Part shown: in pieces, positions 1 to 64,000 of the stretch
Layout: every line of letters starts with the position of its first letter
Numbering within the stretch: the first letter of the stretch is position 1
Assembly: GCA_019914995.1 (NCBI GenBank)
Contig: CM034140.1
Coordinates: forward strand, 4,650,001-4,714,000
Direction of reading: 5' to 3'
Length of the DNA stretch: 64,000 bases
DNA from: Acanthochlamys bracteata
Taxonomy: Eukaryota; Streptophyta; Magnoliopsida; Pandanales; Velloziaceae
Translations under genes and position numbers: made by a program
Notes under the pieces: model-generated
Seen by the model: the letters and a program-made list of their open reading frames with translations, nothing else
The model's database searches: none
Told to the model about the DNA's origin: nothing

Positions 1-430
1 ACAATCAAACAAAGAGTATCACATTCTTTGCCATATAATGAGTTTGAGGTTGAGAAAGCGCTATTAGAATTTGGAGAAAGTATAAATCTCATGCCATATT
101 TAGTTAATTCTCTATTAAAATTGGGCAAAACTCTGTCCAACTTCTCTTACTTTACAACTTTCTAATCGTACAGTAAAAGTCCTAATTGCATTCTTAAAGA
201 TGTGTTGATGAGAGTTGATGAATTCATCTTGCACACTGATTTTATTGTCCTAAGATGGGAGACACATCACGGCTTAAAAGAAAAGTGCCAATTATTTTAG
301 TGCGACCTTTCATGGCTATTGCTGGCAAAGATAAATGTTAAAGAAGAAACACTCACAATGACTGTTCAAAAAAAATTTTAAGATTTTCAATGCAATGAAA
401 TCCTTAAGTATATAGATTATTGTATCACTG
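1..430 (+). mobile_element. Ty3/gypsy retroelement fossil (protease region), cut by window edge
   Basis: Reading in the + direction gives degraded matches to the aspartic-protease region of Ty3/gypsy Pol. There is an INLMPY phrase, then VLMRVDEFILHTDFIVL, then a stretch like the family's LGRPFLA...GELTLRV segment. The element continues to the left beyond the window; nothing clear is left after about 430. It is broken in several places and looks old. Confidence 0.7.
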
Positions 431-1284
431 TTGATATAGTAGAGCATATGAAAACAAAAGTTATCTCAAAGAAAACTCTATTAGTTTAGGAAAAATTCAT
501 GAATCATACTTAATTCGGAATTTGTCGATTCATCAGCTTTAACTGTATGCTTGTTTCTGATGCTGCAGCTATTCATTCTAAGTTGCCACAAAATTTTGAA
601 TTTTTATTATTTTCAAATAACAAGTTCGTCTGACTAAAAATGTTAAATTTTAGCGCTACTCAGGAGACAAATAAAGAATCTGAATTTAATTTGAATTTGA
701 TTTATGTTTAAGTTCAAGACTTACTTTGTCTGGCTATATATATTAAACTTGGCGCTTTGGGAGGCAACCTAAGAATCTGCATGCGTATTTCAATAAGTTG
801 CATTTGATTTTTGTTTAATGCTCAGGACTTGCTTTCTCAGAGGAAGGAAAGTAGATCGCAAACCATCATAACCAGTCTCATTAAAGGAGTAATCTTTAAC
901 TCATTCTATCTTTGCTAGATGCTTATAGTGGATTGACAACTATGTGAGTCTTGGCGTAGTAGCTTCAAGTGAAAGAAACATTTATAATATCATTTATGGC
1001 CTTCTTGCTATTGTTGATATAGCTGTTATTTGAGTTGTGGTATCTCAATACTACTTGTTCTTGACATTTGTAGCATGTCTCTGTAATGATGTATGCATTA
1101 AATCAATGCATGTCTGAGTTCAGAAAACTGTTTTGCCCTTTCTCTAAACATCTGCTAATTCTCGATGGAATATGCAAATGATATGGTCACAACTAGATGT
1201 CTCTTAAGAATACTAACTCAATTATTTTCTTGAGCAGATCACTTCCTATAATCAAGGGAAAAGGGATAAGTAGCTACAGCTGCA
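431..1284. other. No gene recognised
   Basis: AT-rich DNA right of the Ty3/gypsy fossil. It may include more of that element but nothing is clear. Confidence 0.5.
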
Positions 1285-1592
1285 GGGTTGCTCTGTTCTT
1301 CAATTTGCTTCAACCCCAAGGACTCAGGAACTTTAGTCACTGGAAACACTTCTATCACTTGTTCATCCATTGAACTGTAAGAAGTGGAAGATGAAAAGTA
1401 GTCTCCATAACAATGAAATTGCTACTGATGTTACCTTGATGACAAGTTTATTTCCATTGGTGCTTGCTGTTGTGGTACTAGCGGCTGTGGTTGGTTTGCA
1501 AAATTCAATGCATTGCAATCGATTTTTGTTGCTTCGGGATGGCAAACTCAGGTGAATACTCATGTTAATTTCATGCAATCTTCTGCTCAGGT
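1285..1592 (+). other. Unidentified exon-like segment with a strong donor
   Basis: A segment ends in GCTCAG|GTAAGT, a perfect donor. Its last ~55 codons are open (including CYLDDKFISIGACC and FNALQSIFVASGWQTQ). Earlier parts of that frame are closed. No homology is recognised. Confidence 0.25.
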
Positions 1593-2027
1593 AAGTAGTC
1601 CAACATTTTCTTCATTATTGATTTTTCAATTAATGCGAAAAAGTTAACAGTTATGCATATTCTTGATTGACATACAAAATCTTTAGTGTTTAGAAGAGTT
1701 TATATGGGGGTTTAGTTATGCATTTTGAACTTTGCATTGCAGGAGTAAAAGAAGCTTCCACCGTGTGATTTATTTGAACTTTCTTGTGTAGTAATTCAGT
1801 TGAGGTCAATAGTTTTAAGAGATAAAGTAGTCTTTGCAACGAAGTTCATAGTTATTGCAGTTGTTTCTGCTGTCATCGCTAAAAAAAGAAAGGGAAACAG
1901 ATAAGAGGAGCAATGAGCAAATGATGGTCCTTTGAGAAGGAAATCTAGAGACCCCTCACTCGATCCACCACTAGATGACCTTCCTAACACCTGAAAAATC
2001 TGTGGTTTCTCCACTTTTTTTCTTTTT

Positions 2028-2040
2028 GGGGGGGGGGGGG
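2028..2040 (+). repeat. 13-base G homopolymer
   Basis: A run of 13 G follows a T-rich stretch. Such runs are rare in AT-rich plant DNA and are prone to sequencing error. Confidence 0.95.
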
Positions 2041-4500
2041 TAATTGCACTTCCTTTATCACCTACTGTTTGTGTGTCCAGAAAAATAAATAAATAAATAA
2101 ATTCATGTTAGCTAAACTCAAGAAGCTTAATGTAGTACAATGAGTTAGGCATACTTTATTGTTAGAAAGAGATGTTATAAGCATCTATCTTTTCTCAACG
2201 TTGACAGCTTACTCTGTAGGAGCTTCTTTTCATAATGAAAAACTCGCTTCATGATGTGGTGATCCCAAGCATTTTTTCTTATGGAGCTGATATATTTTGT
2301 GTTTCTTTTCTTAGTTTCATCGGAAGGTATGCAACAGGAAGAAGAATTGAGAGGATATGAAATTCAAATCAGGGAAGTTGTTATTACACCTGAATTTTTA
2401 TATTCTTTCATGTTGTGATTGTATTAGTATTTCCATTCTTTCAACATTGAAGACAATGTGGAAATTAAGCTTGGGAAAGAGTAGAAAGCCTTTGATTGTG
2501 GAAATATTGAATATTTTATTTGTTAGTTCTTCCAGTTTCAATGAATTCGTATTGTGACACTACAAATCTGTTTTGAAATTTTTTGTCTAAATTCCTGTTA
2601 ACTAATCCTATTTTCTTCTCTTAATTCAACTGTCTGTAATTGAGTCATTAAAATCCATTTTGAAAGGATTCTGAATTTCATAAATTTGTAACTAGTACTA
2701 ACATATATCACCATATGATGCAATGCCTAGGGTGTGATCATGTTTTTTTTTTGTTTGATTTTGTTTTCATTTATTAGGGATAGTTAAAGCACAATTGATC
2801 AAAGAATGGAAAGTTAAGGAAAGAGCATAAAAATAAAAAAGAAGAAACAACTGCAGAAAAAGCAACAATAACTACATGTAAAAAAACTACAATATTAGGC
2901 AAAATATTTGAGTATATCTTATTTTTTTAAAGTTAAAAAAATTTATTTTTTTTTTTTGTGATTTGATGATTTTCTCATATTTTTTTATTTACTGCAATCT
3001 CTAAAATAATTTTTGTAAATCTCTGAATTATATGAGTACTGAAGAAAATAATATTTAAACAAGTTTATGGACATCAACTCTTGATTTCCTTCTACTATGT
3101 TTCAGATATTCTTTGCATGACGAAGACTGGATTGATTTTGAATGCTTATACAACTAAGATAGTTTGTAAGTGATTTCGACTTGAGGATTATGTTTAGAAT
3201 ATTGTTTAAATTTCTGGTTGATGGAAGATGATTTGTGATTTTAATTATTTTGTTCGAGGACTAGTAAAATTTAAACTTATTTGATGGGAGTATAATTGTG
3301 TACATATCCTTATGCTATAATCTAATAGTTATTATTATTCTTATGAACTAAATTGATTTAGTTTTGTGAATATGTTGACAAAAATAAGTAGGCATAGAAG
3401 TGCTGAAGACTCAAATAAGAAGAACAAGGATGGATTTATTGGGATGTCATTGGGGCGTGTTCTACTCAAACATATTATAGTCAGCCTAAGTGAGAATGAT
3501 AAAAGGAGTGAGTTTTGATTTTCCCAGTCGATCTCTCTCGCCTCACTTATTCTAGGACCTTATAAGTCAGAATATAATCTTCTACTTGATCATGATATAT
3601 TTTAGTAAAGATAGTCTTTCAAATCTTATATTGAGAGCTTTCACTATAGGAGGCTCCATTAAAATATGATATCAGCTTTGTATTTACTATATTAAACCTT
3701 ATTCATAATCGTATTAAACGATCTTCTAAAATCATGCATAACGTATCAAATATGACTTCAAGAAAGTCCATTACAACGTTGTACGCCATTTAAATCCAAA
3801 AAACAGAAGTGAAAAATGATAGTAATTAAAATGCATACAAGGTTGCATCCACACAAAAAAGACTATGTAACATTTTCAGAATGAGCACTACGTATTGAAG
3901 GGTTTTCATTCGATTGGGATGAACTGGAGGCACCTCCTACTACTGCAGGTTTAAATTATCATCTACAAAAGTAACTACAATGTTAATCTACAAGATTAAC
4001 TTGAAGATTATTAATGGTACAAGACTGCGATAGAGTATCCGAGAGAAATAAAAAAAGTCTAGTAAATAGTCTATTAGAGTCCGTAGCGGTAGATCTATTT
4101 GTAATAGAAATTTAATTGCACTAAATTTCAATTTGTTTATCCTAGTAACCAAAAAGCAATGTATATATGATTTTGCACATAAGAGCATGAATGCTTATAT
4201 ACAACCCACTATATACTGATACATCCTCATGAATAGCACAACATAGCCCGGTATCATATAACAGAACAATTACCTATCAAAAGCTCCAAAGTGGACAGAC
4301 AAAAGAGGAAAACTAAATTGAAATTTGTATAAACGAATTTCTGAAGCAACAAAATTGGAAACATAAATATGAAATTAACTGAATGAAATCAGTAAATTAA
4401 TTTGTTGGTTAAAATCAATGCCATAATTTGAAACCATGGAAGAACCACAAGAAACTAAGAAAACGTATAAAATAGCACAAAGATTCATTTAAACCTACCC
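2041..4500. other. No gene recognised
   Basis: AT-rich, no open frame with recognisable content on either strand. Confidence 0.5.
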
Positions 4501-4504
4501 AAAA

Positions 4505-4539
4505 TAAATAATAGTAATAATAATAATAATAATAATAAA
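4505..4539. repeat. (TAA)n microsatellite
   Basis: An AATAATAGTAATAATAAT...-type trinucleotide repeat of about 35 bases. Confidence 0.9.
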
Positions 4540-4671
4540 GATGCATATAATTCCTACCACAAACCCTAAACATTACTACAAATCACCACATTACTAATAT
4601 TTCATATAGTAAGTAACATATGATATATAAATAATTAAACGGATTTAAAAGAACAATTTTAAATACCTAAA

Positions 4672-4803
4672 TCTTTTTAGTTTATCCGGTCGATTTCGGA
4701 TTGATATGAAATTGACCAAAATTAGAATAAGATCAAATCCAAACTCAATTAAAATGGATCAGTTTCGAATTAGGTTCACGGGTCATATTATATATTGACA
4801 CTC
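4672..4803. repeat. Partial copy of the TIR family at 4.7 kb
   Basis: The GGTCGATTTCGGATTGATAT and GGGTCATATTATATATTGAC phrases and the ending ATTGACACTCC match the right arm of the 10964-11587 type. Only one arm is present. Confidence 0.5.
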
Positions 4804-5529
4804 CTTTGTGTGGGTACTAAGGAGTCCAATTTGTGTCGCCGGCATATTCAATATATTGTTTCATTTAGGTCTCATCCTCGATGAAGGGAACTTTGATGCT
4901 CTTTCTTGGTGGTGGTCTCACATGTTGGTATTGATTTTAATTTTGAAAAAACCATGAGGCTTCCCTTAATTACCTAGGGTTCAGCGTTAAATGAAGAGAA
5001 GTTTATGCTGTCTGCCAAGGTCTCAAGACAATAATTTGCTCTTCTTGTAGCGTAATTTATTATTTTGCATGGCGACTCTTCCGTAATTGTAGTTTAGATC
5101 AACATAGGTGACAAAAACTCCCGATCATGGATTTTAAGCATTGTTAATCTTTGGCGAGGGAGTTTACTTACCCTTAAAGCATGTAAAATGCAAAGTGAAT
5201 TCAGTGGCGGATTGGTTGGCACCAAAGAGAGGTAAGACAATGTTAGATGTTTATTGATTCCCAAAACTTTCCAAAAGATCTTTTATATTTATGTGATCGG
5301 ATGTTTCAGGAGATGTTTACATAAGTTGGGTGTGTGGGTTAGGTCATAGAGGCATGCTATGGACCGTCTCATCTTAATGATCTTGGTGGTCGTTCCTTAA
5401 GTTGGTTCTTTGTTACTAGTGTGCGGAGGTTTTTGTTACATTCATTCACACTTTGGTAGGTTGGTTATATGTATAACACATGTTTTTGTTGAGAAGCTAA
5501 TGAATCTTTAGGGACTAGTATATGATGGT

Positions 5530-5985
5530 AGAGGTGTAAATATGAGAGGGCCGAGCAAGCCGACAGGATCTGGCTCCCACATCCGGGTAGGCCCGGCGCT
5601 ACCCAATTATATTTTTATTGATCCGACTCTATTCGTTTACATATTTTATTATACATAAAAAATAAATATAAAAATATAAAAATAGTTTTAAATAATTTTT
5701 ACTAAGATAAAAATAAATTATAAATATTTTTTATTATCAAAAATATTTTTATTATAAGTTGATCTGATCAACTATTAATGTTGACCAGATCAACGGTATG
5801 TTGTTAACTAGTTAATATGCACAGTAATCAAGTAGGCGGACCGACAATGCCAGCCGATATTATCTATTAGATCGAGCCAGGTCGGCTAAGTCCTGCTACT
5901 GTTCACGGTATAAAGGTGCCATATTTTGAGCCGTTTGGCCAGACTGCGGGCCGGACTGTTGGTCCGACCCAGATTTGCGATTCTA
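5530..5985. repeat. GC-rich-armed repeat element
   Basis: The arms, GAGAGGGCCGAGCAAGCCGA... at the left and GGCCGGACTGTTGGTCCGAC... at the right, are GC-rich against the AT-rich background. They surround an AT-rich centre, as in the families above and at 49799-50438. It looks like a MITE of a separate family. It also contains a short palindrome at about 5760-5790 (GATCTGATCAAC... / ...GACCAGATCAAC). Confidence 0.5.
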
Positions 5986-7639
5986 ATGATGACATAGTTT
6001 TTTGTTTTGCTTGCATAGTAACTTGTATGACAGTAGTACACTATAAAGTAGTACTTTGTAGCACGAATATATAATGCATTGAGTAAGATTTGTTTTATGC
6101 ATGTTAATTTAGAGGGTCTATGTTCGAACTTTGATAGTCTTGCAAGAAATTAATATTCTTATATATGCCTTGTAGATAGAGGATCATTTTAATGCACGCT
6201 GCATCTATGCACGATTGCTAGAGCTGGTCTTCAGAGCTTCTGCTAAAAATTGTATGTTTCATTTGATTTTATGGGTAGGAAGGAATTCCTATTTCTGGTG
6301 AGTGGGTTGTCCAACAAATCTTCTTACCTAAGGATTTCAAAGCCTTCTTATTACATAGAACTAAGCACACTATTTAAAGGGCTTGTTTTTTCAAACAGAT
6401 TCACTTATCAATGATGATTTTGTGCTAACCTCTGTTTCTGAGGAAACTGCAATTTCGTACTAAAGGACTTCTCCAAACTAAGAGTATGATTTCTGAGAAC
6501 TTGCAAGTGATACTAAATTATAACTTTTTTTGAATTTGAGTATCATTAGTGAATTTAACCTATAAACTAAGTGGCTTTAGAGGTGTCATTACGGTAAAAG
6601 ATGTCCAGCTTCTAATCATGATATTCACGTATTTTGCTCTCTTCTGAATCTTCATTGTCTTGCACTTGTGATAAATCTCTGATTGGAGGCTTTTACTTGC
6701 TACAAGAAGGTTGATAATAGTACAATATCCGGATTTTAACTTTTATAGTTTTGAATAGGATTCTTAATGTTCTTTGAGATAATTTTTATGTATTCATACA
6801 GTTGTTTCTAATGCAGCTTTTCCTTCTTGCCATTGTTACGTGACTCCAGGAGTAGTCACTACACTCTCTTTTTCAGATTGTCAAGTTGAAGTAATGCACT
6901 AACAAAGGGCTTATGAATTATTGAAATTGAAAATCAACTGGCTCCTGCATTTCACAAGAGGTATGACTTGTGCAATTAGATTACAAAGGTCCTACGATAC
7001 GTATTAGACATTACTTTTAAAGTATTTGGAGAAGATTCACTTTCTACTAAACAACTTTAGGCCCGTACATGTTGTTCTCAACAATAGAAATCGAATTCCA
7101 AATTTGTCTTTTACTTGTATGTAATCTTATCAGTATGAAGTCTAAGAACCAGAGAAATAGATGTTTGTGGCTTGTATATGAAATGTCACAGGCTCCCTTT
7201 GAAATGTTTATATCTGACCATGATAGGTCAGAATCAGGCTAAGACTACTATAGAGTTGATATCAGCATATACTCAATGATGGAAGCACTGCCTTTTATAT
7301 TTATCTGAAATACACAGACCGGAGAGTCTTATGGAGTACTCCTCTTTTTGGCCACCCATAATTTGTATTTGACTTTGCAATTTCGTTATTTTTTGTTATT
7401 TATAGATTTGTGGTGTGAATATTTCCGTGTCTTGATTAATTTCTTAAGTTGATGGTCACGACATTTTGCGGTCCAAGTATTTTTAGCACAAATGTGAAAT
7501 GTTCTTCAATTTGATTATGAAACTTAGAAAGGGAAATATCTATTTGTCTAGAATGTAATCACGCATAGTGGTGTCCATTCATGTACTTTTTCTAGCTATA
7601 TTGGCAGCATGAACAATTATGTTGCTGTTTAATCGTTCA
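5986..7639. other. No gene recognised
   Basis: Ordinary intergenic sequence with no clear repeats or frames. Confidence 0.5.
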
Positions 7640-7890
7640 TTTTAAGCGCACAATTGAGATTAGTTTTAAAATAGAATTTTTTAAAATATCGAATATTTTT
7701 ATTATATTTTAAAAATAATTTTTATTTTTAAAAAAATTATAAAAATAAGTAATAATAAGATCTTACAATATAAATTTTTTTATATTTTTATAATTTTTAT
7801 ATAAGTTTTTATAATATTATAAAAAATTTATTAAAAATATGAAATGAAATAAAGTTATTAAAATAGACTGAATATATTTACAAACAGCCC
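7640..7890. repeat. AT-rich GCGTTTGG-type MITE copy
   Basis: It carries the family signature of ATAGAATTTTTTAAAAT, then AAAATATTTTTATT, AATAATAAGATCTTA, AAGTTTTTATAATATTATAAA, and a CCCCCAAGC-like right end. The terminal repeats are weak, so the bounds are approximate. Confidence 0.5.
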
Positions 7891-7959
7891 CCAAGCCTAT
7901 AGCTTATTTGCTTAATTGATTCTTTGTAAGATGTTGTTCGAGGGCTTGACAAGTCATTT

Positions 7960-9560
7960 TGAATGAGGTTTAGAGTTAAAATCAAGTAGAACAATCAACA
8001 TGACATGTTCAACCTCTACCAAATGCCTAATCATGAAGATTTCAATGAGGTGAGCTCTATTAAATATGATGACTCTAATGAAGAATTGGAGAAGTGTTTG
8101 ATGAATTGTATACAAAATACATAAATGCTAATGCAAACTATATTATGAAAGTGTACAAACGTAACCTTAAGAAAGGAATGAATGTCTGAATAAAAAATGA
8201 CTCATTTTAAAAATTGCTCTAAAAGATAAAATAGATATAATTAAAGATACTCTACGTGCTGATTATGATCATATGAATGTCTACATGTAGGCATCATGTG
8301 CTAAAAATAGAACTCTACAGTCATTGAATGAGAATCTACATGTTTAGTTAAATGAATATGTAGCTAATAAAATAAAAATAATTTGGGTTCAAAGGCAGAT
8401 ATCAGTGCACTTATTCTCTATAGCTACTATAGACTGAATGAAAATCGTTATGCGAATAGACAGACCGCTAATAATGTAAAGTAATTTATATATCTAAACA
8501 TTAAAACTACTTTTGTATGGAGTAGAAGAAAGAAGCGGCCAAAAGAAGAGTAGACGGTATTTAGACAGTGGTTGATCCAGGCATATGATTGGAATACAAA
8601 ATGCTTCCAAAGAAATACAGTGGAAATGTAATCCTTTGAGGCAATGGTATTAGCAAAATTGGTAACCGTTCATGTCTTTGCATAGAATTGCTTTACATGT
8701 CAAAGGATTAAAATACAATCTATTAAGTATAAAGAAATTATGTGATAATGATTTTAAGGTAAAATTTGAAAATTATTACTGCTCCATTTTGAACATGGCA
8801 TGCATCTAGATAGAAAATACTGAATGAAAAAAAGTAATGTGTACATTGATGATTTTACTAATCACAAATTTTTTTTTAATCTATAAGCCACTAAGAAAGT
8901 ATAAGGCACAAAAGGCTTAGATATTGCAACATTAAAATTCTACTTAAGCTTTCAAAACTGAATCTAGTAAAGGATCTACCTGAAGCTAATCAGAGTCTAG
9001 AAAATTTGTTTGATGTATGCATGAAGGAGGCAAACCAGATACTCATTCGAACCTAAATAGGTAGTTACCACAAGCAAACCACTATAACTATTACATATTA
9101 ATTTATTTGGTCTCTTAATAGTTGCAAGCTTAAAAGGTAAGTACTACTACTTTGTAATAGTTGACGATTATACACGGTTCAGCTGGGTGTTTTTTCTAGC
9201 ATACAAAAATAGTGCATTAGAAGTGTTTAAGTGTTTACAAGCTTTTTCAAAAAGACAAACAAATTTGGTTTAGAAATCATTATTTTATGAAGTGATCATG
9301 GAAAATAATTTCAAGATTTCTACTTTGACTAAGTTTTCTGATGCAAAATAGTTTAAATAATTTCTTAACTCATAAAACTACTCAATAAAATAGTATTGTT
9401 GAAATAAAAAATAGGGTGCTTGAGAAATGGCTAGAACCATATTGTTTGAACAAAATCTGCTTAATTATTTTTGGGTGGAAGCTGTTCGCACAACATATAT
9501 AATCAATCATGCATTCATAAGTTCCATAACTCATGCGAGCTTTTGAAAAGAAGAAATCTT
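7960..9560 (+). mobile_element. Ty1/copia retroelement fossil, SIRE/Maximus-like
   Basis: The order is as in copia elements: a weak gag-tail and pre-integrase region (about 8000-8900, with LLSIKKLCDNDFKVKFE), then an integrase core (about 9130-9540, with YYYFVIVDDYTRFSWVFF and MARTILFEQNLLNYFWVEAV). No reverse transcriptase follows, so the copy is also incomplete. It carries many interruptions and is old. Sequence from about 9572 (TGTTAGACATTTCAAGC...) resembles the start of a SIRE-type LTR and may be a separate LTR insertion. Confidence 0.75.
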
Positions 9561-9571
9561 AATATTGTGTT

Positions 9572-10963
9572 AGACATTTCAAGCATTTTGATGATAACAC
9601 ATATTTGATAATAATTATTAGCTTTAGATAAATATACATTAGATTCGAGTAGTATATAGAGTTTGACAGAACACAAGTAGATTTTCGCTAAGTGTTCAAG
9701 TCTTATTAGGTTGCCTACTTTGCACATCATTGTCTTCCTATTTAAAGCACCTAATGAAGATTTCTTTATTGCAGTTGAAAGAGAGTATGATAGTAAAGCA
9801 AGACAAAGAGAAAGGAATCCTATAAAGTATCGAAGATAGAAAGTTTCTGTAAAGACTGTAGATCACACTGCCCAACTCTACTGGATCACGTATACAGTGC
9901 CTGTGAATAACACATGGTAAATTTGTTATCTTTCTACTCAACAAGATTTTAGAGATCCGATTTTTTCTAAGAATAGCAAACATCTTGAAATTATTACAAT
10001 CAAAACTTTAGATTATTTTATGAAGAAACAAATTCCACAAAAATTAGAGAAGTTCGTTGTTTAGTTCTGCCATTTCTGGATGCAACCAAATGAACCAATC
10101 TGGACAGTAAATTACATCGATATTTCTCAGCTCGAGTAATTTTTGAAGATCCAATTTTGTTACTGAAAGATGACATCAAGAGTTATTTATAGTCCAATCT
10201 GAGCCAAATATATTCATTAATAAAATTTACATAAAATCAACAAATTAGATGGACACACCAAGTCAACTAATGGATAGAACCGTGACATACACATGTGCCC
10301 AAGCCAAATTTATTTTATCTCATCGTTCCAACCAAGAACTAGTATTTTCAGAAAATACTAGAACAATTGAGAATACATTTAGAAAGTTTATTTGAATATT
10401 TTATGAAGAGAATTGGAGAATATCTAGTAAACTATAAAGATGGAAAGTTTCGGCATACTGACAACTCTAAACCGATCAAGATCAAATCCTTATATCTTAG
10501 CTATGTGTCTGAATTTCGAACTGATTATTATATACTGATTGAAGAGGATATCCTGAAGATTATTTCTATGTAAAGAGATCATAGTAGTTATTAGAAAAAA
10601 TCTAACACAAATTCGGATAGCATTGTAGTAGAAATCCTAGGATACTTATTGAGCTGTTAGATAAATTTGGAATTTCAATTCAAATCCGATTCACTTTAAA
10701 CTTTGAAGAGCCTTTTAAGAGGATAGTATCGCATTCACATCAGCAAACTACAGTCAATCAAAAAAAGAAATCAAAGAAAAATTTCAGAGAAGGAATAAAT
10801 AATCATTACATGATCATTAATAAAAATATTAATTTATTTATTTCTATGCATGAGTAACTTTTTGATTTAGTGTCTAATAATGATAAAAAAGGATTCTTAT
10901 CAACCAACAGTTGAAAACTTTCTTGAATATCTATCGAATAATATGAACAAATGGATATTTCCT
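9572..10963. other. No gene recognised; possible retroelement debris
   Basis: The left part may be a copia LTR (see the 7960-9560 entry). A 68-codon frame at 10367-10573 has no recognised relative. The rest is AT-rich. Confidence 0.4.
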
Positions 10964-11587
10964 TAGGGATGACAATTTGACTAGTAGATCAATTTTGGGT
11001 TAACCCATTTACAATTAGGTCAAATTCGTTCAATCATAACCCAACTTATGAATTTATACGGATCAAATTATCAATCATAAGCCAACCTATTTAATAATCG
11101 AATAAAATTCAGATCGATTCATTTAATAATTAAAATTATTAATTATTAATTTTATATTTTTAATTTTGAGTGAAAATATAAAATTAATTGGAATGAATGT
11201 GCACGATATTTTTGGTGAATACTTTCAATAATATTGTAATTCACATATTGCACTATTTTACTAAAATATAAAAAATAAACAATTAATTATAAATATAATA
11301 TAATTAATAATTTATAAATTATAATTATCGATTTTTTGATATTGCCAAAAATTTATTAAACGGTAAGAAGAAATCAGAAAAAAATTATTCTTTAAGAAGT
11401 GGCAATACGATTTGATGGGTCAATTTCGTATTAACTCAGATTAATTTATTTAATAACCGGGTTCAATTTGTTAAATCCTAACCTAACTTATATATTTATA
11501 CGGATCAAATTTTTTAACTCTAATTCTAATTAAGTGGGTCGATTTCGGATCGCGTTTTTAAATCAGATAATATATTGCCACCCCTAA
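10964..11587. mobile_element. 624-bp TIR element, TTAGGGRTGRCAAT family
   Basis: The left end TTAGGGATGACAATTTGAC and the reverse complement of the right end TTTAGGGGTGGCAATATAT form inverted termini. Inside are arms rich in GGGTCAA / TTAACCC phrases around an AT-rich core. The core matches, in reverse, the copy at 26589-26935. It has no coding capacity; the superfamily is not assigned because the target duplication is unclear. Confidence 0.75.
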
Positions 11588-11883
11588 ATAGACTAGCATG
11601 TCCTTTGGTTGGAGAAATATTTCATAGGACTTATTTTAATTTTTTAAATTTTATTTTGTCTCTCTAAATTTTGATTTCGAATTACTCCACATGGTTTACT
11701 ATAATTCTAAATTTTATTTTTTATTTTGCCCTGAATTTTGATTACATTTAAATTTTGTTTCAAATTTAATTAACATAGTTTAATTAGAAATTTACTTTTG
11801 CTAACTTTGTTTTGCATTTTTTTTTATTTTTGTTAAATTCACCTTTTATTAAAAATATCAGAAATCCTGGTCCCTTCTAGCAG

Positions 11884-12072
11884 GTTCTTGGGATATGAAT
11901 GGGTTGATGAACCCATTGAAAGCGTGAAGGGAGAGAGGCTCTGTCATTACATGTGGACTGTACGGTACACACGTAAGGAGGGAGGGAAGACCTTGTCCTT
12001 TCTTATAGTTTTTGAAGGCTTTGTTGGCCCTTTTCCATGTTGCATTTTGTCCTTTTCTTCACCTTGTAACTG
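11884..12072 (+). other. Unidentified exon-like open segment
   Basis: After a CTTCTAGCAG acceptor-like site, an open frame reads FLGYEWVDEPIESVKGERLC then HYMWTVRYTRKEGGKTL. Composition is more gene-like than its surroundings. No family is recognised and no neighbouring exons were found. It could be a captured exon or chance. Confidence 0.25.
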
Positions 12073-12302
12073 ATAACTCTTTGTAATTGATATACAACAA
12101 CTGTGCTTTTTATCGCTGTTTTTCCTGCCTCACACAAAACACGAGTCCAGTGGTAAATAATGCCAGAAGAAAGTTATGCTGTTTATCATCCTATGTTCAA
12201 ACTATGCTATTTATCTTGGTATGTTCAGAAATGGGGGATTTTTTTTTCATTTTGTTCTTTGAAGCAAAATTAGGAAAAGAGAAATATCGCACATGAGACT
12301 TA

Positions 12303-12597
12303 GGACGTGTTTCAAACGTTCGTAATTTTATTTTTTTCTGTTATATTTTGAGTTTCTAACAGTTCATATATTTTAATTACATAAAAAACTCAGAACTCTA
12401 CTTCTATATATGAAACTCTAGTTTCAATTTTTTTATTTGCACATTTTTTAATACAACTATATTTTTTAATTTTCAACATATTTTTGAAACCTATTGAAAC
12501 ACAAATATTGAACTCTACTTTTATTTTATTTTTCAAAAAATTCTACATTTTATTTTTACTTTCACGAAACTCAGTTACGGACATTTAAAACACGTCC
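12303..12597. mobile_element. 295-bp MITE of the same TIR family
   Basis: The left end GGACGTGTTTCAAACGTTCG and the reverse complement of the right end GGACGTGTTTTAAATGTCCG form terminal inverted repeats of about 22-25 bases. The 3-bp target duplication TTA flanks both sides (12300-12302 and 12598-12600). The right arm aligns with the left arm of the 59362-61856 element with about 42 of 46 bases matching, including a 23-base identical run. It has no coding capacity. Confidence 0.88.
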
Positions 12598-13199
12598 TTA
12601 TAGAAAATCTCCGAAAGTTTGTTTAAAAAAAGATTATTTAAAATAAAAAAAGTTATTGAAATTTTAAAATATATTTTATTTTTAAAAAATAATAACAAAA
12701 TTTAAATCATAAACTTTATTATTAATAAAATTTATTAAAATTTTTAAACCAAAAAAAAAAAAAAAAAACTTTCAGATACCACTTCAAATGTGTTTGGTCC
12801 CCTACACTAGCTCCTCCCGAAATGCACGAAGAAATTGCTGTATGTATTGCGGCTATTGCCATTCATTCAATAATATGCATTTTTTCATTTATATTTATAC
12901 ATTGATAATATAGTTTAGTATAATAATGTTAAACTAACTTTATTAGTGTTAGTTATTTTGTATTCAAGAACTAAGGTTGTTAAAACATTTTAACAGTAAG
13001 ATAATCGAAATATAAAAAATATTGTTGGGAGATAAAAAATTAAAACTTAAAAATGATTTTACTTTAAGTGATTAGAAAAATGGTGTGAATAAAAACCATG
13101 TTAGAATTTGTTGGGTTAAACTAAAAAATGATATAGGCTTATATGACATCTCCCGCACAAAACCGTACGGCCAACACTTGGGTGGTCTTTAGCATTCAA

Positions 13200-14833
13200 C
13201 AGCAACACACCTTGCTTCCAAATTTGGCTGGGTTTGCCCCTTCTTCTGCTTCTATCTTCTTTACTAATTTTATAGAACTTGGATTTCAAGAATTCAAGCT
13301 ACTTCTGGCTTTATCTTTCTGCTTCGCTCTCAAGTCTCACGAGGCAGGTTTCGGGTACCCAATATTTGGTGGTATGTCTCCCACGTATTCTTTGTTTGAT
13401 TCATTTCTAGTGCCCCAAGTTCTTTGCAGTTTTTAGTTAAGTTTTCATTTAAAGAAAGGAGATTTGGTCTAAATGGATTTAAAGAATTTCATATTTCTTC
13501 TCTCTTCTCTTTATGGAAATTGTGCTAATCAATACTTCTTTTTTTTTTTTTTTGAGCATTTCTTTACGAAACCTTTTCTTAATAATTTGGTTTAGTCAGC
13601 ATGAATCTGATGTTTAGGAAGTTTCTGGCTTCTCATTCACTTGCTAGTAATAGTACGTTCTTATGCCATTGTTGTTGATAACAGGTTTTATTTTATAGCT
13701 TCAGACTTGCTTTTCCACAATTTATGAAGTAGAGGTTGTGTGTATAAACTAGATGTAAGGGTTCTGTTAAAATTTTGAATTGATTTATATATGAAGAAGG
13801 TGCCAACTGCCATGGCATAATCTAACCTTTAAAGTCAAGAATTATCATGCATGAGGAAAAACAAAAATTGATTTCTGAAGTGAATTGTGCTTCACTTCAT
13901 AAGAACCCGGTTGTTACTTAAACCTTACTTTGTTGTATTGTTAAAATTTCACTTGGATATACTTCCATGCATAGGATTCTACTGTGTGGTCACATAGATC
14001 ATAGATCAACTATGCTTCTTGTTCTTAATGAAAATAAAGTAATGTCTTGTACTAATTTTACTTTTACTGATTTGAATTTGTCAGCCCAAGTGTCCTTAGT
14101 CTTTTTGGATTTTTTTCTGTTAAATCTTTCAAAGTTTGGCTTATTTGTTGCCAACAAATTGTCACAGGATTACATTGTACATTTATTTAGTTATTATTAT
14201 ACCTGGCACATTGCTGGTGTTGATGTAATTTAACATAGGGCTGCATGTAAAGGAGACCAAACATAGATTTGTTGTATAGATGAGTTTCCTAATATTACAT
14301 GAATTCGTGGAATATGATGATGGTTTTGCACACCGCTTGTGCCACCATTGTGTATGGCGTAGGGTTTACTGGGTGGGTTCAAAATATCATTGCTTTTGGA
14401 ATTAACTTGCGAGATATTATATGTGTTTCTAAAGCATATGCACTATCTGTCTAATGAACACCTTTAATCATTGCCCCTTTTTAACTCTATGCCTTTTAGT
14501 GCATACTCAATATCAATACCTGAAGCTGTTGGTAAAACTCATACCTTCTTATGCCTGGTATGTAGTTATACTCTGTTTTTACAATTCACTTTATATTCTT
14601 TTTCTTTGGTCATTTCGTTTTTTCTTGTTCCACAGCAGGAATCCTTTGATCTGGATTTGGAGACAGCAGACTGATTTAAATAGGTGCGTGCTTACTCTGT
14701 TCTCAGAGATGAACTTCAATTCTTTCGCTAAGTTGCATTTGCAGTGGTTGAGTTGACTTGAGTTGCAAAGTTAAATTATGTGAAGTTATGAAATTAAACT
14801 TGTTAGACTTTAATGCATGTTTCAAGACACAAA
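13200..14833 (+). promoter_or_regulatory. CIPK 5' leader with probable UTR introns
   Basis: The stretch upstream of the CIPK start codon looks like a spliced leader. A pyrimidine-rich block at about 13200-13371 ends in a good donor (GTATGT from 13372) and could be the first non-coding exon. A second candidate exon, 14639-14683, lies between a CACAGCAG acceptor and a GTGCGT donor. A short acceptor (TTCAAG, ending 14826) sits just before the ATG. The exon bounds are inferred from splice signals only; intron-rich CIPK genes often have a 5' UTR intron. No convincing TATA box was assigned. Confidence 0.4.
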
Positions 14834-23672
<8,839 letters not shown>

Positions 23673-23930
23673 AGCATTTGAAGATCACCTGTTTTCTTCA
23701 AGGGTGTCATAAAAAGATCATTCAGTTTTTCTTTCGAAGAATTTCTTCCTAGGTGCTGTAGTTTAGCTGGCGTAGGCTCAATTCTTTCATTCCTTATTTT
23801 ACCCTCCGTCCATAGATGCTAGGCTGCTGTTTTTGCTGCTAGTCAAAATGAACATGTGAACTGTGTTTGTGCTTCTTAAAGACTTCTTAACTCATATTCT
23901 TTCGTGAGCTCGTAATTTATAAAGAATATT
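23673..23930 (+). other. CIPK 3' UTR region
   Basis: This AT-rich stretch after the CIPK stop codon has no open frame of note and is the probable 3' UTR. The polyadenylation site cannot be fixed from the sequence. The hexamer-like AATTTATAAAG near 23910-23920 is a plausible downstream signal. Confidence 0.45.
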
Positions 23931-24407
23931 TCTTTGTGGCAAGAATGAGCTAAATGAATACACCTGTAGAAAGAATCTACTTACAGGCTAGCAGTCTGCA
24001 AGTCTTATTGAGGTTCGAAGCAATGCAATATCGCTCCTTGAATGCGCAGGTATGTTCTAAGATGTATATCGACTTCCATTGTGATGTCAGAAGTGACATT
24101 CAAAACCCTCGGGGAATACTTTCGAAAATTTGGGACATCACCATCGCGTCACCTTAAAGTGGTTGTACTTTTCAGGGACAATAGGAATTACGGGATAAGG
24201 TAAAAACGAAAGATAAGATGGAACTGTATTTTCCGAACACAAAATTGCTTTGATTTGGAATAATTATTTCGAGATATTGTCTCCTCTATCAGACATGAGT
24301 TATCCTAAGTTATTTTTGTAATAAAGGGCAAGAAAGGATAAAGATTGGAAATCTCCGAAGAGAACGAAGCATTATATAAGTACATCGGTCGCCTTTTCGT
24401 AAATATT

Positions 24408-24938
24408 TACGGGTGGTAATTTTAGAATCCACATGTGAATCCGATTCGAAACTGATCCAAAAAAATTATATTCTGGTCAAGTTTTAGTCGGATTTGATTC
24501 GATTTCAGATCGGTCCGAAAATTTAAACGAATTCGAATCGAGTTCGGATTGACCTGAAATTGATCCGTTTAATCCGTTTAACTATTTATATAGTATAAAT
24601 TACATAAAAATTAGAAAATAATAGCAAAAAAATTAAATTTAATTTGTATATATATTTTTTAACATATCTTAATTTAACTAATTTTTACATAATTTATAAA
24701 TTTTATCAAAATTAATATTTTCTTTTTAGATATATCATAATTAATAATTTTTATTTTAATAATTTTAATTGTTAAATGGGTTGATCCAAATTTAACCAGA
24801 TTATTAAATAAGTTGGATTAGGATTGACAATTTTGACCCATATAAATAAATGGGTCGGATTAGAGTTTAATAATATTGACCCGATTATTATATGGGTCGA
24901 TCCGGAATCGATTTAGGAATCCGAATTGTCACCCTTAT
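24408..24938. mobile_element. TIR element, GGGTGRYAATT family
   Basis: It begins TTACGGGTGGTAATTTTAGA and ends CCGAATTGTCACCCTTATAA, giving inverted termini of about 12 bases. Arms contain GATCCGAAA / GGGTCGGATT phrases around an AT-rich centre. It is related to the 10964-11587 copy. No coding capacity. Confidence 0.72.
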
Positions 24939-26588
24939 AAATACCTCAACTAATTTCGGCATGTTGTCTACTTCTCTTTTGAAGACTTCTGTCATGTCTT
25001 GCACGCGAACGTTTTTTTGAATTCACTTAACCTTGAGAGATGCTCTTGTTTGATTAAGTAACACTTCTTCCTTCAATTGGTTTTTCTAACCCTTTTTTAC
25101 CTATTAAATTTATCTAATCCATTATTTATGAAAAGTGACCAAAATATCTTTAATATTTTGTTTATGTATATTTATGGTTTCACTAAATAAAAAGAACTCA
25201 CCCAAAGTTATTTTTCGCTCAATCTGATCACTCGCCGGCTCTCGGCACCATCGGCTCTCAAGCGAAATCTACTCGATTAACTCTTGTTCTCAATGATTAT
25301 TAAAATCGATTGCACGAGATGTGTTAAAATATATTTTTTCGTTTTCTTTGTTTTCATAGCAGTGTTGTTTGGTTTGCTAAGTGGCATAAGGTCACACTAG
25401 ATTAGGTCGCATTTTGTTGCACATTGGTTTAAAGAGACGTCTTGAAGTGCTTAATGTAACGATATTTTTTAAAATGGAATTTATTTTGAAACATTTTTGT
25501 AAAACTAGCTTGACATTTTGTATTTTAAAAAAATAATAAACAATATAGATATAAAGATTATATGACGTTAATCCATCTATACTTTCTAAATTAAAAAAAT
25601 TAAATACTGTAAAATTTATTGAAAAATGTGAAAATTTTTGAGAATGAAAAGTAGTATATGTGCAATGCCAAACATCTCCAAAAACAATTGTATAGCACAG
25701 GGTCGCACTAGGTCCTTAGGTTGCACTAGATCTCTAGGTCGCATAGGGACGCACAAGACATGTTGCATTTGGGTCCAATAGAGTCTTACATGATTACAAT
25801 CGTGACCAACGTCACACTTGGGTCCATAGAGTCGCACTAGAGTCAAAATTCACCACCTCAATAATTTTACAATAACTTTTTTACCAAGAGGTAACTCATG
25901 TCACTAAAAAGAAATGAGTATCATAACCAATTAACTATAACATATATTTAAAAAGATTTTCATAATACTTATCATAAATTTAAGTTTATTATAAAATCAA
26001 AAATTTGATCAATGCTTTTAATTGAATTGAGTGCATTTTAGTCACAAATAACTTAGATTTTTTTTTAAAAAAGAAGGTTAGAAAAATAAAATAGGGAAAA
26101 TAAAAGAGTTATGTAATAAAATATCCACGAATTAATGTTAGGTCATGATCCTATGTAATAATATACGTCTTCCCCACTCTAGTTAACTTCTTACTCGTTG
26201 TTCACACTTGCAGATGACGCAACCTTGTTAACAAGCTGCCACAAAGAAGAACCACTTCTTGATTAGAGAAAGTGCAATTTTGCAATTGTTGGCGCCTGGC
26301 ACAACCCTTCATGTGCTTGACCAATGTTCTAGAGGCATCTCTCAACCCTTTACCCTTGTGCATCATGTTTTGCATCCTCTAGCACAACGAGTGAAACCAA
26401 CCACTGATTTGACCTCCCTTCTTCCACTCTTCGCACTAATAAAACAAAAGAAAAGGCTCATTCTAGTTTAATTTCTTTTCGAAGATCATTTATAAATGAA
26501 GGTAGGAACAAGAGTCTAGTAAAAGTTAGAATAAGAGATTTTATTCCAATTTCGAGAATACCATTCCAAGTTTATTTCTCCTCTTCGA
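24939..26588. other. No gene recognised
   Basis: Apart from the short GGTCGCACTAG repeats, nothing. A frame at 26259-26471 has no recognised relative. Confidence 0.45.
25380..25850. repeat. Dispersed short repeats around GGTCGCACTAG
   Basis: The phrase AGGTCGCACTAGGTC and variants (GGTTGCACTAGATC, GGTCGCATAGGG, GTCACACTTGGGTCC, GTCGCACTAGAGTC) recur several times, most densely at 25700-25840. It looks like a decayed minisatellite. Confidence 0.5.
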
Positions 26589-26935
26589 TTTAGGGGTGGC
26601 AATATATGATCCAATCCGAAACCGATCCATTTATTTAGAGTTAGAAATTTTGACCCGTATAAATATATGGGTTAGATTAGGATTGAAAAAATTTGACCCG
26701 ATTATTAAATTGTTAGGCCCGAGTTAACCCAAATTGTAATTTTTTGAAGAAACAACTTCTGGTTTTTTTCTTACCGTATGATAAAATATTGACAATAAAA
26801 ATAATTAATAATACTAATTTATAAATTATTAAATTATATTATATTTATAATTAATCATTTATTTTTATATCTTAATAAAATAGTGTAAGATAAAAAATAT
26901 AAGATTATCGAAAGTATTACTATATAGGTATTTCT
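26589..26935. repeat. Truncated copy of the TTAGGGGTGGCAAT family
   Basis: It starts TTTAGGGGTGGCAATATATG and its AT-rich interior (CTTACCGTATGATAAAATATT...) matches the reverse of the 10964-11587 element over a long stretch. The far terminus is missing or diverged. Confidence 0.65.
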
Positions 26936-29900
26936 TTAATGACGAATTTGAATTTCGTATAAATATTTTTATCAAAATTTTGTTAGATAACTATATTTTA
27001 TCCACATTATAATTATATATTTATAATTATAAAATTTTAACAGTCATCACATATTTTTTAAAATTAAAAATAATTTTTTGGATATTTTAAGCACCTATAT
27101 ACTAACGAATGCACATTTTGACGAGTATTTACTATATCTCATCATTAAAAATATTGTGCACATTTTTTGGAGAGACAATGGACTCGTGGTAAAGTTGGAC
27201 ATAATCGTGGTCATGTTTTAAATTAGTTGGATATTCTGATGGGTGAGAGGAACTGAAGAAGAAGAAGAAGAAAAAAATAAAACAAAATGATCTCTAACAT
27301 AGCACCTGATTTTGAAGGCCTCACATTAGCTGATTCTTCGCAGACTACATCATTTGTTGCTGCTCCTTTACCTGTTCTATCCTTAGTTTCTCTATTTACA
27401 TATAACCAAAATCTTAGCTTTATTGTTTAGATTCACAAAGGAATATAAGATAGAACGTTAAATTCTGAAACTACGGATCATACGATATTTTATTCAAAAA
27501 ATTTTCACATCATAAATATTCCAGTTAAGAATAATGTATTATATATATGCTAATACATGTAGTTATCTAATGACAGGTGCTTGTTCAGTAATATTGTCAT
27601 TATTTTTGTCTCTACAGATTTGCCTATTTATTTTATCATTATCAAATAATCTTTTATCTATAAAACAAATTATTTAATAGTTGAACTATATTCTTCTTAT
27701 GTATCTCTGTTTTGGTAGCTTCAAAATATCGAGACAAAGAAGATAGTTAGGCGTATTTATTAAGAAAGTGGTTTATATTATTTAAATAATATTTGTTCTG
27801 GCAAAGTTTAGTATATGTGGATCTGAAATTGACAAAAATAATAAAATTTGAGTTTGGCATCGATGACTAGGTTATGTTTTTATTTGTTATTTAAGACAGT
27901 TATTATCATCTTTATTTTTCGTTCTTATAGAGTCTAAGTTTGAGGAGATCTCCTATTTCACAATGTTTGTGTGTAGTTTGTATTCTTAGTAAGAGTCACC
28001 AAGTGTCTTATTTTTATGTTATGAATAAAAAATAACTCTTTTTGAATTAATACATTTGGATGTTTAGAAATCCTATCCCATTATGACTCGTATTAGCATT
28101 ATGACGTTTATGCATCATTGCATAGGTATGATATAATTATATGTTATGAAGAATAAAAGTGATGTAGTAGATATATTTCTGCGGGTTCGTAAGATGGTGC
28201 AAATCTAATTTTACTTTTCTTTTCAAAATTTCAGCTATAATAATATGATGGATTATGTTAATATCTTCTTTGAGCTCTTATCTTCAATATTATTATCAAT
28301 GAAAATCCACAAACACCACAATAAAATAGGATAGTTGAAAGAAAAACTAAACAATATCTAAAGACTGTCGTACTTTATTATTTGGGGCTCATATATTAAA
28401 ACATTATTGGATAAACATAATTTACTTGTAGTTTATTTGACTAATCACATGCCATCTAAATTTTTAAACTTTCGAATACAATTTGCAGTTTTATATATTT
28501 GTTACTATAACTTCTGTCCTCTCACTTCTATTTTAGGTTGTTAATCTGTAGCACTAATGTATTTGCAAAAAACTCAAAAGAATAAATTTAATCTATATGC
28601 TTCATGGTGCGTGTTTCTTAGTTATGGTTCTCATTAGAGAGGTTATTGCTGCTATCACCTTCGGACATGTCACTTTTTGTGATTATATGTGACATTTGTA
28701 AAATCAGAAAATTATTTATAAGATCTCCATCCCATTTAGATCTTCAAAATGAGATATTTATAGAAAATCTGAATTGACTCACCATTGAACTCACACATAT
28801 TAATGAAGATTAGAAATAAAGTGTGAGTTAAGACTCAGGTCTTGAGGAGATTAGATTTGAACTTTGACCAAAAGAAACAGAAGAGATAAAATGAGCTGAA
28901 GTTCGTGGAAGAAATCATTCTCTCAACTTATAGTACTCGATCAAACTCTTAAGGATATCCATGAGGTAAGTACTGATTCAAAATATTATTGTAAATAAAT
29001 TTAACATTATCAACAGAAGTTATCAGTTGTCATCTAGAGAAAATCGTGAAAATCTCTTAAAAGCTATTCGCCAAAAAAAAATCTACATATATCTTATAGC
29101 TAATCGTATATCTTCTCACATACTGTTTTCATCATATGTGGCATTTATCAATTAGTTAATAATTTTGACTCTTCATGCTAGCACTAGAAAAGCATTATCC
29201 GATCCTAATTAGATTCAGGCTTTAAGTGAAGAAGTAGAATCTCTTCATAAAAATTTGACTTATGAGATAGTACCATTAGCAAAAAAAAAAACAGTTAGTT
29301 GTAAGTAGATATACACAATAAAAAATAAAGCAGATAGAATGACCGTAAAGTATAAGGTAAAGTTAGTGGCCAATGGATACTTATAAACCTGTAGAGTGTA
29401 TTACTACGAGATTATTATATCAATAGCAAAAATTAATGTTATTAGGGTGTTATTTTTCCTAACAGTAAATCGTAATTGGCCGTTATAGTAATTAGAAAAG
29501 AATGTGTATATAGAGCTTTCATTCTGGAAATGATATATTGAGAAGAATTAATTATTTTTTTAAGCTAAAAAGACACTATATGAGCTGATACAATCTTGAA
29601 AAATATGGTTTGGTAGATTTAATTAAGCCTTAGACAAATAATATTACCGATAGAGTAATATTGATCCTACATCATTCTTAAAAAGATAGAATGATAAGTT
29701 AACTATTTTGATAATTTATATTGATGTAATGATTTTTATAGGCAAAGATAAGAAAGAAATTTAGAGAATAAAAAGTATTTAGACTCTGAATTTGAGATGA
29801 AATTAATTGGAGAGTTAAAATTTGAAGTAAGGAGGTCTAAATTAAGTATTTTTCTATCACAAAAAAAGTATGTTCTTAACTTATTATTGGAGATAGGAAT

Positions 29901-30344
29901 ATCTGATTGCAAACAACTAGATACACCAATTATTGAGAATGATAATATGGAGAAATTCCCTGATCATTACCAATATCTAAGAAAAAATATCAACGATTGG
30001 TTGGTATTTTATTTACTTATTATATATTCATTTTGATATAGTCTATGTAGTGAATGTTATTAGTCAGTTTATATATTTTCGAAGTGTGGAGCATATGAAA
30101 TTGTGAACAAAATTTTGAGATATTTGAAATCAGTTTCAAATAGAGAATTACTACTTAGAGAATATAAACATCTAAAATAGATGATTATATTAATACAAAT
30201 TAGATAGAAGATAAGACAAACGGACGGTCCACATCTAGCTATTTTTATATTTTTGTAGTAATTTAATCACATAGAAGAGTAAACGAAGGTGGTTGCTCAA
30301 TCTTCTATTGAAATTGAATACAAAAATGGCGATGGAGTTTTGAA

Positions 30345-31485
30345 CTTTTTTCATTTGTGGCGTATGGAAGATAAAACACCTTCCAGTATTTAATTATTTT
30401 ATCATTTGTGAAAAGAAGAAACAAAGCACCATTGGATGTTTGGCACCAGCGAATCTTGTTTATCTTTTCTTCTATTTCCAAACTCTTAAGGTAATCAAAT
30501 ATATACACAAAAAGACAATAAGTTTCAGAACAAAGATTAAAAGTTTGTAGCACTGTCCAAAAAGAAAAAGCTTAGAGCACCTTCGATTCGTGACTTTGAA
30601 ACTCTATTTTACAGCAAAACTCAGGATACCTACTAACAAGATAATCCTGCCTCTCTAAGTCTCTTCGAGAACCATGCCGAAACATAATGAAATCCCAACA
30701 TGAAGCAATAACAGAACAATAACGCATCAAAGAACAATGGCTAAGGGCAAAATGAGGAGCATACATCTTTGACATCAAAGAATAAGGCAAGCTTCTGCTC
30801 TTGGGATCAAACTGTCTAAATTGTAACCTTTTTTACTACCAAGACAACAAACGTAATCTAGACATGCTACGGCAGTTCAAAAGATCAATTCTTTTATCTC
30901 CAATATTAAGAACAAAAAACCAATCAAGCCTTATTACTTGGACATCTCATCTCCAAAAAAATTTCGTGTGCAATTCACTAACAGATTTGAGTGCAACTTT
31001 CAGAAATCAAAGAAGAAATTAGACGAAATCTTAAGATGGAAAAAAAATCAGACGAAATCGAAGAAATTACACAATTTTAGAACTTGAAGTTGACGAAATC
31101 AAAATGAGATCAGAGAAGAGGTGAAAAGGAAATCAAAAAAAAAAATTCCAAATGTACCTTGATCGATAGCGGTGAGAACGAACGAGTGAAGTAGTGAGTG
31201 ACGAATGTGATCGAGAAGGAGATCGAATGAGAACGAGAAGAAAGACAATAAATAGAAGAAATCACATATGGATAAGATGCAAACTTCAAAATTATTAGCT
31301 GCAAGATTACTCTTACTGCAGATTACACCCCATATAAGAGCGTAATCGATTAACCCTCATATAAAAGTAATTGAGAGAAACTTTACTTTCTATTAATCTT
31401 ATGAATTCATTGCCAAATAAAAGCAATGAGAAGTAATTAGTTCACTTACTCCCCATTACTCCCAATCCAAATAGAGTGTTATTGT
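30345..31485. other. 1.1-kb segment inserted in the copia fossil
   Basis: Copia RNase H homology stops at about 30344 and resumes at about 31486, so this segment was inserted, or was introduced by rearrangement. It carries exons 2-3 of a PP2A B55 gene on the - strand. Further along are a CT-rich leader-like block (31110-31270) and a right end reading CCCATTACTCCCAATCC. I looked for terminal inverted repeats, a clean target duplication and Helitron ends and found none that convinced me, so the vehicle is unknown. A weak 7-of-9-base match between the flanks (TGGAGTTTT / TAGAGTGTT) could be a decayed duplication. Confidence 0.7.
30380..30676 (-). pseudogene. PP2A regulatory subunit B55 gene fragment
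   Basis: This is a piece of a host gene for the WD40-repeat B (55-kDa) regulatory subunit of protein phosphatase 2A. The exon-2-like part, 30676-30581, reads HGSRRDLERQDYLVSRYPEF then KIEFQSHE. The exon-3-like part, 30499-30380, reads [29 protein letters not shown] and [10 protein letters not shown]. Both follow plant B55 closely and are open. They are separated by 81 bp where the normal intron lies, so the copy came from genomic DNA and not from spliced mRNA. The acceptor AG is missing (TATATTTGAT), and the first exon and everything after the third are absent. It cannot encode a subunit. Confidence 0.88.
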
Positions 31486-31790
31486 TTTGAATAATATCGA
31501 AGGAACATGATTTTCTTCCAAACAATCTATGAAGCTATTTTCTGATAACAACGATAGTATAAATATTATTAATTTAATGCAGTATTATCGTAATAAATAT
31601 GTTGAAATGAATTGACACTTCATCAAAGAAAAACTAACGAATAAAGTTGCTTTGAGATTTTTTTACGAGTTTAGAAGCATAATTAGCAGACATATTGACA
31701 AAATAAATCTCAAGTAAGATTTTTCATGACTAAGAAATATGTAAATGGTATAGTTAATTATAATACTTTATTTATTTAAAGCACTTCTTA

Positions 31791-32875
31791 TTTATTATGT
31801 AGACTATATATATACTTATATGAGTATTAAATAGTGGAATAAGATTGATATCGATTTTCTAGAAATAACCCATCTGAAAATCTCAATTCACAAGTTGGTG
31901 AAGCACCAAATATCCTGGTCAACTGATCTCATCCGCCATTAACATCACAATTCACAAACATGACTTTCTGAATGGATTCCGATTGACACTCCACCATTAG
32001 GGATATGTTTGGATACGTACGAAAAAAATGAAAATATAAAAGAACCGATAAAAAATAGTAGTTATTTAATCTTACGATATTCGAATATATAATAAGGATA
32101 ATAAATTAATTTATGTTTAAATAGGTGCGTAAATGAATTAGTATTGAAAATAAATTTTTTATAAAAAACTATTTTTTTAATTTATATTAATATTATTTTT
32201 ATTAATATAATATTAACTAATTTATTAATATAATTTTGAATAATATAACTTTTCGATTAATTTTTTATATTAATCTAAATATATGAATATAAAAAATAAT
32301 CATATAATATTAATTTCTCTACCAATTAAAAATTAAGTAAATATCAAAAAATGAATTATTATAATAAAATATAAAATGTATTAATTAAAAAATTTTAAAT
32401 AAAAAATAAATATTAAATTTAAAATAAATATTAAAGAGATAAAAAAATTTTAAAAATAAGTAAATAAAAGGGGAAGCAAATTGTCACCATATGTATTTAC
32501 CAAATCGGTGGATGTACATTTAAATATGAAATAGAAAGAAGGAATGCGGGAGTTCTCTATCTTCTCCTTAATGAAGAATTATCAAACATGAATAGGGATG
32601 AAAAATGTATTAACTTCACCATCACTTCTTTAGGAATAAAAATGTGTTAACTTTACCATCATTCCCTATACCTATCCATAATCGAAACGGACTCGAGAAG
32701 AATGTCGCACTCACGTCAACACTGCCTATAACCGTAGCCAGGAGATACGCTGATGTGGCCCAACAACAATCTGAACGCTACGGCTACAGCTCAAGCGCAT
32801 GATCCTCTATAAAACTCCTAGGCTTATGTCCTCAACAAAGATCAACCAGAAAAGATAACTCATCTACTACTCCAC
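31791..32875. other. No gene recognised
   Basis: The 31990-32480 part is AT-rich, begins GGGATATGTTTGGATACGTA and may be another decayed MITE. The 32690-32870 part is GC-richer and has a CTATAAAAC box near 32810, but no frame follows. Confidence 0.4.
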
Positions 32876-33000
32876 CTTGCTAGCACTACGGAATAAAATT
32901 GTTCAAAGGAACACAATGAAAAACAAGTAACATCCAACGGTACTACACTATGCTAGCAATTAGCACTACTGAATAGAATTGTTCAAAGAGGAACACAATG
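32876..33000. repeat. Short degenerate direct repeat downstream of calmodulin
   Basis: The phrase around GAATAAAATTGTTCAAAGG-AACACAATG (about 32890-32920) recurs as GAATAGAATTGTTCAAAGAGG-AACACAATG (about 32970-33000), about 80 bases apart. This is a small imperfect duplication of unknown function. Confidence 0.6.
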
Positions 33001-33193
33001 CTTTTAATCTAAATGCTAACTTAGATAAAGATTGTCATCTAAAAAAGTTAAACTCCTACAAAAATGGAACTGTGATCAGAAGTGGGAACTAAGAATACAA
33101 GGAAACAAAATAGACGCAATCTTCATGGGACGCCAAAAGTTCCATGACAAAGAAAGGCATTACATGACTAAGTTTCACAATATGCCTTCAAAC

Positions 33194-33293
33194 CAAGTGA
33201 CAAACGTTCTTCAACAAAATACAAGTGACAAACGTTCTTCAACAAAATACAAGTGACAAACATTCTTCAACAAAATACAAGTGACAGACGTTT
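33194..33293. repeat. 28-bp minisatellite in calmodulin 3' UTR
   Basis: Three tandem copies of a 28-base unit (beginning CAAGTGACAAACGTTCTTCA) occupy 33194-33221, 33222-33249 and 33250-33277, followed by a partial fourth copy to about 33293. Copies differ at only one or two bases, so the array is recent. It lies 225-325 bases past the calmodulin stop codon, probably in the 3' UTR or just beyond it. Confidence 0.9.
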
Positions 33294-33518
33294 AGGTTTC
33301 AGTAGCACCACTGCCAAGCTGAATGCTTAGAACAGATCCAGACAAATTCACAGAAGCAGAAGTTGTTGAGTGAGTTGCATGACAACCAACAGGATAGAAA
33401 AGGTCCTCTTTTGAACCACAGACGACTAGAACCCTACCCAAACAACAAGATTACCTACAGGAACAGGAATCAATCACATAATAATGCATTTCAAAAGTGG
33501 TCCTTCAAGGTAGATTCC

Positions 33519-35800
<2,282 letters not shown>

Positions 35801-36683
35801 TTGAATCAATAAACCGGCCTAAAATAAAAAACCGTAACATTACCAGTATAACCTTGCGATTTTCTGCAAATTACTAAGATATTCTTTTGTCCCCTTCCCT
35901 TATGCATGATTTGTGGAGTTCATTTTATGTTTTACTGTTTATTTTAATCCAAAATTATCACAAACATATCACATGATGATAGATATTGTGGATTTTTGGA
36001 GTGAATAAAGAGATTATAAACTAAAATTATTTTTAGAAAATAATTAATTTAAATTTTATTTATATTAAAAATATTAAATATATTTATATATATATATGTT
36101 ATGATAGACAATATTTTTAAAATTTTTAAATTTTTATAAAAATACTACAAAAATTTATTAAAATACATAAATTATTAAAATAAAAATAATACTATAATTA
36201 CCATCACATATCTATTTAGCTGTAACTCAAACCCATGAATTAGCTAAGAAGGAAGTTTTATGTATTTTTTGAGGTATGATACTAAAGAAGGACAGGTGGC
36301 GCGTAGATTTTGGTTCTTGATAAACTACGACATTCTCAAGTTTTTGTTTGCTTGGTTTATTCAAATGACGAAAGGTAATTCTCATTAGGATACTAACTAA
36401 TATATCATCCATTACGATTGATCGTCTGAAATTGATCTTATTTATGAGACTACAAACTAACAACCTTTAGCATTCTTAGGGTTTAGGAGTATTTATTAAA
36501 AATATTTTAAAAAAATACTTTTATTCTAATTTAAGATATAATTTTAATTTTTATTTAAAAAACAAAAATAAATAATAAAAATATTTTATTATGTGAAATT
36601 TTATAATTTATAAAAATATTAAAAATAAAAGATAATTTTTTTTTAAAAACATCTCCGATAACATAATTCCAAAAATAGTTTTT

Positions 36684-36925
36684 GGGAGTGTTTGGAAATG
36701 TTTATAGAATAGAATTTTTTTTAAAATAGAAAATATTTTTATTTTTTTAAAAATATAAATTATACTTTTTATTTTAAAAAATAATAAAAATATATAATAA
36801 AAAATTTTCATTATGTAAAATTTTTCTAGACTTTTTAATTTTTTAAATAAATTTTTTAAATACTTATAAAATATATATTACAAAATATGAAAAAAAAAAT
36901 TAAAAAACGCCATCCAAACACCTCC
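36684..36925. mobile_element. 242-bp GCGTTTGG-type MITE
   Basis: The left end GGGAGTGTTTGGAAATGT and the reverse complement of the right end GGAGGTGTTTGGATGGCG form inverted termini of about 13 bases. The AT-rich interior carries the phrases common to the family (AATAATAAAAATATATAATA, AAATTTTTT...ATACTTATAAAATAT). No coding capacity. Confidence 0.7.
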
Positions 36926-36971
36926 TAATTAGTCTCTACTTAATTACTACTTTGCTAATAATTGGTTTTAA

Positions 36972-37670
36972 GGAGCATTTAGAATTACTTATAAAATAAA
37001 ATTTTGTTAAAATGAAAAATATTTTTATTTTTTGATAAATAATTTTTATTTTTTTATCTAAAAAAATAAAATTATATAATAAAAAATTTTATTACTTAGA
37101 AGTTTTTTATATTTTAAAAATTTTTAAATTAAATTTTCTAAATATTTATAAAATATATATAAAATATGAAATAAAATTAAAAATCAACATTTACATCAAT
37201 ATATATTAAAAAACGTCGCATTTAACATAAAAACTAACAATGCATATCACATACAAGGGTATTTTCCGTAAAGTATTTTTTAAAAATGAAATAAGTTGAG
37301 CTTCAAATAAACTATTAATGAAAATTACTTATAAAATAAAATTTTGTTAAAATGAAAAATATTTTTATTTTTTTGATAAATAATTTTTATTTTTTTATCT
37401 AAAAAAAATAAAATTATATAATAAAAAATTTTATTACTTAGAAGTTTTTTATATTTTAAAAAATTTTTAAATTAAATTTTCTAAATATTTATAAAATATA
37501 TATAAAATATGAAATAGAAAATTAAAAATCAACATTTACATCAATATATATTTAAAAAACGTCGCATTTAACATAAAAACTAACAATGCATATCACATAC
37601 AAGGGTATTTTCCCGTAAAGTATTTTTAAAAATGAAATAAGTTGAGCTTCAAATAAACTATTAATGAAAA
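36972..37670. repeat. Tandem duplication of a ~340-bp AT-rich unit
   Basis: The sequence from 36983 to 37322 is repeated almost unchanged from 37323 to 37670. Each unit holds a GCGTTTGG-family MITE copy plus about 100 bp of flank (AACGTCGCATTTAACATAAA, CAATGCATATCACATACAAG). Differences are mostly one-base changes in A or T runs, so the duplication is recent. Confidence 0.93.
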
Positions 37671-37925
37671 TAGAGATTCCGCGTGGGGCCACTATAATTA
37701 TTTCCTTTTCAGATAATTTCATAGGGGTACCTGAGTAATTGTAGTCTTACGCGTTTTGGACGCGGAGGTGATGTCCGTCATTTTCGCAGAGTCTTGAATG
37801 CGTCTGCCGCGTCAGCGGATCCCCTTCCAAAACTGTTTTGGTTGTGAAAGCGAAAGGCATGCTTCGCGAAATAAACCTCCTACCAAAACTGTTGTCCATA
37901 TCTAGCACACGTAAATTCACCTGGT

Positions 37926-38170
37926 AACGTTTAACAGTACTTATAAAATAAAATTTTTTTAAAATAATAATATTATTATTTTTTAAAAATAAAAATTATT
38001 TTTTTATTTTAAAAAATAATAAAAATATATAATAAAAAGATTTTATTACGTAAAATTTTTTATATTTTCTAATTTTAAATAAATTTTTTAAATAATTATA
38101 AAATATATATTAAAAAATATAAAATTAAAAAATTAAAAAAATATTTAGAAAATATAATCCCAAACGCACC
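37926..38170. repeat. GCGTTTGG-type MITE copy
   Basis: The left end reads ACGTTTAACAGTACTTATAA and the right end ATCCCAAACGCACC, a GCGTTTGG terminus in reverse. The interior matches the family. Confidence 0.6.
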
Positions 38171-38520
38171 CTTTTTATCTATTTTCGGGAATCATCTCTT
38201 CCCTTGCAAAGATCCACAAACACGTACGAGTGAAAGACGGTCATTATCTAGCGTCGTATATCCTTTTCTTTTCAAAACATAGCAAATTAGTTATGCTAAA
38301 TTGATAAAAATTTTATGCTAACTATTGTAATAATATAAATTGACTTCAACTATTTGGATGCTTAATTAGGAATTCTAAAATGTGTAACTGCTACGTTTGT
38401 GAAGATATGACTAAAAAAATAGAAACAATACTGTGAAATATAGAACAAAACATTGAAAAAAAGCAGCAAAAAAAAATTTATATGCTCTCTTCAATATGTT
38501 TTATTCTGTGCTAATTTATA

Positions 38521-38830
38521 CTACTAGCTGCATTATATAGCGATTGAGCGTTTATATAATATAGAGCTATTTTATAAATGTAATATTCTAATTAAGATAG
38601 AAACGATAATTTTTGGTGATCAATAGCGATCGTATTTTTGTGCAGGTCACTACTATGTGAGTCAATAGTGACTCACCATATTCTTGGTTGGTATTATCTG
38701 TATCAATGATTAGAAGCGATCGTATTATTATCTAACCGTTATTATATCAATACAAATGATCGGTTTATATTTATATGCTAATTGGTTATATTGGGGACCA
38801 ATTTTAATTAGTCGCTAATGAATTGGCTAC
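38521..38830. mobile_element. Possible partner CACTA-like end
   Basis: Sequence from CTACTAGCTGCATTATATAG carries spaced AGCGATTG / AGCGATCG motifs and TTAGTCGCTAATG. These are like the subterminal repeats at 47225-47661 but in the opposite sense. If it is the other end, the element would span about 9.1 kb and enclose the gene fragments at 40-44 kb. The terminus itself is not a clean CACT. Confidence 0.3.
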
Positions 38831-39511
38831 TGTAGATTATTCTTTTTGTATGGAAACATACTCGATTTAATCATTCTTTTGAATTTTAAGAATATCTAGT
38901 TCTTTTTAGCCGGAAGAAGTCTATCTTTTGGAACCCACGTTTCACTCTTTGTTTGAAGTAGTGAATTCAACAACAAGCTCTTCGTTTTATTTCTTTTTCG
39001 CTTGTCGTTTTCTTTATTAATATTTTTTTAAACAATTTAAAATTTAAAAAGCATGCTTGAATTGCACAGTATAGAATTATTGTACATTTAATCTTTTTTA
39101 TTTTTGTATAAAAACATAAGTTTGTTTTTCTAATATTTCTTAAGAACTTTTTTTCACTAAAACTATCTTTTCATGAGCAATCTTAAATGACTCCTGAAGA
39201 GGGTTCTTTTAAGTCTCTAAATTATAAAATCCACTTTATAGATGATACTCTTATTGTCTTATAGAGCAATGCTCAGCGAGTAATATTGCAGATCGGGGTA
39301 CAATATACCTTCTTGTCTACACCGTTTTCTCTTTTATTCTATATTGGAGATAGCATGAGCTATATTCCAAAATTGGGATTTGAAAATCGGTGGATACAAA
39401 GATGTGTGGTTGCACTTTGTTCTAATAAAGTAATCTGACTTTTAGTAGCATTTGATTTGGCTTACTTTTAACTACGAAGAAGTTGAAAATGGTCAGAAAC
39501 CTATAGCAAAA

Positions 39512-39730
39512 CATTAGGTGATGTTTGAGAATGCTAATTGGAAAAAAAAATTTCTAAAAAAATTATTTTTAGAATTTTTTAAAAATAAATTATACTTTTT
39601 TTACTTTAAAAATAATAATAATAATTAATAATACAGTTTTATAATGTAGAATTTTTTGTATTTTTTAAATTTAAAAAAATATTTTAAAAATTTTATTAGA
39701 AAATGTAAAATAAAAATTAGAGTGAAAAAA
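39512..39730. repeat. GCGTTTGG-family copy, diverged
   Basis: It begins GTGATGTTTGAGAATGCTAA and has the family interior (ATTATACTTTTT, ATACAGTTTTATAATGTAGA). The right end is not clear. Confidence 0.45.
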
Positions 39731-41692
39731 AAAAAATTTATCAACTTCCTCTTGACGTAGTTTTATTGACAACTCCGTGAATACAACACAAAAAAGACTA
39801 AATGAAGTTTTTAACTTCAACAGTAGTTTGGTCGACAAAAAACAAACTTTCAAGTGACTCGAATTAGGCTCCTTCTTATAATTCAACAATTTGAAAAGTA
39901 ATCTAATTTCGGAAGCAAAAGAGAATGAAGTGAGAAAGGCATACAGTGGCGAAACATATATGTTGCTTAGCGAAAAAAATCAAAGCATGTTCCAACTCAG
40001 ATCTTGCCAGAACTAAACATAGAGAAGCCATCCCATTACCAATTCCTACAAATTAACATTATTAATTGCTGAAAATGTGATACACAGCTCGAGTTAAATT
40101 ATTGTGACAATCTATAATGTTTGAGAAATAAAAGAAACAGGATCTGCAAAAACCAGACCAATAATGAGTTCATGTTCCCAATTGCTCACTTATGCATGTT
40201 CCGAAACAACAGGAGCTGCAAAATTGTTTCCCTGCATTTGAAATTTACTAGGAAATGTGTAGCTATGTTCTAATGATTGAGAGTACTCATTTGAAGATTT
40301 TCTAGCAGTAAGTTGTCAACAAAATCAGCACATTCTACACATTACATTGGCTCTGATTGTCACATATTTGATTGAGCAAGTAGTTCGATGAATATGGATT
40401 GCACAAGACCGACTGGGTCAATCAGCTTTGTCATATATTATAATATACATTATACACTATCAACCATTCAAAAACTTTGTAAAGAAAATATTTTCTCCAA
40501 ATACTTTGATAGCATACTACTAACAAATATTGAACATTTTTGCTAAATGCATAAAATGTATTTACTTTAAGTCGATTTCTGCTTAATGTAGAAATATATT
40601 TCCTCGTTTTACATGCTTGCATCATTTACCTCTCCATTCCACAATAGAAGTTGTAACGTGTAAACACCTATAAGAGAGTCCAGCAAGAAGGCTTTAGCTA
40701 TCACATACGAGATTGCTCCTAGAAGAATTTGCAAGAACATAGTCAAATTATTGGTCAGGCTGCACTCATATCAGTCTCAGGAAGATCAAAAGATAGTTCC
40801 TCAAACTACAGAGATATTATCTCCAAATGGTGCTCTCTCGGTGATGATCAAGGATATAGTAGCAAGCTATAGTCTGTTATGATGTTTGCCACCAACTATC
40901 TGTCTTTTGCTTGAGAAGTGAATCTTGTATATATGGAGTATGATGCAGATGTCTGCAAGAAAACATTTGAACAAGTAAGAATTGACCATAAAGACAAATT
41001 CTAGTAATTATAAGAAAATTCATCAAGATCATAAATTTTGGAAGCACATATCCTTTAACACATCCATAGTATAATACAGTTATTCCTAACATCAACATGA
41101 AATTATGCACTTACTACAAAAAATTGAATCATTTTAGAGATTACTTCAAACAAAAATGAAAACCAAAAAATTCTAAGAACTAAAGCCTAAGATCAGAAAC
41201 AATGAACTCTCAAACCAATCAGACCCTTATTATAACCACTGAAAGTTTGCAGAATAAACAATTACGACAGCGTCATTCTTGCACAGCTGCCATAATAATT
41301 CTGGTATAATCAGCTACAGCATGCTGTATAAAATTTCCATGTAGAAGCTGAACTAAGTTACTGATTAATTTATCAAAATGAGGTAGAACAGTACTACACA
41401 CGGTCGAAATGCACTTGCAAGTTTTAGATCCGACGAAATATTGCACCTTTTCCTGATCGTAGAACATAGTCAGTATAAATTCCAACTACTGCTAAACACA
41501 ACAGAAAAACTTCAAAAATATTTAAAGTATTTTTTCATTTCAACTTCACTATCTAGATGGAATTAGTGTAGCTCTGCAAAACTTTGCTACTTTTCTTTGC
41601 AGCATGACAGCTTTGTCTTTAGATCTATTACCAAATCAATCAAAATCCAGATAGATAGAGCTGACCATACACAACGCTCTTACCTCAGTACT

Positions 41693-41945
41693 CCATGTAG
41701 TTGCGTAATTCTCTCCTCTCTCTCTATCATATCAGAATTCCTGTAGTACTTCCGCACCTTCACCTTCTGCTGCAACAAGAAGTCCAAAAACAAATCGTTC
41801 GAATCAAAATCAATTAGAGGCAAACAAACATGAAATTAAGAATGCGAGGGATATAGAAAGAGGAGAACACCACCTGGGAGGCGGACCAGAGGAGGAGCTG
41901 GGTGGGATCGACGAGGATGTGGAGACCACCCTTACACTGCTGCAA
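41693..41945 (-). other. Two exon-like segments of unknown identity
   Basis: On the - strand a segment ending CTCCCAG|GTGGTG (about 41945-41876) reads GGLHILVDPTQLLLWSASQ. The next, 41770-41693, lies between a TTGTTGCAG acceptor and a GAG|GTAAGA donor and reads QKVKVRKYYRNSDMIEREER then ITQLHGVL. The frames join in phase. I do not recognise the protein. It directly follows the ZIFL piece, so it may belong to the same patchwork or to a small real transcript. Confidence 0.35.
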
Positions 41946-41959
41946 TACCATCTATAGCT

Positions 41960-42066
41960 CTTACACTGCGGCAATACCAATTACAATGACTGGCTTCCTT
42001 CCATATTGATCAGAAGCTATTCCCCATGGTACTAAAATTAGTGCTCTTTCCAACAGAATAAAGACC
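41960..42066 (-). pseudogene. ZIFL-type transporter exon fragment
   Basis: On the - strand an open segment reads FILLERALILVPWGIASDQY then GRKPVIVIGIAAV. This matches the MFS signature of plant ZINC-INDUCED FACILITATOR-LIKE transporters (typically FMLGRALTSVFWGIVADRYG then RKPVIVIG). Only this one piece is seen; other ZIFL exons were looked for within 40-44 kb and not found. The conserved Asp-Arg-Tyr-Gly has become Asp-Gln-Tyr-Gly. It is taken as a stray gene fragment. Confidence 0.7.
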
Positions 42067-43859
42067 ACACTTCAGATACAAAATCAAATTGCAGGAAGAA
42101 AATATATCTTTAGATTCAGATTGAAAGGTATTGGTGTTGTACAATTCAATTGTGTAGTAAAGATTGTGCAGGTCCAAGTTCCGTGTGGAAGTTACCTACC
42201 ACGAAACCTGCATAGTCCTATTTTTTGAAACTCGTGTGGCATGTGCAAATACCTTACGCGTGTCACGAACATACAGATAGTAATAAACTCTAAGAGAAGA
42301 AAATAAATTGTGCATGTAGCAAAAGTAAGCCCAAAAACAGTTTTAGCTTGCAACATCTCTTTCTGTGGTCCATTCACACCAATAAGACCAAGAGCATCTG
42401 ACAAACTAACAGTATGATTTATATGCTGTATTGATTGTTGGGAGTTACAACAGCTGTTGTTTTGAGGAAGTTATTGCCTAAAATATTATTAGAGGGTATA
42501 TTAAGGACTACAAGTTTCTACGACGAACACGATCACAACCAATAAGATTTTGTCTACACTATTTGGCGAGACTGGTACAATCAATCTTTTACTCCCTTCT
42601 TGGAGTAACATGAGCACATGCCTAAATTAAACACAAGCATGAATTCAAGATGCACTTAAATAAGATGCTTCTTCTGCTATTATCAGAAAAAATGCAGTAA
42701 CAGTGAATCTTCAATGAAACAATAGTTAGAAATTGGAACTAATTGTGCCACTAAAGGAAATGAATAATATACTAGTGCTTACCATGAAGTAGAAAACAAA
42801 AGAACGCAGATTCTATAGGTAAGTCCAAATAAGAACATGAAAAAGAACTAGATCATATATCGTTTAACAAATATGCACCAATGCAATTGATAAGAAAAAT
42901 ATGCATGAGAGAAACTGACAAGAAGCATTTTTTGACAGTTCCTTATTGAAAAGAGACCACCAGAGAGAAGTGCTAAAGGTGTAGGGAGTTCAAGTACAGA
43001 AATTCTAACAGTCCAAGCTATTGAGTAAAACAGATAATATAACAGGTAAACCAATCTCACTTAGATAATTGAAGTGTAGACCAGCAAAAATGTACAGGAC
43101 GTGACCCACTTAGGCTTCATAGAGTGCAGATCCAAATTCCATTGGGATTCACTATATCTTCTACCATCTTGAACCACTAGAAAATATGTTTTCTAACCTT
43201 AGCGCATGGAGTGCACTAGAGTGCATTTATGGGCAAATTTGCTTCACTTAGAACTTATGTGCACATAGTCACATATTATTCCGGGAGCTTGAATTCTTGA
43301 ATCAAACAAAAAAATGTTAAATTCAAAAACACTCAGAAAAGAATTCCGCATCTATATAAAGTTTTTATAAATGCTAATTTAATGTATACAATTTCCAGAG
43401 TTTGTAGCAAATTCTGAAGTAACCCATCTTGGCAAGATGATTCTAGAATTATTCATTTTATCAGTTTTCATCGAGAAATCACAAATTTTTTACATAGGAA
43501 GATAGATAGTACAAATTCAATTTACTGAAAGGCAATCAAGTCAACAAATAAATCTTCAAAAATATCTCGGTTGTTGAATATTTTTCCTGCAATTCCTAGA
43601 GTTGATTGAAATGGTACAAGGTTCCGTCAAAGCTTCCCCAAATTTACTTAACATTCTTAGTTATCCAATTAGAGATTCTTTTCTCATGCATAATTCCAAG
43701 TTTCCAACTTTCGAAAAGGTCAAAAGCACTACGAATGAAGATTGATTAAAGTAGCATGTAAGTTGAAATGTTAAATAACCAAAACAAGCCGCCATAAACC
43801 TATGCGTCATTAGCATATGTGATTCCAAAATTCCAAAAGAAAAACGATTTGAGAGGAGT

Positions 43860-44082
43860 ACCTCCAATGAGTGGCACGGTTGAAGGCCCAATAACAAAAC
43901 AGAGAACTGCTCACAAGTTCGCTGCGACAGTGGACTTGAGACAACTGGTGGCTACATGGCAGTCCGAGGGAATGGTGACAAGTTGCAGCACAGGAGAAGG
44001 GAGCAGGTCCAGCGGCGGTGCCAGAGAGAGTTCGGAGTTTTCCCAGATGTTCTTCCCTTTTCTGGAAATTCTTGCTTGAGCT
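43860..44082 (-). other. GC-richer exon-like block
   Basis: This block stands out by base composition from the AT-rich surroundings. On the - strand it ends at a plausible donor (CATTGGAG|GTACTC). No frame gives a protein I recognise. It may be another captured fragment or a leader exon. Confidence 0.3.
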
Positions 44083-44254
44083 CCCTCTTATAAAACTGTT
44101 TCCAAAAATGGTCCCTCTATAAATTAAGAATTGTATAGATGTTTTAACAATTATCCAATCCTAACAGATGCGGTGCTTCAAAACAAATAATCTTGTAAAT
44201 GTGCTGCAACAATGAGAATAAAACTCAATGATTAAAAAAATAAAATAGAAAGTA

Positions 44255-44375
44255 TTTTTAGATAAAATTTTGTTTAAATAAAAAATATTTTTATTCATTT
44301 TAAAAAAATAAATTTTTTTATGTCAAAAAATAATAAAAATATATAATAAAAAAATTTTAATATCTAAATTTTTCT
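44255..44375. repeat. Partial GCGTTTGG-family copy
   Basis: A fragment with TAGATAAAATTTTGTTTAAA and AATAATAAAAATATATAATA; only the left half is recognisable. Confidence 0.4.
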
Positions 44376-45299
44376 ACAGATGCTACATTAAATTAAAACT
44401 TTTCTATTAAGGACTATGTTTATGAGAAAATTCAGAACTTAACAAAATTGAATAGGTTCTATCACTACACCTAGCGCATATGGAGAGATGCAGCATACTA
44501 ATTAATATAATAGTGTCTTAAAGAGAGCATTCTTCACCTTTTACCTTACTGAAACTGGTTCCTTCTTTTTTTTTTCTTTGGCATAACCTGGATTTCTATA
44601 TGCAAGCGAGAGTTGAGTAATTTTAAAGTCAAAGATGATTTTTGTAGGCAAGCGAGAAATGAAGAACGCAAAAAGCAAGAAGTATTAAGTGAGAATGGGG
44701 ATCGGTTTAGATGGTTCTGAACGAACCTAATTAAATGTGATTTTTCTTGAGCTATCAGAAAACGGTCAGTTCAGTACTATTACTGAATTCAACTATCTTT
44801 TATCGCATTAGAACCAGTTTAGCTCGATTTCGTTTCGGTAGGTTTTTTAAACTGTGGTCATTAACGTGTGATGAGACCAACCTAAGTTATCGTACTACTT
44901 TTAGAAAATCAACCGAAGTATCATGTCAAGCATTCAAGAATTTGGTAGTTAAAGCATCTGCTCTCTAAATGAGATTTTTGTTTACTCCAACTAAGAGAGA
45001 AGAGAAACAAATAGCAGCGTAAAGATCACTCTCCTGTGGCCCCGTTAGATGTCCTTTTTTTGCGCTTTAAATCCCAAAAGAACATAGCACAGCAAAAAAG
45101 CCATGTGGTAATACATGCTTTTAGTAGCCGTAAACAATTTTCAACGGTGAAAAAGTAAAAGCTTTGAATTTGAGTTTTTTAGAAAAATCGTGAGGGATTT
45201 TTCTCGCCGTAAAACTAAAATATCTATTTTACCTACAAAAAAAAAATATATATATATATATATTAAATTTATTTTTTTATTTTGTATTTTATTTTTTTC

Positions 45300-45533
45300 T
45301 TTTCATTCGTTCGTTTTTCTTTCGCGATTTCGCTCATTCTCTTATCGCGATTCTTACTTCTCCGACGTCGTTCTTTTGTATTTTCTTTCTTCGACCCCCT
45401 TCTACGGAAACAAATCTTACGTGATTTCTTTCTAGACGCTGAATTGAGCTTGTGAGCTCATTGAATCTTAATCTTTTTTGTTTTCTTCTCCGATGTCGAC
45501 TCATTCTCCCACCGTCAGTTTCAATCAATTGAA
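45300..45533 (+). other. Leader-like block with a short first-exon ORF
   Basis: The block is pyrimidine-rich (TCGTTTTTCTTTCGCGATTT...) and resembles a plant 5' UTR. It runs to an ATG at 45494 that opens MSTHSPTVSFNQLK, followed by AAG|GTGTGA, a possible donor. No second exon could be found downstream, so it may be the orphaned 5' end of a gene. Confidence 0.3.
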
Positions 45534-47224
45534 GGTGTGAATTATTTCTCAGCTGTGATTTGATGACTCCAACAGAACATCTTCTGAAATTTTTAATTCA
45601 ATCTTCACTTTTAATTTCTTTTTATTCTTTCTAGTACATGGAATGGATATTTTCTTGCACATTATAAATGCATCATTATATTTGACTTCAAAATTTTGTC
45701 TATTCAATCACTAATTAAGAAAGTTTGTTTCATACCAGTTGTAATATGACCGTGGTGAATGTTTTAAGCCAAATTATTGTTTTATAACAAATTATCGTTC
45801 ATCTAGGAAGTTCACTAATTGGATATTTTTGTATTAGGTAATACATAGATCACTTGTTTTAAGACAAATTATTAGAATATTAAGGTAGTTTATTCATTTT
45901 GGAGCTTATTTGGAGAAGCTTATTATTTGGCTGATTAACAAACAAGCCTCAAGCATATTTTTTAGGGATGATTCATTTGCATACATCAAGCATATTCCTC
46001 TTTATGTTTCATCTTCTAATTCTTCTTCGAGTTCTCTAGACATCTAATAATTCTAAGTATTTCTGGATGCACAAAACCAATAAATATGCTTAAATTCGTA
46101 AGCAGTAAGCATTAATAATTGTTGTTGGTATGGATAAGCAGTAAAGAATCTTCTTTGTAAAAGATATAAATTTTGTATGCTGAGTGTTTGAGGAAATTCC
46201 TAATTAACTTTGTTAAACTGCTCTATATGCCAACATCATATAGGAACTAAAGTTTTTTCTACTGTTTTGGATGTTTTTGTAAGTTTTTCTTTGGACCTTT
46301 AGGGGATATATGTTGAAGACAAAATCACCTAAGTGATTCTCAAAAATTCTATTCTAATTTATTCCGCAAGTGCATGGTTGTCGTCTACGTAAAGCAAATA
46401 ACGAGCTTGTTCTACCAAATTGTTGCTAATTTTAATTGAAACTACATTATTAAAAGTTGTGTTATTGTGAAAGATAATTAAAGGTGTACAGAAGATAAGA
46501 AAGCAAATAAAATATGGATTGTGAAAATAAATATGAAAACAAACTGGAGTTTTATAATATATCACTAATGCATTTAATTTAATACTTAAAATAAATATTA
46601 TAAAAGAAGATGATGATTGTGAAGATTTTATACCTACTTGTTCCACTTCTTAATATACGATTTCTAATTATAATTTAATCTTAATTCAGTATAAAATCAC
46701 TTATCTCTAATTTTATTTTAACTTTTTCTTTAGAAATTATTAAAGATGGATTAAATTTGTGACATCATATATTATGTAATTGATCCAATAAATACTATTC
46801 CAATTATCCCTACATATATAATTAAGAGATAGTTTACATGTCAAATGTAATATTGATACGTATAAGAACTTAACAACTAAATATCCTTCCATATAAGAAT
46901 TAACAACTCATAATCAAACTAACAATCCATACACCACAACATAAATTAAATTTATTAGAGTTTCATTCTTAACTCCAATTTAGCGATTTTTATCTACTAA
47001 TGAGAGATTACAACCAGCAAAATAAAATGAAATAAAATGAAATAAACATGAGATAAGTGAAAGCAGATATAAATTTAAGCTCAAACAGTCCGGATCCTAA
47101 TTCTGGCTGTGGCTTTCAGAATTACGTTTCTATTAAGGATCTCTATTTTCTAAATTTGGTTCTAAATTTCTGTTTTGGATCTCTATTTTCTAAAATTTAT
47201 AAAATGACCGAGTCTGTATAACGT

Positions 47225-47661
47225 ATCCAATAGCGACTGGATCTGTGCAAATTCACTATTACAGCTAAAGTTCACAACCAACATGTAGACAAGTCACTAA
47301 TGAGGAAGAATTAGTGACTGCTGGCCTTATAGTGGTCATTCATACTTTCGTAACAGAGACAACGTCGATTTCTGTAGTTATTAGTATTTATAAGGGACCT
47401 TTCTTGTAACCAATAGCTACCAGGTCAGTTACGGACGTTAATGCTTAGAAGTAGCAGCAACCGATAGAGTAATTGGTCTTTGTTGCACTAGGTAATCGTG
47501 AAATCCTAATAGCTGGTCACTGAAGACGAAATAATAGCGATCGTTGTGTCTTTCGGTTACGATTGTACCTGTATTGGCGACCGTTGCTTTCCTAGACGTG
47601 CTTGTCCTTCTTTAGCGACCATTTCTTTGTGGTCGCTGATGGCGTAGTTTCTTATAAAGTG
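47225..47661. mobile_element. Possible CACTA-type transposon terminal region
   Basis: Read on the - strand, the right edge is CACTTTATAAGAAACTACGC followed by repeated GCGACC / GGTCGC motifs (ATCAGCGACC, GGTCGCTAAA, GCGACCGTT...). This resembles plant CACTA ends, which begin CACTACAAGAAA and carry subterminal GCGAC repeats. No transposase is visible, and the partner end is uncertain (see 38521-38830). Confidence 0.45.
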
Positions 47662-48090
47662 AATAAATTATTGCATTATAAGTTTTGTGATAAAAATTAG
47701 AAGTTATGTTATACTACACTGGTCTACAAAGTTTTTGGTATTGAAATGAATGCTATTTAGAGTTACCTAGTTTTGTGACACAAATATGAAAGTATAATAT
47801 GCTACACTGGTATGAAAATGTTTTTCCTGTGTTGAAATAAATTCTACCTAGAATTATCTAGCTTTATGATGAAAATCTAAAAGCTATAAGATGCTACACT
47901 AGTTTGGAAATTTTTTTTGTGTGTTGAAATGGATGCTAGCTAGAGTGCTTGGTTTCTACGCAAGCGAATGGATTATTGCATTTCAGCTTAATGATGAAAT
48001 TTGAGATCACGATACTACATTGATCTTGATGCAATTCAACTCAACGACAAAAAAGCTGAGAGTATAAAAGATACTACACTGATTTGAGGG
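47660..48090. repeat. Degenerate tandem array, unit about 90 bp
   Basis: Five variants of a CTACACTGG-containing unit occur at 47714, 47802, 47894, 48014 and 48074. Most share a TTTTGTGATGAAAAT...GAAATGAATGCTA backbone. Spacing is 88, 92, 120 and 60 bases. The array is old and diverged; no function is suggested. Confidence 0.7.
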
Positions 48091-48330
48091 CTTATTTGAG
48101 GTTTATTAGCATTGGTGACTACTCAAAGCAGCAATACCAGTCATGTGGAGGAGAGCAAATTGGATTGTGCTCCTTCCTAGTGTATAGAATCTTAATTATT
48201 ATACCAATTCAAATTGTTACTAGTTTTTTTCGTTCTTGTTACATTGTGTTCAAAGCATGTTGCTGCATTCGTTTCTACAAGATGTGCAAGGAAATATTAG
48301 ACTGCTTCTTCCACTACTGCTAAGAAGAGC

Positions 48331-49798
48331 CATGATTATGTATATTATATTTAAATTATTTGATTATATGTATTATGCCTCGAGTAATATTATGACATTT
48401 TTTTGGTAGGTATGTGTCATTATGTATTTTGTGCAAATTAAGTTTCAAAGAGCATCAGCTCTTTTTAGTGCGTAAGCCATCATGTAAAAGTTTTGCTTGA
48501 CCAATAAACACGTGTTCTTTATAATGTTTGTTTCAGTTTGTTTAACTTTTCTTGTTTGAGACCAACATGCTAATTAGCGTTAAAACTGTTAGACATTGTA
48601 AAGCTACTATATAAATTAGTATCATTAGAATGCAACATATTAAAAATACATTCATATTGAAATATCAAATGTCAAAAAAGATGAACCATCGCCAAAAAAA
48701 TTGAAAAGCCAACAATTAAGAATTTTGAATCATCATTTGGAAGATAAAAAACTAAATGACTTGGACAATTAATGAGAAGATGAAGGACAACTATTTGAAA
48801 GTTTAAAAATCTCCTTGAAATATTATATATATGAATGATATGCATTTATTTGGAATATGAAAATGATTAAGATCATTCACATCACTCACGACATCAAGTA
48901 TGAGAGTAAGAAACAAAACATTCTAATAAGAATTTCTATTTAAAGTATAACATAATAGTTTATAAATTGCTTTAATTTGGTGATTTATTAAGACTAGTTT
49001 GTCTTTTCATTGATTTTTTTTATTTTTTTTATATAGATCTCTTATTTTTATGTTTATCTTATTATTGCATCAATTCTCGTATTAATTATATAAAATTTTT
49101 GAATGTATTTTATATTTTTACTGCGTAACCAAACATATTGCGTATTTTCAAGAAAAATTTCGAGCTTTGTTACTTAATAAATCATAAAAGAAGTAATACA
49201 CATATATGAGTTTATTATAATAAAATATATAAATATATATGTAAGAGCTCGAAGCGTATTGAATTAAGAGATTTCTTTTCTATTTGGTATTCAGCTTCGA
49301 TTTCTATAGAAGAATTAATTTAGCCTTGTGTGCACGTCGTACGGAGATAAGTTTGATCTTGATATGTAAACTTTTGCTGCTTGAATGAATCATACATGTA
49401 AATGTATGAATGAAAAAAAAAGTAATAATTATAAAGATATTATTTAATAATTAATAATTTTATAAAAAAATATTAAATTAGTTATTACTTTATAATGTAA
49501 TATATTTACTATTAAAATTATAATATAAATGTAAAAAGTATTAATAAATTTGTAATGTTACAATATCAAATTAAAAAATTTTAAATAATTAATATATATA
49601 TATAATAAAAATTTAATAATATATTAATTATTATTTAACTAAGTACATTTTGTCATTGTATATGTTCTTAAAAATAAACATGATTTTATTCAAACATTTC
49701 AATTAGCTTTTAGCATCAAACAATACAATACACCAAAAATTTATTCAAACATTTTTTTCATTAAATTATTTTTTCAATAAAGATTTCACAACTATTAA
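48331..49798. other. No gene recognised
   Basis: Very AT-rich intergenic DNA, nothing identified. Confidence 0.5.
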
Positions 49799-49987
49799 AC
49801 ATAGGTTTAAAATTCGGCCCGGACCGGAAACCGGCGATTCGGCACCGATTCTACGCCGAGTTAATATAAAATCGGATCACGCAAGCGACCCGGTAAGACC
49901 CGGGTAGACCCGGCCGGGTCCCGAGTCAACTCGGTGATCCGGTTAGACGGATTGATCCGATTTTAATATTTAATATATATATATATA

Positions 49988-50018
<31 letters not shown>

Positions 50019-50438
50019 AATATAAAAAGTATTTTTATCGGGTACTCTTTCGTTAATAATTTATTTTCTTATTGTTTATATTTTATTAGAAGTAATAAAT
50101 AAATAAAATATATAGTGTAGATAATTTGTTCTTTTTAATGCATAAAATATAGAGATTTTACTATATGTTAGGTTTTTTGACTATTATCTTAAGTACTGTA
50201 GTAATTTTAAAAATATATTCAATATTTCTCGTATACAATTATATTTTTATTTTTTTAATAATTGCTATAGAAGATACTATATAATACATATAATTATATT
50301 AATATATTAATATTTATTTAATAAATTTAATTTGATCCAATAGGTCGATCCGATGATCCGTCCGGTTATATGGTGATCCGGTAACTTTTTTGGTAACTTT
50401 TTTGGATCATACATCGAATTGAGTTTTACAACTATGCT
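49799..50438. mobile_element. 640-bp TIR element with GC-rich arms
   Basis: The left end ACATAGGTTTAAAATTCGG and the reverse complement of the right end, GCATAGTTGTAAAACTCAATT, are similar. Just inside are arms with CCGGACCGGAAACCGG and GATCCGATGATCCGTCCGG. The centre is AT-rich and includes an (ATTT)n run at 49991-50016. No coding capacity. Confidence 0.65.
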
Positions 50439-51121
50439 ATTAAAAATCACTATAAAATAGCTCTAATTTAAAACTAAAAGGTTTCAGTAGAGCCACACGG
50501 GCCCCTATGTCACATGTCTTCTTACTGTACGCGTTCACATGGGAGCCAGAGCAACTTCTTTTTGGAATAGAAAAACAGCCAACATATATTATTGCAAATC
50601 GGTTGTTCAAAAAGTATCCTCAAGCGCTCATGACCGAAACTCATGAGATAAGGCGTACATGTTTTCGAGAATATAGACGCAGTTGACAATTAGGAAACAT
50701 GCAATTGGAATAACCAATCAATCTGTAGGCTGATTTGCTTCACGAAAGACATTGTAAAGGTTAGCGTTTGGATGAAGGAGACTTTGAAGATTCTGAGCTT
50801 TATTTCTGAAGTGTCCTGGTGGCGGTGGATTTAAATTGATTATCTCAATATATAACTTGGAGACAATGATTTGATATTGCTATTGTTTATGACAAATATA
50901 TATAGAAGAGTTTAACTTTACATCTCGTAACAGTTTAACAAGATACCAAGTAATATTGAACGGAGATGATTTCTTGCTCTCTTTTAGACATTTCCAGCCC
51001 GTGCACCCAGTAAAATGAATTCTGTGTCACTGCATTGAGGCCAACATCTGTGTTGGCTGCTAGCTTTATATCCAAAATTTTATTGGTGAAACTAAGTAAA
51101 ACGACATGGAAGAAGTTCTGA

Positions 51122-51380
51122 GCGCGTTTGGAGCAGCGTTTAAAACGCTACTTTTTAATTTTTTTTTATTTCATATTTTTTAATACATATTTTATAAATA
51201 TATAAAAAATTTATTTAAAATTTAGAAAATGTAAAAAAATTCTACAAAGTGAGATCTTTTTTATTGCATATTTTTATTATTTTTTTAAAAATAAAAAAAA
51301 TAAAGCTCATTTTTCAAAAAAGATAAAACTATTTTTCATTTTAAAAAAATTCTATTTTATAAGTACTTCTAAACGCCCCC
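51122..51380. mobile_element. ~259-bp GCGTTTGG-type MITE next to the RraA-like gene
   Basis: The left end GCGCGTTTGGAGCAGCGTTT and the right end ACTTCTAAACGCCCCC give inverted GCGTTT termini. The AT-rich interior matches the family in the reverse direction. It lies about 110 bases past the stop codon of the RraA-like gene and may touch its 3' UTR. Confidence 0.65.
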
Positions 51381-51488
51381 ATATTTATTGGAATAGTTAC
51401 ATACATAACTTCAATTTACTATACAACATCCAACCAAGTTGAGTTCCCAAGCACTCACTGCACTCCTCTATTCTTATCAGAAGCTTCT

Positions 51489-52825
51489 TCAATGCATACC
51501 AAGCTTCACCTTGTTCCTAATGGAATGAAGTGCCTCAAAATCAACCTGCAGTCAACATTACCCATTAATCCACTACACTTCTTCAAATAATTACCCACAT
51601 CTATACTACGTAAATTAGCTTAATGCGCTAAGAATGACGAGTGACTTACCTTGTATTCATGAGCTGCGTGAAGATCTAGTTCCTCAGGAGAGATGATAAT
51701 GCCATCATTATCCGCATACAACCACTCACCGTCATGAATCAAGGCTCCACCAACGTTAACCGGTACATGGATCTCGCCAGGGGCTCTCTTCTTTGGTTTT
51801 ACAGGGTGAGACGCTAGAGCTCTAATTCCAATATCGATGCCATTAATATCGTCCACATCTCTCACACAACCATTGACAACAACACCAACCCATCCCATAT
51901 ATTGTGCAGCTTCAATTAGGATTCCGCCGATGAGTGCACATCTTTTCTGGCCCCCGGCATCGATGAGAAGAACTCTGCCGTTCCCTGGCAAGTGAACAAG
52001 CTCCCATACTGAAGTGTTATCATCGTCTACCTTGAGTGTGCAAATCGGTCCTGCGAACTTTTGATGCTTGCCGTAAATTTTGAATATCGGTGGGAGAACA
52101 CGAAGCTCTCCGGTCTCCAACATCGGCCGGTTGGAATCGCAAAGATCATTGGTTGCTACATCACTTGCCGCAAATGACAGCAGCTGTTGCACGAAAGATT
52201 AAAAGAATTATAAGGCGATGAAATTAATGCAACTAAAAGGACAGAAATGGCAACTAGAAGATGGTCCCCAAAAATCATTTCAAAATCCTGATAAAATTGA
52301 TTGGTTTTTATATGCAATTTGCAGGTATAATTGGTACAAAAATTGGTCCTACAAAACTATCCAGTTTAACTAGAAAGGGCCACTGAACTACTACCACAGG
52401 ACTTTTAATTTCCATAAATAGCATAAACTTAGCTCAATTTCCAGACTTTACCTATATATTGTCATTAAAACAAAGAAAACAAAAAGAAAAGAAAAGACAA
52501 TCTTGTATTAGTTTCATGTACATGGCACAATGCCTCGTACGTGGTTTTGTTAAAGATTATGTATGCTTGCCTTCGGATTGCCATTGACAGAGATAAGCTT
52601 GATGCTATCGTCTTCCAAATTAATCGACGTAGGTGGAGCTTTAGATGACACGGCCTTAATGCAAAGCCTTTGGGAAGGGGACAGCTCGCATATATTCTTC
52701 TCCATGGAAGCTTTCAATGGCTGAGCAACAGACTGCAAGCCATTTCTAGCTCTAGAGAGCTTGGATGAGTAATGCAATGAAGTTGACACTGCAGTGTTGC
52801 CAATGAAGTTGAATTGGGAAGCCAT
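51489..52825 (-). CDS. RraA-like / HMG-aldolase-family protein, probably plastid-targeted
   Basis: The product belongs to the RraA/MenG-like fold family. Its members include 4-hydroxy-4-methyl-2-oxoglutarate aldolases, which cleave HMG or oxaloacetate using a divalent metal, and the RNase E regulator RraA. The plant role is not settled. CDS = complement(join(51489..51545, 51650..52183, 52571..52825)), 281 residues. Residues 1 to about 60 (MASQFNFIGNTAVSTSLHYS...) are rich in Ser and basic residues and poor in acidic ones, like a chloroplast transit peptide. The family domain follows at about 90-270 with GNGRVLLIDAGG, GWVGVVVNGCVRD (catalytic Arg193 and metal-binding Asp194 by family analogy) and DGEWLYADNDG. 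Common plant family members of about 166 residues lack such an extension. The last exon (18 residues, VDFEALHSIRNKVKLGMH) is inferred from splice signals and frame. Exons are in phase 0. Intron 1 uses AAG|GCAAGC, a GC donor; intron 2 is AAG|GTAAGT. No damage is seen. Confidence 0.9.
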
Positions 52826-53010
52826 TGATGTTTGCTAGAGAACTATTAGTTCAGAAGACAGTTATCTTTTAGTGAGAGAAGAAGAAGAAGAATAAAGAAG
52901 CTGCAGCGTTCTCGCAGCAAAGAGAAGGGAGAGAGAACTCCGCAGTAGCTGTAGTAGTGCTTTGGCGAATGGGGGAGAAGAGAAGGGCTGGTTTATAAAG
53001 CGCGGTGTTG
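52826..53010 (-). promoter_or_regulatory. Promoter and 5' UTR of the RraA-like gene
   Basis: On the - strand a TATAAA box (52997-52992, in CTTTATAAACC) lies about 170 bases before the start codon. The transcription start is therefore expected near 52965. The leader is rich in CT on the coding strand, with a TTCTTCTTCTTCTCTC-type run. Confidence 0.65.
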
Positions 53011-55024
53011 GGACAGTTCCTTTCCGGGCCCTGCAATTATTAATTTTTGAGATAAAAATAAATATATCACAAGTATTCCAATGTGAAGCACGATTTAAAT
53101 AGTTATTTGAAGAATAGATATAAGGTTCTTTTTTAAAAAAAGTTTTTGGTGAGGTTTTTGAAAAATAAACTTATATGTTTAATTTCAAAATAATTATATA
53201 TATAATTGTATATGAATATTTTTAAAAATTAGAAAAAAATTAAATAAAAAATTTAAAATAGGTGAGAAAAGAAAAGTACATTCAAGCAGTCTCATAGTGA
53301 GCTTATAAGCGTACTTACCAACACACCAAATTTTATTTTTAATTTATTTTTTATATAAAATAAATAAATAATTTAAAATAAAATTTTTGTATCAAAAAAA
53401 GTTTTTTTAAAATTTATTTGTAAAACTTACTATTAATTAAAATTTAATATAAAATTTTATTTTATATTAAATATTTTTAATTTTTAATTTAATTTTTTAA
53501 ATTTACTTCTTAGAAACTCTTTTTTACCAAATTCCAAGCCTAGGTAAACACGCCATAAATCGTACCAATAGAATCGGGGCGTTGATTCTATCAGTTTGAC
53601 ATCAATATTCTGTATCCAAATGCAAAGTTGAATCTTAAGTTGTATTTGAAGTATGAACACAAAAAGTGAACTTTAAATCATCTCCATATATTTTAGGTAG
53701 TTCTTTCTAGATAAAATATTTTAGTAGGTTTTTAATACTATATGAATGAATAGTCAATTAAAATAAGACTATTAGGTGTCATGTAAGAAAGCTCTGTTTC
53801 AAGTTTTATTTAACTTGGCTGACTCGCAAGCTTGCAAGTAAATCGTGGAGTTGAGTTTAAATTTCAGCATGTGAAAAACAAGACAGACTTTCACTCCTTT
53901 TTTTCTTTCTTTTTATATGTTTAATTGTTTAATTCTGAATAGTTAGCTCCGCGTTTCCGAGTTAAGTCATGATTATTTGGCAAAGGCAACGTGTTTGTAC
54001 AGAAAGCACAAGAATGCGCTTTTTGCATGTAAGGATACAAACGAAAACACAAGAACCTGTTTACTGCATACAATTGAAGTGTAAATAAGTACTCTTCCAT
54101 ATATGTGCTTTTGTATTATGTACGTGTAGAGAGTTCCAAGACGACCTTAATGGATACACATAGCAACAATAATAATAATCAGTTTAAAAAATCTGTCTGA
54201 AATATTAATCTCAAGTAAACTTCTTCATTTTAGTCTTGCACGTGTTTCAGCTGGGAGAACTGACAGTAAAAACTTGCTAGTTTTAGATCAAAGGAATGCA
54301 TTGATGCCCGCACCGACCAGTTTGCCTGCCCATGTGCCGGAGAAAGGAAACGTTGGCGTTTCTTCATCTTAGGATCCTGAGACAGTTGTTAACTGTAACC
54401 TGTGGTCATCTTTTTTCTCCTTGCAAAACAACTTGTTTTAGAGGTTGTTTTCGGCAATGCAAATCCTGGAACAAAGACAGACGAGAAACCGACAGAGAAA
54501 GTTACGTCTTCTGAGAATATATCTTTTTAGGGTGAATTTAACCTGAAAGTTAGAAAAACTGATAAGATAAAGTGCATCATAATCCTAAAAAGAAAGGTAT
54601 CGACTGGTTGATTTGTCAAGTCTGTTTTGCTAGCCATTGCAGTGTCATGCAAGTAGTCACTTAGAAGATATAACACAATCAACAGGGGAAGGAAAGAAAA
54701 CACAGCTGATCTCTTTTCAACCAAAATTCAGCCAACATTTTTCGCTTGTGCCAATTGGTTGAAAAGAAACGTCTCCATAGAAAATTTTGAGCTTAATTAG
54801 TATGTTGTTTGATAATACTAATATGAAGGCTGCTCATGGTTTACAGATCTTTAAATCCTTAAAGAAAAGGATTAAGATTGCTCGCTTATTATTTTTGATT
54901 GACCAACCAGAAAGTATACTAGCATCCAACATTGCAGGCACTTGCGAAAAAGGGTGTTGCATCCTTAGGTTACGGACGGATCAACCTTATTGTCTATCTA
55001 GATGAAAATCTTTCGATCTTAGTT
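53011..55024. other. No gene recognised
   Basis: AT-rich block (53040-53530) upstream of the RraA-like promoter, possibly a decayed repeat, then ordinary intergenic DNA. Confidence 0.45.
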
Positions 55025-55150
55025 AATCTTTCAATACTCTTGCGGTACGTATATATATATAGATTTTTTATAATGCTAAATTAAAAAAATTCTGAATAAA
55101 TTTTTTTAAAATATATAATATAATTTTAAAAAAAGATACCTAAAATAATA
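55025..55150. repeat. Left member of a direct-repeat pair
   Basis: It starts with TCTTTCAATACTCTTGCGG and contains AATATATAATATAATTTTAA then AAAAAGATACCTAA. A similar sequence lies at 56315-56445 in the same direction, 1.3 kb away. Confidence 0.6.
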
Positions 55151-56314
55151 AATTTTAATTGACTAACAACACTTAATTTATAGACTATATCAAGACGAGT
55201 ATTTGATAAGTAAACCAATTTATCAACTAATCATTGGTATTTCTCTTTAGATGCTGGTATTTGATCAGGATGTTTTTCTAAATTATGATTATGAATGATT
55301 GGTGAATCGGCAAGTTTGCAATCCGATATTTCTATCTCAGACAATAAATTGGACACATTTTTTACTCTGTCGTTAACCATATCTACTTAATACTTGACTA
55401 AATCTACCAAATCATACTTTTGAAAATTGCTTCAACCTATATAAAGTCTTTTAGCTTGTAGACATAGCCAGTTCTTCGTCGGATATAAGTACAATTAGTA
55501 TCTTGAGGTCGTACTATCTTTCCAGTTAAATACTCTAATTTATTCTTTCCAGTAATACACATCTCAATAATTTGAGACAAACTAGAATAATTTGATCGAT
55601 TTAGCTTAACATTGATGGTGGAAGATGAATCGCTTTATATATTGAAAACAGGAGTAGCCATTGAAGCAACTAGATAGAGAGCACTTGAACTTTTTATAAA
55701 TAAAAAAAAAATCTATCAAGTCAGTTCAACAGGCCGGTCCAAGGCAATTCAGCTTGGGTAAGCCGAGTCGGTTCGGTCGGATTACGCTGGGTATGATTTA
55801 GTTCAAGCAAACTAAATTTCGGTTCAATTGAGCAGCTATGATGAGCAATCAGTGATAATGGCAGTCGCGAGCAATCGACAAACAGTAGTAGTGACAGTTA
55901 TAGGAGCGAGCAGTGCAATATTGACATAGTCGAAAAAAACGATTTGGGTTTAATTAATGGCAGGCAAATCAAGTGCAGAGACGGTCGACTCAACGAACAG
56001 CAAGATGGTAGCAGCTTACCGACGAACAACAGCAACGATAGTCGGGAGGGGAGAGAATTGGCAATGAAGGCGTCAAATGCGACAGCAACAACTAATTAAG
56101 GACTGCAGCGGCGAATTGCTAAATTTTTTTCTTCTCTTCTAATCCGATCGCCAAATCTGATGGTCGGAGATTCTAACCGACGTAATCGTTTCTCCATGAT
56201 AACAAACAGATAGGTTTGGTCAGATCTAATCATCGCAGTCGTTATCTCCACCACGGTGGCAAATATATTTAGATTTTGCTTTGATAGCAAGATGAAAAAG
56301 TTTCAATTTTATTC

Positions 56315-56445
56315 GGTCTTTCAATACTCTTACAAATACATATATATAAATTATTCATAATATTAAATAAGAAGAGTTATAAAGTCAAAAAAAATATCTA
56401 AATTATATAATATAATTGCAAAAAAAAGTATCTAATATAATATAT
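56315..56445. repeat. Right member of a direct-repeat pair
   Basis: It repeats TCTTTCAATACTCTT exactly, then AAATTATATAATATAATTGC and AAAGTATCTAAT, matching 55025-55150. Between the two lies 1.2 kb of non-coding sequence with GC-richer parts. Confidence 0.6.
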
Positions 56446-57168
56446 TTTAAGTATGTGTTGACTCACGTCACTATATCTTTATGTACACTTTTGTGACAAT
56501 TCGATAATTTATCATCGAATATCTATCATAAAACATATATATTGCTTTCATCTAATTGTATAATAAAAAAAGTATAAGGAAAGCGTGTTCGAAGTGGTAC
56601 ATATGGTATAAGGCCGTGTTTATTTAGAAAAAATTCACTATTTTAGAAGCGAGTTTAAAAAAGATAATTAAAAATATTTAATAAAAAATAATTTATTTAT
56701 TTATTTTAGATTAAAGTGTATTTTAAAATTAAAAAAATAAATTATTGATTGAAAAAAGTATTCTAAATTATTTATTTATTTTGTATTTAAAGTGAGTTAA
56801 AAAAGTGAGTTGGTTGGGTTGGTAATCAAGACCAAACTCTTATTTTTACTTTTGTTTATGCTTTTTAATGTTGTTTTATTTTCTAGGAATTCGAACTATG
56901 TGATTTGCTTCTTTACTTGTTTTGATTAATGCAATTGTAGTTTATAATGCACTCATACTTTTCAACAAACTTTTAAAAAAGTTTTCTATGGCACGGTTCA
57001 TGATTTTTGTTTTTTGGATCTAAAAATGTCAGAAAAATAGGAGAGAAATGAGATACCAAACGCACCCATAGAGCTATGTAACTACACTATATCAGACTAT
57101 TCTCTCAGCAGAATTCATAACGAAGCTTATAATTATGCTAGAATTAATGCATTTTTTAAGATAATTTT

Positions 57169-57396
57169 GGAAGTGTTTTTGAAAAATAAATTTTTAAAAT
57201 AAAATATATTTTTGCTTTGTTTAGAAACTGAGTTTAATTTTTATCTAAATATTAATAAGAAAATTAATAATACGGTCTTATGATATAAAAGTTTTTTATA
57301 TTTTTTAAAATTTTAAATAAATTTATAAAATATTATAAAAATTTATTGAAAATATAAAATTAAAACTTAAAATAAAGAAAAGTAGAAAGCAAACGC
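57169..57396. repeat. GCGTTTGG-type MITE copy
   Basis: It starts GGAAGTGTTTTTGAAAAATA and ends GCAAACGC. The interior carries the family phrases (GGTCTTATGATATAAAAG, AAATATTATAAAAATTTATT). Confidence 0.55.
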
Positions 57397-58207
57397 AAAA
57401 CTGTATGTGATCAAAAGACGGATGGCCATTTTGCCAGCATAAATATTATTTCATGCAACGTATGATGAACTCCAACTAATTACCTCAATTACTAATTAAA
57501 GATTCTCATTTGAAGCTATTGAGAAATTGCATGCTTTCTTTATTTCTCAAGGGAAAACAAAACAGAAAGCGGCTTCAATATCATGCATATAATAGCGGTC
57601 AGTTAGCCTTGATCATTTTCATTTTGTTTATGTAGCAAAAGAAAATAATTCAGGTTATAAGATACATAGAAAGTAATCATGTTGCATTAAGAAAATCGAC
57701 AAATAATTGGTCTACATGTAGCCTGATGTATATATATATGAACCAACAAATCATGTTATGATGAAAGCAAGATTCCCAAAACTTGGTCGGAATGAAAGTA
57801 CGCGAAAGGAAAGAATGTTTATAATGAGAATGCATTATAATTTACAATTTACATATAAAGCGTATGCTTCATATTTATGTTTAATGTTGCCTTGTCTTAG
57901 GGGTAATTATGCATAAATATTAATGTATTGTGAATGTTACTCAAAATATCTACCATTATTCGGCAATACGTTCACCAATTAATGTCTTTAAGAACAAATA
58001 AAAACTACAAAGAAAAAAAAAAGGAAAGGAACGCAATGTGATATTGATAGCCGCAAAATTTTTGTTTGCATAGTTGGCATGAAAATGATATTTCCGTACC
58101 ATTATTTATTCAGAAGGAGACGGCTTGATCCTATTTTTTGGCCAGCCATGCAACTGACTGGCTATCAAATTTTAGAAGTTAGTCATATTTATCAAATCAA
58201 TTTGGTT

Positions 58208-58379
58208 GATAGCCTACCGTATTGATATCGTAAGAATTAATAACTGATAAGATTACTACATTTGTGGATTTGACATGGATATGAGTAATCTTATAAGATT
58301 ACTCATATCCATGTCAAATCCACAAATGTAGTAATCTTATCAGTTATTAATTCTTACGATATCAATACGGTAGGCTATC
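58208..58379. repeat. Perfect 172-bp palindrome
   Basis: The two 86-base arms are exact reverse complements with no loop; the centre is TTA|TAA between 58293 and 58294. The arms start GATAGCCTACCGTATTGATA and end with the mirror of that. Symmetry stops sharply at both edges. Such DNA could form a cruciform or an RNA hairpin. No coding sequence lies inside. Confidence 0.95.
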
Positions 58380-58487
58380 TACATTTGAGTAATCCATTAT
58401 TTATTTCGAAGGTAGTAAATAATGGATATCCCAAACGCCTTTGAAATAAATATGGATTCTAGTTCGATGCCTCGGCAAAATTAGAAG

Positions 58488-58730
58488 ACGTTTAGGAGTG
58501 ATTACAAAAATTCTTTTTATAAAATAAAAAATATTTTATTTATTTTAAGAAAAATATGTTTTATTTATTTTATTTAAAAAATTAATAAAAATAAATAATA
58601 ATAATATTTACGATATAAAAGTTTTTTATATTTATTATTAGATAAATTTTATAAAATATTATAAAAACTTTATTAAAAGATATGAACTGAAAAATTGAAA
58701 AATATTTGTGAGAAACGCTCTCCCAAACGC
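58488..58730. mobile_element. 243-bp GCGTTTGG-type MITE
   Basis: The left end ACGTTTAGGAGTGATTAC and the right end AGAAACGCTCTCCCAAACGC (reverse complement GCGTTTGGGAGAGCG) form inverted termini around the family's AT-rich interior. Confidence 0.62.
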
Positions 58731-59429
58731 AGAAATTGAGACTAATTTCGTCGTCATCTTGGATTGAAATTTATTAGTCCTCTACAAATCTCTCAAAACG
58801 AAGCTCTAAATCTCTCCCTGCGGCTACGAAATCAGAGATCCAATTTCACTGTCATCTCGCCTACAAATTATCGGAGAGATCTGCCGGGAGAATATAATCT
58901 TTTTGGAGATGGCTGCCTGGGATTTCGAGTGACGAGAGTAAATTGAATGAGAGTAAAAATAGTGAAAGAGAGTGGAAGAGAGTCAAAATAGACAGTAAAA
59001 AAATATTCAAATTGTAAAAGGCCAATACTACATCGCAAAGGTCCTTCTCAAACATGAGTTTAGCATTCCATTCATTCACATCCATCGCAAGTCCTTTATA
59101 TTCCCTTGCCAATCGCAACATTCCATTCCATTCCATTCACATCCATCGCAACAGTCCTTTTAATTCACATGAGACTCTCATTCAATTCCATTCACATCCA
59201 TCGCAAGGGTCATTTTCAAGCATGACATTCATATTCCATTCCATTCACATTTCCACAACTATTGAGATTCACATCCATTCACATTTTAGGAACTCTTTAT
59301 GTATTTTCACAAAAAATATTCACATTACAAATGTCTTGAAGTTATTGTACATTTGAGCTATGGGCGTGTTTCAAATACCCGTAACTGAGTTTCGTGAAAG
59401 TGAAAAATCGGAAGTGTAGTTTCTTAAAA

Positions 59430-59580
59430 AATGGGTTGAAAGTGGAGTTCAGTTTTTGTGTTTCAATTGATTTTTGAAGTGAGTTGAAAGTGGAGTTCAG
59501 ATTTTATGTTTCAATTACTTTTGAAAGTGAGTTGGAAGTGAAGTTCAAATTTTGTATGTCAATTGCATTTGAAAATGATA
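59430..59580. repeat. 48-bp tandem repeat inside the left end of the TIR element
   Basis: Three degenerate copies of a unit of about 48 bases (GTTGAAAGTGGAGTTCAG...TTTCAATT...TTGAAG) follow one another. The MITE at 12303-12597 carries related sequence beside its matching end (GTAGAGTTCAATATTTGTG on the - strand), which ties the two elements together. Confidence 0.75.
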
Positions 59581-60549
59581 ACTAAGTAAGATAAAAGTGA
59601 TATATAATATTTATAGATATAAAATTAAAATAAAATTTTTTAATAATTATTTATTTAATTAAGATTCAATTATACTCCGTATATATGATGTAATAATTGT
59701 ATAATCTATTCAATTAACTAAGATGTATATTATATAATAAATTTGTCCTTAAAAAATACAATATTATAATATTAATGCACATTGTAAATTTATACTATCA
59801 CTTATAATCAATGATAACGAAATATAAAAACTGATATTACAATACTAGATGTCATAAAATATATCAAATTTATATTGCATAATATTATATAATACTCCAT
59901 GCTACAAAATATATTTATATTTATGTTACCCTGACGTCACAATCGGCATTATAATTTGATATGCCATAAAATATATCATACTACTACAATAATATCGCAT
60001 GTCCTCTAAATAAAATAATACATTCCACATAACATACATGTATTAAAAAAAAATACAAAATCCTTGAAAAATAATTCTCCAGATCAAAATTTCCCTCCAT
60101 TTATTAGAGTGAAGTTAAAAAGAAAAGATCGAAACTTAGAAACAAAAAATTCGAAGAAATTCTTTAATTTTGATACAACTTTAAAAAAATATTTGCTTAA
60201 GTCAAGCAAGAACTTCACAAATTCTTACGAAGACAAATCAAACATTACAACCAGAAATTGAACACCCAAAAGGACAAAAAAAAGTTTACATACAGAAAAA
60301 ACAAACATGCCTAAGAATCCTCTCTAGAGAATTATTCAAAAGTTTAACAGCTTCTAACAAAGTTTCCGCTTCTTCTATACATAACATCTAACGGCTTTGA
60401 AGAAACATAAGCATCAGGGCTTTTAATGGAACCAAAATTACTCTTCTTGAAAATTCTAATCTCACCAGATTGTTGTTTTGTCTGTGTAGTGATGATGATG
60501 ATCTCTATGAACCAGAAGGTCTTTGTTTTGCCTTGATAGATTAATTCAT

Positions 60550-61397
60550 GCTCATGCAGTTTGGCTTACTAACACTACAACCTCTTCAGTAGTGTTCTCC
60601 GAGGCTAACAAAATTGTTCCAAACATAGGTGTAGATGTACATAGTGAAGACGATGAAGTAGAGCTTTCATCATAGTGAAATTAAGAACTCGGTGTCCAAC
60701 TCGATCGGGTTGCCGTCCACCTCTCCAACCAGCTCCAGTTTCCATTGCAGAATTGAAGAACTTGTTGATATACAAACCTTCGCTTCTCTTATAGGATCAA
60801 GCTAGATGCGATGGGCTTCGATAGCTTACTGCACAGCTTGTCCCTCAGCAGACATGCGAACACGTCGAGCACAAATGCGAAGCTTGAACGCGGACGAGTG
60901 CCTGCATGCACGGGAGGGTCACGACAGCTTGTTTCCTCACTTGTCGGCAACGTACCAATGCCTGCAACCGCACTATTTTCTTCAACGCCCTCACCGCTCT
61001 TCTTGTATTCATCAACCATAAACCAAGAACAGATCAAAGAAGTAACACAACGATCAAAACGAGAGTAACAAAGTTCTAATTTTTATCTTCTCTATTAGTT
61101 TGATTTCTAACAAAGTTCACTAGCTTGTTTCAGAGACTTCAGACAGAGTAGAAGAACGTCAACCAGTAAGGCGTGAGCTTCGTCAGAGTTTCTTCCATCT
61201 CCTGCCTTTTCCATTATGCATCAATTCCTTCTCTTTCACAATACCAGTATCCTAGAAAGAAAGCCCCATTTCAGAACTACAATAATAATCAACTAAAAAA
61301 ATCAAGAGTACAAATTGTGAGATAGATATATTACGAGTGTTTGTTCTTCTTTGTCTTGCTTTTCGAGTCCAATGAATGATTTCAGCCACTTTCCAGA
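60550..61397 (-). pseudogene. Captured IQD (calmodulin-binding IQ67-domain) gene fragments
   Basis: Several pieces lie in gene order on the - strand. An exon-1-like N terminus at 61397-61335 (SGKWLKSFIGLEKQDKEEQ) ends at a possible donor. A short KGRRWKKL-like piece lies at about 61240-61200. The IQ67 core at 61006-60780 reads [20 protein letters not shown] and [20 protein letters not shown], then in a shifted frame [14 protein letters not shown], then LDPIREA. A later NWSWLERWTATR-like piece is at about 60740-60690. IQD proteins are plant scaffold proteins that bind calmodulin through IQ motifs. The IQ motif is cut at the conserved intron position before ARR. A one-base shift and internal losses show it is not functional. 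It lies wholly inside the TIR element. Confidence 0.85.
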
Positions 61398-62211
61398 AAA
61401 GAAATCTGGGAAAGATTTGGGGATTCTTCGTACCGAGATCGAACGCGTGAGTTCAAATAGGTACTGAAAATTTTTCGAAAATCCACCGCCGACGCCGCCG
61501 CCAACAACTGTCAATGGTGGTGGAACGATCCGAGCGCCGGTGACGGGGTTAACATTTTATGGATCGAGGATGGCTACATTGGTGTGTCTGAGTTCAACAA
61601 GCGGCCGTCCAAGATCGGGCTCGAGATCCACCAGATATCTTAGAAGCTCGCCAACCTTGCCAGAGCGAATGCACAATAGCTTGGAGGAAAAGAGGATCTC
61701 GCGAAGATGAACGCTGAATTAAAGTTCGACAGAGAACTCGGTACAGTAAAGAAAAACTGTAGTTCTCAGATCCATATTGTAGTTGAAACACGTGAACTCA
61801 CCGGAACTCCAAATCAGGCGAGAGAAACTGGAGTTCCGGTGAATTGAAACACGCCCTATATATAACCGTAAGTATAATACACTTCAATATGGATCTCAAT
61901 CCAAGTCTCAATAGCAAGACCGGACGAGGCCAGATTGAATCTAAAATAATAACATTTACGTTCAATCTAAAACAGATAGCTCACTGTCTTATGCTCCAGA
62001 TGGACCTGCTTGGACATTCCAAGTTATGCCCAGATTCAATACAAAAACAAATACATTTACAGTTCAGTGAGTTTACATCAGCCAACATTTTGAGTTCTCG
62101 ACAGTCCTTTGTTTTACAAAACAAGCCACCAGCAACCTCAAAAAAGAAAAAAAAAACACAAAACACAAAACAACAACAACCTGCAACAACATGACAGATT
62201 TTTGTTGCTCC

Positions 62212-62517
62212 TTAGAAGTTCTGCAATACTGACTTCCTGCAAAACAAAATCAGCAACAAATAAACGATTTCATCATAACACATGCACCATCATCAAACAA
62301 ACTTATTCCATTTACCAGCATAAACAATAAATAAAAAAGTAAATTTCCCAAAAATGAACATCACTCTTGTTCGATTTACCAACAACATTAACATCACACA
62401 CACATCACATACCACTACTAGACACGGCAGACATGGGTATAAGCCGTTTGCTGGTGGAACATACCTGGCCACAAACCGGATTGTTGTCTCTTGCTGCATT
62501 CCGAACGCTCCGAACAT
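62212..62517 (-). CDS. Candidate 25-codon spliced small ORF
   Basis: On the - strand, an exon begins after a CATTGCTAG acceptor and has ATG at 62517. It runs to AG|GTATGT (62465) and joins across an intron to 62236 after a TTTTGCAG acceptor, ending at TAA 62214-62212. CDS = complement(join(62212..62236, 62465..62517)). It encodes MFGAFGMQQETTIRFVARKS plus five residues. The splice signals are good and a CT-rich leader lies upstream (62640-63200). No family is recognised. It could be a real small peptide, an upstream frame, or a non-coding transcript. Confidence 0.3.
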
Positions 62518-62639
62518 ACCTAGCAATGCATTGAAACACATCAATCAATAAAATCGAAACCAAACAACACCCCTAAGTATCGATCAAATTGCTGCAATAT
62601 TACACTCTTGAAACCGTAGGTATGACCACTTCACATTAC

Positions 62640-63300
62640 TCATTCACATTCACATATTCGCATCTTTACATACTTTGAATCGGAAAATCTACCATTCCGA
62701 AAAATGTGACTGTTTTTTCCAATCGAAAACAAATTCAATCTCAAAAAACGAAATCCGTATCCAATCCGAGCAAAAGAAAGAAAATAGAAATCCAAAAATT
62801 TTTTGAAGTTCTTGTCGGTGAGATCTCACTGGAAAAGAAATCTCGGTGAGCTATCACCGGAATATACAAACAAAGAGAGAAAGAGTGAGAGAACGAGAGA
62901 GAGAAAATTGAAGCTTCCCGGAGGGGGAAACAGATGTCGCTCCGGCAGACACAGAGCTCGGGATCTCGCTCGGTACAGACAGATCCCCGCTGCTGCTCAA
63001 GCAACTGGAGAGAAGACGTAGAGAAAAAAACGAAAAAGAAAAAGAGAGAGAGCTAGAAACTTCGGCAGCGGCGGTGAACGATCGCGCCAGCTGCTTGGGA
63101 GGGGAGGCTTAATCGAGCTCGAGCGAGCGGTGGAGAAGAAGAGAAAGAAGTCATCACCACATAGCAGATGAGAAAAAAACATGATAAATGACATTTCTGC
63201 GCTCCTACATTACTTCAGCTTCTACTCCAACACGTTTGTTCTGATCGTTGGATCAAGCGATCCGACGGTTCAGAATTAATGTCGATAATGTATATATATC
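62640..63300 (-). promoter_or_regulatory. Probable promoter and 5' leader of a - strand transcript
   Basis: GC content rises here. On the - strand a TATATATAC stretch (about 63297-63289) is followed by a CT-rich leader with many CTCTCTCTTT-type runs, typical of plant 5' UTRs. No convincing long coding frame follows. The transcript would run toward 61.9 kb, up to the edge of the TIR element at 61856. Confidence 0.45.
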
Positions 63301-64000
63301 TGTATATATATGTATATTAATTATTAAATTTTGGGATATAAAGATCAAATTTGTTTTTTGAAAATAATTTCTAAAATATTTTTACTCAAAAAATTTATAT
63401 TTTTTTATAAATACTTTATAACGTTTTTTAAAAGCATCAAAATTTTGAAAAGAGAAAATAAAAATTAGAAGATAAACTGTGGTGCATACATATTTTTAGA
63501 TTAGGCCGTTGTGATCGTTTAAGCAAATTTTATTGATTTTGACAACCATGATGAATTATGAGTTGTCAAATTCAATTTTAAAAAGTTTCAGTTATGACTT
63601 ATGTTTTTGTATAAAATGAAACTTTGTTTAATCGGTCAGTAGTTAATAATACAAGAGGCAACCAACGAACTCACATTAAGTGTTTGTTTAGACATAGAAG
63701 TAATAAATATGAATAAATAAAAGTAAAAATAAATTATTTGTGTGAAGACGATAATGAGAGTAATAATTTATCTCATCTTATTTGAATATATTAATAAGAA
63801 TAATAAAGAGTAAACAAATAATCTTGTTTGATAATGAAAAGTAAATAAAAATAAATTTTATAAAATGTTGGAAATATTTTTTTATGTTTTTTATTAATCA
63901 AAGCAGATTTTTAAGTTTGGAGATGTTTAGCTATAAAAGTTGTGAAGAAAATAGATAAAACCGTGAATAAAACGAAAGAGAACCCATTGACGACGAGAGC
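63301..64000. other. No gene recognised
   Basis: AT-rich; 63330-63480 has phrases of the GCGTTTGG MITE family without clear ends. Confidence 0.4.

Follow-up and report, generated by a model that had tools for sequence, protein, structure and literature searches.

Within the 64,000-nucleotide stretch of DNA analysed here (the window), positions 59362–61856 are occupied by a non-autonomous terminal inverted repeat (TIR) element of 2495 bp, exactly the coordinates placed by the first-pass annotation, with inverted arms and the trinucleotide TAT on both sides as the target-site duplication (TSD; 59359–59361 outside the left end and 61857–61859 outside the right end). The 25-nt outer arms (59362–59386, the left TIR on the plus strand, and 61832–61856, the right TIR) are 84% complementary, and both outer ends carry an identical 13-bp core, GGGCGTGTTTCAA, which without mismatch occurs in the window only at these two ends. 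The transposon-derived parts, given on the plus strand, are an AT-rich left part (59362–60070, inner edge approximate) with three tandem 48-bp subterminal repeats (59429–59572; 83% and 75% identity to the first repeat), and a right part (61661–61856) that includes the right TIR. When up to two mismatches were allowed the core had four matches in the window (0.75 expected; 1 of 100 shuffles reached four), the remaining two belonging to a small relative at 12303–12597. This is a 295-bp MITE of the same family with ends GGACGTGTTTCAA and GGACGTGTTTTAA and TTA on both sides, and its right 110–130 bp is ~75–81% identical to the left terminus of the large elements.

The interior of the element holds, on the minus strand at 60199–61394, a broken IQD gene that aligned to its donor in four blocks (60199–60707, 60711–60751, 60757–61101, and 61126–61394). 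The IQ67-domain text that had been reported on the reverse strand is present in shifting frames, with an open stretch in the translation at 60848–61012; this stretch had 35 matches in the genome, six of them inside copies of the element. The donor gene that the first-pass annotation proposed to look for was located on another contig (C7, L015), where it is apparently intact, with a start codon at C7:1542257 and frames that we read as five exons (exons were placed by reading frames). Pfam searches of the donor exons identified DUF4005 (24.1 bits, cut-off 22.1) and an IQ motif just under its cut-off (19.9 bits, cut-off 20.3); DUF4005 is a domain that goes with IQD proteins. The donor matched the element at 87–90% identity in long blocks, introns included, which bears out the earlier suggestion of a capture from genomic DNA. 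In the longer copies of the element the capture corresponds to reverse-strand positions 1424–3359 of L015, from ~140 bp past the stop codon to ~115 bp before the start codon. Introns 1 and 2 are retained, and three donor segments of 207, 306, and 129 bp are missing, the 129-bp loss removing the end of exon 2 with the IQ motif; the C9, C6, C20, and C14 copies still have the start-codon stretch, which the window and C7 copies have lost. For IQD, a spliced, intron-free capture was considered and rejected, as two introns are kept and part of the missing donor sequence is exonic.

IQD is not the only cargo, and in this respect the first-pass annotation was incomplete: it missed a second host gene, SYP (syntaxin-5-like), which surrounds the IQD block. 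On the plus strand, 60075–60204 correspond to the upstream region of a donor on C3 (L067, 1178–1299) and 61402–61660 to its first exon (L067, 1501–1762), with in-frame stops in the captured copy. Exon 1 of the C3 donor matched Syntaxin-5_N in Pfam (20 bits, cut-off 16.6), and we take the gene to be SYP3-type; a later exon of the donor had no Pfam match, and exon 1 had no match in the PDB. Searches of the window fragments gave no Pfam match for the SYP stretch and one weak, unrelated Pfam match for the IQD stretch, and an NCBIfam search returned no match, so the names IQD and SYP are those of the identified donors and not of the fragments themselves. The window copy holds ~1.2 kb of IQD with introns and ~390 bp of SYP. 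The IQD block lies inside the SYP piece in opposite orientation and replaces ~100 bp of it (donor positions 1300 to ~1399, junctions read by eye), and each of the five complete copies has SYP donor matches flanking the IQD block on either side. The SYP segment ~1426–1500 is also missing in most copies, and 1400–1430 is retained in the C14 copy.

A genome search with the whole element identified, among the matches listed, copies on C7 (98% identity), C9 (92%), C6 (90%), and C20 (90%), a partial copy on C14, and a shortened copy on C8. At least dozens of other places, again among the matches listed, share only the left 500–620 bp or the right end, and the left ~500–620 bp has 75–82% identity in at least dozens of family members. 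Five contigs have a complete copy with both IQD and SYP, and every one of these copies is flanked by a perfect 3-bp duplication of its own (TAT, TAA, TTA, TGA, and TAA). To count TSDs across the family, 24 regions were scanned and 20 carried forward to the comparison (C4a, C12b, C1d, and C16 were dropped, their paired end being unresolved); one of these, C14t, has a right end only and stands outside the 19 complete elements, as do L017, L018, L020, L021, L024, and L028, which were scanned for single ends only. Comparison of the three bases outside each end showed a perfect TSD in 16 of the 19 (12 TTA/TAA, two TGA, one ATA, and the TAT of the window copy) and no perfect one in C8t, C8a, and C1c. 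Both checks set beforehand thus speak for the annotation: the ends recur as paired termini, and the IQD piece lies at unrelated sites between the same ends, with its best-matching gene on another contig.

The insertion site itself is also found uninterrupted. When the window flanks were joined with a single TAT they matched C17:4786164–4786470 at 85% identity over query positions 21–322, spanning the insertion point, and 12 of 29 matches (two of the 29 being the window's own flanks) reached at least 20 bases past the join on both sides; from these uninterrupted relatives we conclude that the element inserted into one member of a different dispersed repeat family. Directly to the left of the element, window positions 59040–59300 consist of degenerate repeats rich in CATTCCATTCACATCCATCGCA, and the flank belongs to a dispersed repeat, relatives of which occur on many contigs.

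Several features place the element with PIF/Harbinger (Tourist) transposons. The 3-bp, mostly TTA/TAA TSDs fit this superfamily, as do the short TIRs of the GGGC..TGTTT type at both ends, an end form typical of PIF/Harbinger. In addition, host-gene DNA lies in a non-autonomous TIR element multiplied as a unit, the configuration by which Pack-TYPE elements are recognized. The classic gene-capturing elements of plants are Pack-MULEs and Helitrons, which speaks for a Mutator-type Pack-MULE or a Helitron. Pack-MULEs have TSDs of 9–11 bp, however, and the 3-bp TSDs found here rule them out; Helitrons, which insert between A and T, have neither TSD nor TIR, and both are present. Nor is the arrangement likely to have come about by chance, as a scan of the genome (195.5 Mb, 557 contigs) with the end pattern at up to one mismatch gave 464 + 468 = 932 matches and a reversed control 0 + 0. 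We therefore give these three explanations, taken together, almost no weight. Among 100 of the 932 end sites that were listed (from C1 to C4) there were 10 pairs of inward-facing ends no more than 300 bp apart, which indicates that a MITE-like class accompanies the family.

As to a source of transposase, the DDE_Tnp_4 profile gave 151 matches among 150 of the 311 candidates scored, and several DDE_Tnp_4 elements of this genome have GGGCATGTTTGGC or GGGGCGTTTGGGA at their ends, a TIR form related to that of the window element. None of the 34 exact-end sites, the 100 listed end sites, or the 19 complete elements had a DDE_Tnp_4 match within 10 kb (150 matches listed), and an end scan of 30 DDE_Tnp_4 loci together with element boundaries identified no transposase element with the ends of the window element; where the edges of DDE_Tnp_4 elements could be read, their TIRs were related but different. 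End matches with three mismatches at L029 and L030 were considered as marking an autonomous partner and rejected, since they open away from the transposase, which thus lies outside. Two inward-facing family ends stand 7.1 kb apart at C2:9307688–9314767, as either one longer element or two separate insertions. The earlier Harbinger assignment thus fits in TSD and end type, and we use the label because of these only, with no transposase element bearing the same ends among the sites examined and with the TSD of the window copy, TAT, not being the canonical TWA. Overall, we regard it as probable that the window holds a non-autonomous Pack-type PIF/Harbinger element that captured SYP and then, through repair as set out below, IQD, and was moved in trans, the mover presumably being a PIF transposase.

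Since IQD is nested inside the SYP piece, the sequence suggests that SYP was captured before IQD. Nesting alone is silent on whether the chimera was formed inside or outside the transposon, and IQD might have entered a SYP copy by ordinary genomic rearrangement, with the transposon then taking the chimera at once. Against this, the SYP locus on C3 is uninterrupted, and two loci (L065 on C6 and L066 on C13) show SYP from position 1424 or 1412 to ~1760 followed by the same right part of the transposon, with no IQD; both are fragments in which no left end was recognised, and in L066 the right end is truncated by 41 bp. Furthermore, in six IQD-free elements (C17, C12a, C14a, C1a, C8a, and C8b) the shared right part begins within the final 31 bp of SYP. 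BLAST listed this short SYP match for five of the six (absent for C8b), and alignment scores of 22–26 stood against maxima of 19–27 in 200 shuffles, above the maximum in two elements (C12a and C14a), equal to it in two, and below it in two, so that shuffle support is partial. These six are related copies and the remnant is not decisive alone; we count it because the same SYP position lies beside the same transposon junction. The two fragments and the six elements point to SYP first and IQD later, without proving it, and we consider a chimera formed before any capture very unlikely.

The junctions bear on how a capture of SYP followed by one of IQD may have come about. The sequence AGTCA at the SYP/IQD junction is common to both donors and is a candidate microhomology, and at one of the IQD deletion junctions the C9, C6, and C20 copies have a 24-bp repeat around a filler, of which, in C9, 18 bp are identical to sequence elsewhere in the IQD gene. 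The copies of the window, C7, and C14 (three of six) have no such filler, so it may be secondary. Signatures of this kind, microhomology together with a copied filler, favour a capture route in which a break was repaired by template switching. The cargo could also have been assembled by fusion of neighbouring insertions, with two elements and the host DNA between them mobilised as one, as described for maize Pack-PIF elements in the sections of that study available to us (PMC8903248). Fusion predicts that younger cargo lies further in, as it does in the window element; however, where the SYP and IQD pieces meet, no TIR or subterminal transposon sequence is seen, and fusion is hard to square with the replacement by IQD of part of a single SYP copy. 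We think fusion improbable for the element as a whole, though it could explain the older SYP step. The explanations that compete with repair, considered jointly, leave a modest but real share of doubt.

Under repair by template switching, the following history may be proposed. An ancestral element would have taken up part of a SYP3-type syntaxin gene (~590 bp, from its upstream region to the end of exon 1). A break within this SYP piece would then have been repaired by template switching, such that a reverse-oriented copy of the IQD gene, its introns kept, took the place of ~100 bp of upstream SYP sequence; three stretches of the IQD gene would have been skipped during copying or lost afterwards. 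The two-gene element would finally have been mobilised by a transposase acting in trans, giving rise to the complete copies on five contigs.

Stops interrupt the broken frames of the cargo. The window and C7 copies stand at a Kimura distance of 0.020, and the other pairs of copies at 0.051–0.087. In the IQD block, differences at codon positions 1, 2, and 3 (frames assigned manually) numbered 21, 18, and 13 between C6 and C20, 7, 10, and 11 between the window and C9, and 21, 17, and 23 between the window and the donor. With no deficit at positions 1 and 2 and with broken frames, the cargo is non-coding and, as far as its frames show, yields neither an IQD nor a SYP protein; it might still act on the donor genes through antisense or small RNA.

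Copies with different cargo, which had been proposed as something to look for, also exist in this family. The element C2a (C2:10641521–10644596; L080 and L076), whose TSD is TTA, has long stretches of EXO70 sequence (Pfam Exo70_C, E-values 1.1e-36 and 3.1e-30), one of them open over 286 codons, and an additional IPT-like piece with a sub-threshold IPP-transferase match; its EXO70-side sequence had matches of 85–97% identity at five more places (C1, C19, two on C20, and C7). An element on C10 (L023, C10:2083341–2085301; C10a type) and its relatives have sequence in common with C5:5339896–5341493, the edges of the shared pieces overlapping by 3–5 bp at three of four joins. The stretches missing from this type might be introns or deletions; spliced capture is not claimed here, as the overlaps (AAAAA, AATA, and GTT) are not consistent splice signals. 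The C17 group shares sequence with C6:9780535–9782621 and with C4, and neither C17-type nor C10a-type cargo had a Pfam match. We tentatively raise the possibility, which we hold somewhat less likely than its opposite, that this PIF family captures genes serially by template switching at breaks within the element, with younger cargo inside older, at least three unrelated host genes involved, and repair prevailing over fusion. If so, successive captures would be preserved in its elements in an order that can be dated, and there are probably further cargo genes beyond SYP, IQD, and EXO70, such as those behind the IPT-like piece and the C5 and C6 loci.

The first-pass annotation had called gene capture less often described for elements with 3-bp duplications. 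Such capture is less unusual than it supposed, as capture by PIF elements is in print for grapevine, maize, and rice, and the window element is best seen as a well-documented new case. We did not find the term Pack-Harbinger in the literature searched, where Pack-PIF is in use, and a search of titles and the beginnings of abstracts found no transposon capture of IQD. The Pack-PIF elements of maize and rice (Gisby and Catoni 2022, PMC8903248) are, in the sections available to us, PIF elements that are non-autonomous, contain coding DNA of the host, and mostly have TTA/TAA as TSD, and in their cluster #18 a 58-bp second capture was added to a first of 163 bp. The window element resembles them in being non-autonomous and PIF-type, in carrying host DNA, and in the prevalence of TTA/TAA TSDs in its family; judged by the same sections it differs in that its pieces are far larger and one is nested within the other. 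Pifvine-3 of grapevine (PMC2528002), as presented in the available part of that paper, has transduplicated host exons and introns common to several copies, and the window family likewise holds host exons and introns in several copies. The Pifvine-3 family has a transposase, whereas the elements of the window type are without one, and nesting of captures, present in the window element, is not described for Pifvine-3 in that part of the paper. For the Pack-TIRs of animals (PMC8277862), the available text sets out gap-filling and FoSTeST models, in which junction microhomology and fillers arise via template switching in repair; a candidate junction microhomology and a filler are seen in the window family too, although those are animal elements and Harbinger is not mentioned in that text. 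The published examples of PIF capture, as far as the available sections of these papers present them, are short or single pieces. The window copy records the order of events with unusual clarity, and since one genome offers both donors, several copies, a probable capture order, and readable junctions, the fusion and template-switching models can be compared directly in it.
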